From: Betaproteobacteria bacterium
GTDB taxonomy: Bacteria > Bdellovibrionota_B > Oligoflexia > Silvanigrellales > Silvanigrellaceae
Length of the DNA stretch: 64,000 bases
Assembly: GCA_016868315.1 (NCBI GenBank)
Contig: VGHE01000012.1
Span: forward strand, 1 to 64,000
Direction: 5' to 3'
Below are positions 1 to 64,000 of the stretch, piece by piece (position 1 is the first letter of the stretch; the number at the start of each line of letters is the position of its first letter). A model generated the notes under the pieces. The model did no database searches and had not been told where the DNA came from. It was given only the letters and a program-made list of their open reading frames with translations. A program made the position numbers and the translations under genes.

Positions 1-215
1 TCCTCGTTGAATTCCATCATCCCTGCGTCGACAATAGATTTTGCTTTGTACGCAAGTTCCGTAATGCTGCCGGTGTAAGATGTATTCGCCGTGAATTCAT
101 TGGATTGTTGTAGGCGGCTTTCGAGTGGCGCTGTAGAGCAGCCCTGTGCAAGAAAAATGGCGCTCAGAGCGATGAACGAGCCAAAACGATATGGTGCGAC
201 CTTGTTGTTCTTCAC
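1..215 (-). CDS. Lipoprotein, N-terminal part only (runs off left edge)
   Basis: The first 71 codons of a minus-strand gene are visible; the rest lies outside the window. The GTG start at 215 is preceded by a perfect AGGAGG nine bases upstream. The product begins with a short basic stretch (MKNNKVAPYRFG), a hydrophobic core and a lipobox LAQGC followed by STAPLES, so it should be exported and lipidated at the Cys around residue 27. The mature part starts with a Gln/Asn/Thr-rich polar stretch. No family can be named from this fragment. Confidence 0.75.
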   Translation of the reverse strand, partial: MKNNKVAPYRFGSFIALSAIFLAQGCSTAPLESRLQQSNEFTANTSYTGSITELAYKAKSIVDAGMMEFNE

Positions 216-450
216 AGAACAAACCCTCCTGAGGGAGCGCTGTAGGGGGCTTTTTGGCGGGCTTCAAGCTAAAAGTTGTGACAAATAAGTCTGTTGTCTT
301 GGTTGTCCGACCAACTCACAATAGGGTAGGCCCTTCTGTATGATTATTGACCTTCTTAAAAAATCCGACTGGGCCTTTCTCCTGGACTTCGTTTCACCTG
401 CATTTTTCAAGGTGATTCCGCCACTTCAGCTCATCAATAACGCCACCGCC

Positions 451-1047
451 ATGGCCAAGCGCACCCAAGATAAAGCCCTGTATCAGGCCACTTTTGTTGT
501 CATTTCGCTGACCATCGCATCATCCTTTATAAATCAATTGCCGGAGCAGCTGCCGATTCATTTCAACACAAACGGACGAGCCGACGGCTATGGAACAAAA
601 TTTTTCGCGCTGCTTTTCCTTCCCAGTATTTCCGTTCTGACCGTCCTTTTTACCTCCACTCTTCTGCGAGTCGCACCAGAAGGATACAAATCAGAACACA
701 GTGCGAAAACAGTGGCGAAGCTCAATTTCGGCATCACACTTTTCATGATGATGATTTACCTCGCCTCATTGCGCGAAGCGCTTGAGCCCGGAGCGTGGAT
801 TTCAAGTGCCGTTCCTGTGGGGTTGAGCCTTCTGACCATCTTTCTGGGAAACTACTTCGGTAAGATCGAAAGGAACTTTGTTGTCGGCTTCAGACTTCCG
901 TGGACACTGACTTCTGATGACAACTGGAAACAAACTCACCGTTTTGCTGCGCGGCCATTTGCGGCCAATGGCGGAGAGAAATCGTCCTTTCGAGGGATTC
1001 TTCCGTTTCTACGTGGCCGCAAATGGCCGCAAATGGCCGCAAGTTGA
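451..1047 (+). pseudogene. SdpI-like membrane protein, 3'-truncated
   Basis: Resembles the SdpI/YhfL family (DUF1648 plus SdpI domain), the immunity protein for the Bacillus SdpC toxin. It shows an N-terminal membrane segment followed by LPEQLPIHFNTNGRADGYG, typical of DUF1648, several further membrane segments, and the SdpI signature VGFRLPWTLTSDDNWKQTHR. Homology stops immediately after THRFA; family members normally continue for another 50 or so residues with two membrane helices. Here the frame instead runs through a low-complexity inverted repeat and ends at 1047. The ATG at 451 gives a family-like N terminus; an upstream in-frame ATG at 340 would add 37 unmatched residues. Neither start has a good ribosome binding site. 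Probably a decayed gene whose 3' end was lost next to the tRNA-Ser gene. Confidence 0.55.
951..1043. repeat. 17-bp perfect inverted repeat built from 10-bp direct repeats
   Basis: Two tandem units gcggccattt/gcggccaatg (951-970) face three tandem units tggccgcaaa/tggccgcaaa/tggccgcaag (1014-1043). Bases 951-967 are the exact reverse complement of 1014-1030 and also of 1024-1040. The 46-bp interval contains, at 969-979, the 11-mer TGGCGGAGAGA, which is identical to the 3' terminus of the tRNA-Ser gene at 1095-1105. The array forms the 3' end of the truncated SdpI-like gene. Confidence 0.75.
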
Positions 1048-1056
1048 CCCAAGGTA

Positions 1057-1085
1057 CAAAAAAACCCGCGTTGGGCGCGGGTTTC
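1057..1085 (-). terminator. Rho-independent terminator for tRNA-Ser
   Basis: Read on the minus strand, AAACCCGCG and CGCGGGTTT form a GC-rich stem with a short loop, followed directly by a run of T. It lies just 3' of the tRNA-Ser gene and in the same direction. Confidence 0.8.
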
Positions 1086-1094
1086 TCGTATGAC

Positions 1095-1184
1095 TGGCGG
1101 AGAGAGAGGGATTCGAACCCTCGTATGGTTTTACCCATAACACGATTTCCAATCGTGCTCCTTCAGCCACTCGGACACCTCTCC
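1095..1184 (-). tRNA. tRNA-Ser (anticodon GGA)
   Basis: 90-nt class II tRNA with encoded CCA. Acceptor arm GGAGAGG pairs with TCTCTCC (one G-T), the D arm contains GAGTGGCTGAAGG, the anticodon arm is CGATT-loop-AATCG with GGA at positions 34-36, there is a long variable arm (TATGGGTAAAACCATA) and a T arm GAGGG TTCGAAT CCCTC. The anticodon GGA reads UCC/UCU. Its 3' end is partly duplicated at 969-979. Confidence 0.95.
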
Positions 1185-1198
1185 GCACGATTGCGAGT

Positions 1199-1227
1199 GT
1201 CCTAGTCCAGCCCCGCTGGAATATCAA
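1199..1227 (-). promoter_or_regulatory. Candidate sigma-70 promoter of tRNA-Ser
   Basis: On the minus strand TTGATA (5/6 to the -35 consensus) is separated by 17 bp from TAGGAC (weak -10), ending 14 bp before the first base of the tRNA. The spacing is right; the -10 is poor. Confidence 0.35.
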
Positions 1228-1283
1228 GGCGGAGCCTGTAAGATACCCCGGCTCAGGAGGCCAGCAGCGGAGGATTGAGAAAA

Positions 1284-1631
1284 ATGCTCAAGGTTTACAC
1301 CTATGAAAAGTGTTCTACTTGCAAAAAGGCGCTGAGTTGGCTCACGGCTCGGGGCATGCCATTCGAGGTTCTGCCGATTGTGGAGAGGCCTCCAAGCATC
1401 GCTGAGCTACGCACCATGCTCACCCACGTGGGCGATCTCAAAAAGCTCTTCAACACGAGTGGTGAGCTGTACCGCGAGATGAAAATGAGTGAACGCCTAC
1501 CGGAGTTGAAAGAGGAGGAAGCACTGGAGCTTCTTTCAAAGCACGGGAAGCTGGTCAAGCGTCCTTTTGTATTGAGCAACAACTCAGGCTGTGTGGGTTT
1601 TAAAGAAGACGAGTGGGCGAGCAAGCTCTGA
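1284..1631 (+). CDS. ArsC/Spx-family thioredoxin-fold protein
   Basis: 115 residues, the usual length for the ArsC/Spx/YffB family. The N terminus MLKVYTYEKCSTCKKALSWL carries the redox motif CSTC, at the position of the Spx CxxC and of the ArsC catalytic Cys. The conserved central ELYREMK and the C-terminal stretch LVKRPFVLSNNSGCVGF match the family pattern (LIKRPI.....GFxxxxW). It could be a YffB-type oxidoreductase, an arsenate-reductase-like enzyme or an Spx-type RNA polymerase-binding regulator; no ars genes are nearby, so a specific role is not assigned. ATG 1284 is chosen because GGAGGA lies nine bases upstream; an in-frame TTG at 1275 sits against that site. Confidence 0.85.
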   Translation: MLKVYTYEKCSTCKKALSWLTARGMPFEVLPIVERPPSIAELRTMLTHVGDLKKLFNTSGELYREMKMSERLPELKEEEALELLSKHGKLVKRPFVLSNNSGCVGFKEDEWASKL

Positions 1632-1671
1632 TGCACTTGTTCCCCCGGCAAATTAGCCTTTTGGTGTGGTC

Positions 1672-2592
1672 TTAAATCCAGTCGACGACCAGCCCTGGCT
1701 CCACTTCATTGAGCAGGTTGGCTGCCGTTGCTCGACGCAAGAATTCTTCAAATCCACGTTGATCTTTTTCAAGAATGGAGACCGTGGTTTCGTTTGCGTA
1801 GAGATCAAGATAATGCCGCAGTTGATCGCTTGAGAGCGCAGTAAAATAACTATGACCTGGAATCTTTGCGAGCTTTACGTATTCATCGCGGTGTGCCACG
1901 GCATAACGACAACTCTCAACAAACAATTGAGAAATATCTCGACGAATTTGTTCGGGAAGCGCTCGGCTGATTACGTTCAGGCCGAGTGGCAATGACGCTT
2001 GTATTTGGCGTGTCCAAGTCTCTCCCAAATCCATGAGTTTAATGCAGTTGTGCTGTGGGTAGGTCAGGCGCCCCTCATGAATCAGGAGGGCGATTGTTGG
2101 TTTGCCCTGCTCTTCGCACTTCTGGAGATGCTCGAACACGCGCGTCAGTGGAACGATAGGCACAGCCTCGCAGGTCGCAAAAGGTAAGCCCAAAATCTTT
2201 GCTACGGAGTGAGCGGTTGTTGTGTCGCCCGGTGTGAGGAGGTGGAGGCTCTGTCGGCTCTCGTTCGGCGATGAGTGGTACAGCGCCTCCCCTCGTCCGC
2301 CGTTCAGAGCAACGACCACCGGGCCGTAGGCATCACCTACCGAGGCTCCCATTTTGAGGGGCTGGTAGCTTTTTAAAATTCTAAGGGCGTGAATGGCCGA
2401 TACCGCACAGACGTCGGCGCGGCGCTCACTCGCAATCTTATTGAGGGCTTGGGTGTCGGCTTCCTCAAAGCTAAAGAGGTAATGGCGGCTGCCAATGCGG
2501 CTCGGTACCAGGCCGGCGCACAGGGGCCAGAACATCATACGGTCGTCCGGATCGGGACTATGTGCCACGTGAATATGCAATTCCTGACTCAC
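1672..2592 (-). CDS. MqnD-like protein (futalosine-pathway / substrate-binding fold)
   Basis: 306 residues with the MqnA/MqnD family landmarks: N-terminal HSPDPDDRMMFWPL (family SPCPNDTFxF), LNKIASERRADVCAVSAI, the nucleotide/substrate loop GDTTTAHSVAKIL, LLIHEGRLTY, and DLGETWTRQIQASLPLG before the C-terminal half. MqnD converts cyclic dehypoxanthinylfutalosine to 1,4-dihydroxy-6-naphthoate in menaquinone synthesis. No other mqn gene is in the window, so the exact substrate is inferred only from family resemblance. Two adjacent GTG codons (2595 and 2592) are possible starts after AGAGGA; the second has the better spacing. It is divergent from rplU. Confidence 0.7.
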   Translation of the reverse strand: MSQELHIHVAHSPDPDDRMMFWPLCAGLVPSRIGSRHYLFSFEEADTQALNKIASERRADVCAVSAIHALRILKSYQPLKMGASVGDAYGPVVVALNGGRGEALYHSSPNESRQSLHLLTPGDTTTAHSVAKILGLPFATCEAVPIVPLTRVFEHLQKCEEQGKPTIALLIHEGRLTYPQHNCIKLMDLGETWTRQIQASLPLGLNVISRALPEQIRRDISQLFVESCRYAVAHRDEYVKLAKIPGHSYFTALSSDQLRHYLDLYANETTVSILEKDQRGFEEFLRRATAANLLNEVEPGLVVDWI

Positions 2593-2788
2593 CACATCCT
2601 CTTTCTTATGTGTTTGAGGTTATTACCATTCGTCCCAATCAACCCAGGAGTCAAGCAGTCTCGGGTGCTTGTTCCAAAGGAGCGAGCGTCTAATTGTCCA
2701 TGTTTTTTGAGATAAATTAATCTGACGAAAGTATCTTGACCGATTCCCATGATTGCACTAAGTCGGACAACTCAATGCATCGGGACAC

Positions 2789-2802
2789 CCCGCAGCTGCG
2801 GG
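2789..2802. promoter_or_regulatory. 14-bp perfect palindrome in the rplU leader
   Basis: CCCGCAGCTGCGGG lies 47 bp before the rplU start, in the otherwise gene-free 2593-2848 interval. It could be an RNA hairpin in the leader (L21 operons are often leader-controlled) or a dimeric protein-binding site. No T-run follows, so it is not a simple terminator. No convincing promoter was recognised in this interval. Confidence 0.35.
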
Positions 2803-2848
2803 AGAAACCTTGAGGCTGTCTGCATTTGCTCTGCAAAGGAATACGCCT

Positions 2849-3169
2849 GTGAGTACCAAGTACGCTATCGTCAATGTTTTCGGTCGTCAGTTCAAAGTCA
2901 AAGAAGGCGACAAAATTCAAGCCAACTATTTTGCAAGTGATGTCGGCGCAAAGGTTTCTTTCTCTGACGTCTACATGCTGAACAACGGTGGAAGCTTCAA
3001 AGTAGGCGCTCCAACTGTTGCTGGCGCAAAAGTGACCGCCACTGTTGCTGCCCACACCCGCGCCGACAAGGTGTTGGTGTTCAAGTATCTGAACAAGAAC
3101 CATCTCAAGAAGACCCAAGGTCATCGCCAGCCATACACAGTCCTGACAATCGACAAGATTGAAGGCTAA
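2849..3169 (+). CDS. rplU: 50S ribosomal protein L21
   Basis: 106 residues. [19 protein letters not shown] is the classic L21 N terminus, and the C-terminal [19 protein letters not shown] matches the rRNA-binding motif (KxxKKxxRxxGHRQxxT). L21 binds 23S rRNA in the large subunit. The start is GTG 2849 with AAAGGA eight bases upstream; the frame is open further upstream but without a better site. It is followed after 44 bp by rpmA, the standard rplU-rpmA-obgE order. Confidence 0.97.
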
Positions 3170-3213
3170 TCCGGCGCGTTTGATGATCGCTTAACACAGA
3201 CGAGGAATTTGCA

Positions 3214-3480
3214 ATGGCAACCAAAAAAGCCGGTGGTAGTACCAAAAACGGTCGTGACAGCAACCCCAAGTATCGTGGTGTGAAAACTTTCGGTGGTGAA
3301 TCTGTTCGCGCGGGCAACATCATCATCCGTCAGGTCGGCACAAAGATTCACCCTGGCCAGAATGTGGGCATGGGTCGTGACTTCACACTGTTCAGCAAAA
3401 TCGACGGCGTTGTGAAGTTCGAGTTCGTGACTCGTACACGTCAACGTGTAAGCGTCTATCCTGCGGGCGCAGAAGCGTAA
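3214..3480 (+). CDS. rpmA: 50S ribosomal protein L27
   Basis: 88 residues, [20 protein letters not shown] followed by LGVK-type [35 protein letters not shown] and the basic C terminus, all diagnostic of L27. Its flexible N terminus reaches the peptidyl transferase centre. There is no N-terminal pre-peptide of the Firmicutes type. Ribosome binding site GAGGAA precedes the ATG. Confidence 0.97.
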
Positions 3481-3499
3481 TAAGTTTGCTTCATGAATG

Positions 3500-3539
3500 A
3501 AGACCAGGCATCGCTTGTATGCCTGGTCTTATTTTTTTG
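3500..3539 (+). terminator. Rho-independent terminator after rpmA
   Basis: AAGACCAGGCAT and ATGCCTGGTCTT form a 12-bp perfect stem around a 7-nt loop, followed by A and seven T. It separates the ribosomal protein pair from obgE, implying that obgE has its own promoter or depends on read-through. Confidence 0.9.
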
Positions 3540-3625
3540 CCTGTGATTTTTCTTGTTTCGCAGGCCATTTCCTTTTGCTAGCGTTCCCACCGCGACCACC
3601 TTTTGTGGTCAGGAGAAGACTCCGG

Positions 3626-4663
3626 ATGAAATTTATTGATACCGCGGAAATTCAAGTAAAAGCCGGCGACGGTGGAGCCGGCATGTCGCACTTCAGGCGT
3701 GAGGCGAATGTTGCATTTGGCGGGCCTGACGGCGGCAATGGCGGTCGTGGTGGAAACATTATTTTTAAGGGCGACGAAGGCCTTCATACTCTGCTCGATT
3801 TTCGATTCAATCGAATTCATGAGGCGAAAAATGGTGGCAAGGGCGGCACGAACAATCGACAAGGTGGTGTTGGTGAAGACCTTGTTTTGAGAGTTCCCTG
3901 TGGCACCGTTGTGTACGATGTCGATAGCGGCGAACCTATCGGAGAAGTTGTTCGACACGAGCAAGAATTGGTGGTTGCCAAGGGTGGTAAAGGTGGCGTG
4001 GGCAACCACGTTTTCGTGAGCTCAAGCAATCAGGCACCAACCAAAACCATTCCGCCCGAAATGGGTGAACGCCGACACATTCGACTCGAACTTAAAATGA
4101 TTGCTGATGTGGGCATCATTGGTGCTCCTAATGCAGGTAAAAGCACGCTCATTACAGTGATCTCTGCAGCAAGGCCGAAAGTTGCCGATTATCCCTTCAC
4201 TACTCTTGTTCCTAATCTTGGTGTCGTGAGTCACAAAGATGCCGACCCCTTCGTGGTTGCCGATGTGCCAGGGCTCATTCCGGGAGCAAGTGAGGGTAAA
4301 GGGCTTGGACACGATTTTTTGCGCCACATCGAAAGAACACGCATTTTGATTCATTTGGTTGATGCCAGCCAGGAGTCCGCTGAGGCCATGATCCAAGACT
4401 ACGAAGGTATTCTTGCTGAGCTTGCGCTCTACGATCAGGAACTCATTCAGCGACCGCGTCTGACCGTTTTGTCAAAATTGGATCTCGTGGTTCCTGAATC
4501 AGAAGAAGAATATGTGAATGAAGAGGCTCTGACGGAGTTCCGCAAATATCTGCGTGCGAAGAAAGTGGAGTTCATGGAAGTGAGTTCCGCACGGCGGATG
4601 GGTGTCAGTCAGATGCTAGATCATGTGGTTGAGCTGCTGCAAAAATTGAACGAGGGAGAATAA
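3626..4663 (+). CDS. obgE: GTPase Obg/CgtA
   Basis: 345 residues. The N-terminal glycine-rich Obg fold is obvious (FIDTAEIQVKAGDGGAG, GPDGGNGGRGG, GGKGG repeats), followed by the G domain: G1 GAPNAGKST, switch DYPFTTLVPNLG, G3 DVPGLIPGASEGKGLG, G4-like LSKLDL. Obg is an essential GTPase acting in late 50S assembly and stress control. The C-terminal variable domain is short. ATG 3626 is chosen because AGGAGA sits nine bases upstream and the protein then begins at the conserved MKFID; the frame is open 43 codons further upstream. rsfS follows two bases after its stop. Confidence 0.97.
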   Translation: MKFIDTAEIQVKAGDGGAGMSHFRREANVAFGGPDGGNGGRGGNIIFKGDEGLHTLLDFRFNRIHEAKNGGKGGTNNRQGGVGEDLVLRVPCGTVVYDVDSGEPIGEVVRHEQELVVAKGGKGGVGNHVFVSSSNQAPTKTIPPEMGERRHIRLELKMIADVGIIGAPNAGKSTLITVISAARPKVADYPFTTLVPNLGVVSHKDADPFVVADVPGLIPGASEGKGLGHDFLRHIERTRILIHLVDASQESAEAMIQDYEGILAELALYDQELIQRPRLTVLSKLDLVVPESEEEYVNEEALTEFRKYLRAKKVEFMEVSSARRMGVSQMLDHVVELLQKLNEGE

Positions 4664-4665
4664 TC

Positions 4666-5148
4666 ATGTCGAAACAAAAATCAGACAGCCATTTGATTAA
4701 GGCTGGTGAAAGAATTCTGGAGCGCGAGGAGCTGGTGAAGCTCGCTATGGCAATTGGACTTGAAAAGAAAGCCATGCGTCCGATGGCCATTGACCTTCGT
4801 AGCCAAGGCGCATTCACTGAGTATTTCGTGATTCTCAGTGCAACGAACGCGCGCCAGGTTGCTGCAGTGGCTGAGGAAATTCGCTTGTTCTTCCGCGATA
4901 ACCTGAGCTTGCAACCTGTGTCGATTGACGGGCGCGAGGCACGCACCTGGATTCTGCTCGACTATGGTTTTCTGTTCGTGCACGTCTTTCAAGAGCCAAC
5001 ACGTGAGCTCTACGCTCTCGAGCAACTGTGGGGCAAAGGCCGGTACATCACTCCCACCGAGCAGGAACTTTCTGCTTTGTTGACTGAAGTGAAAGCAGCA
5101 CTGCCCAAGGATATCTCAAGCGAATCACTCGAAGCTGCTCTGCTCTGA
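4666..5148 (+). CDS. rsfS: Ribosomal silencing factor RsfS
   Basis: 160 residues of the RsfS/Iojap family. AIDLRSQGAFTEYFVILSATNARQV corresponds to the conserved DyfVIasg.S.rqv segment, and the C-terminal WILLDYGFLFVHVFQEPTRELYALEQLWG to WvllDyGdvvvHvF....R.fY.LE.LW. RsfS binds L14 and blocks subunit joining when nutrients are short. There is an N-terminal extension of about 30 residues relative to short homologues. It starts 2 bp after obgE and lies 10 bp before rlmH, so the three probably form an operon. Confidence 0.95.
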   Translation: MSKQKSDSHLIKAGERILEREELVKLAMAIGLEKKAMRPMAIDLRSQGAFTEYFVILSATNARQVAAVAEEIRLFFRDNLSLQPVSIDGREARTWILLDYGFLFVHVFQEPTRELYALEQLWGKGRYITPTEQELSALLTEVKAALPKDISSESLEAALL

Positions 5149-5158
5149 GTTAGTCGCC

Positions 5159-5683
5159 ATGCAGTTTGTTTTTGTCACTCCATGGAAGTTGTCCTCAGGC
5201 TCTGCAAAGAGTTGGGTTGAGGAGCTGCTGTCGCGGATTGAAAGAACGACACCAGTCACACTGGTTGCACCGCACAAAGCGCTGGATTCAGAGAAGGCGA
5301 TTGAACAGTTTTTGGTCAGAGAATGTGAGAAGATCGCGCACGAGCGCGGTCTTCTTTATTTTTTGGATGAGCGAGGAAATAACCCGTCGAGTGATAGGTT
5401 CGCTGGTGAGCTCGTCGCTTTGCGCGATCGTGGATTGCGGCAGGTGGGTTTTGTCATGGGTGGTGCCTATGGGTTGCCTTCAGCCCTCGCCCCTCTGCTT
5501 GCGGGTGGAAAATTACTTTCGCTTTCGCAGGCAACCTTCGCGCATGAGTTGTCTTTAGTTGTACTGCTCGAACAGGTCTATCGTGCTGAAACTATCCGCG
5601 CCAAACATCCCTATCATCATGGCGGAGCGTCACCGCTTGTGGCAGCTCTTCATGGGCGCCATGCACCAGGACGTCCGCTGTAG
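5159..5683 (+). CDS. rlmH: 23S rRNA pseudouridine-1915 N3-methyltransferase RlmH
   Basis: 174 residues. SPOUT methyltransferase signatures are present: LDERGNNPSSDRFAGEL, GFVMGGAYGLP (SAM-binding knot), LSLSQATFAHELSLVVLLEQVYRA and the terminal HPYHH. RlmH methylates pseudouridine 1915 in helix 69. Family members end a few residues after PYHH at about 155 residues; here about 19 extra residues follow (GGASPLVAALHGRH...), and this tail overlaps the next gene, so it may be unconstrained. It follows rsfS as in many bacteria. Confidence 0.93.
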   Translation: MQFVFVTPWKLSSGSAKSWVEELLSRIERTTPVTLVAPHKALDSEKAIEQFLVRECEKIAHERGLLYFLDERGNNPSSDRFAGELVALRDRGLRQVGFVMGGAYGLPSALAPLLAGGKLLSLSQATFAHELSLVVLLEQVYRAETIRAKHPYHHGGASPLVAALHGRHAPGRPL

Positions 5684-6422
5684 CAGCTGCTCTGCGCAGC
5701 TTCCCCGCGCGGCTGATTTGTTTTGTTTCTCGTGTCTTCAAAAATATGCCTCACCACGTTGGACTGCCTGCTGTCGCTGCGGCGACACACGCTGCTTTGC
5801 GACGTGTGGTGAGCTGGACTGGCTCGCGAGTGTTGATTCGCTTTTCCCCTACGTCGGCAGGCACAGGGGACTCCTGCTTGCAGCGAAAGACTTGCAGGAC
5901 TCCGTCTCCATCGCTCTTTTCAATGCTGCATATGTTCATGTTGCCGTGCAACGGCTCGTCGAGATGCTCACCGCGAAAAGCTATTGGTTTATTCTCTTGG
6001 CGCGGATGCGTGTGCCACGGCTCGCCTCACAGCAGTGGCACCCCAATGATTTCTGGCTCCACTGTCTTCGTCTCGCTCAGCAGCACATGCGGCAGCTTTA
6101 CCCCATGGACGCACCCGTTCCAGTGCTGATGCGTCCATCGTTGACCTTTCAAAAACGAGCAAAAATAAGTTCCAAGGCTCGGCGAGAGCGGCTCTCATCA
6201 AGTCGTGCCGATTTCCACTCTGATCCGCCTGAGGATTATTTGGAGCGCCCTGTAAGGAATGTTCTCGTTCTCGATGATGTGCTCACGAGTGGTGGTTCTC
6301 TCTGGAAAGAGTGGACAGACCTACAGGAGACAGGGCAAGCTGATGAGCATGTGCTTCTGCACGCTCTGACTCTCTTTCGCACCCCCAGTGCTACAAAAAA
6401 TCATCCAAAGGACGTGTCGTGA
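5619..6422 (+). CDS. ComF-family phosphoribosyltransferase-like protein
   Basis: About 267 residues. The N-terminal region has paired cysteines (CSSC, FCFSC, then CCRCGDTRC) like the zinc finger of ComF proteins, and the C terminus carries the PRPP-binding loop VLVLDDVLTSGGSL of type I phosphoribosyltransferases. ComF proteins act in DNA uptake or DNA repair; no other competence gene is adjacent. The start is uncertain: ATG 5619 lies inside the rlmH tail and lacks a clear ribosome binding site, a TTG at 5559 would extend it and ATG 5652/5661 would shorten it. The 3' end overlaps the next gene by four bases. Confidence 0.7.
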   Translation: MAERHRLWQLFMGAMHQDVRCSSCSAQLPRAADLFCFSCLQKYASPRWTACCRCGDTRCFATCGELDWLASVDSLFPYVGRHRGLLLAAKDLQDSVSIALFNAAYVHVAVQRLVEMLTAKSYWFILLARMRVPRLASQQWHPNDFWLHCLRLAQQHMRQLYPMDAPVPVLMRPSLTFQKRAKISSKARRERLSSSRADFHSDPPEDYLERPVRNVLVLDDVLTSGGSLWKEWTDLQETGQADEHVLLHALTLFRTPSATKNHPKDVS

Positions 6423-7381
6423 GTCTCGACTGGTTCAATCTGTTTCAAACAGCAATGGCAAGGCGGATTGCCAATGAGCCGCGACTGAACGATCCGTTGC
6501 AGGTGGGACGTTTTTTTGCGGGAACACCCGATGGCATCGATGGTGTTATTGTTGATGGTTTTGGGCCGCTGGTCGTTTTGACTGTCTACAATCCAAACCA
6601 TGTTGTGCACGCGTCGCAAATGCTGACATCACTTGCGCAAGTTGTGGGTCACAATCGTTTTGTGCTGGGCAAAGTACGTCGACCTGAGGGAGGGTTTTCA
6701 TATGAAGATCCCTCCAGGATTCTCGGAAAAAGTTGGACGGCTTGGGAAGACGATTGCTGTTTTGAGGTACGGGCGGACGACAAAAATGATTTTGGTCTTT
6801 TTCCAGATGCGCGCCCAGCACGATTGGCTTTGCGCTCTCTCATCAAGCCGAAATCTCAAGTCCTAAATTTGTTCGCCTACACCTGTGGGTTTGGTATTGT
6901 TGCGCGCCGGGCAGGTGCACAGTCGGTTATCAACGTTGATGCCAGCAGTGAAATGCTGACCTGGGGCAAGCGCAACGCTGCTCTGAATAACGTAGATTTT
7001 GCAGTTGTTCCGGAAATGGCGCAAAAGTACCTGCAGCGTCTCGAACGGCGCGTGAGGGAAGGTAAAACCGCCTGTCCCGACGTTTGGGTGTGTGACCCTC
7101 CCGCATTTGGTGTTGGACGCGGAGCGCAACGCGTTCTCAAGAATTTCTGGAATGAGTTTTGGGGCAGTGTCGAGCGTATGGCGCCGCGCACCGTATTGAT
7201 GTTGCGCAATGACCGAACCGGCTTTCGCCAGGGAGACACCTTGGGAGTTGAGCTCAAGAAACGTCTGGCGGGTCGATACCAAATGAGCCCAGTGGCTTTT
7301 GATCTCTGCCCGTCGCTCTGTTATGACAGATCTGATGCTTTTTATAAGCTCAATGAATCATTGATACTTTTCCGGGATTAG
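6419..7381 (+). CDS. Class I SAM-dependent rRNA methyltransferase (RlmI/RlmK-like)
   Basis: 320 residues. After an N-terminal region of about 130 residues it shows Rossmann motif I in VLNLFAYTCGFGIVARRAGA, the acidic motif NVDASSEMLTWGKRNAALN and catalytic motif IV DPPAFGVG, the arrangement of the RlmI / RlmK-type cytosine-C5 or guanine-N7 23S rRNA methyltransferases. The expected N-terminal PUA domain is not clear here. GTG 6419 starts within the last codons of the ComF gene (GTGA overlap), suggesting translational coupling. The precise nucleotide target cannot be read from sequence. Confidence 0.8.
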   Translation: MSLDWFNLFQTAMARRIANEPRLNDPLQVGRFFAGTPDGIDGVIVDGFGPLVVLTVYNPNHVVHASQMLTSLAQVVGHNRFVLGKVRRPEGGFSYEDPSRILGKSWTAWEDDCCFEVRADDKNDFGLFPDARPARLALRSLIKPKSQVLNLFAYTCGFGIVARRAGAQSVINVDASSEMLTWGKRNAALNNVDFAVVPEMAQKYLQRLERRVREGKTACPDVWVCDPPAFGVGRGAQRVLKNFWNEFWGSVERMAPRTVLMLRNDRTGFRQGDTLGVELKKRLAGRYQMSPVAFDLCPSLCYDRSDAFYKLNESLILFRD

Positions 7382-7493
7382 AGGAAAGCGGTGAACACGC
7401 CGATGCTGCCCTAGGTGCTGATCGGACAATCGCGCTCTCGCTCGGCTGGAAAGATGACCTGGAGATGTGCTGATGCTGTCCGGAGGAATCACG

Positions 7494-8342
7494 ATGTCGC
7501 GCGAAACCGGCATTCCAACTGGAAGACTCTCGACCGAGGTCGAATTTAAGGCTCGGCCGTCGGAGCCTATTCGCAAAAGTCCATCTCCGGAAGGCACAAT
7601 TGGCTCGGCTATCCGCCCCCCGCACTATGCGGAAGAGCAGCACGGCACTTGGCGCGAACTTTACAGGCGGCAATGTGAAATTCTTGAGGGGCGAGTTTGT
7701 AATGAATATTTGAGCGGTCGTGAGCTGCTGCAATACCCCTCCGATAAGGTACCTGATTTGGCGTATTTGAGTGAAGGTCTGCGCCGCTCTACGGGCTGGC
7801 AGATTATTCGTGTTGAAGGGTATGTTCCGGAGCATATTTTTTTCCGACTTTTGGCCAACAAATGTTTTCCCTGCACCGACTTCATCCGCCACCCAACTGA
7901 GCTTGAGTACACGCCAGCGCCCGACATGTTCCACGACTTGATGGGGCATTTGCCTCTCATCACCAACCCTCGATTTGCGTCTTTCTTTCACGCTTATGGA
8001 CTCGCGGGATTGCAGGTTCGGAATGACGAGGAAATCGCATGGCTGGGGCGAATCTATTGGTTCACCGTAGAATTTGGTCTGATGAACAAAAACGCTCACA
8101 AGCCTGCACAGCGGACGCCTAAAGAGACTGTGATTTACGGTGCGGGTATTGTTTCGTCGGTGGGTGAGATTCTTCACAGTTTGTCGGATGTCGTCAAAAA
8201 AGAACCCTTCAATGTCGATGCTATCTCGCAAAGACCCTTTGATATTCACCACATGCAGGATACTCTGTTTGAGATCGCGTCGTTTGACGAGTTGGAGTCA
8301 GAGTTTCGCAGATGGGCTTCAGAAAAAGCACTTCTTGTTTGA
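7494..8342 (+). CDS. phhA: Phenylalanine 4-hydroxylase (monomeric bacterial type)
   Basis: 282 residues, close to bacterial PhhA. The enzyme uses tetrahydropterin and O2 to turn phenylalanine into tyrosine. The non-haem iron site is complete: the two His of PDMFHDLMGHLPL (about residues 147 and 152) and the Glu of YWFTVEFGL (about 193). YTPAPDMFHD, GAGIVSSVGEI and the flanking residues also match the aromatic amino acid hydroxylase core; no regulatory ACT domain is present. ATG 7494 follows GGAGGA by six bases. There is no pterin carbinolamine dehydratase or tyrosine catabolism gene beside it. Confidence 0.93.
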   Translation: MSRETGIPTGRLSTEVEFKARPSEPIRKSPSPEGTIGSAIRPPHYAEEQHGTWRELYRRQCEILEGRVCNEYLSGRELLQYPSDKVPDLAYLSEGLRRSTGWQIIRVEGYVPEHIFFRLLANKCFPCTDFIRHPTELEYTPAPDMFHDLMGHLPLITNPRFASFFHAYGLAGLQVRNDEEIAWLGRIYWFTVEFGLMNKNAHKPAQRTPKETVIYGAGIVSSVGEILHSLSDVVKKEPFNVDAISQRPFDIHHMQDTLFEIASFDELESEFRRWASEKALLV

Positions 8343-8365
8343 AGAATTCTTTGCCCAGGTTTTCC

Positions 8366-9718
8366 ATGAGTTGGGAGCTGAGCCGGCGCACGTTATTTCG
8401 CTCTGCAGTTGTGCTGGCTTGCACGCACTTCTTTGTTAACCCCGGTTTGATTTTTGCGCAGAGTGCTCCTGCCACAGCACCGGCTGCCCCTGCAGCAACG
8501 TCTCCTGCGGCTCCACCTGCAGCAACGTCTCCTGCGGCTCCACCTGCAGCTGCATCCTCAGTGACTGGCGCTGCACCTGTTGGTGGCGGCACTGCCTGTC
8601 CAGCGCCTACTCCAGCTGATGAAGACCCAGCAAAGCTGAGAGTTGTGAATGTTGCGCCCGAGGTGAAGAAATACAAAATCAGGGTCGACAAAAGCGGTCA
8701 GAATGTCGGTTTACCCGCACCGAAGAGCGAGACTCCGCCGGCTCAGGGAGAATGCTTTTTTGTTCTTGGTGCGGATCAGAAAGCCGTTGTTGCTGAAATC
8801 ATTTTTCAGCGTGTCACAAAGAATGCCAAAGGCGTTTCTATTTGGGTTTTTAGCCCAGCACGCCGCTCAGCTGCAGGGAAAATTCTTGTCAATTTTTCTG
8901 CAATTAAAGCAGCTTCGTTGAAGACCGAGACTGCAGCCGCTGTGAGCACAGAGTTGCTGCCAGGCGAGAATCCTTTGGTGCTTCCGGCGTTTGTCTTGAT
9001 ACAAAATGCACAGCACCAAGCAGCCAATGTGCGCACCGGTCTCGCTCTCAATGTTCCTGTCTCGGGGTTTGGGGTGGTTGTTGAAAGCTACGTGCCACGC
9101 CTGGCTATGGGTGTTTGGACCAACATGATTGGCTTGCGTGTGAATTATGCGAGTTGGTCGGCAGAGAAAATTGTTTTCAGAAAACCGAGTGCGAATGACA
9201 ATCAAGAAGCCACAGCCACGGGCAACAGCCTTCAGCTCGACCTTATGTTTCGCTATCCGCTGAGCAACAAGTGGTTACCGCGATTGGGTGTGTTTGTGTC
9301 CCCGCTCGCAAACCAAACCGAAATCCTAAAAGCCGAGGCAAGCGCTACGAGCCCACAGAATACTCAGACGTTGACGCGCAGCGGATTGGCTGTGGGCGCG
9401 GAGGCGGAGCTACAGCCCTCGAGTAATTTTTTTCTCCAAGGTCGTTTGACGATGTCCTTCAAAGAGTCTGTGACGGTGAAAGATGAAACGTCTGGCGGCG
9501 ATAATTTGTCGGGCTCGGGGTCGGCATCGCGTATGCACTTGACCGGTATCGCAGGAGTGCGCCTCCCGCTCACAAGTTCTCGCCGCTTTGTATTCGAAGG
9601 GTTGGTTGGCAACACGTTCCGAACAGATAAATATTCAGAAGAAATTGCCAACATCGGTCAGGAGCAGCAGAAGGATATAGTTACGTTCTTTCAGGCAGGA
9701 TTCGGCTACATCCTATAG
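8366..9718 (+). CDS. Predicted outer-membrane beta-barrel protein with Ala/Pro linker
   Basis: About 450 residues and not assignable to a named family. A signal peptide (SRRTLFRSAVVLACTHFFVNPGLIFAQ) is followed by an Ala/Pro/Thr-rich linker, a small domain around LRVVNVAPEVKKYKIRVD, and a C-terminal half of alternating amphipathic strands (LQLDLMFRYPLSNKWLPRLGVF, FLQGRLTMSF, FFQAGFGYIL) ending in a hydrophobic residue, as in outer-membrane barrels. ATG 8366 lacks a strong ribosome binding site and lies 23 bp after phhA; a TTG at 8371 is out of frame. Confidence 0.6.
   Translation: MSWELSRRTLFRSAVVLACTHFFVNPGLIFAQSAPATAPAAPAATSPAAPPAATSPAAPPAAASSVTGAAPVGGGTACPAPTPADEDPAKLRVVNVAPEVKKYKIRVDKSGQNVGLPAPKSETPPAQGECFFVLGADQKAVVAEIIFQRVTKNAKGVSIWVFSPARRSAAGKILVNFSAIKAASLKTETAAAVSTELLPGENPLVLPAFVLIQNAQHQAANVRTGLALNVPVSGFGVVVESYVPRLAMGVWTNMIGLRVNYASWSAEKIVFRKPSANDNQEATATGNSLQLDLMFRYPLSNKWLPRLGVFVSPLANQTEILKAEASATSPQNTQTLTRSGLAVGAEAELQPSSNFFLQGRLTMSFKESVTVKDETSGGDNLSGSGSASRMHLTGIAGVRLPLTSSRRFVFEGLVGNTFRTDKYSEEIANIGQEQQKDIVTFFQAGFGYIL
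8492..8545 (+). repeat. Two exact 27-bp tandem repeats in the linker-coding region
   Basis: Bases 8492-8518 and 8519-8545 are identical and encode two copies of a nine-residue AATSPAAPP unit. Such units can expand or contract by replication slippage without breaking the frame. Confidence 0.85.
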
Positions 9719-9739
9719 CCGTTCAAAACGCACAAGCTC

Positions 9740-10963
9740 TTAGAACCCGGGCGGAACAATCAAGCTGTTGAGTCCTGTTGTGAAACCGTCAAAGGCCTCG
9801 GTTTCCTCATTGTACTGCGGGATAAAGGCGAACAGATAATCCGCTTGGAGCTTGTGATAGCCCTTCTCGCCATCGCGGAAATAGCTTGAGCGATCGAGTC
9901 TCTCTGAACCGCCCCAAGAATTCTTCGTGATGAAAGACGTCAGCGTGCCGTAAGATACCGCCGCGGTCTTGAGATGATCACTCACTTCTCCCTCTGGTGT
10001 TTCGAAATAGGATTGGGTCACCGGATCTAAGCCCTTGGCGAGGTAATCTTCGAGAACCGTGGAGTGATAACCTTGTTTGCCCACTCCAACTTCCTGAAGC
10101 TGCTTCAGGTCGAATACACCTTCGGGTGTCACGGCGTTGAAGTCGACAAACCAATTGAGCACCACAGGATATCCAGCGTTCATTGCACGCATCGCACGGC
10201 GCATCGCGCGTACCTGCATGTCAGTGAGTTTTCCATTCCATTCTGCCTTGGCCTTCGTGCCTGGCAGCGGATCTGCCGGATATTCGTTGTAGCTGATAGG
10301 CCATTGAATTTCGCGCCAGGCAGGCATCAGCTCGGAGAGGGGTGCTTTCGCGCCGCGTCCCGCCGACAGGGTGATGGCGCTCGGATCGATAATCTTGCTC
10401 TCGAGAGCTTTCATGTTCACGCCGAAGGCTCGGTCGAGCTCAGCGCGGATAATTTCCCTTGTGCGGGCTTTTGAGAGTGCGCCGCTTTTGAGGCTCTCAT
10501 TCAGAACAGCGGTAGCTTTCTTCTGGCGCTCGCTGCGGGTCGCCTGAGCTTCCTCTGGAGCGAAGTCGGATTCCTTCATCAAGCCATAGCGCAGGATAAT
10601 TTGTGTGGCCTCGTAGAACGAACCACCGGTTTGCAACTCGCCGCCATCGATGTAAGCGAGCTGGCGCTCATAGTGGCGATATGTAATGTAGGTTTCGGAG
10701 AAGTTCGGCAGGGGCTCAGCCTCGCCGCGCAGCAGCATCGACTCAATCCATCCTACGGCAGCGTAAGCCCAGCAATTCCCAATGCTTTGCCATTTTACGG
10801 GTGTATGTGGGATATTTACAGTCTGGGTCGAAGATTGTGCCAGTGGTGTGACTGTTTGCTGCTCAGGGCTGGTGAGAGGCCGGTTCTGCGAGCAACCTGT
10901 GTTCGCAGTTGTGAGACATGAGGCAAGCGCTAGTGCGCCAAGCTGTTGGAATGAACGAACCAT
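9740..10963 (-). CDS. Papain-like (C1-type) cysteine peptidase lipoprotein
   Basis: 407 residues. The N terminus MVRSFQQLGALALASCLTTANTGC is a lipoprotein signal with the lipobox ANTGC. The catalytic triad of papain-fold peptidases is visible: Cys in SIGNCWAYAAVGWIE (about residue 64), His in GYHSTVLEDY (about 300) and Asn in TKNSWGG (about 348). A long insertion of about 200 residues separates the Cys from the His half, larger than in classic C1 enzymes. It is probably a periplasmic or surface-anchored protease. ATG 10963 follows GAGGAG; the gene is divergent from the RlpA-like lipoprotein, 71 bp between starts. Confidence 0.75.
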   Translation of the reverse strand: MVRSFQQLGALALASCLTTANTGCSQNRPLTSPEQQTVTPLAQSSTQTVNIPHTPVKWQSIGNCWAYAAVGWIESMLLRGEAEPLPNFSETYITYRHYERQLAYIDGGELQTGGSFYEATQIILRYGLMKESDFAPEEAQATRSERQKKATAVLNESLKSGALSKARTREIIRAELDRAFGVNMKALESKIIDPSAITLSAGRGAKAPLSELMPAWREIQWPISYNEYPADPLPGTKAKAEWNGKLTDMQVRAMRRAMRAMNAGYPVVLNWFVDFNAVTPEGVFDLKQLQEVGVGKQGYHSTVLEDYLAKGLDPVTQSYFETPEGEVSDHLKTAAVSYGTLTSFITKNSWGGSERLDRSSYFRDGEKGYHKLQADYLFAFIPQYNEETEAFDGFTTGLNSLIVPPGF

Positions 10964-11034
10964 GGTGTTGTTCTCCTCGGTCTGTGACACGTGTGCGAGT
11001 CAACAGAGCGGCGGTTAGCGGTAGTGGAGTTCCG

Positions 11035-11505
11035 ATGGGTTGTAAAGCGAAAAAAAAGGGCTCAACGTTCCGGTTAGGGCTGGTTCTTTTCTTTTGTCTA
11101 AATATTTTACAATTTGGTACAGGTTGCGCGACTTTGGAGCCTTTCGGGAAGACGCTCACCCAGGGGGAGATTCCGGCCGAATGGCTATCCGCTGAAAGAG
11201 GGTGGGCTTCCTTCTATCACCCCTCCCTTGCCGGCCGGAAAACCGCCAATGGGGAGGTCTACAAGGATGAGCTCTACACGGCTGCTCATCCGACTTTGCC
11301 CTTTGGCACACTTGTGCTCGTGCGCCGTGTCGCAACCGGCAGGTATACCATTGTGCGCATCAACGACCGCGGCCCGTTCGTTAAGGGACGAGTGATTGAT
11401 TTGTCCCGCACTGCTGCTGCCAGACTGGGGTTGATTGCTGCAGGGGTGGGTAAGGTTGAAGTATTTGTGATTCCGCCTGAGCATCCATTGCTTGCACACC
11501 TTTGA
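11035..11505 (+). CDS. RlpA-like lipoprotein (DPBB fold)
   Basis: 156 residues. A lipobox FGTGC follows a hydrophobic signal; the mature part contains GWASFYHPSLAGRKTANGEVY, AAHPTLPFGTLVLVRRVATGR and VRINDRGPFVKGRVIDLSRTAAARLGL, the double-psi beta-barrel motif set of RlpA with the catalytic His and Asp. RlpA-type proteins are lytic transglycosylases acting on peptidoglycan lacking stem peptides at the septum. It lacks the C-terminal SPOR domain of E. coli RlpA. ATG 11035 has TGGAGT upstream. Confidence 0.88.
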   Translation: MGCKAKKKGSTFRLGLVLFFCLNILQFGTGCATLEPFGKTLTQGEIPAEWLSAERGWASFYHPSLAGRKTANGEVYKDELYTAAHPTLPFGTLVLVRRVATGRYTIVRINDRGPFVKGRVIDLSRTAAARLGLIAAGVGKVEVFVIPPEHPLLAHL

Positions 11506-11546
11506 TCACGGTACCTTTGCCTCCTTCCTCGTGAGGTGCATTTCAA

Positions 11547-11885
11547 ATGTCAGGCGAACGGCGACCCGCAGGCTCTGATGGGCAATCTGACTTCGACAAC
11601 GATCTGATGACGCTTCCCGATCAGAAGCTTGCTAGACCTCCGTTGTACAAAGTCATTCTCAATAATGATGACTACACACCAATGGAGTTCGTGATTCATG
11701 TGCTCCAGAAATTCTTCCGGAAAAATGAGTCTGAGGCCGTGCAGGTCATGCTGCTGGTGCATAAAACAGGGAAGGGTGTGGCCGGTGTTTTTCCATTTTC
11801 CATTGCTGAGACCAAGGTCAAGCAGGTGAATGACTTCTCCAAGCAGCACGGGTTTCCGCTGCTGACGACTTTGGAACAGGAGTAA
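11547..11885 (+). CDS. clpS: ATP-dependent Clp protease adaptor ClpS
   Basis: 112 residues. [26 protein letters not shown] is the conserved ClpS N-degron-binding core, and [27 protein letters not shown] the second half. ClpS delivers N-end rule substrates to ClpA. It is immediately followed by clpA (3 bp), the standard pair. The N-terminal extension that engages ClpA is about 30 residues, as usual. Confidence 0.96.
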
Positions 11886-11888
11886 AGT

Positions 11889-14228
11889 GTGCTGAGCCCA
11901 CAACTGGAAAAATGTATACGCGCAGCCTTTCAATTCGCCACAAAGCATCGGCATGAATATCTGACCATTGAGCATCTTTTATTAACGTTATTGGATGATC
12001 CTTCTGTTCGTGAGATTCTTGAAAATTGTGGCGGTAAAATCGAGCCCCTGCGCACAGAACTTACGAAATTTTTGAATGAGCATTCACCTGTTGTTGAGGC
12101 AGACGAGAGTGATGACGAAGGTGAAAAAAGCTTCACGCCGACCATGACACTCGCCCTTGAAAGGCTCATTCACCGAACTATTGTTCGTGTCCGCAGTGCC
12201 GGTCGCGAGGTTGTTGATACTGGGAAAATCCTTCTGGAGATCTTCAACGATCCCGATTGCCATGCTGCATGGTTTCTTGAAGAACAAGGGCTGAATCGCC
12301 TGGAATTGATCCAATATTATTCTCATGCGCTCACAGGTGTCCAGCGTGGTGGAACCGACTCATCGTCGCGTGAGGATCAAACCAGCAACGGCGCTGCGGC
12401 TGGCAAAAAAGACGACATGCTTGAGAAGTTCTGCATCCTGATCAATCGCAGGGTGTCAGACGGAAAAGTCGATCCTATTGTTGGACGTGAAGATCTCATT
12501 GAACGCATGATTGAAATTCTCTGTCGTAAAACTAAAAACAATCCGATTCTCGTGGGTGACCCGGGCGTCGGAAAGACTGCGGTCGTCGATGGTCTGGCAG
12601 AGCGTATTGTCAATAAAAGAGTACCAAAGCGACTACTCGATGCTGAGGTCTACTCGTTAGATATGGGCGCATTGCTTGCCGGAACCCGATACCGAGGTGA
12701 TTTTGAGGAACGTCTCAAAGGAGTCGTTAAAGCCATCGAAGCTCGTCCGCGTGGAATTCTCTTTATCGATGAGATTCACACGGTGGTGGGGGCAGGTGCT
12801 ACGAGCGGAGGTGCCATGGACGCCTCGAATCTGCTTAAGCCGAGCCTTGCTGACGGCAGGCTCAGTTGCATCGGTTCAACCACCTTCAAAGAATTTCGAG
12901 CGCACATTGAAAAAGATCGCGCCTTGAGTCGTCGCTTCCAAAAGGTCGAGGTACGCGAGCCAACGGAAGACGAGACGATTTCCATTCTTGAAGGGGTGAA
13001 GGGTCGTTACGAAGAGCATCATGGCATTGTCTATTCCAAGAATGCTATTCGTGCGGCAGTGGAGCTGAGTGTGAAACACATTCATGGCCGCTTCCTACCC
13101 GACAAGGCACTCGATGTTATTGATGAGGCGGGCGCAAAAGTTTCCCTGCGTAGTGAGGCTTCCTCGGCGCGCTCAGTACCCGTTGTGCAGTTGCGTGACA
13201 TTGAAAAAGTCGTTGCTGCAATGGCTCAAATTCCAGAGCGTTCGGTCAGTGCTGACCAAAAGATGCAGCTTCAAAATCTCGAGAGCGATTTGAAGAAGGC
13301 CATTTACGGTCAAGACAAGGCGATTGAGACGATTGTTTCAGCCATTCACTTGTCGCGCTCTGGCCTGGCCAATCCTTTGCGTCCAATAGGTTGCTATCTG
13401 TTTGCAGGACCTACGGGAGTCGGTAAAACAGAACTCACCAAGCAACTTGCAAAAAGCCTTGGCGTGTCTCTGCATCGCTTCGATATGAGCGAGTACATGG
13501 AACGTCATACAGTTTCGCGTCTTGTTGGAGCCCCTCCTGGGTATGTGGGGTACGATGAGGGTGGCTTGTTGACTGAAGCTGTGACCAAAACCCCATATTG
13601 TGTTGTTCTTCTCGATGAAATCGAAAAGGCTCACCCCGAAGTTCACAACATACTTCTGCAGGTCATGGACAGCGGACGACTCACCGATGCGAGTGGGCGC
13701 ACGGCTGACTTCCGAAATTGTATCGTTATTCTGACCTCAAATGCAGGAGCGCGTGAGCTCAGTGGTCAGGGTCTAGGCTTCGTTCCTGAAAGCACTGAGA
13801 ACCGCGCGATGGATGCCGTTAAGAAGCATTTCTCGCCTGAATTTTTCAACCGTCTTGATGCCGTGGTTAGCTTTCACCGCTTGAGCGAAGAAGTGATGCT
13901 GCAGATTGTTGAAAAATCGATTTCGGCGCTGCGCGCGGGGCTAAATTCAAAGAAGGTTGTCCTCGAGGTCACAGACGCCGCAAAGCAGTGGCTTATCAAA
14001 AAAGGGTTCGACCCCGCCTATGGTGCGCGACCGCTTGAGCGTGTTGTTGATCGTGAGGTCAAGCAGCGTCTGGTTAAAGAACTGCTGTTTGGACCGCTCG
14101 TCAAAGGGGGTGGTTGTGTGGTCGATGTGGAAGGCGATCAGCTGACACTCACTGGGAAAATTTCAGATGTAAAAACGAGGTCTGGACGCGATGATCGCAA
14201 GGGCACCAAGAAGAGCACTGAAGGTTGA
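11889..14228 (+). CDS. clpA: ATP-dependent Clp protease ATP-binding subunit ClpA
   Basis: 779 residues with GTG start three bases after clpS. The N-domain with two Clp repeats is followed by AAA1 (Walker [16 protein letters not shown], Walker B ILFIDEIH) and AAA2 ([29 protein letters not shown]). There is no long ClpB-type coiled-coil middle domain, so it is ClpA rather than ClpB. It unfolds substrates for ClpP, which is not in the window. Its 3' end carries a charged tail and overlaps greB by 38 bases in another frame. Confidence 0.95.
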
Positions 14229-14736
14229 TGGCCAAGTTCCGACAACGCTCGAACGCAACAACCTGATTACCCCTGAAGGCTATCAAAAGCTCAAGAGCGA
14301 GCGCGATGAACTCGTCAAGAAAGAACGCCCGCGCATTGTCGAGGAGGTCAGGCAGGCTGTTCTGCAGGGCGATCGCTCCGAGAACGCTGAGTATCTCTAT
14401 GGCAAGAAAAGGCTGCGCGAGATCGACCGGCGTGTGCGTTTTCTCAATCGGCGTCTCGACATGGCAAGGGTCATTGATCCGAGAGAGCAGAATCCAGATT
14501 GCGTTCGTTTCGGTGCTACTGTGATTGTGGAAGATGAAAAAGGCACGCAGCGTACCTACATCATTGTTGGTGAAGATGAAATCGATTTAGCTGCGCGCAA
14601 AATTAGCTGGAAATCGCCGATGGGGTCCGGGCTTTTAAAGGCTCATCGGGGTGATGAGATAGAAATTGAGACACCCCGCGGCGCTATTCTTTTGATAGTT
14701 GTGGACTATCACTATGGTGAATTTGTGGCTGGCTAG
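14191..14736 (+). CDS. greB: Transcription elongation factor GreB
   Basis: 181 residues. The N-terminal coiled coil reads ITPEGYQKLKSERDELVKKE and QGDRSENAEYLYGKKRLREI, where the GDRSENAEYxYGK signature and the following R-rich RRVRFLNRRLD distinguish GreB from GreA; the C-terminal FKBP-like domain (GDEIEIETPRG) is intact. It stimulates RNA cleavage in backtracked RNA polymerase. ATG 14191 lies within the last codons of clpA, with no later in-frame start. The 3' end overlaps the convergent terC gene by 53 bp. Confidence 0.9.
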   Translation: MIARAPRRALKVDGQVPTTLERNNLITPEGYQKLKSERDELVKKERPRIVEEVRQAVLQGDRSENAEYLYGKKRLREIDRRVRFLNRRLDMARVIDPREQNPDCVRFGATVIVEDEKGTQRTYIIVGEDEIDLAARKISWKSPMGSGLLKAHRGDEIEIETPRGAILLIVVDYHYGEFVAG

Positions 14737-15445
14737 ACTTGCTGCGTGCTCCTGCACGCAGGTTCAGCATTTCAACTACCACACTGAAGGCCATGGCAAA
14801 GTAGAGGTACCCCTTTGGAAATTCGTAGCTGAAACCCTCGGCAACAAGCAGCAATCCAATCATTAAAAGAAAACTCAAAGCAAGCATCTTTATGGATGGA
14901 TGCTTTTCGACAAAGTCACCAATCGATTTACCAAAAATCATCATGAGTCCGAGAGCAACGACGTTGGCCACAATCATGATAAGCGTATTTTGTGTCATGC
15001 CAATTGCTGTGATGATGGAGTCAATCGAGAAGACGAGATCAATGAGAATAATTTGCACGAGCACAGCTGCAAGAGTCATCTGTATTTTTGCAGATGAACC
15101 AATATCAGACGCAGCTTCGATTTTATGGTGAATTTCTTTGGTCGACTTGTAGAGTAGGAATAACCCTCCAGTCAGCAAAATGAGGCTTTTGACCGATACG
15201 TCTTTGTCCATGAATCGGAACAAAGGCTGAGTCAGTGAGGCGAGCCAGGTGATTCCAAACAATAAACCAATGCGCATGACAGCAGCCAGACCAAGTCCCC
15301 AGACACGTGCTTTGTCACGCTGTTCCTTGGGAAGGCGCCCAGCAAGCAGACTGATGAAAATAACATTGTCTATGCCAAGCACAATTTCCATCACGGTGAG
15401 CGTGAGCAGGCTCATCAGGATTTCAGTCGAGAGCAACGCTTCCAT
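14684..15445 (-). CDS. TerC-family integral membrane protein
   Basis: 253 residues, multi-pass. Family motifs LTVMEIVLGIDNVIFISLLAGRLP and LIDLVFSIDSIITAIGMT contain the paired acidic residues in the membrane (ExxxGxDN and FSxDS) thought to bind metal; TerC homologues are Mn2+ exporters or tellurite resistance proteins. A polar tail of about 25 residues ends the protein and overlaps greB on the other strand. Ribosome binding site AAAGGAT. It lies 49 bp downstream of the aldo/keto reductase gene and is probably co-transcribed. Confidence 0.87.
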   Translation of the reverse strand: MEALLSTEILMSLLTLTVMEIVLGIDNVIFISLLAGRLPKEQRDKARVWGLGLAAVMRIGLLFGITWLASLTQPLFRFMDKDVSVKSLILLTGGLFLLYKSTKEIHHKIEAASDIGSSAKIQMTLAAVLVQIILIDLVFSIDSIITAIGMTQNTLIMIVANVVALGLMMIFGKSIGDFVEKHPSIKMLALSFLLMIGLLLVAEGFSYEFPKGYLYFAMAFSVVVEMLNLRAGARSKSSQPQIHHSDSPQLSKE

Positions 15446-15494
15446 TCAATAATCCTTTATTCAAAGCTAAAAATGCAATCTCTCTTGCGGATCT

Positions 15495-16481
15495 TCAAAA
15501 GACCCGCTCCGGAATGGGAACATTCTCGAGGATCGCGTCGATGGATGTCATGACCTCTGCGGTTAATTTGACACTCAAGGCCTCTGCTTTGAGTGTTTCA
15601 GTCAGTTGCTCGGGGCGACTTGCGCCGAGGATGACAGTGCTGACATTTTTATTTTTCAAGCACCAGGCCACACTAAGTTGGGGAAGAGTCATTCCAAGCT
15701 CGTGGCAGAGGCTCTGTAGCTTCTTGAGCTTCGTATTGAGCGAATCGACGTTCTGTCCCAGATAAATATCTTTCAGCCATTCGAGCCCAGGTTTTGAAAG
15801 TCGGCTCCCCTCGGGAATTCCGTTGAGGTATTTGCCTGTCAGGATACCCGAAGCCAGGGGCGACCAGATGGTTGTGCCCATGCCGAAGTCGCGAAAGAGG
15901 CGGAGATATTCTTTCTCGATCTTTTCGCGGTTGAGCATGTTGTACTGAGGCTGTTCCATGGTTGGACCGATGAGACGATTTTCACGCGCAACGATGTGTG
16001 CCTGGGTAATAAGATCGGCAGGCCATTCGCTCGTTCCCCAGTAGAGGATTTTTCCCTGGGTGATGAGATCGTTCATTGTGCGCACTGTTTCTTCAACCGG
16101 GGTCAGAGGGTCGGGACGATGACAGAAGTAAAGATCGAGGTACTCGACCTGGAGCCGTTTGAGTGCTCCATGGCAGGTCTCAACAACATGCTTGCGCGAG
16201 AGACCACGCTGCGTTGGCTTGCTCCCCCCCCAAAACACCTTGCTTGAAACGATATAAGAATCGCGTGACCAGTTTGCCTCTTTGAGGATGCGACCCATGA
16301 AGATTTCGGACTCACCGTTGGCATAGACCTCGGCGTTGTCGAAGAAGTTGATGCCCGCATCGTAGGCTGTATGCATGCAGCGCTTTTGAGCTTCTGCTGA
16401 GTTCGAGTCGAGAGTAATCCAGGATCCGTATGAAAGTGAGCTGACGGTTAGCCCGGAGCGCCCGAGTTGTCTGTATTCCAT
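15495..16481 (-). CDS. Aldo/keto reductase (Kv-beta/YghZ-like)
   Basis: 328 residues with the complete AKR tetrad: Asp48 and Tyr53 in FFDNAEVYANGESE, Lys in VSSKVFWGG, His in LYFCHRPDP. The TIM-barrel pattern, GRSGLTVSSLSYGSW start and NVSTVILGASRPEQL cofactor-binding C terminus match the group that includes the potassium-channel beta subunits and E. coli YghZ. It reduces aldehydes with NADPH; the natural substrate is unknown. GGAGGA precedes the ATG. It sits between plsC (20 bp upstream) and terC in a minus-strand run. Confidence 0.9.
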   Translation of the reverse strand: MEYRQLGRSGLTVSSLSYGSWITLDSNSAEAQKRCMHTAYDAGINFFDNAEVYANGESEIFMGRILKEANWSRDSYIVSSKVFWGGSKPTQRGLSRKHVVETCHGALKRLQVEYLDLYFCHRPDPLTPVEETVRTMNDLITQGKILYWGTSEWPADLITQAHIVARENRLIGPTMEQPQYNMLNREKIEKEYLRLFRDFGMGTTIWSPLASGILTGKYLNGIPEGSRLSKPGLEWLKDIYLGQNVDSLNTKLKKLQSLCHELGMTLPQLSVAWCLKNKNVSTVILGASRPEQLTETLKAEALSVKLTAEVMTSIDAILENVPIPERVF

Positions 16482-16501
16482 GAATGGATTCCTCCAATGA
16501 T

Positions 16502-17233
16502 TTAAGCCCGCAGAGCTTGAATCATTTTTGTCATCTCCTCAACAGTCAGCGACTTTAAAGATTCGGGGGATTGCCCACGTGTGGGGATGGGCTGTGAGAA
16601 CATATAGCGCAGTCGAGCAAGGTTCAGAAAAATCGCGTTTTTTTCCATCACCATATCGGTGCGGTGGAGCGCCAGAGCAACAATGGGAACTCCGGTTTCT
16701 GAAGCTAAATTAAAAGCTCCATCTCTAAATGTACCTAGGTCGACCTGAGGCTCGGTCTGACGCGTTCCTTCCGGGAAGATGAGCAGGGAGTCGCCCTTGT
16801 GCAGCCTTGCCTTCATTGCTTCGAGGCTCTGTCCTCGGCTGGTTTTGTCGCTGCGTTCGACAGCAACATCCCCACACAGGCGCATCCACCAGCCGATGAC
16901 CGGTGTGTTCAGAACTGACTTCTTTGAAAGAAAAAACAACGGACGCCCAATGACAAACACAAACAGCGGATCGAGATTGCAGCGATGATTACAGATAAGA
17001 ATAAACTGCTCGGGAAGATCTGCTGAGCCTGCCTTGAGCTTCTCAAGGTGGGGCGCACCAAAAAACATACCGAGATTGAGTGCCGACCACTTCAGACGGA
17101 AACGTTGCGCAATTCTTCGACGAACATCGGGATTCCGGACGGGGATGAGCCTGAGGAGCAGAAGACCCTGCATGAGCACTCCGCTACCCATGAACACAAG
17201 CCAGAAATACAGTGTGAGTAAAGCTTTCAACAT
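16502..17233 (-). CDS. 1-acyl-sn-glycerol-3-phosphate acyltransferase-like protein
   Basis: 243 residues of the PlsC family. An N-terminal membrane segment is followed by the acyltransferase motifs: block I CNHRCNLDPLFVF (an NHRCxxD variant of the canonical NHxxxxD), block III LLIFPEGTRQ and block IV VPIVALALHR. The enzyme transfers an acyl chain to lysophosphatidate or a related acceptor at the inner membrane. The Ser usually found in NHxSxxD is Cys here (NHRCNLD), a tolerated variation in some homologues. ATG 17233 is chosen for the AGAGGG upstream. Confidence 0.85.
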   Translation of the reverse strand: MLKALLTLYFWLVFMGSGVLMQGLLLLRLIPVRNPDVRRRIAQRFRLKWSALNLGMFFGAPHLEKLKAGSADLPEQFILICNHRCNLDPLFVFVIGRPLFFLSKKSVLNTPVIGWWMRLCGDVAVERSDKTSRGQSLEAMKARLHKGDSLLIFPEGTRQTEPQVDLGTFRDGAFNLASETGVPIVALALHRTDMVMEKNAIFLNLARLRYMFSQPIPTRGQSPESLKSLTVEEMTKMIQALRA

Positions 17234-17399
17234 CGAAACCCTCTTTTTGGCAACATGCCCAGCAGCAGTGTAGCGGCCGTGAAAAAAATCGAAAGGTCTG
17301 CCTTCCTGATTGCCTTGTAAAGTTGAGTTCTTGAGTTCACCACCCGGCACTCTATTCTGGCGCCTGTTGTTCTCTAGACACAATCCGGGGAGGCCTGTG

Positions 17400-17912
17400 A
17401 TGAGAAGGAGATTTAAAGGAAACCTGTGTTCATCAGTCGCATCGCTTGTGCTTGGCTCGGGTTTGGTCTTGCCAGCAGCTGCAGAGGTCTTTCAATGCGA
17501 CCACCGCACCTCAGCTCCTGTTCCTGCTCTTGTTTGTACAGATCGTCAGACCACAAGCACAAACCAGGCGGCGTGGGTCTCTTTGCGCAAGATGACCGCA
17601 TGGGGCAGTCACGCAGGACTCACAGTTATTGACCTTTGCTTGAAGCCTGAGGGCACGGGAAAGGGCGACGGGGCATCGTTGACTGTCTTTAGTGATGTCT
17701 CTCAGGGCGCAAAATTATTGCCCTCGGGTGCATGCAAAAGGCGGTACTGCACGGACAAAAAACGAGCGTTTGCATTTTTGTTGAATGGTCTGCCCTTTCC
17801 GGTGGGCTGGAGCACGATCAGTTTCAAGCTTGGCATCCAGACACAATCATTTTCAATTTCATGCGATGAACTCAGTGAGTCGGTCGATTGGAATGCAGCG
17901 GGAGGTCAATAA
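17400..17912 (+). CDS. Small secreted Cys-containing protein, unknown function
   Basis: 170 residues, no family recognised. A Sec signal peptide (SSVASLVLGSGLVLPAAA, cleavage near AAA-EV) precedes a mature domain with six cysteines spread along its length (CDHRT, LVCTD, DLCLK, GACKRRYC, SISCDE), suggesting disulfide bonds in the periplasm or outside the cell. GGGGAGG precedes the ATG. The stop overlaps the start of the next gene (TAATG), so the two secreted proteins are translationally coupled. Confidence 0.7.
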   Translation: MRRRFKGNLCSSVASLVLGSGLVLPAAAEVFQCDHRTSAPVPALVCTDRQTTSTNQAAWVSLRKMTAWGSHAGLTVIDLCLKPEGTGKGDGASLTVFSDVSQGAKLLPSGACKRRYCTDKKRAFAFLLNGLPFPVGWSTISFKLGIQTQSFSISCDELSESVDWNAAGGQ

Positions 17913-18418
17913 TGAAAAGGCTTTTTGCATCGGCAATGGTATTGGCATTCCCAATGCAGGCTCTCGCAGCGGAGCAATGCAACGATCTTCTTATCCATTT
18001 TGTGGATGAGTCAGATGTTGGAAAAAGCATGACCAAAGCCTTTCAAAACCGAAAATTGAGTGCACTTATTCCCTGTGGCTCCGCTGGCTTGGGGAATCTT
18101 GGTGCACAGCTGACTCTCATGCACTTCATGGAGCATGACGGCACTCGCTTGTGTGTAACTGAGCGTAGTTGCGGAAATGTTGAGTCCTGGTACGGCTATT
18201 TTGGACTCGCCGTGGGATGGAGTGATCTGACTCTGTTCAGGGATTTCTGGGTCTTTGCAAAAAGTGCGCGAGTCAATTCGGATTGGAATGGATATCAGTT
18301 GGTTGCAATGTTTGCGCTAGCACAAGGACAAATTGAACGGGATTGTTCAACGTTGCGGCCTCCCAGCTGTGTCGAAATTCCTGATGTGTCGAAAAATGAC
18401 GACTTGTCATGGAAATAA
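17912..18418 (+). CDS. Small secreted Cys-containing protein, unknown function
   Basis: 168 residues, no family recognised. Signal peptide MKRLFASAMVLAFPMQALAA, then a mature domain with six cysteines (EQCND, LIPCGS, LCVTERSCG, ERDCST, PSCVE) rich in aromatic residues (ESWYGYFGLAVGWSDL). Its start overlaps the preceding gene by one base. The size, Cys count and coupling suggest the two products are partners, although their sequences are not obviously similar. The last codons lie within a series of phased short repeats (18368-18461). Confidence 0.7.
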   Translation: MKRLFASAMVLAFPMQALAAEQCNDLLIHFVDESDVGKSMTKAFQNRKLSALIPCGSAGLGNLGAQLTLMHFMEHDGTRLCVTERSCGNVESWYGYFGLAVGWSDLTLFRDFWVFAKSARVNSDWNGYQLVAMFALAQGQIERDCSTLRPPSCVEIPDVSKNDDLSWK

Positions 18419-18461
18419 CACGTCAAAAAAACCGTCAGGTGTCGGAAAAACTGAGAGTGTC
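18368..18461 (+). repeat. Six degenerate TGTCGAAA-type repeats phased every 16-19 bp
   Basis: Copies of a (t/g)gtgtc-g-aaaa motif begin at 18368, 18385, 18403, 18419, 18438 and 18456 (spacings 17, 18, 16, 19, 18 bp). The first three lie in the end of the secreted-protein gene and the rest in the 18419-18630 intergenic stretch ahead of the AMIN/TPR gene. Two copies read tgtgtcgaaa exactly; the third and fourth are the weakest. The interval otherwise holds only a small hairpin (CGCTGC/GCAGCG around 18593-18609) and no clear promoter. Confidence 0.5.
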
Positions 18462-18630
18462 GAAAAATTGCCTGCGAGAATGATTGAGGAAAAAAAAGCG
18501 GCAGTTTTGTTTGTGTCAAAAGGCTTATCAGGTCAAAAACCAGACAGAACTTAATTTTTTCGGCTGCGCTAATCTCGGAATTGTGAGGACGTCGCTGCGT
18601 ATTGCAGCGTGTTTTCTACCGGAGGTTTGT

Positions 18631-20799
18631 GTGGCGTTTTACTCCAGAAAGTCCTGCCAAGTTTTGCTGCTCGGCGCCCTTGTGCCAGCGGCAATTGCTT
18701 TTGGCGCAGGAAATCCGGACGGAAAATCGCGCACTGCTGAACAGTTTGTACCGGGCAAAGACAGCTACCGGGCATCGTTTGAGCTGTCGGTCCCTCGTCG
18801 TTTTGCCACCCGTTACCTGAAGGACACACGCTCTCTGGAAATCAGAGTGTCGCCGGCGAAAGCGGATGAATTCGACGTCACACGCTACTACGACACGCGC
18901 TACATTCACCGCGTACTGGTTGAAGTGAAGAACAATGATGTTGTTCTTTCTCTGCAGCTCAAGAATGCACCAGTATCCTGGTACGTCACTCATCAGGATA
19001 GCCCGTGGAGAATTGTTGTCGACATCTGGAAAACCGAGCCGACCGCACCCCGCAATGTTGAGCAAGAGTGGGCTTGGCAGGATGATGCCAGCGGTAAAAC
19101 GCGTGAGCCGGCTCAGGTCACTGTGAGCCCCGTCAAGTCGCCACAGCCGTCGACTGTACGTCCTGTGGAAATCGATTTGCCGGACGACGCGATTCCAACT
19201 GCGCTGCCCAAGAACAAGGCCAGTCAGGGCGAGTCAGCTGCTGTAAAGAACAATGCCTCTGCAGGAGGAGTCTTGCCAACGCGACATGCGCGGCTTGAGG
19301 CACTTTCGCCGACGACGGCGGATGCACTTGCTGGTCTCGAGCGTCGCGCAGGACTTGACATGGGTGCGGTTTCTGAATTCGACTCACTTGAGAAGCTTGC
19401 TACTGCTCTTTACCGGTCAGGTGCAACGCAACAGGCAATTCCGATGCTCAGACGTCTTGCGACACTGAACGCTCGGAGATTCCAAGACAGCCCACGCCTG
19501 CTTTGGATGGCGGGCGAGTCGGCCTACCTTGCAGACAAGGCTGATCTTGCAAATGACTATCTTCAAACGCTCCGTTCACGTCACCCAGGTCAGGAACATG
19601 CTGCTCTCGCAGAGTTCCGTTTGGTTGATTTGCAGTCTGCAAAGCAGGGCGACGCGGTATCAGCAGATGCGCGCGACAAATATTCTGAGCTCTCTTTGAA
19701 CGACAAGGCTCCCTGGGCCGCCAGGATTGGAGCGGCTGTGCGTTTGCTTGAACCTGTCGTCGCAGCTCGGCCTGAGGCGGCGCGGGCACATCAGGCAGCG
19801 CTTCAAAGTTGCTTGAACGGCAATTACGTTTCAGAGCAGTTCCGCCAAACATGCGCCTACATTCAAACCAAGTTTGCCGTGAGTCAGTCCGATGCGGTCA
19901 GTGCTGATGCTGCATTGCAACGCTTCAAAACACGTTACGCAGCAGACCCGCGCACTGCAGTGCTGGAGTCGGAACTCTCCAATCGTGTTCGGTTCGTGAT
20001 CGAAGAGTATTCCAAGAAGAAGGAATATACGGCCTTAGCAGAATTCGAGCGCAGCGCTCGGCCAGGCATGTTGGAGTTCACCCTACGCGAGCCTGAGCTT
20101 CTCATGGCACGGGTCGAGGGTTGGCTCGCAGCCGGTGAGACCAAAAAGGCACTCGCGCTTCTTCAGGTGTTTGCAAGCGCGACCACAGACGAGACTAAGC
20201 GGAATGAAGCCTTTGCATTAATGGCTCAGCTGAATCTGAAGCTCAAGCAGAACGAGCGTGCCGAGGCAGCGTTGAAGAAGCTTTTCAATAGCGATGTGCG
20301 TAAAAACAACGGGCTGACCGACAGAGCAACATCAGCTCTGCGCGAGGCAGCACGTACTCCCTATGCGTCGAAGACGGCTCAACTGATTCTCATCGATGAA
20401 CTGAAGTTTGGTCGATACGTGGAGCGAGATGTGGGAGTGCTTGCAGAGCTTTCCGTTGCCGCACGCGGGCGAGAAGATGCAGACAAACTGTTTGACACAC
20501 TGATGACAACTGCTCCTCGCAACGACGATGAAGCGCGGCAAATCGAAACAACACTAATGCAATACGCAGATGATTTGCGTGGCAATGGCAGACTCGCCAA
20601 AGCCGGCGATGTCTATCTTGCTGTTTCAAACATGGGACAAACTTCAAAGAAAGCAGAGGCAGCCTACAAGGCTGGACTCATGTATGCGCGGGCTGGAATG
20701 GTCGAAAAGGCCAAGACTGCCTGGCAGCTCTCTGCAGCCGACGTTACCGACAAGAAATTCTCGTCTCTTGCGAGCGAGAGACTGGAACGGATTCGCTAA
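18631..20799 (+). CDS. Secreted AMIN-like and TPR-repeat protein upstream of flagellar genes
   Basis: 722 residues. After a signal sequence (VLLLGALVPAAIAFGAG) comes a beta-rich AMIN-like domain (about residues 40-140: YRASFELSVPRRFATRY to SPWRIVVDIWK), the fold used by PilQ and amidase AmiC to bind cell wall. A Pro/Ser-rich linker follows, then about 450 residues of helical TPR-like repeats. GTG 18631 with GGAGG five bases upstream is the best start; the frame is open a further 49 codons. It lies 28 bp before the regulator and flgB-flgC-fliE-fliF in the same direction, so a role in flagellar or envelope assembly is plausible but inferred from context. Confidence 0.65.
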   Translation: MAFYSRKSCQVLLLGALVPAAIAFGAGNPDGKSRTAEQFVPGKDSYRASFELSVPRRFATRYLKDTRSLEIRVSPAKADEFDVTRYYDTRYIHRVLVEVKNNDVVLSLQLKNAPVSWYVTHQDSPWRIVVDIWKTEPTAPRNVEQEWAWQDDASGKTREPAQVTVSPVKSPQPSTVRPVEIDLPDDAIPTALPKNKASQGESAAVKNNASAGGVLPTRHARLEALSPTTADALAGLERRAGLDMGAVSEFDSLEKLATALYRSGATQQAIPMLRRLATLNARRFQDSPRLLWMAGESAYLADKADLANDYLQTLRSRHPGQEHAALAEFRLVDLQSAKQGDAVSADARDKYSELSLNDKAPWAARIGAAVRLLEPVVAARPEAARAHQAALQSCLNGNYVSEQFRQTCAYIQTKFAVSQSDAVSADAALQRFKTRYAADPRTAVLESELSNRVRFVIEEYSKKKEYTALAEFERSARPGMLEFTLREPELLMARVEGWLAAGETKKALALLQVFASATTDETKRNEAFALMAQLNLKLKQNERAEAALKKLFNSDVRKNNGLTDRATSALREAARTPYASKTAQLILIDELKFGRYVERDVGVLAELSVAARGREDADKLFDTLMTTAPRNDDEARQIETTLMQYADDLRGNGRLAKAGDVYLAVSNMGQTSKKAEAAYKAGLMYARAGMVEKAKTAWQLSAADVTDKKFSSLASERLERIR

Positions 20800-20827
20800 T
20801 GCCAACAAATTTGGAGGGGGAGATCAC

Positions 20828-21910
20828 ATGAGCGAAGCTAGGCCACTGGGGTTATTTGACCTAGAGAATCCGAATTTCAACGGTGCAAACGTTCTCGAGA
20901 ACGGTCGCAGCGTTGGTTTGAACAATCCGGCTTTTGCCAACGTCGAGGGGCGCATCACTGAGGAGGAAATGCTGCGTCATTTCCCAACCCGTGATGAGAA
21001 GATGTACAAGATCCTCGAAGTGGCGCGCACGGTTGCCCCAACTAAGGTTCCTGTGCTCATTACCGGTGAAACAGGCACAGGCAAGGAGACTCTCGCCAAA
21101 GCCATTCATATTGCTGGCGGTCGTGACCGCGGTCGTTTTGTCGTGGCAAGCTGCTCGAACATCCCTCAGAATTTCTTTGAGATGGAAATCTTCGCAGGCA
21201 ATCGTGGTGGCAATGAATACGGCATGCCGCGTACTCCTGAAACAGGAACACTGATGCTCGATGAAATTACCGAGCTCGACCCGCAGCTCCAGTTGAAGCT
21301 GCTCCGCATTCTCAAGGAGCAAGACTTGAACAAGGGTGCTGTTCGTCGTGGAACTGCCGCGGATGCACGCGTTATTGCCTGCACACACAAGAATATCAAC
21401 GACGAAGTCAACGCTCAGCGCTTCCGCAATGACCTGTACTTCAAGCTGCACGTCATTCAGCTCGATATCGAGCCGCTGCGCACCCGTACTGTCGACGTGG
21501 ATTTCTACTCTGAAATCTTCCTGAGAGAGTACAACGTGCAGTTCTCCAAGAACGTGCAGCTGTCACCAACAGCCAAGCAGGCTCTGAGAACCTATACCTG
21601 GCCAGGCAACGTGCGCGAGCTGCGCAACGTTATCCAGCGCTCGGTTCTGCTGGCGACCCGTGACTACATCAGCGTGGAAGAGCTCCACTTGATGAAAGCC
21701 AACAGCCGTACCGAAGTGGCAATGAGCGACGCCCTGCCACAAATCACGCTGCGGGAGCTCGAGCAACGCCTTATCCTGCAAACTTTGCGCCGTATGAACG
21801 GAAACCGGACACACACGGCAAAAGCGTTGGGCATCTCGTTGCGTGCATTGCGCTACAAGCTCAACGAACTCGTCGAGTGCGGATACGAGGTTGAAGGTAA
21901 AAACGCATGA
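20828..21910 (+). CDS. Sigma-54-activator-like AAA+ transcription regulator lacking GAFTGA
   Basis: 360 residues: a short N-terminal region without receiver or GAF domain, an AAA+ domain (Walker A GETGTGKE about residue 80, Walker B GTLMLDEITELD about 140, RNDLYFKLHVIQLDIEPLR, WPGNVRELRNVIQRSVLL) and a C-terminal Fis-type helix-turn-helix (RTHTAKALGISLRALRYKL). The loop that contacts sigma-54, normally ELFGxxxGAFTGA, reads EIFAGNRGGNEYG here. Known family members without GAFTGA (such as TyrR and HupR) do not activate sigma-54 polymerase. Ribosome binding site GGAGGGGG. Its last codons overlap flgB (ATGA), so it is probably dedicated to flagellar gene control. Confidence 0.8.
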   Translation: MSEARPLGLFDLENPNFNGANVLENGRSVGLNNPAFANVEGRITEEEMLRHFPTRDEKMYKILEVARTVAPTKVPVLITGETGTGKETLAKAIHIAGGRDRGRFVVASCSNIPQNFFEMEIFAGNRGGNEYGMPRTPETGTLMLDEITELDPQLQLKLLRILKEQDLNKGAVRRGTAADARVIACTHKNINDEVNAQRFRNDLYFKLHVIQLDIEPLRTRTVDVDFYSEIFLREYNVQFSKNVQLSPTAKQALRTYTWPGNVRELRNVIQRSVLLATRDYISVEELHLMKANSRTEVAMSDALPQITLRELEQRLILQTLRRMNGNRTHTAKALGISLRALRYKLNELVECGYEVEGKNA

Positions 21911-22332
21911 AAATTACCAGTAACCAGGTCTTCGCAAAAGCTGACAATGTGCTTGAGGAGAGCTTGAACCAGCGCCTCATCAAGCAAAACGTCATCACGA
22001 GCAATATCTCGAATGCGCAGACACCTGGTTACCGGGCTCTTGGTTACGAATTCGAAGAGCAACTGCGCGCGGCTGTCGGAAATGACGGAGGTATGGCCAT
22101 CCAGGCCACGGACGAGCGTCATTTCAAACACCAAGGTTTGACCGGCAACGGTGATCTGCGCGGTGATCTGCATGTGAAACCAACCGAAAGTATCGGTAAC
22201 GACGGCAACACCGTCGACCTGGATTCTGAAATGGCCGACTTGGCTTGGAACCAAACGTTATACAGGGCGACGGTTGAGCTTCTCAACCGTCGTCTTGGTA
22301 TGATGCGCTATGGAATCAACGGTGGGAGGTAA
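21907..22332 (+). CDS. flgB: Flagellar basal-body rod protein FlgB
   Basis: 141 residues. LNQRLIKQNVITSNISNAQTPGYRALGYEFEEQL is the flagellar rod N-terminal motif (NxANxxTPGY), and the C-terminal DLDSEMADLAWNQTLYRATVELLNRRLGMMRYGING matches FlgB. FlgB forms the proximal rod in the periplasm with FlgC and FliE. It starts within the end of the regulator gene (4-bp overlap) and is six bases from flgC. Confidence 0.95.
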   Translation: MKITSNQVFAKADNVLEESLNQRLIKQNVITSNISNAQTPGYRALGYEFEEQLRAAVGNDGGMAIQATDERHFKHQGLTGNGDLRGDLHVKPTESIGNDGNTVDLDSEMADLAWNQTLYRATVELLNRRLGMMRYGINGGR

Positions 22333-22338
22333 TAATCC

Positions 22339-22782
22339 ATGAGCTTTCTTGATGGTCTGAAGATCAGCTCTTCTGCGTTGGCGGCTGAACGTGTCCGGAT
22401 GAACGTCATCTCCTCCAACCTTGCAAACGCGAACACAACCCGGACCGAAGAAGGTGGTCCGTACAAAAGAAAAGACGTGGTCTTCACCGCTCGTGATACG
22501 GGTGTGACCTTCGACAACCTGATGCGCCAAGCATTCGATCCAAACCTGAAAGAAGTGAAGGTTGATGGCATCGTTGAAGACCAAAAAGCTCCAAAGATGG
22601 TCTACAACCCTGGACATCCTGATGCCGACAAGGAAACCGGAATGGTGGCTATGCCCAACATTTCAGTGATGGAAGAGATGGTCAATATGATCACCTCTAA
22701 CCGCGCCTTTGAGGCGAATACAACAGCACTCAATGCAACCAAACAAATGGCCAGCACCGCAATCAATATTGGTCGCGGATAA
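22339..22782 (+). CDS. flgC: Flagellar basal-body rod protein FlgC
   Basis: 147 residues. LKISSSALAAERVRMNVISSNLANANTTRTEEGGPYKRKDVVF and the C-terminal MPNISVMEEMVNMITSNRAFEANTTALNATKQM are standard FlgC. It is a proximal rod component. Ribosome binding site GGGAGGT. It is followed 15 bp later by fliE in the usual flgBC-fliEF order. Confidence 0.96.
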   Translation: MSFLDGLKISSSALAAERVRMNVISSNLANANTTRTEEGGPYKRKDVVFTARDTGVTFDNLMRQAFDPNLKEVKVDGIVEDQKAPKMVYNPGHPDADKETGMVAMPNISVMEEMVNMITSNRAFEANTTALNATKQMASTAINIGRG

Positions 22783-22797
22783 AAGAGGTAATTGACG

Positions 22798-23139
22798 ATG
22801 ATTCGCAGTGCCACTTCAAAGCCAATGGATTTGGGCTCTCTTGATTCCGATATGCGGTCGCTTGGTGGCCTTGGTGCGCCCAAGAGCAGCACAGGTAATG
22901 CAATTGGTGACGATGGAAAGGCTCAGTTTCTCGACCTCCTTAAAGAGGGTATTGCCGACGTGAACAAGGGCATGCGTGAGAGCGACAAAGCAAGCATGGA
23001 TCTGGCAACTGGAAAGTCGAGCAACATTCACCAAACGATGCTTGCAGTAACCAAGGCCGAGCTTGGATTCAACATGATGGTGCAATTACGCAACAAGGCG
23101 ATTGAGGCCTATCAGGATGTGATGCGCATGCAGGTCTGA
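22798..23139 (+). CDS. fliE: Flagellar hook-basal body protein FliE
   Basis: 113 residues. The C-terminal KASMDLATGKSSNIHQTMLAVTKAELGFNMMVQLRNKAIEAYQDVMRMQV is the FliE signature; the N terminus is variable and rich in Gly/Ser. FliE links the MS ring to the rod. ATG 22798 has AGAGGT upstream; a TTG two codons earlier is less likely. Confidence 0.94.
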   Translation: MIRSATSKPMDLGSLDSDMRSLGGLGAPKSSTGNAIGDDGKAQFLDLLKEGIADVNKGMRESDKASMDLATGKSSNIHQTMLAVTKAELGFNMMVQLRNKAIEAYQDVMRMQV

Positions 23140-23199
23140 AATTGCTTCGTTTTTTGAGCTGAATGAGTGGCAATGTTCTCATTGAGAGAGTGATTGAAG

Positions 23200-24807
23200 A
23201 TGTTTGAAAGAGTGAAAACATTTTTCGACCAGTTCCGCTCGCAGTCGGCAGTCTTTTACAAAGGACTAACGCCGGGTCGGAAAATTGCTTTGGGTGTGAC
23301 CATTGCATCGGTCTTGGCGGTTATCCTTGCCCTCAGCTTTTACAGACCCACGTCCACATATGATGTTGCCTTTACAAATCTTTCGCACGAAGACCGTACC
23401 TCGATCCTTGCACTTTTCAGAAAACAAAACGTAGTAGACTTCAAGATTGAAGGCGAGACGATTCTCTTTCCTGAAGCGAAGATGAACGAGTATCGCATGA
23501 TACTTGCGCAGGAAGGACTTCCCAACAACGGAGTCTCTGTTGGATGGGAAAAGTTTGATGAACGTTCATTCGGTATGACCGACTTCGATCAGCGGGTCAG
23601 CAAACTGCGCGCGATTCAGGGTGAGCTTTCACGCAGTATCAACAAGCTTGAACCTGTTGAGTCTAGTCGCGTGCATATTGTTATCCCTGATCCTGCAATC
23701 TTTCAGCAGGATAAAAAGCCAACCACCGCAAGTATCATGTTACGCATGAAGGTCGGAAAACAACTCACTCAAAAACAAGTTCAAGGTATTCTTCATCTCG
23801 CTGCGCGTGCGGTTGAGGGTCTCGAGCCTGGCAACATTGCAATTGTCGATGAGCTCGGCAATATGCTCACTAAGCCTGATGAAGACGATGGTGGGCTTGA
23901 CCGCGTGACAAGTGCGCAGCGCGAATATCAAAAGCGCGTTGAACGTGAACTTGAGACCAGCATCCGTGAAATCCTTGGCCGTGTTGTTGGACACAACAAG
24001 GTTGTGGCGAAGGTTCAAGCTGAAGTCGATTTCAAGAAAATAGAAACAACCGTTCAGGACGTCGATCCCGAGCGTACCGTGGTTCTTGGTTCGCAAAAGA
24101 ACGAGCAGTCCTCGCAGGGTCAAGGACTGAATCCAACGGGTGTTCCAGGCGCAAAAAGTAATCTTCCGGGCGAGCGTGAAGACGCGGCTGCGGGCGGAAG
24201 CTCAAATAGCAACAAACAAACCATGGAGACATTGAACTTCGATGTGAAGCGCACCGTGAGTCGGATTGTTGAGCCGGTTGGAACGCTGAAGAAGATTTCA
24301 ACGGCCGTTCTCGTTGATGGCAAGATGGTGGACGGAAAATACGTTCCACGGACTGCCGAAGAGATAGCCATGATCACCAAGCTCGTTAAGAATGCCATCG
24401 GCTTTCAAGAAAGCCGCGATACTATTACGGTCGAGAATGCTCCATTCGAATTGGATGAGATGGCCGTGGCTGAGCAGGCATCACTGACAGCGCGTAAAAC
24501 CAGTTTGATACAAACCGGTATTATTGCTACGGTTGCGATTCTCGCTATGATTTTCCTCTACTTTGCACTCTTGCGTCCGTACTTCCGTTGGTTGACCTTC
24601 GACCCAGACAAGCGCTCCGACGAACAGTTGGCTGTGGCCGACTATGAACTCGAGCGGTCGGGCTCTGCAGCCAAGCGCGTTCAGGTGCAGGAAGAGGTTC
24701 CGTTCGAGAAGCTTTCGCACAAAGAGCAGATTATGTACCTTGCCAAACATGATCCCAAGAAAACTACGGAAGCACTGCGCCAATTGCTTTCTCCTCAGCA
24801 TCAATGA
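23200..24807 (+). CDS. fliF: Flagellar MS-ring protein FliF
   Basis: 535 residues. A first membrane helix (about 25-45), the periplasmic ring-building domains beginning YDVAFTNLSHEDRTSILALFRKQ, VHIVIPDPAIFQQDKKPTTASIML, the variable loop, and a second membrane helix (TGIIATVAILAMIFLYFALL) precede a cytoplasmic tail KEQIMYLAKHDPKKTTEALRQLL that binds FliG. The protein looks complete. FliG, FliH and FliI, which usually follow, are absent: an unrelated lipoprotein gene begins 65 bp downstream. Confidence 0.96.
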   Translation: MFERVKTFFDQFRSQSAVFYKGLTPGRKIALGVTIASVLAVILALSFYRPTSTYDVAFTNLSHEDRTSILALFRKQNVVDFKIEGETILFPEAKMNEYRMILAQEGLPNNGVSVGWEKFDERSFGMTDFDQRVSKLRAIQGELSRSINKLEPVESSRVHIVIPDPAIFQQDKKPTTASIMLRMKVGKQLTQKQVQGILHLAARAVEGLEPGNIAIVDELGNMLTKPDEDDGGLDRVTSAQREYQKRVERELETSIREILGRVVGHNKVVAKVQAEVDFKKIETTVQDVDPERTVVLGSQKNEQSSQGQGLNPTGVPGAKSNLPGEREDAAAGGSSNSNKQTMETLNFDVKRTVSRIVEPVGTLKKISTAVLVDGKMVDGKYVPRTAEEIAMITKLVKNAIGFQESRDTITVENAPFELDEMAVAEQASLTARKTSLIQTGIIATVAILAMIFLYFALLRPYFRWLTFDPDKRSDEQLAVADYELERSGSAAKRVQVQEEVPFEKLSHKEQIMYLAKHDPKKTTEALRQLLSPQHQ

Positions 24808-24837
24808 TTTATCTTGACGGCTCCGGTTTCCAGCAAT

Positions 24838-24871
24838 AGCCCCCAAGCACCATCAATGGGTTTGGGGGGCT
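24838..24871 (+). promoter_or_regulatory. GC-rich hairpin covering the ribosome binding site of the next gene
   Basis: AGCCCCCAA (24838-24846) pairs with TTGGGGGGCT (24862-24871) with one bulged G. No T-run follows on either strand, so it is a poor terminator. The right arm contains the only G-rich Shine-Dalgarno-like sequence of the transglutaminase gene, whose ATG is at 24873, so the structure would mask translation unless opened. Confidence 0.45.
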
Positions 24872-24872
24872 T

Positions 24873-26582
24873 ATGCGCGTTAGAGCGGGCATGCGGAGTT
24901 CGTTGTTGATTTTATTGGCAATTTCTCTTGACGGATGTAGCGCGAAGCCAAGCATCACGCGCGACAAGGTTCAGGAAGCCTGGGACGACTACAACAACCC
25001 TGCGTTGTTGGATTCTGGCTCAGTGGTTGTGTTTTCTGATTTGCCAGCGGCCGCGGTGACCACCAAGATTCCATGGTCTGATATCTATTGGCCGAGTTAT
25101 TTAGGCGGAATTGCACTGCGCTGGATGAATGGAATCGAGCCTGCATTCCCTTTGCAACGTCCAACCGAAGAGCAAGTTCGGTCGATGTCGCAAGAGCAAC
25201 TCGCACTGCTTTCCCCAGCCGAAAAATATGACATATTCATGGGCCGATACGACTTCCCTACAGTTCAGACGGAACTCTTGCGCAATCATTCGTCGATGCC
25301 AACCTGGTATGGGCTTTGTCACGGATGGTCTTCAGCGACTTTAAATTATGAAGAGCCCGGCACCGTGACACTCCGTGGTGCCTCCGGAGTTGATGTGCCC
25401 TTCTCGAGTGGTGATGTGAAAGCACTCTTGGCATATGCTCAGGGCGTTGTGTTTTCTCCAATGGCTCGCGTTTTGGGGCAGCGTTGTGAAGCTGACCTCA
25501 ACACTCAGCCTCACATGCGCAATACCGCAGCGTGCCGCGACACAAATGCAGGATCATTCCATTTGGTTCTTGCAAACTACGTTGGGCGTGCAGGCCAAAG
25601 TGTTATTGCCGATTTTACTCGCGGTGCGGAAGTCTGGAATTTTCCAATTTATGGATTTTCGACACGAGAGTTGGTTCGACGAGCTCCGAGTCTTGGTGCG
25701 GCACCTCAAACAGTGGTTGAGGTGGTTGTAGAAACCACTGTCGACTTCATCGTTGAAGTTGAAACTCCCAATGTACTTCCGATAGGTGACAGTCGCTCTA
25801 TTGCAGCTGAGAAGATCGCATTTCAGTACGCGCTTGAACTGGATTCTCTCGGACGCATTGTTGGGGGAAGCTGGATTACTGAGGAGCGTCCGGATTTTCT
25901 TTGGATTCAGGAGCGGGCTGATTTTCGCGGTTATTATGGCAGCATTGAAGGTATTTATGAGAACTCTTTGCGAGGAGTGGTGAGCGATCCTCTTCCTGTG
26001 GCCACGCCTAGTCCGGTCGCAGCACCTGCACCTGTGAGCACACCCTTGCCATCGACCTCTCAGCCGATTGGACCCGTTCTGACTCAGCCCATTCCTGTGC
26101 CAAGCGCACCGCCTGTTCCCACGCCTGCTCCGGTTCCGACGCTCCCACCGGTTCCAGGCGACACACCCATTCCACCAGTCGGCGTTCCTGTCCCTCAGCC
26201 GGATTTGCCGCTCTTCTCCGCTCTGAGCTGTCCTGCGGGCACCTCAATTGTGGATCGGGGTTTTCTGTTTTGCAGCGATGGCAGTAAGGCATTTGCTCCT
26301 GTTACAGCGGCCATGTTGAACGACTGCATGATGAGCGGAGCTATCGGCTGTCAGGAACCTTTATGGAGCAATGACCTTTACAGCGCGCTGCGTGGTACGG
26401 GCGTGTGCCCCGTTGGTTCGAACTGGAGCTCAGAGGTCGCCGGTTGTGTTGAGAACAATTTGGTGTTGGGACCATTCGCCCCGCAGTTTATGAATGAGTG
26501 CCTCAACAAGGGTTTTGGCAACACATGTCTCGCCATGAAAATTGATCTTGTTTATTTCAATTTGGTGATGTTACGTCGCTGA
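24873..26582 (+). CDS. Lipoprotein with transglutaminase-elicitor-type domain and duplicated Cys-rich tail
   Basis: 569 residues. Signal with lipobox SLDGC. Residues about 60-260 resemble the transglutaminase elicitor domain first known from oomycete GP42: Cys in WYGLCHGWSSA (about 148), the FSSGDVKALLAY segment, His in NAGSFHLVLANYVG (about 229) and Asp in VIADFTRGAEVWNFPIY (about 247) form a plausible Cys-His-Asp triad. A Pro/Val/Thr-rich linker of about 80 residues follows (from about 375), then two homologous Cys-containing modules. It should be anchored in the envelope and could cross-link proteins. Start ATG 24873 overlaps a hairpin; ATG 24891 is an alternative. Adjacent to fliF but unrelated to flagella. 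Confidence 0.65.
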   Translation: MRVRAGMRSSLLILLAISLDGCSAKPSITRDKVQEAWDDYNNPALLDSGSVVVFSDLPAAAVTTKIPWSDIYWPSYLGGIALRWMNGIEPAFPLQRPTEEQVRSMSQEQLALLSPAEKYDIFMGRYDFPTVQTELLRNHSSMPTWYGLCHGWSSATLNYEEPGTVTLRGASGVDVPFSSGDVKALLAYAQGVVFSPMARVLGQRCEADLNTQPHMRNTAACRDTNAGSFHLVLANYVGRAGQSVIADFTRGAEVWNFPIYGFSTRELVRRAPSLGAAPQTVVEVVVETTVDFIVEVETPNVLPIGDSRSIAAEKIAFQYALELDSLGRIVGGSWITEERPDFLWIQERADFRGYYGSIEGIYENSLRGVVSDPLPVATPSPVAAPAPVSTPLPSTSQPIGPVLTQPIPVPSAPPVPTPAPVPTLPPVPGDTPIPPVGVPVPQPDLPLFSALSCPAGTSIVDRGFLFCSDGSKAFAPVTAAMLNDCMMSGAIGCQEPLWSNDLYSALRGTGVCPVGSNWSSEVAGCVENNLVLGPFAPQFMNECLNKGFGNTCLAMKIDLVYFNLVMLRR

Positions 26583-26600
26583 AACTGTGAACTCTCTTGT

Positions 26601-26639
26601 AAGGTAACAAGCGGCATCTTGGCGGCTTGTTACCTTTTT
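26601..26639 (+). terminator. Rho-independent terminator
   Basis: AAGGTAACAAGC and GCTTGTTACCTT form a 12-bp stem followed by TTTTT, 18 bp after the transglutaminase lipoprotein stop. Confidence 0.9.
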
Positions 26640-26729
26640 GTTGCTCGTCAACTTGAGCATTGCTTTCTGTGCACATAAGCTCGACCTGTGGACCTGAACT
26701 GGAAGTCAACTCAAAAGTGAGGTTGGGCC

Positions 26730-27467
26730 ATGGGAATTCGAACAGAAGTTGTCTCTTCACGTGGAATCGTGACCAGTGAGCAGAGGCTTTCCGGCGTTCC
26801 AGGACTTGTCATTACGACAGTTGTGTTCACGTTCGATGGTTCGAAGTTGCGGATGCTGTGCGTGCGTGACAACGATGAAGTCGAGCAGTTTCATCTCCCT
26901 AGTTTGCCTTACAGCCCGGAAGATGAGCTCAAGTCGCTGGCGAGGCAGGTGATCCGTTCACGCTTGCCGCTTGAACTCAATCAGTTGTTCCAGGTGGGCG
27001 CCTTCGAGAAAAATGAAAGCCGATTGTGTGAAACCCAGAAGCAAGTTGAGATTTGCTTTTTTACAGCGGCGTCGCCAAATGATCTTGAGTTCGTTGCCAC
27101 GAGTGGTCTCCACCAATACCGGTTCCTCGAATTTCATGACCAGATGAGCCTTCTCGATGAGCATTCTCGTGCTCTCGCGGATGCAGCGCTTGCTGAATTA
27201 AGACGTAAAGCACGCTTTGATACCGTTGCATTCGACTTTCTTGCACATGAATTTTCTCTGAGTGAGCTGCAACGCGTGTTTGAGGCGATACTCAATCGCC
27301 CCTTGGACGTTCGGAATTTCCGCAAGAAGTTTGAGGCACTCGATATCCTTGTTGAGTCGCCACACCGTCCGCGTGGCATGGCTTATCGGCCACCTCGGAT
27401 GTATTCGTTCGACGCGGGTCGGTTTAGTCACAAGCAGTCCCTTGAGGGGGAAGTGTGGTTCTTTTGA
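26730..27467 (+). CDS. NrtR-like Nudix-related transcriptional regulator
   Basis: 245 residues. The N-terminal half is Nudix-like (GVPGLVITTVVFTFDGSKLRMLCVRD), but the catalytic Nudix box is degenerate: no REXXEEXG is present around LKSLARQVIRSRLPLE. The C-terminal half is the winged helix of the NrtR family, FSLSELQRVFEAILNRPLDVRNFRKKFEALDIL with terminal RPPRMYSFD. NrtR proteins sense ADP-ribose or related nucleotides and repress NAD metabolism genes; here the ligand and targets are unknown, as no NAD gene adjoins. TGAGGTTGG precedes the ATG. It may control itself or the following hemF-ccm genes. Confidence 0.8.
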   Translation: MGIRTEVVSSRGIVTSEQRLSGVPGLVITTVVFTFDGSKLRMLCVRDNDEVEQFHLPSLPYSPEDELKSLARQVIRSRLPLELNQLFQVGAFEKNESRLCETQKQVEICFFTAASPNDLEFVATSGLHQYRFLEFHDQMSLLDEHSRALADAALAELRRKARFDTVAFDFLAHEFSLSELQRVFEAILNRPLDVRNFRKKFEALDILVESPHRPRGMAYRPPRMYSFDAGRFSHKQSLEGEVWFF

Positions 27468-27535
27468 TCGCGATCCAGAGCCACTCTGTTGTTTGATGCA
27501 GCCATAGTCATTTGGACGGGATACGTTTAAGCTCA

Positions 27536-27549
27536 TCCCCGAAAGGGGA
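27536..27549 (+). promoter_or_regulatory. Small GNRA-capped hairpin at the hemF ribosome binding site
   Basis: TCCCC-GAAA-GGGGA forms a 5-bp stem with a stable GAAA tetraloop whose 3' arm is the Shine-Dalgarno region (GGGGAGAG) of hemF. It may tune translation; it may equally be coincidental. Confidence 0.3.
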
Positions 27550-27554
27550 GAGTT

Positions 27555-28541
27555 ATGGCTGCTGTCTCTCGTGAGCGCTCTTTGGCTGTTGCTGAAAATG
27601 TAACTCGTCGCTTTGATTCATTTAAAAGCAAATTCTCGCGCCTGGACTTCGAAGCGGCGAGTCAGCACCAGTTCGATCCTTCCGACCCTATCGCCCAAAT
27701 TGCGGCACCCGTTTTGGACTCCGGCAAGCTGCGCGAGAGTGAATTGAAGCTGCTCACATTTGTGCGCGATCTCAACCGTGAAATGTTCAAATCCATCGAT
27801 CCGGAAGGTGAATGGAGCATCAAGTCCTGGAGTAAGCCGCTGGAGAGTGGGCAACCTCAGGGCGGCGGCGTGATGAGCGTTGTGCGCGGACCCGTGCTCG
27901 AGAAATCGGCCGTAAACATGAGCGTGGTTTGGGGACCATCGTATCCATCCATCGAACGAGAATACTCCGGAAAGCCCTATTTGGCTGCAGGTGTGTCCTT
28001 GATTTCGCACACCTATAACCCGGAAGCTCCAATTGCACACATGAATGTCCGTCTTCTCAAGGTCGGCGAAGGCGAGGGAAGCTTGTTTTGGATGGGGGGC
28101 GGTGGAGACCTAACCCCAATGCAGCGTTACGAGGAAGACACGAGTTCTTTTCATCAAGCGTTCAAAGCGGCATGCGAAACCCATCGGCTGGGCGACTATC
28201 CGCGTTTTAAGGCCTGGTGTGACGAGTACTTCTTTATTCCCCACCGCGGTGAGACGCGTGGTGTAGGGGGTGTCTTTTTCGACTACCTCAATGTTGAACG
28301 TGCTGATGACCTCGGTTTGCTTCTCAATGTGGGGCAAGCTTTTGCGCACTCATACGGTGAGATTCTGAAGCGCCGGGTGGGGATGGCATTTTCTGATGAA
28401 TTGAAGGACAAGCAATTGCATTGGCGCGGTCGTTATGCAGAATTTAATTTGGTGCATGACAGAGGAACGCGCTTTGGTTTGATGTCCGGTGGCAACATCG
28501 AGGCTATCTTTGCGTCTCTGCCTCCAGTCGTAAAGTGGTGA
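27555..28541 (+). CDS. hemF: Oxygen-dependent coproporphyrinogen III oxidase
   Basis: 328 residues. Diagnostic segments include GGGVMSVVRGPVLEKSAVN, HMNVRLLKVGEGEGSLFWMGGGGDLTPM, KAWCDEYFFIPHRGETRGVGGVFFDYL and FNLVHDRGTRFGL. The enzyme oxidatively decarboxylates coproporphyrinogen III to protoporphyrinogen IX using O2, so this organism makes haem aerobically by this route. The gene stands 13 bp before the CcmF-CcmH fusion, linking haem production with cytochrome c maturation in one transcript. Confidence 0.96.
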   Translation: MAAVSRERSLAVAENVTRRFDSFKSKFSRLDFEAASQHQFDPSDPIAQIAAPVLDSGKLRESELKLLTFVRDLNREMFKSIDPEGEWSIKSWSKPLESGQPQGGGVMSVVRGPVLEKSAVNMSVVWGPSYPSIEREYSGKPYLAAGVSLISHTYNPEAPIAHMNVRLLKVGEGEGSLFWMGGGGDLTPMQRYEEDTSSFHQAFKAACETHRLGDYPRFKAWCDEYFFIPHRGETRGVGGVFFDYLNVERADDLGLLLNVGQAFAHSYGEILKRRVGMAFSDELKDKQLHWRGRYAEFNLVHDRGTRFGLMSGGNIEAIFASLPPVVKW

Positions 28542-28554
28542 GGACTTTCCAAGC

Positions 28555-31056
28555 ATGGTTGAATTCGGGTTTTATGCTCTCGTTTTGTCTCTGTGCCTGT
28601 CCCTGTATGCGACGGTCATGGGTGGTTTGTCTTTTTACAGGCCGCACAGGGGAATCATTTACAGCAGCCGCAATGCCCTTATCGCAGTGAATTTGTGTGT
28701 CACGATTGCATCTGCAATTCTTTGGATTGCTTTGCTGACAAACGATTTTTCGGTGAGTTATGTGTTCCGCAATTCAGCGAGCGATATGCCTCCTTTGTAT
28801 CTCCTCACGTCGTTCTGGAGCTCGTTGGAAGGAAGTCATCTCCTCTGGACACTCATCATGTCCATTGTGGTGACACTCTCGCTTCTCACGGTGCGTGAAA
28901 AAAATGAGTCGCTGCTTCCGGGGCTGTTGGTCTGTTATGGGTTTAGTCTTAGTTTCATGACTTTGCTTCTTGTGTGGGCTTCGGCTCCGCTGACGCGCAT
29001 GTTCCCTTTGCAGGATATTGGCCAGGGGATGAACGCGTTGTTGCAAAATCCCTACATGGCAGCGCATCCGCCGAGCTTGTTTGCTGGCTATTGTTCTCTG
29101 ATTGTCCCCTTTGGATATTCCGTTGCGGCGCTTATGCGTGGCTCATTCACCTCAGACTGGCTTGTTTCGGTTCGCCGCTGGACTCTTGCAGGTTGGGCGA
29201 TTCTTTCGGTGGGAATCTTCTTGGGCGGCAAATGGGCTTATGTAGAGTTGGGTTGGGCAGGCTATTGGGCCTGGGATCCAGTTGAGAACAGCTCTTTCAT
29301 GCCCTGGTTGGCAGCTACATCTCTTTTGCACACGCTCCTTATTCTCGATAAAACCAACCGTCTGCCCCGGCTTGCTTGTGTTCTTGCTGGTCTGGGATTC
29401 ATTCTCACGTTCCTCGGAACCTTCATCACGCGTTCGGGCGTGATCAGCAGTGTTCACTCATTTGCGGAAAGCAATATTGGTCCTGCGTATCTGATTTATA
29501 TCGTTATTTGGATGACCCTATTGCTGCTGTTGGTTGGATTGCGCGGACATCTTCTCCAAGGCGCGGCGCAGGCGCAGACCTGGGTTGTCTCGAAGGAGAG
29601 CGCACTTCTTTTCACGAATTTCTTTTTGCTTTTCCTACTCGCACTCGTGTGTATCGGTACGCTTTTGCCTCTTATTGTCGAGGCCGTGCGTGGCGTTAAA
29701 ATCTCCATTCAACAGCCCTTCTTCAATGCCTTTGCACCCTGGATTGGGGTTGGCCTGGTGGCACTTTTGGGTGTCGGAAATCTGATGCGCTGGCGCAACG
29801 GTAAAATCGAAGATCCAGTTGCCGGTCTGTTGTTTCCGGCAGTTTGGGCTTCCGTTCTTGCAGCTGTCTTGGCGTGGCACAAACAGCTCGATGTGCGTTC
29901 GGCTATTGGCTTTTGGCTGGTTCTCTGGACTGCATTGGTCATGGTCATGGATCTCGTCTTCAAGCTGCGTGCGCTGCGTTGGAATGGGCAATTGCTTTGG
30001 AAATTCAACCGCCCCTATTTGGGTTCTTGGATTGCTCACCTCGGATTCCTTATCGCAATTGCTGGTTTCTTGGGAGGGTACCGCGGCATTCATGCAGAGG
30101 CGGTCATTAACCACAACGAGTCTGCGCAGTTCTACGGCTACACACTCACCAACCGCGGAATGCGTGAAGAGGCGGCATACAATTATCGATACGTCTCTGC
30201 AGTGATCGAAGCCAAGAACGAAAAGGGCGAGGTTGTCGAAATCCTTCCGCGCCGCAGCAAGTACACAAACAAAGAGGAGTGGCTCAACGAAATCGGTATC
30301 CACTCAACCTTCTGGCACGATGTCTATCTTGTGCTTGCCAATTTCGACATGAACACCAAGCAGGTTTCACTCAAAATGCACATCAACCCAACCGTGAAGT
30401 TCGTTTGGACGAGTTTGGTTATCATGGTTCTTGGAGCCATGGTCGGATTAAGCCATCGCATCAAAAGGCGAAGTCTCGACGTCTCGCCCAACGGTTTGGT
30501 GCTTGAGTCTGCCACAGATGACTCGGATCTTTTGGCCGAATCTCTTGCGCCCGTGAGACTGTCTCAGAAGGTTCAATCGGCGATGATCGTGACGGGTGCC
30601 TTGGTACTTCTGGCTTTTGGTTTTTCAGGGACTGCATGGGCGAATGAAGATGCGAACAAAGCGCGCATGCAGTACTCTCAAGAACTGCTCGATATTGGGA
30701 ACGAGCTGCGTTGTCCGACCTGCCAAGGTGTCAGCATCCTTGAAAGCGATACTCCGCAGAGTGTTGCCATGCGCAAGGAAGTCGAGCGCCAAGTTGCCGA
30801 GGGAAAAAATAAGGATGAAATCATCCGTTTCTTTCGCGATCGCTACGGGGAGTGGATTCTACGCCAGCCGGATACAAGTCAGTCGTTTGGTCTAATGATT
30901 TGGGTGGTTCCAAGCGTTGGGCTTATCGTTGGACCTGCGTGGTTGATTTATGCACTGCGTTCATCGCGTCGGCGGGAAGAGGAAGAGCGTCTGGCGATCG
31001 AAAAGGAATTGCGCAACTATATTGAGCAGGCACGACGTATTGGGGTGCAAGCATGA
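28555..31056 (+). CDS. CcmF-CcmH fusion: cytochrome c haem lyase
   Basis: 833 residues in one frame. Residues 1 to about 650 are a multi-pass CcmF with the haem-handling WWD motif (GWAGYWAWDPVENSSFMPWL), PPSLFAGY and LGTFITRSGVISSVHSFAES. From about residue 677 comes a complete CcmH/CycL: signal-like helix (MIVTGALVLLAFGFSGTAWA), apocytochrome-reducing motif NELRCPTCQG (about 718) and a C-terminal membrane helix (GLMIWVVPSVGLIVGPAWL). In most bacteria these are separate proteins of one complex. An in-frame ATG at 30583 preceded by AGAAGG at 11 bases could also yield a free CcmH. No ccmABCDEG genes are in the window. Confidence 0.9.
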   Translation: MVEFGFYALVLSLCLSLYATVMGGLSFYRPHRGIIYSSRNALIAVNLCVTIASAILWIALLTNDFSVSYVFRNSASDMPPLYLLTSFWSSLEGSHLLWTLIMSIVVTLSLLTVREKNESLLPGLLVCYGFSLSFMTLLLVWASAPLTRMFPLQDIGQGMNALLQNPYMAAHPPSLFAGYCSLIVPFGYSVAALMRGSFTSDWLVSVRRWTLAGWAILSVGIFLGGKWAYVELGWAGYWAWDPVENSSFMPWLAATSLLHTLLILDKTNRLPRLACVLAGLGFILTFLGTFITRSGVISSVHSFAESNIGPAYLIYIVIWMTLLLLLVGLRGHLLQGAAQAQTWVVSKESALLFTNFFLLFLLALVCIGTLLPLIVEAVRGVKISIQQPFFNAFAPWIGVGLVALLGVGNLMRWRNGKIEDPVAGLLFPAVWASVLAAVLAWHKQLDVRSAIGFWLVLWTALVMVMDLVFKLRALRWNGQLLWKFNRPYLGSWIAHLGFLIAIAGFLGGYRGIHAEAVINHNESAQFYGYTLTNRGMREEAAYNYRYVSAVIEAKNEKGEVVEILPRRSKYTNKEEWLNEIGIHSTFWHDVYLVLANFDMNTKQVSLKMHINPTVKFVWTSLVIMVLGAMVGLSHRIKRRSLDVSPNGLVLESATDDSDLLAESLAPVRLSQKVQSAMIVTGALVLLAFGFSGTAWANEDANKARMQYSQELLDIGNELRCPTCQGVSILESDTPQSVAMRKEVERQVAEGKNKDEIIRFFRDRYGEWILRQPDTSQSFGLMIWVVPSVGLIVGPAWLIYALRSSRRREEEERLAIEKELRNYIEQARRIGVQA

Positions 31057-32240
31057 CTCTCATACTTGCTGCGGCCATTTTGTTTTCTGTGTTCGTTGTC
31101 TGGATGGTCACTACGCCGCTTTTCTCCGCCGAAAACATGGAGTCTTTCTCTGCGAGCTATAAAGGCTTTGCTGATGAGGCTGAGTTGCGACAAGCGCTTC
31201 AGTTGCGCGATAAACTTTTGGGTCGGCTTGCGCACGGCAAGCTTGAGGATGAAAGGGTTACAGCATTGAGCGAAGCCGAATGTTTTCAGGCGCTGGTCTC
31301 TGTGAGCTTGCGCCTGCAGCGTGCCGACCTACCTTTTCTTCCTGAACAATCGGCAAGCAGTGGGTCAAATCCACAATCCGGTCGAGTGTCGTTGCAGGTT
31401 CTTGTTGCACTGGCTGCTGCGGCTTTGGTTTGTGCGGGAGGCATTAAAGCGAGAACCGCTTTTGCCCAGATGATGAGTCATCCATCAACAACTGCATCGG
31501 CGCCTGCGAGCGCACCTGCATCGTTGCACCAGATCGAATCGTCAGTTTATGCACCGCAATCCAGCCGCTACATGATTTCGCCTGCTCAAGGGCATTTGGT
31601 GGGTTTGCACTTGACCTCATTTTCCGTGCCGGTTTCAGCGACTGATGGTGTAACGGTTGTTCTTCCTCTTCCAAAAGGAATCTATGACTGGCAATTAACT
31701 GCAATGCGTCCTGAGGCACTCGCAAATCAAGTGACCGCAATGAGTTGGAAGGGTACTCCGGCTTTGCAATTGCCCTCTGGAACACAGGGTTTGGCCGTTG
31801 AGCTCAACAGCGAATTCAAGCTTAAGGCGTTCACTGGGAATGCCGTGTGGAGAAACACTGAGTTGCCACCTCTGCCCGGCGAGCAGGTCGCTGTTCTGTT
31901 TCTGGCTCCAAACCCGCTCGGTCAAATGCTCGGCAAGCTCGCTGAAGGTTGGAACGTTTGGCCACCTCGTATTCTGAGCGTGGGCGAGGGAATGAGCCTG
32001 CAGAGTCGCGAAGTGGCCATGAATCCTGCTGCTCCGCCACGCAAGGTGCAGATAGTTTCCAGGGCGGCCGACCAAACACAGACTTTTCTCAATTTCGAGG
32101 TTGTCGGCTTGGCTCCCGATAGGCTTCCCCTGATTGTCTTGGGAACTTTGATTGCTGCAATTCTCTTTGGTGTCGGTGCGTTTGTGCTATTCCGCAGCGC
32201 TCGTTGGAGAATTGACAGGTCTGGAGCCTTGCCCGGTTGA
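31053..32240 (+). CDS. CcmI-like membrane protein, cytochrome c maturation context
   Basis: 395 residues. It begins with a membrane helix (MTLILAAAILFSVFVVWMVTT) followed by a helical segment ALQLRDKLLGRLAHGKLEDERVTALSE resembling the N-terminal part of CcmI/CycH, the apocytochrome chaperone. A second helix (VLVALAAAALVCAGG), an extracytoplasmic beta-rich region and a third helix near the C terminus (LPLIVLGTLIAAILFGVGAFVLF) follow. No TPR domain is seen, unlike classic CcmI. The start overlaps the fusion gene by four bases (ATGA), so coupling with CcmF-CcmH is strong. The functional call rests mainly on position. Confidence 0.5.
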   Translation: MTLILAAAILFSVFVVWMVTTPLFSAENMESFSASYKGFADEAELRQALQLRDKLLGRLAHGKLEDERVTALSEAECFQALVSVSLRLQRADLPFLPEQSASSGSNPQSGRVSLQVLVALAAAALVCAGGIKARTAFAQMMSHPSTTASAPASAPASLHQIESSVYAPQSSRYMISPAQGHLVGLHLTSFSVPVSATDGVTVVLPLPKGIYDWQLTAMRPEALANQVTAMSWKGTPALQLPSGTQGLAVELNSEFKLKAFTGNAVWRNTELPPLPGEQVAVLFLAPNPLGQMLGKLAEGWNVWPPRILSVGEGMSLQSREVAMNPAAPPRKVQIVSRAADQTQTFLNFEVVGLAPDRLPLIVLGTLIAAILFGVGAFVLFRSARWRIDRSGALPG

Positions 32241-32306
32241 ATTGTTGAGCCCTACACTCTCCAAACGGCCAGTGTCCGCCGGTGAATTTTTTTGTGGGGG
32301 CCCCTC

Positions 32307-32639
32307 ATGATTCTCAACAGTTCCACAGTTCAGCTCATCAGAACAAACGCTGCACGTTTGGCTAATGCAATCCGCAGCAAGGAAGACCTCAACGACCTCG
32401 CAACTGCTGGCAACTTCGAGCAGGTTTTTGCGGCTATCGAGGCGCTCCTGACTCACACAGATATGTACTTTGATGATGAGCTTCTTATGTGTCTCGACGA
32501 TTCTAACTGGCGTAACTTCAAAGCGACGTTGTTGGTTTATACCCTCAACATCGTGAACCGTTACGTAGCAACTGCACGCGATGGTTCAGGTATGGCTCGC
32601 GACCAACACGATTACATGCCTGCAGCAGCGCACATGTAA
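32307..32639 (+). CDS. Small conserved-looking protein of unknown function
   Basis: 110 residues, mostly alpha-helical and soluble, no signal peptide or recognisable motif; central acidic segment THTDMYFDDELLMCLDDSNW. ATG 32307 is preceded by a G-rich tract. It is followed by a strong terminator and separated from the ccm genes by 66 bp, so it is probably monocistronic. Confidence 0.6.
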   Translation: MILNSSTVQLIRTNAARLANAIRSKEDLNDLATAGNFEQVFAAIEALLTHTDMYFDDELLMCLDDSNWRNFKATLLVYTLNIVNRYVATARDGSGMARDQHDYMPAAAHM

Positions 32640-32652
32640 TTAGGCTCGAATA

Positions 32653-32691
32653 AAAAGCCGCAACTCCAATTGGGGTTGCGGCTTTTTTTTT
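32653..32691 (+). terminator. Rho-independent terminator
   Basis: AAAAAGCCGCAACTCC and GGGGTTGCGGCTTTTT form a long stem with a 4-nt loop and a tail of nine T. The A-tract on the other side would also let it act for dsbD on the minus strand. Confidence 0.92.
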
Positions 32692-32724
32692 GTCCATTTT
32701 CTCGCACGTGCAAGGCGGAATCAT

Positions 32725-34827
32725 TCACTTTGGTGGTTTGATTTCTCCGTTGAATAGCTTCTGGACGGCCTGGTGGAATTGACTCACAGTAATGGCCTCT
32801 CGAAACAAAATGGCTGGTTTTCCATTGAAGTCGGAGCCCGCCGGATAGATGCCTACGGCCGGAAGTCCGGCGAGATCCCAGCGCTGTGTGAGTTCTTCAG
32901 AGGCTGGGTTTGACTCTGTGAAATCGATTTTTAAGGCAATGAAGTGTTGGTTGAGGAGCGCCTCGACTCCAGACTCACTCCAAACCTCAGCATCCATTTT
33001 CAAACATGCCACACACCATTGTGCCCATGCATCGACAAGCAGTCCCTTCCTCTCAAGCTTTGCTGCTTGCACGGCTTTGTTCCAGTCTTTGTACCATTGC
33101 GCACTGTCATTTTGCATTGAACCCGCCGGCGGCACCTCGACCGGATCACCAATGCGATCGATTGATGGCCAGCTGGGTAAAGACATGGGTACGAATCCTT
33201 TGACCAGCGACAGGGTCATCCACAATGCGAGGATGGTGAGTCCAATCTGAGTGCCCAAGAGCTTGAGGGGATGCTGAATCGAGCGGTTCTGCCAGACAAG
33301 AAAGATGATGGTCAGCACTGAAATTGTGACAACTCCAGTGAGGTTCGGCTGTGCATAAAGGATTGAAAAGAGTGGAATGGTGCCAAGGAAGATCTTCAAG
33401 TAATAGAGCGACAGTGAAAACATCAGGGCAGCAAATACGTTTTTGACGAGGTCAATGAGCTTACCTGCGCGAGGCAGTTTTTTGAAATGCTGTGAAAGCA
33501 TTCCAAGCACAAGATAAGGTGCCCCAAAACCAGCAGCGAAAACGCTCATAAGAGTGAAACCGTAAACGGGATCTTTGGTTTGCCCGACAAGCACAAGCAG
33601 CAAGCTCAGCACAGGACCTGTGCAGGGCGCAGCAACGAGACCTGAGACAGCACCCATGGTCAGCAGAGCCAAAGTCGGTGAGCGCCGTGACAATGGAATT
33701 TTGTTGCCCAGACTCTGCAGCCGCGAAAGATCGATTGATCCGAGCATCGACAGGCCGAGCAAGAACATCAAGACCGCGAGTCCAAAATTGAAACTTCGAC
33801 TCTGCAGGATTCCGCCAAACAGAGAGCCTGTCATGCCAGCAATAACACCCATACTCGCATAAGCGAGTATGACACCCAGGACATAGACGAGAGCTGGAAC
33901 AAACGACTGCACAGGGGTGGAGTCGTCATCGCTCCTTTTGGTTTGTGAAAGCACGTTGAGCGTGATGGGAATCATTGGATAGACACAAGGTGTGAGGTTC
34001 ATCAGCAAGCCTGCGAGGAAAAGCGCAGGAAAAAGAAACCAACTTCTTTGTCCGAGTGTGCGCTGAACCTGAGCGGTGATGCTGTCGGTGAGTGACACTT
34101 CCACTGCAGGTGCAGGTGGAATTGCGGGCGTTGGTGTGGGTGTAGCTGTGAGAGTAGGCGCTGCCGTTGGTGTGGGTGTAGCTGTGAGAGTAGGCGCTGC
34201 CGTTGGTGTGGGTGCCAGAGAGCTTGCGGACGATGAGCCAACCAGACCCGGAAGTGTGCCTTTTGGTTCTGGACGTGACACCTCTCCTTTTCTTGCATTC
34301 ACAAGAAAATATGTGGGCAAAAGACAAGTATTGACCGAGCAGGCCTCAAATCGAATGCGTAGCACCCCAGTTTCATCCATGGGTAGGTCAGACGTCGCAA
34401 TAAACCGTGTTCCCTTGTCGAAGATTGCACGCGGTTCATTGTAAAAAGGATCTTGTACGACCTTCGCTTGGGGATCGGCACTGGTTTGCAGAGCTATGGG
34501 AGCATTCAGTGTTGCGGTGCTCTTGTATTCGAACCGCAGACCCTTTTCGTAGATTTTGAAGCCGCCTCGGGTGTCGAGCTCGAGCACAGCGCTTGTTCCT
34601 GTGCCCTGATTTGACAGACCAACAAGTCTGAATTGAACCACATTCGCAGGGTCAATTTTGTTCAGCTCCTTGAGTGGTGCGCTGAAAGGGTCGTCGAGAG
34701 CCACGGCACTTTGGTGCGGAAAGCACAACGAGGCGATGCAGACAACCACACCTACAGCGAGTAGGCTTCGGCGCAAAAGACGGGTTGGCAATTTCAGCAA
34801 TGCCAGAGTATCACCATTGTTGAGCAT
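32725..34827 (-). CDS. dsbD: Thiol:disulfide interchange protein DsbD
   Basis: 700 residues. A signal peptide precedes the periplasmic alpha domain with its Cys pair (FEACSVNTCLLPT, about 163-170), then a Pro/Thr-rich linker, an eight-helix membrane domain with the two redox Cys (LTPCVYPM about 281; AAPCTGPVLS about 400) and a C-terminal thioredoxin domain with WCVACLKMD (about 600). All six catalytic cysteines are present. DsbD carries electrons from cytoplasmic thioredoxin to periplasmic partners, including the cytochrome c maturation system encoded nearby. Its start is only 29 bp from the divergent phosphoglycerate mutase gene. Confidence 0.95.
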   Translation of the reverse strand: MLNNGDTLALLKLPTRLLRRSLLAVGVVVCIASLCFPHQSAVALDDPFSAPLKELNKIDPANVVQFRLVGLSNQGTGTSAVLELDTRGGFKIYEKGLRFEYKSTATLNAPIALQTSADPQAKVVQDPFYNEPRAIFDKGTRFIATSDLPMDETGVLRIRFEACSVNTCLLPTYFLVNARKGEVSRPEPKGTLPGLVGSSSASSLAPTPTAAPTLTATPTPTAAPTLTATPTPTPAIPPAPAVEVSLTDSITAQVQRTLGQRSWFLFPALFLAGLLMNLTPCVYPMIPITLNVLSQTKRSDDDSTPVQSFVPALVYVLGVILAYASMGVIAGMTGSLFGGILQSRSFNFGLAVLMFLLGLSMLGSIDLSRLQSLGNKIPLSRRSPTLALLTMGAVSGLVAAPCTGPVLSLLLVLVGQTKDPVYGFTLMSVFAAGFGAPYLVLGMLSQHFKKLPRAGKLIDLVKNVFAALMFSLSLYYLKIFLGTIPLFSILYAQPNLTGVVTISVLTIIFLVWQNRSIQHPLKLLGTQIGLTILALWMTLSLVKGFVPMSLPSWPSIDRIGDPVEVPPAGSMQNDSAQWYKDWNKAVQAAKLERKGLLVDAWAQWCVACLKMDAEVWSESGVEALLNQHFIALKIDFTESNPASEELTQRWDLAGLPAVGIYPAGSDFNGKPAILFREAITVSQFHQAVQKLFNGEIKPPK
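34130..34214 (-). repeat. 36-bp tandem repeat (two full copies plus 13 bp) in dsbD linker
   Basis: 34130-34165 and 34166-34201 are identical, with a third partial copy to 34214. They encode the 12-residue unit PTPTAAPTLTAT between the alpha domain and the membrane domain. Unit size is a multiple of three, so copy-number change keeps the frame. Confidence 0.85.
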
Positions 34828-34856
34828 TTGAGTCCCGAATTAAGAGAGAAGAAATT

Positions 34857-37595
34857 ATGGCTGTTGATACACCATCTGCCCTGTCGAAATCTATCATGAA
34901 CACCCGCGTCGATCACAAAGTCCTGGTCGTCGTTCTCGACGGTGTGGGTTGGAAAGACACTCAGGATCACGTGACCCTGCAGCTGGCACATCAGGCTGGT
35001 TTGCTTCCTTCGGCAGCATTTGTTGGGGGCAATGCCGTTGCTGCTGCTTACACGCCCCATCTTTCGAGTCTGATGCAGAGATCCCTGAGCCGCACACTTC
35101 TTGCCCACGGTCCGAGCGTGGGTTTGCCCTCGGAAGATGACATGGGGAACAGCGAGGTCGGACACAACGCACTCGGTGCTGGCCGGGTTTTCGCGCAAGG
35201 TGCAAAACTTGTGGGCGAAGCGATTGCAAGCGGTCGTCTTTTTGAAGGCGAGGGCTGGAAAAAGGTCGCACACCGCTCTGAGCTGCACTCGGGAAAAAAC
35301 TCACTACACCTGTGCGGACTCTTTTCCGATGGCAATGTTCACAGTCATATCGATCATCTGTTCGCGCTTCTGACTGCCGCTAAAAAAGAAGGTGTGCGCA
35401 AAGTGCGTTTGCATCTTCTGCTTGACGGACGTGATGTTGGTCCCGACACGGCAGAGCTCTACGCTCAAAAGCTCAGCGCTTTCCTTCGAACCGTGGTGGA
35501 TAAAGATTTCGACTGCTGTGTTGCGAGTGGCGGTGGGCGCATGTTTGTGACCATGGATCGCTACGAGAGTGACTGGTCAATTGTCGAGCGCGGATACAAC
35601 GCTCACGTCTTGGGAGAGGGACGTGCTTTCAAGTCACTCGAGGAGGCTTTGCAAACCTTCCGTTCAGAGGGTCTGAAGACCGACCAGAATTTGCCTCCGT
35701 TTGTTGTTGCGAAAGATGGTCAACCGGTTGGAACTGTGGGCGACGGCGATAGTTTCGTGTTTTTCAATTTCCGGGGTGACCGTGCCATTCAGATCTCTCG
35801 CGCACTCACCGAACAAAACTTTAAGCCATTTGTGCGCAAGAGGTTTCCGCAGGTGGTTTATGCCGGAATGATGCAATACGACGGCGATTTGAAACTACCA
35901 GAAATTTATCTTGTTGAGCCGCCACTCATCGACAGAACCATGGGTGAGTTGTTGAGTGTAACGGGTGTCAAGCAATTTGCGTGCAGCGAGACTCAAAAAT
36001 ACGGGCATGTGACCTATTTCTGGAATGGCAATCGCAGTGGGAAGTTCAATGAGAGTCTTGAGAATTACGTTGAGATTCCATCTGATCTGCAGCCCTTTGC
36101 TGAGCGTCCTTGGATGAAATCTGCAGAAATCGCCGATCGAACCATTCTTGAAATGCAAAAAAGTAGCTTCAGGGTTGGGCGTATAAATTTTGCGAATGGC
36201 GATATGGTTGGGCACACAGGAGATTTTGCAGCCACACTTGTCTCGGTGGCCGCAGTTGATTTGGCGTTGGGTCGAATTCTTCAGTGCGCGATTGAAACCA
36301 ACACGGTTGTAATTGTCACGGCAGACCACGGCAACGCCGACGAAATGTTTGAGCTCGACAAGAAGTCAGGAAAAATACAATACGATACACGCGGTGTACC
36401 TCGCGCAAAAACGAGTCATACACTCTCTCCTGTACCGTTCTGTATTTTCAATGCTGAAGTTCTTCAGCGCGAAATTCACTTACGCAATGATCTTCCAAAG
36501 GCTGGCTTGGCCAACGTGGCCGCAACAGTGCTTGAGCTTGCCGGATTCCAGCCACCTTCAGCGTATGAACCGAGCTTGATTGTTCTCGGGCAGGAGAAAG
36601 GTTCGGGCGATTCCAAGTCCAGATTGACAGACACTGCTGCTGTAACCATGTCTCTTCATTCTGGCTATCATCCGAAGCTTGTTAAGAGGGCAGAGCTCGC
36701 ATCGCACCGGGAGTTTTTTAGTCTTGGCTTGAAGTCGGTGATGTTTGCAAAGACCGTAGCTGCTTTGCGCGCGCAAGACGGTTGCCCATGGGACAAAGAG
36801 CAAAACATCGAATCCCTGCGACCCTACCTCGTGGAAGAGGCTTATGAAGCGATTGAGGCTGCTGCACAATACGCAAAGGCAGGCGATTTGGAGACTGCGA
36901 AAGCTTATTGCGGTGAGCTGGGAGATGTTCTCTTGCAGGTTTTCCTCAACGCACAGATTGCCTCTGAGCAAAAGCATTTTACTGTGGCCTCAGTTTTTGA
37001 TGACATCTGTGAAAAGATGATTCGCCGTCATCCGCACGTTTTCGCAACATCGGAAAATGTAAAAACCTCTGCCGATGTGATGCGGCAATGGGATGCGATC
37101 AAGGCGCAAGAGAGCAACGCACAAGCGCTGAATCAGCCTAAATCCCTGTTGCATAAGACCCGCAAGAAGTCGGCGCAACCGACATTGGCTTGGACATCGG
37201 CCGTTTCAAAGGCCTCGTGGAAACTTGGATTCGCATGGAAGACTCTCGAGCAAACGTTCGCAGATCTCTCTTCAGAAATTGAAGAGCTAAGGCGCGAGGT
37301 TTTTGTCGATGCACCCGAGCGCAGTCGGGTTGCCGATGAAGTCGGAGATGTTGTTCTTGCGTTGGCAAATGTTGTTGTCTTTCTCAATGAGATGAAATTT
37401 TCTGGCGCTGAACCTTCGCTGGACTTGGATCTGTCGGCCCGCGCGAGCGTGGAGAAATTTCTTTCGCGATTTGAAGGAATGGAAAACATCCTGCGTGAAC
37501 GTGGAGTCGATGTGACAGAAGACTATGCCAAAGGTCTCTCACTTGAGGTTTGGGATGAGTTGTGGCGGGAAGCCAAGCGAAGAAAATACAGTTGA
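34857..37595 (+). CDS. Fusion of cofactor-independent phosphoglycerate mutase (GpmI) and MazG
   Basis: 912 residues. Residues 1 to about 580 are GpmI with its metal and catalytic motifs: LDGVGW, DDMGNSEVGHNALGAGR (about 94), FSDGNVHSHIDHL (about 157), HLLLDGRDVGP, TADHGNADEMF (about 488) and KTSHTLSPVPF. From about 620 a full-length MazG follows: LRAQDGCPWDKEQ, EEAYEAIEAAA, CGELGDVLLQV, RRHPHVF, and the second half EEIEELRRE with ADEVGDVVLALANVV. GpmI interconverts 3- and 2-phosphoglycerate; MazG hydrolyses NTPs to NMP and pyrophosphate. No ribosome binding site precedes internal ATG codons at the junction (e.g. 36648), so a true fusion is likely. Start at 34857 follows AGAGAAGAAA. Confidence 0.92.
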   Translation: MAVDTPSALSKSIMNTRVDHKVLVVVLDGVGWKDTQDHVTLQLAHQAGLLPSAAFVGGNAVAAAYTPHLSSLMQRSLSRTLLAHGPSVGLPSEDDMGNSEVGHNALGAGRVFAQGAKLVGEAIASGRLFEGEGWKKVAHRSELHSGKNSLHLCGLFSDGNVHSHIDHLFALLTAAKKEGVRKVRLHLLLDGRDVGPDTAELYAQKLSAFLRTVVDKDFDCCVASGGGRMFVTMDRYESDWSIVERGYNAHVLGEGRAFKSLEEALQTFRSEGLKTDQNLPPFVVAKDGQPVGTVGDGDSFVFFNFRGDRAIQISRALTEQNFKPFVRKRFPQVVYAGMMQYDGDLKLPEIYLVEPPLIDRTMGELLSVTGVKQFACSETQKYGHVTYFWNGNRSGKFNESLENYVEIPSDLQPFAERPWMKSAEIADRTILEMQKSSFRVGRINFANGDMVGHTGDFAATLVSVAAVDLALGRILQCAIETNTVVIVTADHGNADEMFELDKKSGKIQYDTRGVPRAKTSHTLSPVPFCIFNAEVLQREIHLRNDLPKAGLANVAATVLELAGFQPPSAYEPSLIVLGQEKGSGDSKSRLTDTAAVTMSLHSGYHPKLVKRAELASHREFFSLGLKSVMFAKTVAALRAQDGCPWDKEQNIESLRPYLVEEAYEAIEAAAQYAKAGDLETAKAYCGELGDVLLQVFLNAQIASEQKHFTVASVFDDICEKMIRRHPHVFATSENVKTSADVMRQWDAIKAQESNAQALNQPKSLLHKTRKKSAQPTLAWTSAVSKASWKLGFAWKTLEQTFADLSSEIEELRREVFVDAPERSRVADEVGDVVLALANVVVFLNEMKFSGAEPSLDLDLSARASVEKFLSRFEGMENILRERGVDVTEDYAKGLSLEVWDELWREAKRRKYS

Positions 37596-37695
37596 GAGGT
37601 TCAAAGAACAGCTTGCAAGAGGGGCTGCTTCGGGGCATCCTATTTCGATGCCGTAGGCACATTTTGTTCAAGCTCTGCACACTCAAGAGGCATAT

Positions 37696-38724
37696 ATGGT
37701 TTTGAAGAAGCTCTTTGGCAAACGTGACGCAGAAACAGCCCCAGGCGCTGTTCCGGCGGTCGAAAAAAATACACCCAAGGCGGGAGCCACAGCAGCACCC
37801 GAAGTTTCTCCCGAAGAGAGTGCCACAGGCGACGCGTCGGAGCCCAAAGCTGCTCTTTTTCTCGAGCAGGCTATGGTTGAGAACGCCCGTCAGGATACTC
37901 AAGACAGCCGTCGGAAGGTCTATCAGGAGCTTCTGTTCTCTGAACTTCTGCTTGCCTTGTCTGAACCCGAGGCTGGCGCAGCAGCAGAGCAGTCTGCTGA
38001 AAATGGTCAGAATATGAGCGTCGCAATTCTCCAGAATTCTGCGGGCACACCCTTTGCAGCTGCGTTCACAAGCGGTGCTGCCGCGCGTCGCTGGCGCCCC
38101 GACGGTGGACAGTACGTGTCCGTGCGTGGCCAAGACATTTTCAAACTTCTCGAACCCAGCCCGGCTGAAGTCATTGTGGTGAACCCGGGCAGTGCGCCGT
38201 TTATTTTGCTCTCCAAAGTGGAGTATCGCCAATTGGCCATGGGTATTGTGCCGCAAACTCAGCAAAGTCCGGTTCAGGTTGCGAGCGGTGCCGGTGAGGC
38301 GCAGGGCGCGGGCGACGGTCAGATGCAAGTGGCCTTCCCGCCAGACGTGTTCAACGATGAGCAAAAGGCTCGCGCGAAGAGTATGCTTAGTTCTAATGCA
38401 AAAGTTGAGGCTGCGGTGCTCGGAGCCATTCTTCCACCCAATGCGGGCGAGTCCGGCTGGATCCGAACCATCTTCCTCCGCGTTTCTGGCCTCGAAGAGA
38501 GCCCAGAAGCCATGCAGTCCTTTTGTGGTGCTGTAAAAGATAGCATTGTGGCGGGTCAGGATGAGCTTTTTGGTGCCGTTCCGTTCGAAGTGGGCGTTAT
38601 GCCTGACCCCAATTTCTGGCAGGCAATGCATCAAAACGGAATCATTCTCTTTGACAAGAATCCCCCTCCTATGTCACAGCCTGAAGCGAAAGAGGGCGTT
38701 GTGGACGCCCATCTTGAGGCGTGA
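37696..38724 (+). CDS. SseB-family protein
   Basis: 342 residues. After a low-complexity Ala/Pro/Glu N terminus, the segment VYQELLFSELLLAL through FAAAFTSGAAARRW and VIVVNPGSAPFILL fits the SseB N-terminal domain, and a second domain (PPDVFNDEQKARAKSMLS to PFEVGVMPD) fits the SseB C-terminal domain. E. coli SseB is linked to serine sensitivity; the biochemical role of the family is not established. It lies 100 bp after the GpmI-MazG gene. Confidence 0.65.
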   Translation: MVLKKLFGKRDAETAPGAVPAVEKNTPKAGATAAPEVSPEESATGDASEPKAALFLEQAMVENARQDTQDSRRKVYQELLFSELLLALSEPEAGAAAEQSAENGQNMSVAILQNSAGTPFAAAFTSGAAARRWRPDGGQYVSVRGQDIFKLLEPSPAEVIVVNPGSAPFILLSKVEYRQLAMGIVPQTQQSPVQVASGAGEAQGAGDGQMQVAFPPDVFNDEQKARAKSMLSSNAKVEAAVLGAILPPNAGESGWIRTIFLRVSGLEESPEAMQSFCGAVKDSIVAGQDELFGAVPFEVGVMPDPNFWQAMHQNGIILFDKNPPPMSQPEAKEGVVDAHLEA

Positions 38725-38793
38725 CCTCCGGCTGAAATCGCTTTGTGATATAGCTGGCTCTCTTTGCGCCCCTCTTCGTTTGGAGTCCTTCTG

Positions 38794-39345
38794 ATGGCAG
38801 ATGTTCGTAAAGGAAAAGCTAGTCCGGTTCAGAAGCCACGTGCGCGTGTTGCTGCTGCCGTCGCTAAGCCTGTTTCCTCAATTGCCGAACTCAAACGCCT
38901 GCTTGTCGAAACCCAAGACCAGCTGAGTCTGATTCATGGAGTTCTCGAGGAATTGTGCGAGCGCCAGGAAGCTCTCTCTGCCTGGCAGATGGAATTTTCC
39001 AAGCGCCTTGTTACCCTCCAGGAAGCGCAGTGGCGCTCTCTCGAAGATCTTGCTGGAGTCGACATGGGGAATCCCGTCGAGAAGGCCTTCGGAGTTCAGT
39101 TCGAAAACTCCGATCCAGCGCAGCTCGAAGATCAACTCGATGATGCTCAGAAGCTCATGGAGCAGGTTAATTCAGATGCCATGTCGAAGCGGGCTGTGCG
39201 TTTGCGTAAACGTAAAGGCGCATCGCGTATGGAATCTGTCTCGGAAGACGACATTCTTTCGGGTCAATCGGCTGTCGAATCTCTACGCGAGGACACCTCT
39301 CCTGAGAGTGTTTTCGTTATTCCTGAAAAGGTCGATGTGCACTGA
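38794..39345 (+). CDS. Predicted coiled-coil protein, unknown function
   Basis: 183 residues without signal peptide. The middle (IAELKRLLVETQDQLSLIHGVLEEL to KRLVTLQEAQWRSLEDLAG) is strongly predicted coiled coil; the N terminus is basic and the C terminus has a Lys/Arg cluster (KRAVRLRKRKG) then an acidic tail. ATG 38794 follows GGAG; the frame is open ten codons upstream. No family recognised. It sits between the SseB-like gene and kdsD. Confidence 0.6.
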   Translation: MADVRKGKASPVQKPRARVAAAVAKPVSSIAELKRLLVETQDQLSLIHGVLEELCERQEALSAWQMEFSKRLVTLQEAQWRSLEDLAGVDMGNPVEKAFGVQFENSDPAQLEDQLDDAQKLMEQVNSDAMSKRAVRLRKRKGASRMESVSEDDILSGQSAVESLREDTSPESVFVIPEKVDVH

Positions 39346-39401
39346 GTCTGAAATGCAACTTTCGTTTCCCACCTTAAAATTAACACCAAGGGAGGAATGT
39401 G

Positions 39402-40451
39402 ATGGAGCGTGATATTCTCTCCAGCGCCTCCGAACGCGCGCTGCATATGAGCCGCGCAATAGAACAGCTGCACTCTCAGCTACAAACGTCCCCCAAATTT
39501 CAAGAGGCTTTTGTCCACGTTCTCGAACTCCTCTGTCGGTGCCGCATACCTGAGACGGGTGCGCCGCGTATCGACTCCTTTGCACCGCATAAAACTCTGC
39601 ACTTTGTGGCGGTTGGCAAGTCGGGTGGGGTGGCTCAGGTTCTTGTTTCGATGTTGGCGAGCGTGGGAATCAACGCGCGCTTTCTGCACCCGACAGAAGC
39701 TCTGCATGGAGATTTGGGTTCAGTTGTTGGTGGCGACCCGGTGTTGCTTGTGTCCAACAACGGTCGCAGCGCTGAGTTGCTCGCCGTATTACCTCTCCTA
39801 CGCGAGCGCGGATGTGATTTGGTGGCGGTCACGAGCCGTCCCGACTCCCCGTTGGCACAAGGCTGCAGCACTACACTCCAGTTGCCTGTCCAGAGCGAAG
39901 CTTGCCCTTTAAATCAGGCTCCTCTGACAAGCACTGTGACCACGCTTGCACTGGGTCAGTTGCTGGTTGCTGCATCCATGGAGCGGCGTCTTTTTGATTT
40001 GGCTTCGTACGCTCGCAATCACCCCGGCGGAGCAATAGGCAAACGAATTTTTGTTCGGGTCGAAGACCTTATGGTTTGTGGTCAGTTTCTTCCGCGCGTG
40101 CGTGTAGATGCTACTTTCAAAGACGTTATCTCGCGCATGACCGAATGCGCGATGGGTGCACTGCTGGTGGTCGATGATGCCGACTCCATGCATGGCTTCG
40201 TTGCGGAACGAGACCTGCGTGCTGCAATGGAATTGCATGGGCCAAAGGTTTTTGAGTGCACCGTCCATGATTTTATGAATCCCAACCCAATCACACTTGC
40301 TCCAGGGACGCTTGCGGTTGAGGCTCTCCAGCTGATGGAAAATCGCCCACGTCCTTTGAACGCAGTTCCGATTGTTGATGCAAGTGGGAAGGCCGTGGGT
40401 CTGCTGCGACTCCACGACCTCGTTTCTGCAGGAATCACTGCATCGAGTTGA
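39402..40451 (+). CDS. kdsD: Arabinose-5-phosphate isomerase (SIS + two CBS domains)
   Basis: 349 residues of the KpsF/GutQ/KdsD family. SIS domain motifs: FVAVGKSGGVAQ, FLHPTEALHGDLGSV, LLVSNNGRSAELL, SEACPLNQAPLTSTVT and NHPGGAIGKR. Two CBS domains follow, VEDLMVCGQFLP and VHDFMNPNPITLAPG. The enzyme turns ribulose-5-phosphate into arabinose-5-phosphate for KDO synthesis, implying LPS. ATG 39402 lies five bases after GGAGGA. It is convergent with the protease gene, one base apart, without a terminator between them. Confidence 0.92.
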   Translation: MERDILSSASERALHMSRAIEQLHSQLQTSPKFQEAFVHVLELLCRCRIPETGAPRIDSFAPHKTLHFVAVGKSGGVAQVLVSMLASVGINARFLHPTEALHGDLGSVVGGDPVLLVSNNGRSAELLAVLPLLRERGCDLVAVTSRPDSPLAQGCSTTLQLPVQSEACPLNQAPLTSTVTTLALGQLLVAASMERRLFDLASYARNHPGGAIGKRIFVRVEDLMVCGQFLPRVRVDATFKDVISRMTECAMGALLVVDDADSMHGFVAERDLRAAMELHGPKVFECTVHDFMNPNPITLAPGTLAVEALQLMENRPRPLNAVPIVDASGKAVGLLRLHDLVSAGITASS

Positions 40452-40452
40452 G

Positions 40453-41370
40453 TTACATCAACTCATCTCCGTTCTCTCGGAGTTTGCTGCGGATCCAGTC
40501 TTTGTAATGGCGTGCATCGGTGTATGAATTGTCGAGACCGATGCAGGTCTGGAAAATCTCAATTCCTGCAGAAGTGACTCCCACCACAACCCATTTGCCT
40601 TCGGCGGTGCGGGTGTACATTGGGCCTCCCGAATCTCCGGCGCAGGCTCCTTTCATCCAGCCACCGACGTTGAGAGTTTTCGCCTTGGTGTCGATATCTT
40701 GCAGTGGCACGCTCACTTCTCTCAATAGGCCGGTATTGTTATTGCGGCGGCTCAGGGTCACGCCATAGCCAACAAGTGTGACTTGTTGCTTTTCAGTCAG
40801 TTCGAAGTCTTCTGAGGCCACTTCCACCGGCGAGTACGGCTCTGGAATTTCTTCATCGAGTAGAACAATACCAATATCGTTCGGAGCCGCGGCCGGATTG
40901 CCACTGAGTGTCAGCTCAGGGTTCCAATCGGGATGAGGAATGACTTTTTTGGCGCGGATCCAGTTGTTGCTTTTGGCAGCTTTGAGTCCGAACGATGCGA
41001 TGAAATCCTGCACCCGTGGAAACACCAATGTATCGCCTTTGAGTTGCGTCTGAGGATCAAAATCCTGCAGGCAGTGCGCTGCTGTCATGAGTGCTTTGCG
41101 TGAAATAACGGTCGCAGTGCAGAAGGATTTGCCCAAATCAAGAAGGCTCGAGGCTCTTGAACGGAGGTTGCCGAGGTGATCGGAAGTCAGAGCAACTGTC
41201 GAGTATCGACGTGCATCATCGACATCGCTTTGCACAGCGCGACCACCCACAATGTTGAGCCTCGAGTCACGGTGCTCATGTCTTTTCTCTTCGCCACATC
41301 CAACACCAATTGAGGAGATCAGGACTGCCAGAGCGGGAAGAATCACATTCGAATTGTGGCTGTGCCGCAT
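40453..41370 (-). CDS. Trypsin-like serine protease lipoprotein
   Basis: 305 residues, chymotrypsin-fold S1 family. A lipobox (SSIGVGC) ends the signal peptide, then the activation-type sequence NIVGGRAV starts the protease domain, with His in MTAAHCLQ (about 96), Asp in NDIGIVLL (about 163) and Ser in GACAGDSGGPMY (about 245). All three catalytic residues are present, as are paired cysteines. It should be tethered to a membrane facing the periplasm or the exterior. AGGAGG precedes the ATG. Confidence 0.9.
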   Translation of the reverse strand: MRHSHNSNVILPALAVLISSIGVGCGEEKRHEHRDSRLNIVGGRAVQSDVDDARRYSTVALTSDHLGNLRSRASSLLDLGKSFCTATVISRKALMTAAHCLQDFDPQTQLKGDTLVFPRVQDFIASFGLKAAKSNNWIRAKKVIPHPDWNPELTLSGNPAAAPNDIGIVLLDEEIPEPYSPVEVASEDFELTEKQQVTLVGYGVTLSRRNNNTGLLREVSVPLQDIDTKAKTLNVGGWMKGACAGDSGGPMYTRTAEGKWVVVGVTSAGIEIFQTCIGLDNSYTDARHYKDWIRSKLRENGDELM

Positions 41371-41403
41371 TTTCTGTCCTCCTGTTAGGGGTCCAATTGC
41401 ATT

Positions 41404-42195
41404 TCAAAGCGACTCGTAGAATTTGTTCAGAGACTCTCCATTGAGAACGCGGACGTGAATCAGTGAGTCCAGTTGAAGTGATTTTTCGAGATAAACAGAG
41501 GATTGAAAGGCTCTCTTGCGTTGCGAGTTTGGAGAGCATTGTTCCGGAGGAAGAAGTTCGGCAATCGGTTGCACCACCAGCGTGTTGTCGGCTCCAAGAT
41601 GTGTCCGCAGCTGTTTCATCACAAAACATCCGCGCGCAGGAATGACAGGCCAGTTACCGCTCAAAACCAGTTTTTGTCGGATTCCCAAGGTTCCTGGAAG
41701 AAGCACAACTTCCTCCACAGGGGCATAGAGGAATTCATCAGGTGCTGCACTCACCGCCCGTTTGACCACCAAGGGGAGAGGAGCCAGTGACGGCATCCCT
41801 TCAACTTCAATTTTCCAAGTCCCTTCGCGCAGTGTTCCAAAGGTGACGCGCTGAATAAAGGGCACAATGACCTGTGCGCAGGGTTCACCCTTGTAAACGT
41901 AGGATAACGGTCTCAAGCGAATAAGCCTTTTTTCCGCATCAATACTCTTTTCGACCATGCCAGTCTTCATGCAGGCATTTGAAAAGCGCCCTTGGATAAT
42001 GACCTCTGCATTGTCATTGTCGTCGAAGCCTTGCGGAACAAAAACATGTTCCACAGGAGCAGGCTCGAGTGTAACGGTTGGTGCCATGTGAGCCTCGGTT
42101 TGAGCAAATGCAGGAATGAAGAAAACGAGCATTGCAGAGTATGCGGCATCCACAAGAATCCTTGAGATGCAGCTTCGCTTGATGTTGTCTGACAT
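41404..42195 (-). CDS. Secreted protein of unknown function
   Basis: 263 residues. An uncleaved or cleaved signal (ILVDAAYSAMLVFFIPAFAQ) precedes a beta-rich domain with few cysteines (ACMKTG, EPCAQV, RGCFVM, EQCSPN). No family recognised. ATG 42195 is preceded by GAGAGGT; an open frame extends further upstream into the Hsp20 gene but without support. It lies upstream of the protease gene in the same direction (33 bp), so the two may be co-expressed. Confidence 0.6.
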   Translation of the reverse strand: MSDNIKRSCISRILVDAAYSAMLVFFIPAFAQTEAHMAPTVTLEPAPVEHVFVPQGFDDNDNAEVIIQGRFSNACMKTGMVEKSIDAEKRLIRLRPLSYVYKGEPCAQVIVPFIQRVTFGTLREGTWKIEVEGMPSLAPLPLVVKRAVSAAPDEFLYAPVEEVVLLPGTLGIRQKLVLSGNWPVIPARGCFVMKQLRTHLGADNTLVVQPIAELLPPEQCSPNSQRKRAFQSSVYLEKSLQLDSLIHVRVLNGESLNKFYESL

Positions 42196-42271
42196 GTCAT
42201 ACCTCTCGACGGGTGTTGTGGCTTGGGCGTGAAAGTTAAAATCAGGAAAATTTGAATTTTCAGCAGAACAT

Positions 42272-42730
42272 TCAGGCAGCTTTGCGTGGTATGCGGATCG
42301 ACAATATGCCTTCTGCGAGGGTTGTTGATTTCTCAGTGACGAGAGCATCATCTGCAAGGCGAATATCGCGTTCGTAGGTTTCAGCTTTATGCTCACAGAT
42401 AGACATTTTCAGATCTGTGGTTTCCTCACATTTGCGTTTCGCTCTCAGGTGAAGAATCTTTCCATCCATCAGAAGCTCAATTGTGTTGGCATCCACTCCA
42501 GGCAAATCAACGCGAATGTCATAAATATTTGAGTTTTCTAAAACATCAATGCGCGGGTGAACATGCTTTGGGGCAGTGCGACGCAGCAGCGAGCGTGCAT
42601 CATTGTAGAGGTGATTCCAGAGAACTCTGGCCTGATCCATAAATTGCTCAGTGCGAGGACTCGAGAAAATAATCCGACCAAGCGCAGTTTTCTCTCCAGT
42701 CTCACGGTTTAAGTTAAACACGTGATTCAT
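42272..42730 (-). CDS. Small heat shock protein, Hsp20 family
   Basis: 152 residues. The alpha-crystallin domain is recognisable: HPRIDVLENSNIYDIRVDLPGVDANTIELLMDGKILHL, then YERDIRLADDALVTEKSTTLAEGILSIRIPRK, which corresponds to the f.R...LP......a...nGvL.i..pK pattern. It holds unfolded proteins as an ATP-independent chaperone. AGGAGGA lies upstream of the ATG and a heat-shock-type promoter is visible further upstream. Confidence 0.88.
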   Translation of the reverse strand: MNHVFNLNRETGEKTALGRIIFSSPRTEQFMDQARVLWNHLYNDARSLLRRTAPKHVHPRIDVLENSNIYDIRVDLPGVDANTIELLMDGKILHLRAKRKCEETTDLKMSICEHKAETYERDIRLADDALVTEKSTTLAEGILSIRIPRKAA

Positions 42731-42763
42731 GATGATTCCTCCTGTGGCGGCTTGAGGACATAA

Positions 42764-42794
42764 ATCATGGGAAATTTAGCCGCACGGGAGCAAG
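42764..42794 (-). promoter_or_regulatory. Candidate heat-shock (RpoH-type) promoter of the Hsp20 gene
   Basis: On the minus strand CTTGCTC (42794-42788) and TCCCATGAT (42772-42764) lie 15 bp apart, resembling the sigma-32 pattern CTTGAAA-N11-16-CCCCATNT. It ends 33 bp before the Hsp20 start codon. Confidence 0.42.
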
Positions 42795-42811
42795 TGATCG
42801 CTCTTTTAATC

Positions 42812-45214
42812 TTATGAGTTCCACAGTTTTATCGGAATTCTTTCTTTGGTTGCGAGCGTTTGCAAAGACTCACGCATATTCCCCTTGCAGAAATTTCTTT
42901 CGCAGACGGTCAAGGTGGCACCAGGTGTATTGGGCTGGAAGAGGAGCTCGGCTGAGTTGCTCTTTTTGGTAAGTTCAACTTTGCCATTGCGCACCATGAA
43001 ATCCAGTTTAAAGTCTGGAAATAGTTTCCACATGGATGTTTCAATAATGAGCTTTTCTCCAAATGAGCTTGGCCGTAGGCCAATCCAGCCTTCCAAGATC
43101 ATGTGAACGAATGCGGCTTCGCTCCACGCCTGGTGCGGTGCTCCTTTGGGCCAGCTCCAATGTGAGTGACTCGACAGACCATCGAGGAGTTCCGGCAATG
43201 CACCGCCCTGTGAACCTTGAGTGGCATGATGGATGAGAGTTTCATAAAGTTTTTCTGCCGGTGCACTGTGCCCTGTGAGTAAAAGAATTTCTGTTGCAGC
43301 ACCGCTGAGCCACGGCCAGATTGTGCCGTTGTGGTATGCCCAGTCAGGGTGCTCGAGCCGGGTACGGGTGCCGAATTCGTGGTACGGGTGGAAGTGGATT
43401 TTGCTTTCATGGATGTAGGGACTTTCGTCCTGAAAAAGATCATTGATAGGCATGGGGTGTTGAACAGAGGTTTCTGGGCTGAGTGTGCGCACACCATAGG
43501 GAACAATCAGGTCTGATTCCAAGACCGAGTCAACACACTTTTTTAATTCTTCTGCAGTCAGCAGTTCGGATAAGCATCCAGCGCGGTGCAACGCAGAGAA
43601 TCCCAATATGATATTGGGGCGTATGGAAAAGTCAGCGCTGCCGTCTGGGCGTAGTGTGTCGGCCCAACGTCTGCCATCGTGGTTGAGATAATGCTGACGT
43701 ATGGTTTTGAGCCCAAGTTGTGAGGCTTGCAAAAGGGTCTGTGCATTTTGTTGGTGGTTGAGTTTTTCAAGCACCAGGCTCCAGCGCCGTAGTGCCGCCA
43801 TCCAGAAGGCTTGTATTTCAAAGGCACGGTTCGCCCTTGGGCTGCAGGGGATGTTCTCACCCTCGGGGCTTTTCTTCTGAGCATCCATCCATGTGTCGGC
43901 AGGATTATGTTGAATCAGCTCACCCTTTAAGAAGAGTTCCGAGGCTGCGAGTAATTTGTCGATGATCTGCGGTTGAACTTTTTCGAGTTGACTCGTCCAG
44001 CCGCAGTGGTCGATGAGGTCAGCAGTGGAAAGTAGCAACAGTGGAAGTGCATCGACACTGTTGTTGGTTGTTGCCTGTGCTGTGGTGTAGTTGGGTATGA
44101 CCCCGGCACGGCTGGAGAGCCAAAGATCCGTGACAAGATGCGCCCCTGCTTCTGTGCGCGCTGACCAAAGGAATGCCGCGCGAAAGCTGTGACACATGTC
44201 ACGGGTCCAAAATTGTGTGAACCAAGGTAGACCTGCTTGAAGTCCAGTTGTTCCGTCGTTACGCGTCTGAATAAGCTGATTGAGACTTTCAGTGGAGTTG
44301 CTGAAAGCATGTGCGAGAGATTCATTTGTGCTGGTCAGGGAGATTGAGGGCGAGATTCGATTTTGAATTGCGGGCAGGGTTTTGCTCTCGTCTGTGCTTC
44401 TGCCCCGAGAGAAGAGCAAGCGTGCTGCAGAGGTTCCACGTGTTTCGAGTTCGAAGACGTGTGTGGTGACCACCTCACGTGCCGATTGTTCGCCACGTTG
44501 CGCATCTTTAGGGGTGGGCAACCATTCGCGTGATGCAGTCGGCAAAGGTTGCCACTCACCCTGTTCAAGCAATTGCCCCAGGTACACTTGAGCTGAGCAG
44601 GAGACCTCAATCCGAGCCGAGCAGTCTTGGGTGCTCACATGGAGTGTTTGTGGCTGGCGCGGATTGTGAGTCAAACGCGCATCATACGATCCACAGGTGG
44701 CGTCGCCGGCATGAGCCAACGTCCAGAGCGGCACAGCTCTGAAGCAATATTCGCGGTGATGACAGGAACGCTGCTCTTCGCTGTTTATGCTGAGGGAGAC
44801 CCGCAGCCCTTCCTTGGGCATGCTCCAGTCCCACCGTTCCTGCAGCTCACAGCCACAATCGGCTCTCCACTGGCGGGTGATAGAAACGGCGTCGCGGCAT
44901 GTTGCTTTCCAGTGGCGGCGAGAGAGAGTTTGAGTTTGTCCGTTGTGCCCAAACTCCCAGCGTACCCCTGCGCAGATGGAGGTCTCACCAAGCGTCAGCC
45001 CCTGCCATTTCCGTAACATTTCGCCGTCGGCCGAGAGCATCAGAAATCCGACGCCTTCAGCAGCAAGAAAGAGCTCGCATTCGTGTTCGTTTGTTTCAAA
45101 GTGCATCTGGTTCAAGGTTGATTCACTCCCCGTGTGCAGGCTCACTGCCCGCCGCACAAACGGAGTGCCGCTGGGCAAAGTGAAGGTGTTTTTGGCGGTC
45201 GCCAAAACAGCCAT
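42812..45214 (-). CDS. Amylo-alpha-1,6-glucosidase / glycogen debranching-type glycoside hydrolase
   Basis: 800 residues. An N-terminal beta-sandwich (about 1-300) precedes an (alpha/alpha)6 barrel carrying the GDE C-terminal signatures LPWFTQFWTRDMCHSFRAAFL, VIPNYTTAQATTNNSVDALPL, ADTWMDAQ, HPDWAYHNGTIWPWLSGAA and HQAWSEAAFVHMILEG. Such enzymes hydrolyse alpha-1,6 branch points of glycogen or related glucans. No glycogen synthase or phosphorylase gene is in the window. No signal peptide, so cytoplasmic. The ATG has no strong ribosome binding site. Divergent from the MCP gene, 79 bp apart. Confidence 0.87.
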   Translation of the reverse strand: MAVLATAKNTFTLPSGTPFVRRAVSLHTGSESTLNQMHFETNEHECELFLAAEGVGFLMLSADGEMLRKWQGLTLGETSICAGVRWEFGHNGQTQTLSRRHWKATCRDAVSITRQWRADCGCELQERWDWSMPKEGLRVSLSINSEEQRSCHHREYCFRAVPLWTLAHAGDATCGSYDARLTHNPRQPQTLHVSTQDCSARIEVSCSAQVYLGQLLEQGEWQPLPTASREWLPTPKDAQRGEQSAREVVTTHVFELETRGTSAARLLFSRGRSTDESKTLPAIQNRISPSISLTSTNESLAHAFSNSTESLNQLIQTRNDGTTGLQAGLPWFTQFWTRDMCHSFRAAFLWSARTEAGAHLVTDLWLSSRAGVIPNYTTAQATTNNSVDALPLLLLSTADLIDHCGWTSQLEKVQPQIIDKLLAASELFLKGELIQHNPADTWMDAQKKSPEGENIPCSPRANRAFEIQAFWMAALRRWSLVLEKLNHQQNAQTLLQASQLGLKTIRQHYLNHDGRRWADTLRPDGSADFSIRPNIILGFSALHRAGCLSELLTAEELKKCVDSVLESDLIVPYGVRTLSPETSVQHPMPINDLFQDESPYIHESKIHFHPYHEFGTRTRLEHPDWAYHNGTIWPWLSGAATEILLLTGHSAPAEKLYETLIHHATQGSQGGALPELLDGLSSHSHWSWPKGAPHQAWSEAAFVHMILEGWIGLRPSSFGEKLIIETSMWKLFPDFKLDFMVRNGKVELTKKSNSAELLFQPNTPGATLTVCERNFCKGNMRESLQTLATKERIPIKLWNS

Positions 45215-45293
45215 CTTTGGAACTCAAGTCTACGTTGTTACATTTAGAATGTCAGAATATCGGGTTCTTGTCTGTTTTGCCCTTTGAGGTGGG

Positions 45294-46850
45294 ATGATGA
45301 AATTGACGTTTCGAACCAAGGTTTTGGGTGTCGTCTTGGCATCGTGCGTTGTGTGTACTTTGTCTGCAATTTTTGTGGCTCGATACCTGGTGCATGAAAA
45401 TGCCGAGCGTGCGTTGCTAGACAGGTCAAGTGCGATTCTCAATCGAATCGAAGAAGCCAAAGCCTACGTCGGTGATCTTGGAATTCTGGGGCAGATGTTT
45501 GAGGAGACGCGTCTCAAGTACCCCGATGGCAATGTTCCCAAAGAGCATAAAGAGCGCCTGCTGAAGGCAGTTCCTATCATCGTTCTGTTTTCGATGGGGT
45601 ATTCGGGCGAGAAGACCGATGGCTATAAATTCAGGATTTTTGCTGACCAGCCTCGGCGTGAGGAGCACCGTGCCACTGCTGAAGAGATGGAAACGTTGCG
45701 CACTTTTGAACAGGATCCTTCCCTCAAAGAAATTATCAGCAGGTCAGACGACGGAAAGTTTTACACAGTGACCCGCCCCGTTCGTCTGGATGAGCGTCAG
45801 GGCTGCATGGCTTGCCATGGAAGTCCTTCCACCAGCCCTTGGAAAAATGGCAAAGATATTCTGGGATACCAGATGGAAGATATGAAGAATGGCGCACTGC
45901 GCGGTGCATACACAGTCATGTTGAGCATGAAGCCTGTTGAGGAGATCACCGCACGAACAACCCGGCAAATCGCAATGGGTGGAGCATTTTTTACGTCGAT
46001 CGCACTGCTTGTGAGTTTGCTTTTAATCCGTGCCCCCATGAACAAACTGGCGAGCGTCTCCAAGTCATTAGGCTCCTCGGGCGAGGAGATTGCGGGTGCG
46101 AGTTCTCAGGTGAATGAAGTGAGTTCAAATGTGGCCTCAGCTGCCAACGAGGCAGCTGCATCGCTTGAAGAAACGGTTGCTGCAATTGAAGCACTCTCGC
46201 GCATTGTGACTCAGAACTCAGAGAGTGCACGCGAGGGCGCAGATGTTGCACAAGCGGCTGAATCGACCGCACGCCAAGGCCAAAAAGAGATGCGCGAGCT
46301 CATCACATCCATGGGTGAGATTCACAAGGGGTCAAAGAAGGTTGCTGAGATCACTGGTCTCATCAATGACATCGCGTTCCAAACCAACCTGCTCGCTCTG
46401 AATGCTGCAGTGGAAGCTGCAAGAGCCGGAGAGCAGGGCAAAGGATTTGCGGTTGTGGCTGAGGCTGTTCGAACCCTTGCGCAGCGCTCTTCAGCTGCAG
46501 CAACCGATATCTCTAAGCTGATTTCTGAAAGCACAGAGAGTGCCGAACAAGGCGCACGACTTGCCGACAGTGCAGGGCGCGTCTTCGATCAGATCATTGA
46601 TTCCATCAGCAAGGTTAACCAAGTGACGAGCTCGATCTCGGCAGCCAGTGAGGAGCAGGTTCAGGGTATTTCTGAAATTAGCAGTGCTCTCAATCAGCTC
46701 GATCAAACCACTCAGAACAACGCCATGTCTGCTGATTCCTCTGCTCAGGCCTCCGAGCGCTTGCAGATGCAGGCTCAGCAGCTCAAAGAGCTTGTGACAG
46801 AACTTGTGCAAGTGATTCAGGGTGGCTCAGGCGGCAAGGGTCAGGCCTGA
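45294..46850 (+). CDS. Methyl-accepting chemotaxis protein with periplasmic haem-binding CxxCH sensor
   Basis: 518 residues. Two membrane helices (about 9-30 and 224-246) flank a periplasmic domain of the DUF3365/Tll0287-like type with [12 protein letters not shown] (about 170), a c-type haem attachment motif. There is no clear HAMP domain. The cytoplasmic part has the chemoreceptor hairpin tip [37 protein letters not shown]. It likely senses redox state, oxygen, nitric oxide or a similar haem ligand and signals to CheA/CheW. The sensor would need the cytochrome c maturation proteins encoded at 28.6-32.2 kb. Start ATG 45294 or 45297 after GAGGTGGG. Confidence 0.88.
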
Positions 46851-46859
46851 GTCCGCGGC

Positions 46860-49400
46860 TCAGTCCATCCTTCGCAGAGATGTGCTGTCATCGTGTGTGT
46901 CTGCGCGGGAGGAGGTCTCGCTCCCTTCGATAGTCGCTCCGCTGGACAGCGGAGAGCCCAGGTCAAGACCGAGTGCATCGCGGCTGCCGGGAGCTCCAGG
47001 TTCGGTTCCTGCCACAGCAGGCATCGCGATTCCTCCGGTTCCGATCACTCTTTCGCCACCTGCTCCGACGCGCACGGTCACGATCTTCTCGGGGACAACC
47101 CACTCATTTGAGGGATACAGTTTCACTGCACCCTCCATCACGAGCTTCCACAGTGGCGCTGCCATTTTGCCGCCCGTTCCCTCAGTGCCCAAACTTTTGC
47201 GTGCATCGTCGAAGCCCACCCAAACTGCACCGACCAGTCGAGGGGTGACTCCAATAAACCATGCATCGGTATAACCGTTAGTGGTGCCTGTTTTGCCTGC
47301 AGCAAAAGGAATACCCTGCGCGCGTGTGCCCGTGCCGAAGCGGAGCACATCCTGCATGACGCGCGTGGCCACGTATGCTGCTGCGGGTGAGAGAACCTGG
47401 CGTGGGTCATCAGCAGTGTTTGTGGTGTCTGTTTCGGAGGTGTTTTTGTCCCCGTTCAAACCAGGCAAGGGTGCTGCCTTCAGACGCGGATCTGTTGCAG
47501 AGACCAATAGCTCACCATCGCGCTTGTGAATCGCCTTGATGTAGTGTGCCTCGGAAATACGCCCGGCATTCGCGAATGGCGAATAGGATTGAGCCATCTG
47601 AAGCAGTGTTGCGGAGCCAGCACCGAGCGAGTGCGCCAGATTCACTTCGTTCCAAGGCAGACCCAGGCGCTTGAAATGTTGCGTCAACAGCGGCGTTCCT
47701 AAGGCCTTGAAGAGCTGGATGCTGCTGATGTTGTAAGAATGCACGAGGGACGTGCGCAGGTTGGTGCGTCCGGTGAATTCCTTGTCGTAGTTTTCAGGTT
47801 TCCAGTCGCCCATAACAATGGGAGGGCTATCAATGCGTGATGCAGGAGAAAAACCATTGTCCATCGCCAGGCTGTAATAGAGTGGTTTGACACTGCTGCC
47901 AACCTGCCGCAGGGCTTGCGTTGCCCGATTGAATTGACTGGCCTGAAAACTGCTTCCCCCAACCATCGTCACAATCTCACCCGATTGCGCATCCATGACG
48001 ATTGCAGCGGCCTCAATGCCCTCGGTGTCGGTCAGTTGATAGAAGTTCAGGTTCACCTCTTCTGGCTTAAGGCCATAGAGTTTAAGAACCTCAACGTGCT
48101 CTTGAAAAATACGCGGAGCCTTAGCGATGCGCTTTGGAGGACGAGTGTCGACCCGTTTGACGTGAACTTCATCGCCAATGGCAAGAATATCGGCGAAGTC
48201 TTGGATGGAGCTTGCCTTCTTTGTTGCTGCGGCACGCAGTGCCCAACGGTGATCTTCCGCCAGAAGAATCCCTGGGCCAGTTTGGGTTGCAATCAGAGCA
48301 ATGTCGTAGGCGGGGTTGAGATCGATAACAATACCGCGAATATCTTCATCTTCATCGTTGCTCCAGCCACTGCGAGCAAGTCTTTCTAGCGCTGTACTGT
48401 AGTTGCTACCGTGCCGCGTAATTGGTTTGTGGAAAGCTTTTTTTGATTCGAATTGCTCAAGGAATGTCGAGAGTACTTTTTGAGCGTGCTTCTGAAGCGT
48501 GAGATTCAGAGAGGTCTGAACTTTGTAGCCTGAGGTAAGAAGATTTCCGAGCTGTAGCGCATTCTCTAATTGCTTCTTTACTTCCATGAGAAAGTAAGGA
48601 GCCGAGCGCGTGTTTGGTGTTTCAGCGAGATGCACCGTGAGTGTCTCAGAGAAGGCGGTATCGGCTTCCTCGCGCGTCGCCCACCCGTTTTGCACCATCC
48701 GATCCAGAACAAACTTCTGTCGTGCTTTGGCTTTTTCAAAGTTGTCGGTTGGGGCGTAGGCCGATGGGGCAGGAGCCAAACCTGCAATCATAGCGGCTTC
48801 GGAGAGGCGGAGTTTTTTTGCGGATTTACGGAAGTAGTTTCGCGCTGCGGCTTCTACTCCATAGGAATTGTTTCCCAGGAAAATTGTGTTGAGATACATT
48901 TCGAGAATTTCATCTTTGCTGAAAGACTTCTCGATTTTGAGAGCCAATAGGATGTCTTTGACCTTCCGTTCAACGGTTCTTTCCCGCGTCAGGAGAACGT
49001 TTTTCACAAGCTGCTGTGTGATGGTACTGCCGCCCTGCTTAGTGCCTTGCTTCAAGAAATGAGACAGCGCAGCGCGAGCGAGGCCTTGTGGGTCGATTCC
49101 GGAGTGTGAGTAAAAACGCGCATCTTCCGAGGCGAGAAAGCTCTTCACGAGAATTGGAGAGACGTTCGCAAGCTCAACGGGATAGCGCTTTTCTTCAAAT
49201 AGCTCCCCGATCTTTGTGCCTTCGTTACTGTAGATAATAGTGGGCAGAGCAGGTTCATAGTTTTTCAATTTTTCGACAGGAGGAAGTGTCTTTTCAATTT
49301 TCTTGACGTAATTCCAGGCTAGGAATCCACCGATGCTTGTGGCGGCGAAAGTCACAAACCCGCCTCCAAGAATAAGTATCAGCAGCATTTTCTTGAGCAT
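46860..49400 (-). CDS. Penicillin-binding protein 1A (class A, bifunctional)
   Basis: 846 residues. An N-terminal membrane anchor precedes the GT51 glycosyltransferase (EDARFYSHSGIDPQGLARA, GGSTITQQLVKN, RKVKDILLALKIEKSFSKDEILEMYLN) and a transpeptidase domain with SxxK in RQVGSSVKPLYYS (about 503) and KTGTTNGYTDAW (about 703). It polymerises and cross-links peptidoglycan. A Gly/Pro/Ser-rich C-terminal tail of about 80 residues follows. It is the last gene of the minus-strand run starting at serC and is convergent with the MCP gene (9 bp). Confidence 0.93.
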   Translation of the reverse strand: MLKKMLLILILGGGFVTFAATSIGGFLAWNYVKKIEKTLPPVEKLKNYEPALPTIIYSNEGTKIGELFEEKRYPVELANVSPILVKSFLASEDARFYSHSGIDPQGLARAALSHFLKQGTKQGGSTITQQLVKNVLLTRERTVERKVKDILLALKIEKSFSKDEILEMYLNTIFLGNNSYGVEAAARNYFRKSAKKLRLSEAAMIAGLAPAPSAYAPTDNFEKAKARQKFVLDRMVQNGWATREEADTAFSETLTVHLAETPNTRSAPYFLMEVKKQLENALQLGNLLTSGYKVQTSLNLTLQKHAQKVLSTFLEQFESKKAFHKPITRHGSNYSTALERLARSGWSNDEDEDIRGIVIDLNPAYDIALIATQTGPGILLAEDHRWALRAAATKKASSIQDFADILAIGDEVHVKRVDTRPPKRIAKAPRIFQEHVEVLKLYGLKPEEVNLNFYQLTDTEGIEAAAIVMDAQSGEIVTMVGGSSFQASQFNRATQALRQVGSSVKPLYYSLAMDNGFSPASRIDSPPIVMGDWKPENYDKEFTGRTNLRTSLVHSYNISSIQLFKALGTPLLTQHFKRLGLPWNEVNLAHSLGAGSATLLQMAQSYSPFANAGRISEAHYIKAIHKRDGELLVSATDPRLKAAPLPGLNGDKNTSETDTTNTADDPRQVLSPAAAYVATRVMQDVLRFGTGTRAQGIPFAAGKTGTTNGYTDAWFIGVTPRLVGAVWVGFDDARKSLGTEGTGGKMAAPLWKLVMEGAVKLYPSNEWVVPEKIVTVRVGAGGERVIGTGGIAMPAVAGTEPGAPGSRDALGLDLGSPLSSGATIEGSETSSRADTHDDSTSLRRMD

Positions 49401-49437
49401 TGACTCAATCTCCGGTGCTTTTCACATGCAAAACACG

Positions 49438-50676
49438 TCAGTTTTTGTTCTCTGTTTCCGCGAGGAGCTTCTTGTACTTCTCGAAGGAAAATGGTTTGCC
49501 TTCGGAGGTGGCCGCCAACTTTAAAACCTCCTTCAAACTCTGCTGAGCCTTTTCATAGCCCGGCGAGAGTGAAAGGGAGGTCGCAAAGGAGTCTGCGGCC
49601 TCGAGCAATGCTCCCCGTTTCTTCTGTGCCAAGCCTATATTGTAGTGAATGAAGTGGTGTTTGTCGCGCGACGGCAAAACTTTCAGTGCATTTTGGTAAA
49701 TAAACAAGGCATCGTTGAAGCGGCGCTGATTAACCAGCGCGATGGCCATCTGATTGAAATACGAAGCCAGCTCATCACAATGCCCGGCACGTACAAAATG
49801 CTCTGAAGCTTTTTCCAGCTCACCGCGTGCGAACGCAATTTTTCCAAGGCCAAGCTCAGCCTGTGGATTGCGGTCGTCACGCTGCTGACAGGCGCTAAAA
49901 TAGGATTCTGCCCGGACATGGTCGGAGTGCTCGAGTGCGAGTCGAGCCAACCCTAAAAGACTGATTGTTTCAAGAAACGGAAAATGGGTGTGCTGCTCGA
50001 GGAACCTCTGTGCGTCGGGATATTTCCCCTGGCGCGCCAGCACACGGGACAAGAGATATCGCATCGGCAGCAATTCTGGCTGCTCCGACACCCCCCGTCG
50101 AAGCAGCTGTTCTGCCCTAGTGGTGTTGTCTTCTTGAAGCCAGAGGAGAGCCTCAAATGCACGCGCGTGAGCACTGCCACGTTGGTTGTCTCCAATTTTT
50201 TGCGTGAGTTTCATGAGGGTAGGGAAATCACGTGTGTCGAAGAGACGTTGCAGTGTCAGCGGATGAGGTGAGAGGTCGCTCGAAGAGTCATGTTTAGTGT
50301 CCTGCAAAGTGCGGATGCTTTCGGTGAGAGCGGTCCAGTCTGAGAATGTTTCGAGCCCGAGTGCTTTAGCTCTGTGAGCATGCTCGGTAAACTTCTGAGA
50401 TTTACACATCAAGAACAAGGGGCGCAAAGCATGCTGTGGGAGGCTTCTGAGGTATGACGCCATGCTGAAGGCGCGTTCAGAGAAATCAATTTGAGCCAAG
50501 AACAGCACGTCACATTTAAGGCCGGAGTCAAGCGATTCATCGTAGGCAACTGTGAGGTTCAGCCGCCTGAAAAGGCCTGAGCTTTCTAGGTTTGCGAGAG
50601 GGCGAGAGAACTCCTCTGCGTCCAGCGATGAGTCCGGGCTGATGCAGCCAATGTTCATCGGCGGAGCTGAATTCAA
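49438..50676 (-). CDS. TPR-repeat protein with receiver-like N-terminal domain
   Basis: About 412 residues. The first 110 residues (MNIGCISPDSSLD, LKCDVLFLAQIDFSERAFSM, LRPLFLMCKSQKF) have the alternating pattern of a CheY-like fold but no convincing phosphoacceptor set. From about residue 150 onward there are several TPR units (ARAFEALLWLQEDNTTRAEQLL, AELGLGKIAFARGELEKASEHF, NQMAIALVNQRRFNDALFIY, YNIGLAQKKRGALLEAADSF). The start is uncertain: TTG 50676 has GAGG six bases upstream, ATG 50658 has none, TTG 50721 overlaps the upstream gene. It lies 37 bp before pbp1A. Confidence 0.62.
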   Translation of the reverse strand: MNSAPPMNIGCISPDSSLDAEEFSRPLANLESSGLFRRLNLTVAYDESLDSGLKCDVLFLAQIDFSERAFSMASYLRSLPQHALRPLFLMCKSQKFTEHAHRAKALGLETFSDWTALTESIRTLQDTKHDSSSDLSPHPLTLQRLFDTRDFPTLMKLTQKIGDNQRGSAHARAFEALLWLQEDNTTRAEQLLRRGVSEQPELLPMRYLLSRVLARQGKYPDAQRFLEQHTHFPFLETISLLGLARLALEHSDHVRAESYFSACQQRDDRNPQAELGLGKIAFARGELEKASEHFVRAGHCDELASYFNQMAIALVNQRRFNDALFIYQNALKVLPSRDKHHFIHYNIGLAQKKRGALLEAADSFATSLSLSPGYEKAQQSLKEVLKLAATSEGKPFSFEKYKKLLAETENKN

Positions 50677-50698
50677 GTTCTTCCTCGCAGCGGCAAAG

Positions 50699-51820
50699 TC
50701 AGAGTGAGGAGGATATTCCAAGAGAGAAACCTGAGTCGTTCTCGCGCCAGAGCGATGCAGCCTGGAATGAAACGAATCGTCCGCTCAACCCAACACCAAA
50801 TCCGCCCTGCCATTGATTTTGCTCCTTCTGGCTCGCGATGTGATTGAGTCGAACATGGGTGTAGGTGGACACATGACCCAATGTTCCCCGCAACCACAGA
50901 CTTTCGAGACCAGCACTTAAGGACATGCTGGGGTCAATGGTATCGAAACGAAACTCTGCAGTCTGCGAGCCGTTGTCGGTCAGGCTCCAGCCATCTTTGC
51001 TCACGGATGAGGAAGCGAGAGCAGAGTAGGCAACAGGCTTGCCAGCTTCCCAAGTGACAACCGACAAGGCACCGTGAAAAACATTTTCAAACGGTCCGAA
51101 AGTGACGCCTGGAGGAGGCGAAAAGGCAGCGAGCCGCGCAAGCGAGAGCGTAAATTCTTGCGGATCTGTCCAGCTCGGATCGGGAGCCATGAAGGCGCTC
51201 TGTGAACGATTTGACTTGGAGGAATTCATGGCGACTTGTGTTGGCGCAAGATAGGAAAGTCCGATGCCAGTGGCTTCGTCCTTTTGCCATACGGCATCAA
51301 CGCCCCAGCGGTTGGGCTGAGCATTCATTGTGCCGGGGCGGGTGCTGGGGTTGTTAAAGTTTTCCTGGCTCAACTCGACCGATCGGAAAACATAGCGCAC
51401 ACCGAGCGCAAATGGTTCAGCGGGTCGAGCTGAGAGAGCGACCGGAATTTCGGTGAGTTCCGCGGAAATACGGCGAACCGTTTTGTTGGTTGCAGTTCTC
51501 TCGGTGGTTCGGCTTGAGAAACGATATCCGGCAGCGGCTGCAAAGTCGTAAAAGGGGTGCCAGCTGATATCGTAGGTGTTGATGCGCGTTGGACTTAATT
51601 TCAGACCTTCGGAACTGCTGCTTTTCTGTTGCGGGATAAGCGCCATCGAGGCGTGGGCGCTGGCTTTTACGTCGTGGTGCGCATTGGAAGAATTTAGGCA
51701 AAACGTACCGCACGCACCTTCCGTCTGAACGAGCTGCTCGTTGCCCAGCCCGAGAGCTGTGGGCGAGGCTTCGTGGGTCAGTGGGGTCAACGCAAGCAAC
51801 AAAGCGGTGGCACTGGCCAT
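50699..51820 (-). CDS. Predicted outer-membrane beta-barrel protein
   Basis: 373 residues, no named family. A short signal-like N terminus (MASATALLLALTPLTHEASP) leads to many alternating amphipathic strands (YDFAAAAGYRFSSR, PFALGVRYVFRSVEL, GIGLSYLAPTQVAMNSS, FHGALSVVTWEAG, QGGFGVGLSGRFVSFQAASLW) and ends FSLGISSSL. The strand pattern and the SYLAPTQVAM-type segment recall FadL/OMPP1 transporters, but similarity is weak. AGAGGTAG precedes the ATG five bases after the preceding stop. Confidence 0.55.
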   Translation of the reverse strand: MASATALLLALTPLTHEASPTALGLGNEQLVQTEGACGTFCLNSSNAHHDVKASAHASMALIPQQKSSSSEGLKLSPTRINTYDISWHPFYDFAAAAGYRFSSRTTERTATNKTVRRISAELTEIPVALSARPAEPFALGVRYVFRSVELSQENFNNPSTRPGTMNAQPNRWGVDAVWQKDEATGIGLSYLAPTQVAMNSSKSNRSQSAFMAPDPSWTDPQEFTLSLARLAAFSPPPGVTFGPFENVFHGALSVVTWEAGKPVAYSALASSSVSKDGWSLTDNGSQTAEFRFDTIDPSMSLSAGLESLWLRGTLGHVSTYTHVRLNHIASQKEQNQWQGGFGVGLSGRFVSFQAASLWRENDSGFSLGISSSL

Positions 51821-51825
51821 GTCTG

Positions 51826-52617
51826 CTACCTCTTGAGGGGAACTGGTCCTGACAGTTTGGTTGCAGCAACCGGGCCAGTTGGTTTTTTAGCCAGGTCGAG
51901 CAATTTAAGCACACTTGATTTGAGACTCTCGAGCTCAATCGAGATGAGAGTTTTCGGGCTGAATTTGTATTTCGAGAAAGCCAATTCTTCTTCGATTTGT
52001 GTCAATGGAATTTTCTTCAAGACTTTGTGGAATTGAAGATCCTTCATGTGCTCCTGACCCAAAAACAGAGCACCTGCCCCTTCCTCGAAGCGATGCTGAA
52101 GGCTGATGATGTTGTAGTAGTTTCTATCTATTCTGCACTTTTGACAGAACTTCCAGTCGCGGCTGTTAAGGTTCTCAGTGCGGTTTTTTTCTGAACAGGT
52201 GGGGCAGTATTCAATAACTTTAAAACGCTTGCTCACACCCAGACGCAGGTTCACCATGCGCCGCAGAGCGGGATCGTTGGCAATACAAAGAAAGAGCTGA
52301 TTTTTGAGGTCAAAAATCTTCTTTCGGTCGGAGCCATCCTGCGTGCGACGCGCATGAGCAGTCAGGCTCAAGCCACAGAAAATCTTGTAGATCAGAAGAC
52401 GTTCGTCTTTTGGTTTTTGAGCCAAAAACAGAGCGAGCTGATCGAATTTCCGAAAAGAGAGGGTTTGCTGCGACTTCTTCGTGAATTTGAGCAGGTCTCC
52501 AAAAAGGTCGATGCGGATGCTGGCGGGCATCGGCTTCAGTGTTCCGCCTCTCTTTTTTTTCACATTCTGGGCTGTGGATGCCGGTTGCGGTTTGGCTTTG
52601 GGCTCACTCTGGGTCAT
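51826..52617 (-). CDS. Zinc-ribbon protein of unknown function
   Basis: 263 residues, cytoplasmic. A basic Pro/Lys-rich N terminus precedes a helical region, then four cysteines in CPTC...CQKC spacing (EYCPTCSEKN, WKFCQKCRIDRN), a likely zinc ribbon, and a helical C terminus. The arrangement would suit nucleic acid or protein binding. No family recognised. Its ATG overlaps the stop of the small upstream gene (ATGA), indicating a coupled pair. Confidence 0.6.
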   Translation of the reverse strand: MTQSEPKAKPQPASTAQNVKKKRGGTLKPMPASIRIDLFGDLLKFTKKSQQTLSFRKFDQLALFLAQKPKDERLLIYKIFCGLSLTAHARRTQDGSDRKKIFDLKNQLFLCIANDPALRRMVNLRLGVSKRFKVIEYCPTCSEKNRTENLNSRDWKFCQKCRIDRNYYNIISLQHRFEEGAGALFLGQEHMKDLQFHKVLKKIPLTQIEEELAFSKYKFSPKTLISIELESLKSSVLKLLDLAKKPTGPVAATKLSGPVPLKR

Positions 52618-52937
52618 TGCGAAACCTTCTTTCCAAGTTGGATAAGATCCATAATGGCTCGCTCGAAAGCTTCCCTGTTATTGTTCAAAAAAGCAGACGC
52701 CATTCTGACCATGATCCTAGTGAGCTTCACCCGTGCTGCAAAGCCTCGGGATGCGATCTGTTTGACGTTGTCTTCAAGATTTCTGAGAGCCGCGTGGGTT
52801 GGACCCAAAAGATGCGAATCCACGACCCGCTTTTGCAGTTCATAGGCCAAGGACTCACCAATGAGGCTCTTCCACTCATGAAAGGCAAGCCTAGCCTCTG
52901 AGCGCAGCGTCGAAATGTTCAAAATTGACCTGGACAC
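52614..52937 (-). CDS. Small helical protein, unknown function
   Basis: 107 residues, predicted all-alpha and basic, no signal peptide or known motif (ARLAFHEWKSLIGESLAYEL, NLEDNVKQIASRGFAARVKL). GTG 52937 begins three bases after the serC stop without a distinct ribosome binding site, so it likely relies on coupling with serC. Its end overlaps the zinc-ribbon gene by four bases. Confidence 0.5.
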   Translation of the reverse strand: MSRSILNISTLRSEARLAFHEWKSLIGESLAYELQKRVVDSHLLGPTHAALRNLEDNVKQIASRGFAARVKLTRIMVRMASAFLNNNREAFERAIMDLIQLGKKVSQ

Positions 52938-52940
52938 TCG

Positions 52941-54035
52941 TCAACCGTGCTTTTCTTTAAAGGTGCGCATAAACTGAGCAAAGTAGCCTGCGGATTCCAG
53001 GCTGATGCCATTGTACATCGAGGCGCGGACGCCACCGAGTGTGCGGTAGCCTTTGATTTCATGAATACCTGCCTTTGCGGCCTCCGAAATGAACAGGGCG
53101 TCGAGCTCAGGTGTCTTGAGCTTGAAGACGAAATTGTGCCGAGAGCGGTGTTCTGGAAGCGCGTGTCCTTGGTAGAACTCGCCATCGACTTCACCGTAAA
53201 CCAGGCGCGCTCGTTCCTGCGCCCAACGCTCCATGGTTTCAATTCCGCCTGCTGATTTCATCCAATGCAAATAGCGATTCATCACGAAGATGGGGAAAAC
53301 CGGCGGAGTGTTCAGGACACTCTTGGCATCATAAATAGAGCAATAGTTCAGAGCATTGCCAAGGATGTTGCGCTTGGCAGTTTCGCGCGCCTGCTCAAAG
53401 ATGTCCTTGTGGATGACGACAACCGAGCAGCCCGCAATACCAAAGTTCTTCTGGGCACTCGCATAGATGAGATGTGTGCGATCCCATGGAATATCGCGGC
53501 GAGATGCGAGTGCACTCGTCATGTCCAGCACGAGAGGAACTTTGCCTGCGAAATTAAGGGTCGGGTACTCCGTTCCCTCAACCGTATTGTTCACGGTCAA
53601 ATGAAGATATTTGGCGTTTTCTGGAATCTGCCAGGTCTCGGGTTGACCCAATGAGTTGAGCGTCGGGTTGCCATCGTAGACAACTGCAACTTTGCGCTCA
53701 GACGCACGTGCATCGACTGTGGCTAGGTGAGCCCACACTCCTGTTTCTGTGTAGGCCACGGTATCCCCTGGTCGGGATAAATGATTGAGCAGCAGAGAAA
53801 AGTGTTGCTGTGCGCCGAACGGAGTTATGAGCAACTTGTGCGAGTCAGGCACCTCGAACACATCGTGCGCCAAACGTAGGGTTTCCTCATTGAGGCCTTC
53901 GTATTGCTTCGAGCGGTGCGATATTTCCATCACACTCACACTGATTCCAAACGTATCGAGTAATTCAATCTTGATGAGATCGCGCACGGCCGTCGGCAGA
54001 GATGCTGGTCCTGGGCTGTAATAATGAGTGGTCAT
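52941..54035 (-). CDS. serC: Phosphoserine aminotransferase
   Basis: 364 residues. The start MTTHYYSPGPASLP, the segment MEISHRSKQYEGLNEE and the PLP-lysine motif LIYASAQKNFGIAGCSVVV (Lys about 195) identify SerC, with the C-terminal RASMYNGISLESAGYFAQFM. It makes 3-phosphoserine in serine synthesis. ATG 54035 with GGGGAA upstream gives the family-typical N terminus; the frame is open 20 codons further. It is the first gene of a run of six minus-strand genes ending in pbp1A. Confidence 0.92.
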   Translation of the reverse strand: MTTHYYSPGPASLPTAVRDLIKIELLDTFGISVSVMEISHRSKQYEGLNEETLRLAHDVFEVPDSHKLLITPFGAQQHFSLLLNHLSRPGDTVAYTETGVWAHLATVDARASERKVAVVYDGNPTLNSLGQPETWQIPENAKYLHLTVNNTVEGTEYPTLNFAGKVPLVLDMTSALASRRDIPWDRTHLIYASAQKNFGIAGCSVVVIHKDIFEQARETAKRNILGNALNYCSIYDAKSVLNTPPVFPIFVMNRYLHWMKSAGGIETMERWAQERARLVYGEVDGEFYQGHALPEHRSRHNFVFKLKTPELDALFISEAAKAGIHEIKGYRTLGGVRASMYNGISLESAGYFAQFMRTFKEKHG

Positions 54036-54101
54036 GGCTTTGTTCCCCAAGAGTTCTGGCTCTTTGGGTTGTATCAGAGCTGAGTGTGGAATCAAAGACG
54101 T

Positions 54102-54521
54102 TCAGAAACGTGAGTCCATGCGCACAAAGACGTCTTTTCCGCTCGATGTTCCAAGGTCCCAGCGCCAATCGGTTCCATCACCGGCGGCAGCATCGGTGTC
54201 CTGGTAATACGGCATGCCGAAAGCCTGTTGGTGCTGTTGCTGCCGCAGCCCGTAGAGAGACATCACGCTCCCCAGAACAAAGCCCAGTGATGCACCACCG
54301 GCAACAATGCGCAGGCTGGAGACCGAATTGTCTGGCACGAAAGGCAGAACTGCAGTTCCCAGAGCCGCCCCGAACAGGGCGCTGTAGCCGGCACTCGTGA
54401 AAAGCTCCTGAAATTGCTGACTTCCTACAAGGCTTTGAGCTTGTGCTGGGTTGGGCTGTGCGAATACCGCCACGGATGAAGTCAAAGCGAAAGTCCTGGC
54501 AAGCGACAAAATGCTTCTCAT
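54102..54521 (-). CDS. Small exported or membrane protein, unknown function
   Basis: 139 residues. Signal peptide (SLARTFALTSSVAVFAQPNPAQAQ), then two Gly/Ala-rich hydrophobic stretches with glycine-zipper spacing (GYSALFGAALGTAVLPF and RIVAGGASLGFVLGSVMSLYGL), and a polar C terminus. No family recognised. GAGGAGG precedes the ATG. It lies 66 bp upstream of serC on the same strand. Confidence 0.6.
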   Translation of the reverse strand: MRSILSLARTFALTSSVAVFAQPNPAQAQSLVGSQQFQELFTSAGYSALFGAALGTAVLPFVPDNSVSSLRIVAGGASLGFVLGSVMSLYGLRQQQHQQAFGMPYYQDTDAAAGDGTDWRWDLGTSSGKDVFVRMDSRF

Positions 54522-54605
54522 TATTGCATCCTCCTCGAACCCCTACGCCCAGAATGATTTCTTTTTGAGCGTAGCATCCTCCGTCGAGGGCTGGATGTTG
54601 AAGAC

Positions 54606-54635
54606 TTGACAAGCCCTGCAGCACTGAACTATCTG
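54606..54635 (+). promoter_or_regulatory. Candidate sigma-70 promoter of tRNA-Thr
   Basis: A consensus -35 TTGACA (54606-54611) is followed after 18 bp by TATCTG, 12 bp before the first tRNA base. The -35 is perfect; the -10 is weak. Confidence 0.42.
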
Positions 54636-54647
54636 CGCCCATGGGTC

Positions 54648-54723
54648 GCTGCGTTAGCTCAATTGGTAGAGCAGTTGATTTGTAATCAACCGGTTGGGGG
54701 TTCAATTCCCTTACGCAGCTCCA
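54648..54723 (+). tRNA. tRNA-Thr (anticodon TGT)
   Basis: 76 nt with encoded CCA. Acceptor GCTGCGT/ACGCAGC, D arm TAGCTCAATTGGTAGAGCA, anticodon stem GTTGA/TCAAC around TTTGTAA (TGT at 34-36), T arm GGGGG TTCAATT CCCTT. Reads ACA/ACG. Confidence 0.95.
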
Positions 54724-54730
54724 CCCCTCT

Positions 54731-56161
54731 TCAGTTACATTCTCCCCCTTCGCATGATTCACGCACCTGCATTTCGCGCATTGCTTCGCGCAGAGCCTCT
54801 GTCAGCTTGTTTGGGTCTTTTACGTTGTGAAAGCCTAACTCCACCGGCGGATTGGTTGTCCGTGGGCCGGGAATTATGCTGCCAAAGCGAATCTTTTGTG
54901 TCGGAATACCGGCTGACACAAGCGCGTCGCGGATAGCCCGACCGTGTTGCTTCGAAATCGTATCAATCTTCAGAAGCCCCCAGTCCATGTCGTCCGCCGT
55001 CAGAGTCTGAACAAGGTCAATCATGAAACTCTGAGTTTCAGTTGTGAGAAGAGGCGTGCCCGGATCGTCATAGAAGAGGATCAGGTTGTCCATAAGAATC
55101 TTTACTAAGTCGCGTGTGACTTTGATTTTAAACTCGCGCTTGCGATACTCAACAATGCGCTTTTCTTTTGTTTGAGTCGTTGTTTCTTTAATGGTGAGAA
55201 TCTCTGGTTGCGTGAAGGGCAGGCCAACCTGAACACCCACCATTGTATAAAGGCCGAACCAGTTTTTGTCGTTCAAAGTGAACATCATGCGCCCCACGAA
55301 ACGCGTGTTCAAATCCTGATCAAAAAGCTGATAACCGCCCTGTGCACCCATCACGATACCAAGTTTACTTTGAGTCACTTTGCTGTCGTAGCCGAGGTCA
55401 GAGGGATAACGAAACTGGAACACGGGTCCTGCAAAGATGTCGTTTCGGATGCGGTAGCCGGGAGCAACTTCAAAAAGTGAGCCAGAAAGTTTGATGGTGT
55501 GCTTTTCAACGAAGATAAGATCTTTTCCATCCTCGTTGGTGAGAATATTGCCGTCACCATCGCGCAAGGGTTCACCGGGCTCATCGCCCGTAATACTGAA
55601 AAATCCCCAACCTAAACCAGCATCGAGAATGAGCTTGTTGAGCAACACACTGCCCATGGCTTTGCCTTCGAGTGCCAAGCCATATTTTGAACTGTAGTCG
55701 GTCAGCTTTGATGATGGAAAAACCGAGAGGATGCCGAGGTCTGCGGAGAATATAAGACTTGTTCCGTATTCCTCTATTTTGGATTTCGGACGTTCGACAA
55801 TCACCTTACGAGTCGTCTTCGATTCTGTCTTCTCGGCAGGAGCTGGCGGTGGATTTGTTTCTACTGATGCCGGATTTGCTCGCGTTGTGTCAGCATCCGA
55901 TGCTGATGGCGTTGACGATGAATTGGGTGGGTCCTCTGATTTTTTCGTTGAACCACCAGGCGTACCCTCGGGTGATGGTGCTGAGACAGGCTCAGCGCTG
56001 CTTGAGGTGGGCGTAGATGCCTCCGGAGCGTTCTTTTCAGACTCACTGCTACTCGTTGCCTCGGGCACTGGAAGGGGTTCCTGTGCGAGTGCGCTCGATG
56101 CTGAGCTGAGAAGGGCTGCCGCGCAGAGCTTCACGAATTGTATTTTGATTTTGAGAGTCAT
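54731..56161 (-). CDS. Outer-membrane protein, degenerate OmpA-like paralogue
   Basis: About 476 residues. Signal peptide (LCAAALLSSASSALAQ), a Ser/Pro/Glu-rich disordered stretch of about 100 residues, a beta-barrel-like middle (IFSADLGILSVFPSS, LILDAGLGWGFFSI, LGIVMGAQGGYQLF) and a C-terminal domain that aligns in order with OmpA (DLVKILMDNLILFYDDPG; GRAIRDALVSAGIPTQKIRFGSI). The peptidoglycan-binding Asp and Arg of OmpA (..NxxLSxxRAxxV) are not present. It lies downstream of the OmpA-type gene at 56193 with the same domain order, so it is a diverged tandem paralogue. ATG 56161 has GAGG nine bases upstream; ATG 56176 is also possible. Confidence 0.65.
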   Translation of the reverse strand: MTLKIKIQFVKLCAAALLSSASSALAQEPLPVPEATSSSESEKNAPEASTPTSSSAEPVSAPSPEGTPGGSTKKSEDPPNSSSTPSASDADTTRANPASVETNPPPAPAEKTESKTTRKVIVERPKSKIEEYGTSLIFSADLGILSVFPSSKLTDYSSKYGLALEGKAMGSVLLNKLILDAGLGWGFFSITGDEPGEPLRDGDGNILTNEDGKDLIFVEKHTIKLSGSLFEVAPGYRIRNDIFAGPVFQFRYPSDLGYDSKVTQSKLGIVMGAQGGYQLFDQDLNTRFVGRMMFTLNDKNWFGLYTMVGVQVGLPFTQPEILTIKETTTQTKEKRIVEYRKREFKIKVTRDLVKILMDNLILFYDDPGTPLLTTETQSFMIDLVQTLTADDMDWGLLKIDTISKQHGRAIRDALVSAGIPTQKIRFGSIIPGPRTTNPPVELGFHNVKDPNKLTEALREAMREMQVRESCEGGECN

Positions 56162-56192
56162 TTTGCGAGGCCTCATCTCTGTGTGTTTGCTG

Positions 56193-57650
56193 TCAGTTCA
56201 GTTCTGGTGGAACAATTCCCGGATCAAAAACCGGTTCTGGCTCTGGTGTTGGTTCGGGAGCTGGTGTGGGTTCCAAACTGGGCTCTGGAGCAGGAGCTTT
56301 CGGTGCAGCACCGCCACCAAAGAATTTCTTCTGTACTTCATCGATTGTCTTTTTCAGCTTACGCGCATCCCTGAGTCCGCTGACTTTGATCTCCACACGT
56401 CGATTTCGCTCGTGCTCAGATTCTGACTTTGCATTCTTTAAAACCAATTTCTGGGCACCTAATCCCAAAGTCGTGAGCTTCTCAGCGGGTACGCCAGCCT
56501 TTTGCAATTCTGCTGCAACGGCCTTGGCACGCAACAGCGACAGCCTTTGGTTGTATGCTACCGAACCGCGTGAGTCTGTGTGACCCTCGATCACGAGTTT
56601 GTCCCAGATTTCCTTCTCAGCCATAAAGGCCTGACCAAGCTCTGCGAGGAACTCGGTCGATTTCGGGCTAAGTTCTGCGCTGTTGAGTTTGAAGTTCACC
56701 ATTTGAGAGTTGAAGACAAAACTGACGTTGTTGCTGAATTCCGTGACTTCATCTTTGAGCGAGATAACTTCTTTTACAGTTTTTGTTTTTATCCATGTTT
56801 CTCTCTTAGTCGTTATGATTCTTGAGGTGTTGTTGAGGTGCGAGCCGAGCGCAGCGTGCACAGTGCCCAGGAAAGTTGTGCGGTTTGTCCCTGTGAGTGA
56901 AATGGAGAAGCTCGCCCCCAAGCGTGACATGTGGCTTCTGAATGGAGTTTCATAAATAAATTGAAGCCCAAGGAAGACCAGATAGGGCTCGAGAGCAGGA
57001 TCGTCCTCAAGGCGCAACGAAGTGAAGCCTGCAGACTTGGTGTTGTAGAGCGCGGCACCCAGAATTCCGACCTGAAATTTTTGTTTGATTTTCAGACGTG
57101 CAGCAGCATCAATGAGCATGGTTAACTGGGTGCTGGAATATTTCTCTTTGATTGGAATGGGAACGAGGTCTTCGCCAACAATCCCAATTTGCTCTCCTGA
57201 GTACAAGGCGTATTGCATGCCTAATCCTAAATCCAGAGCAATGCGGCGCGTGAAAACTGTACCCATGATCTTTGCCGTCGGTGCTGCTCCGATCTGAGAG
57301 GCTTCCAGAGCTTCGTAAAGTGGATTCGAGGGAGCTGTAAAAAGGAGCGCTAAATCTGCCCCCCCGTATACACCGTAGCCTGTTCCGGATTGTTGGCTGC
57401 GGTCGATTTCCTTTTTCTCAGTGCGCTTTGTTTTGACCTTGGTTTCGACGGTCGTTTCCTGAACGGCATCATCTTCAGCAGCGGGACCGTTTTTGCGCGG
57501 ACGTGGCGTCTCACCAAAACCTGAGTCCACCTCAGCAGCTGGCTTTTCAGCAGAGTCTGATTGGTCTTGTTGAGCATGGGCAATCGGCAGAATGAGCGCG
57601 CCAATGGGCACAGCAACGCAAAGAAGGATACGCCGGAATCTGTACACCAT
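56193..57650 (-). CDS. OmpA-family outer-membrane protein
   Basis: 485 residues. Signal peptide, a Glu/Lys-rich linker with TTVETKVKTKRTEKKE, a beta-barrel region and a complete C-terminal OmpA domain: FVFNSQMVNFKLNSAEL, LVIEGHTDSRGSVAYNQRLS, LLRAKAVAAELQKAGV, LGLGAQ and NRRVEIKV, which retain the diaminopimelate-binding Asp and Arg. A Pro/Glu tail ends the protein. It would tie the outer membrane to peptidoglycan. GAGGGGG precedes the ATG and an extended -10 promoter lies upstream. Confidence 0.9.
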   Translation of the reverse strand: MVYRFRRILLCVAVPIGALILPIAHAQQDQSDSAEKPAAEVDSGFGETPRPRKNGPAAEDDAVQETTVETKVKTKRTEKKEIDRSQQSGTGYGVYGGADLALLFTAPSNPLYEALEASQIGAAPTAKIMGTVFTRRIALDLGLGMQYALYSGEQIGIVGEDLVPIPIKEKYSSTQLTMLIDAAARLKIKQKFQVGILGAALYNTKSAGFTSLRLEDDPALEPYLVFLGLQFIYETPFRSHMSRLGASFSISLTGTNRTTFLGTVHAALGSHLNNTSRIITTKRETWIKTKTVKEVISLKDEVTEFSNNVSFVFNSQMVNFKLNSAELSPKSTEFLAELGQAFMAEKEIWDKLVIEGHTDSRGSVAYNQRLSLLRAKAVAAELQKAGVPAEKLTTLGLGAQKLVLKNAKSESEHERNRRVEIKVSGLRDARKLKKTIDEVQKKFFGGGAAPKAPAPEPSLEPTPAPEPTPEPEPVFDPGIVPPELN

Positions 57651-57680
57651 GATACCCCCTCGAAAAGACGGTGTAGGGGG

Positions 57681-57689
57681 ATTATAGCA
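57681..57689 (-). promoter_or_regulatory. Extended -10 promoter of the OmpA-family gene
   Basis: On the minus strand TGCTATAAT is a perfect extended -10 element (TGn plus TATAAT), 30 bp before the start codon at 57650. No good -35 is present, as is common with extended -10 promoters. It lies between tRNA-Arg and the OmpA-type gene. Confidence 0.6.
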
Positions 57690-57719
57690 ATGTCTTTGGA
57701 TGTTTGAGGGTCAGAACGA

Positions 57720-57794
57720 TGGCGGTCCCGCCATGAATCGAACATGGGCTTCAAGCTTCGGAGGCTTGCGTGATATCCACTTCACCACGGGACC
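57720..57794 (-). tRNA. tRNA-Arg (anticodon CCG)
   Basis: 75 nt with encoded CCA. Acceptor GGTCCCG/CGGGACC, D arm GGTGAAGTGGATATCAC, anticodon stem CAAGC/GCTTG around CTCCGAA (CCG at 34-36), T arm ending TTCGATTCATGGCGGG. Reads CGG. A weak promoter (TTGCCC-17-TATTCC) lies upstream on the minus strand. No terminator is seen on its 3' side. Confidence 0.93.
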
Positions 57795-57847
57795 AGCGCG
57801 GGTGGGAATAGCATCAGTCGTTCCCATGGGCAAGGACGCCTCGCGCG

Positions 57848-58120
57848 CTACATCAAGTCGCCGTAGTACACGAGCCAGAGTAATGAGCCGAAAGCCCTGG
57901 GCGAGAGTTTCCTACCGTTTTCGCAGGCATCAAACAGAAGTTTTCTTTGGTCAGATGTTGCGAGAGAGAGGTCGATACCCAGCTCCTCACCCAGAAAATT
58001 CCAAAGCTGAAACATCTCGGTTTCCGAGAGGCAAAGTTCCTCAGTTTGGTTTTCCGTTGATCTTGGAAAACTCGACTCGAGGATTTTCGCAAGTTCTTCC
58101 TGCAGTGTCTCTGGTCGCAT
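57848..58120 (-). CDS. Small acidic helical protein downstream of murF, unknown function
   Basis: 90 residues. The pattern (MRPETLQEELAKILESSF, QLWNFLGEELGIDLS, LLFDACENGRKLSPRAFGSLL) recalls acyl carrier proteins in size, charge and helix layout, but the DSL phosphopantetheine site is missing. ATG 58120 follows GGAGTG, 32 bp after the murF stop. No family recognised. Confidence 0.5.
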   Translation of the reverse strand: MRPETLQEELAKILESSFPRSTENQTEELCLSETEMFQLWNFLGEELGIDLSLATSDQRKLLFDACENGRKLSPRAFGSLLWLVYYGDLM

Positions 58121-58152
58121 GAACACTCCAAGAAAGCTGCGGCCAACAGGAC

Positions 58153-59673
58153 TCACCCTTGAGTCGAGGACCACGCCTCACATGATTTCACAAAACGTCC
58201 CAAATCCATTCCTCGGCTGCCCTTCACCAGAATCACCGAGCCGCGCAAACTGGCCGACAAATCATCTATAAAAGTGGCGGGATTTGTTTCAGCTCCCACG
58301 TGCTTCAGATGGATGTTTGCTGCAAGCATTGCAGCAGAATGTTTTGTTTTGATTTCGTTATAGACATCATACATGGCGCTTCCAAAAAGGCACAAGTGTG
58401 AGTTTTCAAATTTCAGAAGTTTTTCGACCAATTTAAGATGCCAACTCTTTGACTCCTCACCGAGGTCTAGCATGTCACCAAGCACGAGAATTTTGTTTTG
58501 GTTTCTCCACTCCGGAGAAAGCAGCGCATCGAATGCTGCATTCATGCTCGCTGGACTTGCATTGTAGCAATCGTCATAGAGGGTCACGCCCCCATTGAGT
58601 TTAACGATGCGTGAACGCATCTCTGGGGGAACAAAATTACGCCACGCGTTTTTCAGCGTATTCACCTCAGGGCAAAGCAATGCGCTCGTGGCAAGTGCGA
58701 GAGTAAAGTTCTGCGCATTGTGAATGCCCGGCAGGGAGACTTCAAACTCGGCCTTCCATTCAGTGTGTTTCTGCAAATTGCTGCAGGGAATCCATTGTGT
58801 GCGCAGGCTGCTTGCTGTCGCACCTTGCCGCACGACAGAATAACTGAGGAGTGAAATCTTCTTGCTGGGCAAAAGATTTGTAACGCTAGATGGGAGAACT
58901 TTTAGCGCCGATTCCTCGCAGACGAGCGTATCGTTTTCTCGGATTTCAGCGATGACCTCAAGCAGCCTTGGTTCTGCAGCTTGCCAGACACGTTGGCATT
59001 CAGGTGCGGCGTTGCGGAAGAGCACCAGCTCTTCCCTCACGGCAGTGTCCCAGGAGCCGAGGCCAGCCAAATGCTCAGGTCCCAAGGCAGTCAGCAAAGC
59101 AATATCTGGTGTGGCAATTGCAACGTGTTCCTTCATGGCTCCGACATCATCGATCCCAATTTCCGCAACCAAGGCTGCCGTGCCGTTGCTTCTTGAGTGC
59201 GCCTTTTGAGTCAGAGTGATTGCGAGTCCAAGGAAACCATTCTCACTTTTGTGGGTTCGTGTGATGGGTGCATTGAGAGCCTCGAGGAGGCAGGCCAGCA
59301 TTTCTTTGGTTGTTGTTTTGCCGTTGCTCCCACCGACAGCGATGACCGGAAAATCGAAACCCGTGCGAAAGGACTTTGCGAGTGTTCGCATGGCCTGTGT
59401 TGTGTCTGCGACGGCGAGGCACCGATCAGATAACTGAGGTCTGGCTTCGAGCCAGCTGATTTCCACAAGTGCTGCGACCGCACCAGATTTGAGGGCAGTC
59501 TCTACAAAGTTATGGCCGTCGTGGGTCTCGCCGCGGATGGCGACAAACAGCTGCCCGGCTCCGACCTTGCGGCTGTCGGTGCTCAGCGATTCAACCATGC
59601 TTTCGGGGCTGGCAAGCCGCTCCCGGGGCGCCGAGAGGCATTGAGCCAGGTCAGTCAGAGATTTTGGCCACAT
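58153..59673 (-). CDS. murF: UDP-N-acetylmuramoyl-tripeptide-D-alanyl-D-alanine ligase
   Basis: 506 residues of the Mur ligase family. VESLSTDSRKVGAGQLFVAIRGETHDGHNF is the MurF/MurE N-terminal signature; the ATP loop is VGGSNGKTTTKEML (about 120); the C-terminal TLYDDCYNASPASMNAAFDAL and KILVLGDMLDLGEES are MurF-specific. The enzyme adds D-Ala-D-Ala to the UDP-MurNAc tripeptide. ATG 59673 follows GGAGGAA and gives the usual N terminus; the frame is open 68 codons further upstream without support. The other mur genes are elsewhere. Confidence 0.93.
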   Translation of the reverse strand: MWPKSLTDLAQCLSAPRERLASPESMVESLSTDSRKVGAGQLFVAIRGETHDGHNFVETALKSGAVAALVEISWLEARPQLSDRCLAVADTTQAMRTLAKSFRTGFDFPVIAVGGSNGKTTTKEMLACLLEALNAPITRTHKSENGFLGLAITLTQKAHSRSNGTAALVAEIGIDDVGAMKEHVAIATPDIALLTALGPEHLAGLGSWDTAVREELVLFRNAAPECQRVWQAAEPRLLEVIAEIRENDTLVCEESALKVLPSSVTNLLPSKKISLLSYSVVRQGATASSLRTQWIPCSNLQKHTEWKAEFEVSLPGIHNAQNFTLALATSALLCPEVNTLKNAWRNFVPPEMRSRIVKLNGGVTLYDDCYNASPASMNAAFDALLSPEWRNQNKILVLGDMLDLGEESKSWHLKLVEKLLKFENSHLCLFGSAMYDVYNEIKTKHSAAMLAANIHLKHVGAETNPATFIDDLSASLRGSVILVKGSRGMDLGRFVKSCEAWSSTQG

Positions 59674-59751
59674 GTCGTTCCTCCATGGATGACAAAGAAT
59701 ACAGCGTGTTAGCTCTTTAGGCGACAGGGCAACGTCAGAGAGGCCACGCTG

Positions 59752-59781
59752 TTGAGTGTCGGGGGCTTTGCAGGCTATGAC
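59752..59781 (+). promoter_or_regulatory. Candidate sigma-70 promoter of icmF
   Basis: TTGAGT and TATGAC are separated by 18 bp and end 35 bp before the icmF start. Each hexamer matches the consensus at four positions. Confidence 0.33.
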
Positions 59782-59816
59782 TGGCGCCAAGACAGACTTT
59801 TGGTCCGGAGAACACC

Positions 59817-62800
59817 ATGGACAGCACAATCCCATACACCCCGAAGAATAAAATCCGCTTCGTAACGGCAACCGCACTTTTTGATGGTCACGATGCGAGC
59901 ATCAACATTATGCGTCGGCTGTTGCAACAAGGTGGTGCGGAGGTCATTCACCTCGGCCACAATCGGAGTGTTCAGGACATCGTGAATGCGGTGATTCAAG
60001 AGGACGCCCAAGCTGTGGCTGTGAGCAGCTATCAAGGTGGCCACGTCGAGTTTTTTAAATATATGCGCCAATGCCTGGATGCGGCAGGGCGCACGGATGT
60101 GAAGATTTTTGGGGGCGGCGGAGGAGTGATCATCCCCTCGGAAATCGATGATCTGCACAAATCTGGCGTTACCCGCGTTTACTCACCCGATGATGGCCGA
60201 AAGCTTGGTCTCATGGGCATGATTGCCGATATGCTCGAACGCTCTGATTATGCGTTGGCAACTTGGCCTCAGGAGCTCACCGATGCACCGCTCGCTGCTG
60301 CGCAGACACTACGTCTTGCTCGCGCCCTGACTCTCCTCGAGAATCAGGCGAACGCTTTGCCGACAAAAATTAAAACTCAAGTTGATACTTTCCGATTGAC
60401 GTCGTCGCTCGAAAAAGATGGGGCACAGCACAAAGGCACGCATCCATTGGTGCTCGGTGTCACGGGAACGGGTGGTGCGGGCAAAAGCAGTCTGACCGAC
60501 GAAATCATTCGGCGCTTCACGCTCGAGTTTCCCGAGCGTAAAATCTGTATTTTCAGCGTCGACCCCTCCAAGAAAAAGACGGGTGGTGCACTGCTTGGCG
60601 ACCGTATTCGTATGAACGCAATTAGTCATCCAAGCGTTTTCATGCGCAGCTTTGCAACCCGTGGGAGCAAGAGTGAGCTGGCGCACGTCATGCAAGACGC
60701 CATTGCGCTCGCTCGTGGCGCTGGCTTTGATTTGGTGATTGTCGAAACAAGCGGAATTGGACAGGGCGACACTGGAATTCTTGGGGTCAGTGACCTCGCG
60801 ATGTATGTGATGACCAGTGAATATGGTGCTGCCACCCAGCTCGAGAAAATCGACATGCTGGACTTTGCCGACCTTATTGCCATCAACAAGTTCGACCGAC
60901 GAGGCTCGGAAGACGCTTATCGTGATGTGAAGGCTCAATTGCGCCGCTCGCGTTTTTCGAGTCAACACGTCGAAGAAAATCGCTATCCGCTCTTCGGAAC
61001 GATTGCCTCAAAGTTCAATGACGATGGAGTCAATGCGCTCTACCGCGCTCTTTTGAAAGTTTTGAATCAGCGTTGCGGTGCGGAGGTGTGGACTGAAAAT
61101 CTGCCGTTGCAGGTGGCTGCAAAGAGCTCACAAGTCGCGCCGATTATTCCTCAGAACAGAACCAACTATTTGAGTGAGATTGCCACTACAGTCCGCTCGT
61201 ACCACAAAGAGACGCACTCACTTGCCGATCAGGCGCGTGATGTTCAGGCTCTTGAGCGTGCAGAAAGACTTCTTGAACTTACACCAGAGCAAAAGAAAAG
61301 TTTTGATGCACGGCGGAAAGCTCTCAGCGAGGAAACCCGCGCAACGCTCAGTCAGTGGGATGCCCTCTGTGCAAATTACCGTGGCGACAAGTATAAGTAC
61401 GAAGTCCGCGGCCGTACGCTTGAAGTGCCGACTCATATCGTCAGCCTCTCGGGTTCGAAAATCCCTCGTGTCGCTTTGCCGGGCACGCAGGACTGGGGTG
61501 AGATCGTCCACTTCACTCGCTCTGAGAACGTGCCTGGTTCATTTCCTTTTACTGCGGGTGTGTTCCCCTTCAAGCGCGCCGATGAAGATCCCAAGCGTCA
61601 ATTTGCCGGAGAAGGTGGTCCTGAGCGCACGAACAGACGTTTCCATTACTTGACTCAAAATGATCCGGCGAAGCGCCTTTCCACAGCCTTCGACAGCGTG
61701 ACGCTTTATGGAGATGATCCTGCTCAGCGTCCGGACATTTACGGCAAAGTCGGCGAAAGTGGTGTGAGCATCGCAACACTCGCTGACATGAAACAGCTTT
61801 ATGCGGGCTTTGACCTTTGCGACCCCAATACGAGCGTGAGCATGACCATCAACGGTCCGGCTCCCATTCTGTTGGCATTCTTCTTAAATGCTGCAATTGA
61901 CCATCAGGTTCAGGCTGCAGAGAAGAGCAAAGGACGTATACTGAATCCGGATGAATTCTTGGCCGTGCGAGGCGACACTCTCAAACGTGTGCGTGGAACG
62001 GTTCAGGCTGATATTTTAAAGGAAGATCAGGCACAGAATACCTGTATTTTCTCGACTGACTTTGCACTCAAAATGATGGGTGACATTCAGGAGTTTTTCA
62101 TCCGTAATGATGTGCGTAATTATTACTCAGTGAGCATCTCCGGGTACCATATCGCAGAAGCAGGTGCGAACCCAATCACGCAGTTGGCCTTCACACTGGC
62201 CAATGGCTTCACCTATGTTGAGTATTACTTGAGTCGCGGCATGAAGGTTGACGACTTTGCGCCGAATCTGTCGTTCTTCTTCAGTAACGGTATGGATCCC
62301 GAGTACTCGGTGATTGGGCGTGTGGCACGTCGAATTTGGGCGATTGCCATCCGTGAAAAATATAAAGGCAACGACCGTTCACAGAAACTCAAGTACCATA
62401 TTCAAACCAGCGGTCGTTCACTTCATGCGCAAGAAATCGATTTCAACGATATCCGCACAACACTCCAGGCGCTTTTGGCCATCAACGATAACTGCAACTC
62501 GCTGCACACAAACGCGTACGATGAAGCGATTACCACCCCGACGGAAGAGAGTGTGCGCCGCAGCATGGCCATTCAAATGATTATCAATCGCGAGTTTGGT
62601 ATGGCCAAGAACGAGAATCCCAATCAGGGCTCATATTTCTTGGCGCAGCTGACCGACCTGGTTGAAGATGCTGTTCTCTCGGAATTTGACCGTATCTCGT
62701 CGCGTGGTGGCGTGTTAGGTGCGATGGAAACGCAATATCAACGTGGAAAAATTCAGGAGGAGAGTCTTTATTATGAGACTCTCAAGCATTCGGGCGAGCT

Positions 62801-63098
62801 GCCCATTATTGGTGTAAATACTTATCTGAATCCGCGTCAGGATGAGATTTCTGGAAATCTGAACATTGAGCTGGCGCGTGCGTCCTATGAGGAAAAAGAC
62901 GCACGACTTTCGGCAATCACAGCATGGAAAGAGACCCATGCGCAGGACACCCACAAAGCTCTTGAGCGTTTGAAGCATGTGGCTTTGGTGAACGGTAATG
63001 TGTTTGAAGAATTACTCAATACTGCGCGTTTGGCGACACTGGGGCAAATGACTCAGGCGCTCTACGCCGTCGGCGGACAATATCGGCGCGCATTGTAA
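59817..63098 (+). CDS. icmF: Fused isobutyryl-CoA mutase IcmF
   Basis: 1093 residues, the standard IcmF length and order. An N-terminal B12-binding domain ([31 protein letters not shown]; DxHxxS-type cobalamin-binding motif), a MeaB-like G-protein chaperone domain ([15 protein letters not shown] about 217; [31 protein letters not shown]) and a C-terminal mutase TIM barrel ([67 protein letters not shown]). It isomerises isobutyryl-CoA and n-butyryl-CoA with adenosylcobalamin, with GTPase-driven cofactor protection. CGGAGA precedes the ATG. No B12 riboswitch is apparent in the 143-bp leader. Confidence 0.95.
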
Positions 63099-63117
63099 CG
63101 CGCATGGAAAAGGACCG

Positions 63118-64000
63118 ATGACTCAAAAGCGATCTCGCAGAACCACACAAAGTAAACGTTGGTTGGCACGACTTCAAAAGGTCGAGTCTCCTGATGTGAC
63201 CTATGTGTCGGACACATTCCCGATAGTCATGAAAAAAGCACGTGGGATGAAAATCACCGATGTCGATGGCAATGCCTATCTCGACTTCACCGCATGCTTT
63301 GGCGTCATGGCTCTTGGCCATGGGCATCCACTGCTGATGCGCGCAATGCGTGCGCAGGCTGCGAAGTTGGTGCATGGCATGGGTGATGTGCATCCGTCGG
63401 CCTCAAAGGTTCTTTTGTTGGAGTGGCTTGCACGCGTCACACCCTTTGATGAAGCCAAGTCGGTATTGAGTTTGTCGGGTGGCGAAGCAATGGAGTCGGC
63501 TCTGAAAACTGCGATGATCGTGACCGGTCGTCATGAGTTTGTAAGTTTTTCCGGCGGCTATCATGGTTTGCATTTTGGACCACTGGCACTGACCGACAGA
63601 TCAACCTTCACGCGTGGCTTCGAGCCGTGGCTGAAAGGGAAGACTCATGTTGTCCCTTTTCCGCTTGCACAGTCTGTTAGGAGTGTGGGCTGCGAGGCGC
63701 TCGATGAAGCCTTCTATCGTGACACGCATGCGCTGGTGCACTGGGATACGTCGCTCGAGAAACTAGAAGATGCGTTGCGGACTAGAAAAATTGCGGCCGT
63801 TGTTATGGAGCCTCTGCAAGGGCGTGGGGGTGAGCGCACTTGGCCCGCGGGGTTTCTCGGTCAGGTTCAGAAACTTGCGCATCAATTCGGTGCGCTCCTG
63901 ATTTTTGATGAAATTTATACTGGTCTTGGGCGCACGGGATCGTTGTTTGCGCACGATCATGAAGGAGTTGTTCCCGACCTTTTGGTTCTGGGGAAGGCCT
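63118..64000 (+). CDS. Class III aminotransferase, N-terminal part (runs off right edge)
   Basis: The first 294 codons are present with no stop. PLP-dependent fold-type I class III signatures: ARGMKITDVDGNAYLDFTACFG, LGHGHPLL, SLSGGEAMESALKTAM (PLP phosphate binding), FSGGYHGLHFG, VVMEPLQGRGG, LLIFDEIYTGLGRTGSLFA and VPDLLVLGKA, ending at the catalytic Lys. Members include ornithine, GABA and acetylornithine aminotransferases; the substrate cannot be fixed here. ATG 63118 with AAAGGA lies 19 bp after icmF, suggesting co-transcription. Confidence 0.9.
   Translation, partial: MTQKRSRRTTQSKRWLARLQKVESPDVTYVSDTFPIVMKKARGMKITDVDGNAYLDFTACFGVMALGHGHPLLMRAMRAQAAKLVHGMGDVHPSASKVLLLEWLARVTPFDEAKSVLSLSGGEAMESALKTAMIVTGRHEFVSFSGGYHGLHFGPLALTDRSTFTRGFEPWLKGKTHVVPFPLAQSVRSVGCEALDEAFYRDTHALVHWDTSLEKLEDALRTRKIAAVVMEPLQGRGGERTWPAGFLGQVQKLAHQFGALLIFDEIYTGLGRTGSLFAHDHEGVVPDLLVLGKA

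Follow-up and report, generated by a model that had tools for sequence, protein, structure and literature searches.

Most known cases of programmed slippage in bacteria come from dnaX, IS elements, and a small number of other genes. In the dnaX gene of Thermus thermophilus, which encodes a clamp loader, transcriptional slippage on nine A residues gives about 50% of the product (PMC1088944, PMC5009743). Slippage at runs of 9 to 10 A depends on the organism, and slippery runs are avoided in coding sequences (PMC1088944). A second type, -1 ribosomal frameshifting on A_AAA_AAG, operates in Escherichia coli dnaX and IS elements; the best -1 motifs yield about 0.3% in E. coli when no stimulators are present (PMC4066793). 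With respect to fused enzymes, the YabN methyltransferase-MazG protein (NF052436) offers an earlier example of a bifunctional protein whose C-terminal half is MazG, with a different partner; the protein described here scored 211 bits against the NF052436 cut-off of 525. In the literature searched, we found no earlier report of a GpmI-MazG fusion or of a slippage site at the gpmI-mazG junction, and MazG is absent from the main text of a frameshift catalogue (PMC3711429).

A Single Reading Frame for GpmI and MazG

Judged from its frame and its profile matches, the gene described in Table 1 joins two known enzymes in a hard-wired fusion. It is located in the window, by which we mean the whole stretch of 64,000 nucleotides that was analyzed, and it is present as a single copy in the window genome. 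The frame is intact from ATG to TGA, with zero internal stops. The purine-rich stretch 5' of the ATG is probably a weak ribosome binding site for the fusion gene.

Table 1. Coordinates of the fusion gene and its parts within the window.
Feature	Positions	Strand	Extent or basis
gpmI-mazG fusion gene	34857..37595	+	912 codons plus stop
Purine-rich stretch (AAGAGAGAAGAA region), 5' of ATG	34843..34854	+	read from sequence; putative
iPGM (GpmI) part, aa 21-569	34917..36563	+	profile and alignment
Variable linker, aa 576-633	36582..36755	+	alignment to relatives
Two-repeat MazG part, aa 634-907	36756..37577	+	profile and alignment
First MazG acidic motif, E660 to D690 (EEAYE...ELGD)	36834..36926	+	alignment
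Second MazG acidic motif, E807 to D831 (EELRRE...DEVGD)	37275..37349	+	alignment

A Pfam search with the protein as query revealed iPGM_N, Metalloenzyme, and two MazG (PF03819) stretches. The profile for cofactor-independent phosphoglycerate mutase (iPGM; TIGR01307) matched with 371.2 bits (cut-off 330.65) and covered model positions 2-497 of 504; the profile for two-repeat MazG (TIGR00444) matched with 187.5 bits (cut-off 148.3). The initial annotation of this DNA had proposed that one frame holds both enzymes in complete form with their metal and catalytic motifs kept, and the profiles and alignments agree with it on both counts. The iPGM active-site residues are S99, H162, R192/D193, R306/R309, K381, D449/H453, D490/H491, and H521. 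The catalytic serine and the metal ligands align to those of the Bacillus enzyme (1ejj), which we take to be S62, H123, R153/D154, R261/R264, K336, D403/H407, D444/H445, and H462, and they are invariant among five fusions. In the MazG half, acidic residues of the EExxE...ExxD type are found at E660, E661, E664, E687, and D690 of the first repeat and at E807, E810, E814, E828, and D831 of the second; the two repeats and their acidic motifs can be aligned with E. coli MazG (3cra/3crc). The iPGM half is predicted to be a working phosphoglycerate mutase (3-PGA to 2-PGA) and the MazG half a working NTP pyrophosphohydrolase. The protein differs from a typical full-length iPGM by its C-terminal MazG, and this MazG differs from its two-repeat counterparts in that it is joined to GpmI by a linker and does not start itself. 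The window GpmI matches the trypanosomatid iPGM structures 3nvl and 3igy with about 550 bits, compared to about 300 bits for the Bacillus-type 1ejj. AlphaFold2 models of five fused proteins had a mean pLDDT of 47, which is too low for use.

Candidate starts in frame between the two domains are an ATG at 36648, an ATG at 36741, and several GTG and TTG codons. None of these has a convincing Shine-Dalgarno sequence (both ATGs have 3/7 matches; the best candidate has 5/7 at poor spacing), in line with the initial annotation, which had noted no ribosome binding site at an internal start. One mRNA and one frame would give a single chain of about 100 kDa, with iPGM followed by MazG on the variable linker.

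Fused and Split Loci in the Family and Class

The comparison set comprised the class (58 genomes), with 14 genomes for the window's family, the Silvanigrellaceae, in which 13 loci keep gpmI; a wider search of the phylum yielded the same class only. When the same domain order was looked for in relatives, a continuous fused frame with 58-76% identity was found in five: G003, G007, G009, G013, and, in the assembled part of a partial locus, G001. The contig of G002 ends just before the junction, with 9 A beside the break; by comparison with G004, this locus is probably in frame and would be the sixth further fusion. The remaining six loci (G004, G006, G008, G010, G011, and G012) have gpmI and mazG as two overlapping frames. 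In the rest of the class, mazG usually adjoins gpmI and has its own start. At the 22 loci compared outside the family, the mazG start, mostly ATG, is at or near the gpmI stop, and the junction A-run is at most 6, except in G023. In this genome from another family (L064), mazG is a separate gene and has A9 just within its 5' end, about 27 nt past the gpmI stop. Long open frames in G043, G055, and G040 were considered as fusions and rejected, as stops part the genes.

Recurrence of the fused frame in five relatives at this level of identity excludes chance, a one-off stop loss, or a sequencing error in the window. The initial annotation had raised the loss of a stop codon between co-transcribed neighbors; the adjacency of gpmI and mazG in most of the class is in keeping with such neighbors, whereas a single, isolated loss is not compatible with the fused relatives. 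A neutral fusion that arose in this manner, with no special history or use, draws on the same adjacency. We consider it very unlikely: the fusion is common to five genera-level branches with both active sites kept, and the family junction has a conserved run of A residues. Neutral fusion accounts for the origin in part, but not for the data.

A Poly(A) Run at the Junction

A run of at least 9 A was found at the same place in 10 of the 13 family loci with gpmI, in frame in four (one of these inferred) and out of frame in six; homopolymer counts in draft or nanopore assemblies may be off by one base. The in-frame runs of G003, G007, and G009 have 10-11 A. In all six out-of-frame genomes, 9-10 A precede the gpmI stop by a few codons, and from the run onward the mazG frame is open in the -1 frame for more than 310 codons. 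The default product would be the fusion where the run is in frame, and GpmI where it is out of frame. The run is absent from the junctions of the window, G001, and G013. By alignment, the A9-A11 run of the relatives maps near the start of the window's linker, at about 36597-36640; every A or T run in the window gene's 5.5-kb locus is shorter than 8, which places the window gene itself outside a dnaX-type definition (at least 9 A at the junction). We consider the probable slippage site of the relatives a more interesting find than the fusion in the window.

At all 10 run-bearing loci, both frames other than that of mazG close within 10 codons of the run, somewhat faster than the background of the same gene; because the loci are related, we treat this rapid closing as supporting evidence only. 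Runs of at least 10 A are rare; G003 (59% GC, 4.3 Mb) has them at four places, one of which is this junction. G010 has 16 other runs of at least 10 A, of which two are well inside a long frame, and this scarcity of poly(A) inside long frames fits the reported avoidance of slippery coding runs (PMC1088944). The 10-A runs inside long open frames of G010 (L166 and L172) may be further slippage sites or may be due to chance. An argument from lysine codon usage was dropped, as AAA is already favored in G003 and G004.

Runs of A9-A11 are error-prone in sequencing, and one published Silvanigrellaceae genome is nanopore-only (PMC12321486). It could be that every locus in the family is truly an in-frame fusion and that the out-of-frame runs were miscounted. 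This explanation seems quite improbable to us: six assemblies, which range from a single contig to 500 contigs, would all have to err in the same phase; they differ in run length (A9, A10) and in the sequence past the run, and the conserved run would still lack an explanation.

Ordinary coupled genes, in which translation re-initiates past the gpmI stop at a non-ATG start such as TTG to give a separate MazG, would also be compatible with some of the split loci. In G008, G010, and G011, TTG is the sole start type before the MazG core and is found 14-65 nt beyond the gpmI stop. However, ATG is present in 0 of the 6 split loci, and in G004, G006, and G012 the sequence ahead of the core lacks GTG and TTG as well. 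In close pairs, moreover, the linker codons are constrained in the mazG frame back toward the run, and re-initiation does not account for the run itself. We judge re-initiation to be about as improbable as miscounted runs.

With T. thermophilus dnaX, the run-bearing loci share at least 9 A inside a gene, nearby stops in the other frames, and the expectation of a short and a long product. As in T. thermophilus, the long product is the in-frame default in four relatives; unlike there, the short product is the default in six, and the window gene is without the run. The predicted products here belong to central metabolism and house-cleaning, in contrast to a clamp loader. The likeness to -1 frameshifting is an in-phase A_AAA_AAG heptamer at the junction in G006, G008, and G011. 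In contrast to those systems, a search of the run-bearing loci for a downstream stimulatory hairpin found none; this absence argues against strong ribosomal frameshifting, but not against transcriptional slippage. Given that about half of the dnaX product arises by slippage at 9 A, compared to about 0.3% for unstimulated ribosomal motifs, and given that no hairpin was found, slippage by RNA polymerase is the likelier main route.

Selection on mazG and the Probable Order of Events

mazG is under purifying selection even where it is out of frame. Two out-of-frame genomes, G008 and G011, gave a dN/dS for MazG of 0.15; the in-frame G007 compared with the out-of-frame G012 gave 0.18. For the linker, calculated in the mazG frame, the values are 0.21 and 0.20 for the same two pairs; more distant pairs gave noisy values of up to about 1.

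In the GpmI phylogeny, the family forms one group in which in-frame and out-of-frame states are interleaved, and run-bearing sequences are found on all deep branches of the family. The members of two sister pairs, G009/G010 and G007/G012, differ in frame state. G009 and G010 are near-identical, with 31 mismatches and a single gap in 5.2 kb; the gap is in the run (A11 and A10, respectively). Both observations are also expected under phase variation, in which replication slippage would alter the run length and toggle the fused MazG on and off between cells, with no programmed slippage. We regard phase variation on its own as unlikely. It would leave six of the 10 run-bearing genomes permanently off, yet MazG is under purifying selection; in GC-rich genomes, of which G003 is one, the run has just 9-10 A; GpmI would be made in either state; and switching of this kind would be unusual for a house-cleaning enzyme. 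Phase variation and programmed slippage could act together.

By parsimony, the run is ancestral to the family and was lost in the ancestor of the window genome (G000) and G001, and also in G013; a fused frame remained in both cases. The deepest branching within the family is weakly supported, and the order with the run first and the hard fusion later therefore rests on parsimony.

Proposed History of the Locus

In our assessment, the locus as a whole is likely to be explained by a passage from two genes, via slippage, to an obligate fusion. The ancestor of the class would have carried gpmI and mazG side by side, with a separate start for each. The mazG start would have been lost in the ancestor of the Silvanigrellaceae, where gpmI would also have gained a run of 9-11 A at its end. 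Slippage of RNA polymerase on this run would produce free GpmI as well as GpmI-MazG from a single gene; -1 slippage of the ribosome on A_AAA_AAG-type heptamers may add a minor share. The genomic A count, by placing mazG in or out of frame, would set only the default product. Loss of the run in the ancestor of the window species and G001, and separately in G013, would then have made the fusion obligatory.

With somewhat less confidence, we favor the more specific proposal that in this family a single gene supplies, by programmed poly(A) slippage and at a set ratio, both the sole phosphoglycerate mutase and MazG, that single-A insertions and deletions flip the default with neither product lost, and that at least two lineages, including that of the window, have become hard-wired. 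We infer slippage itself, its rate, and its benefit from the comparisons above. The simplest benefit would be a fixed ratio, with GpmI high and MazG low; the hard-wired fusion of the window genome would hold it at 1:1. A regulatory link of glycolysis to nucleotide sanitation or (p)ppGpp is speculative, and channelling or stress signalling as the benefit has no support.

If this history is correct, a gene of central metabolism that uses programmed slippage would widen the scope of slippage, and the family and class would provide a natural series from separate genes via slippage to obligate fusion. Since the family would hold the intermediates between an operon and a fused gene, this route to gene fusion is directly testable. 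Gene callers are predicted to mis-call mazG as a truncated gene in genomes of this family.

Other Mutases, MazG Sequences, and a Neighboring Fusion

In the window genome, whose assembly is about 95% complete, we found neither an ApgM nor a GpmA above the cut-off. The single substantial histidine phosphatase resembles alpha-ribazole phosphatase most closely and falls below every curated cut-off. The only other MazG match is a small frame of 129 codons (L027, G000:C21:6213-6413), which contains one weak MazG repeat and probably encodes a single-domain enzyme in its own right. Given these results, the fusion is probably the genome's sole phosphoglycerate mutase and sole long MazG.

Among the six family genomes tested, G005 is the only one with a GpmA above the cut-off, which is located elsewhere in the genome. 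In G005 (L048, 2459-4594, minus strand), gpmI is gone from its syntenic place, which has dsbD on one side and the SseB gene on the other; mazG is kept there with a different N-terminal extension. The possibility that this N-terminus is a decayed GpmI was unsupported on comparison.

A second fusion is located close by in the window, at 28555-31056 on the plus strand: a frame of 833 codons that encodes CcmF (Cytochrom_C_asm, CcmF_C) followed by CcmH.
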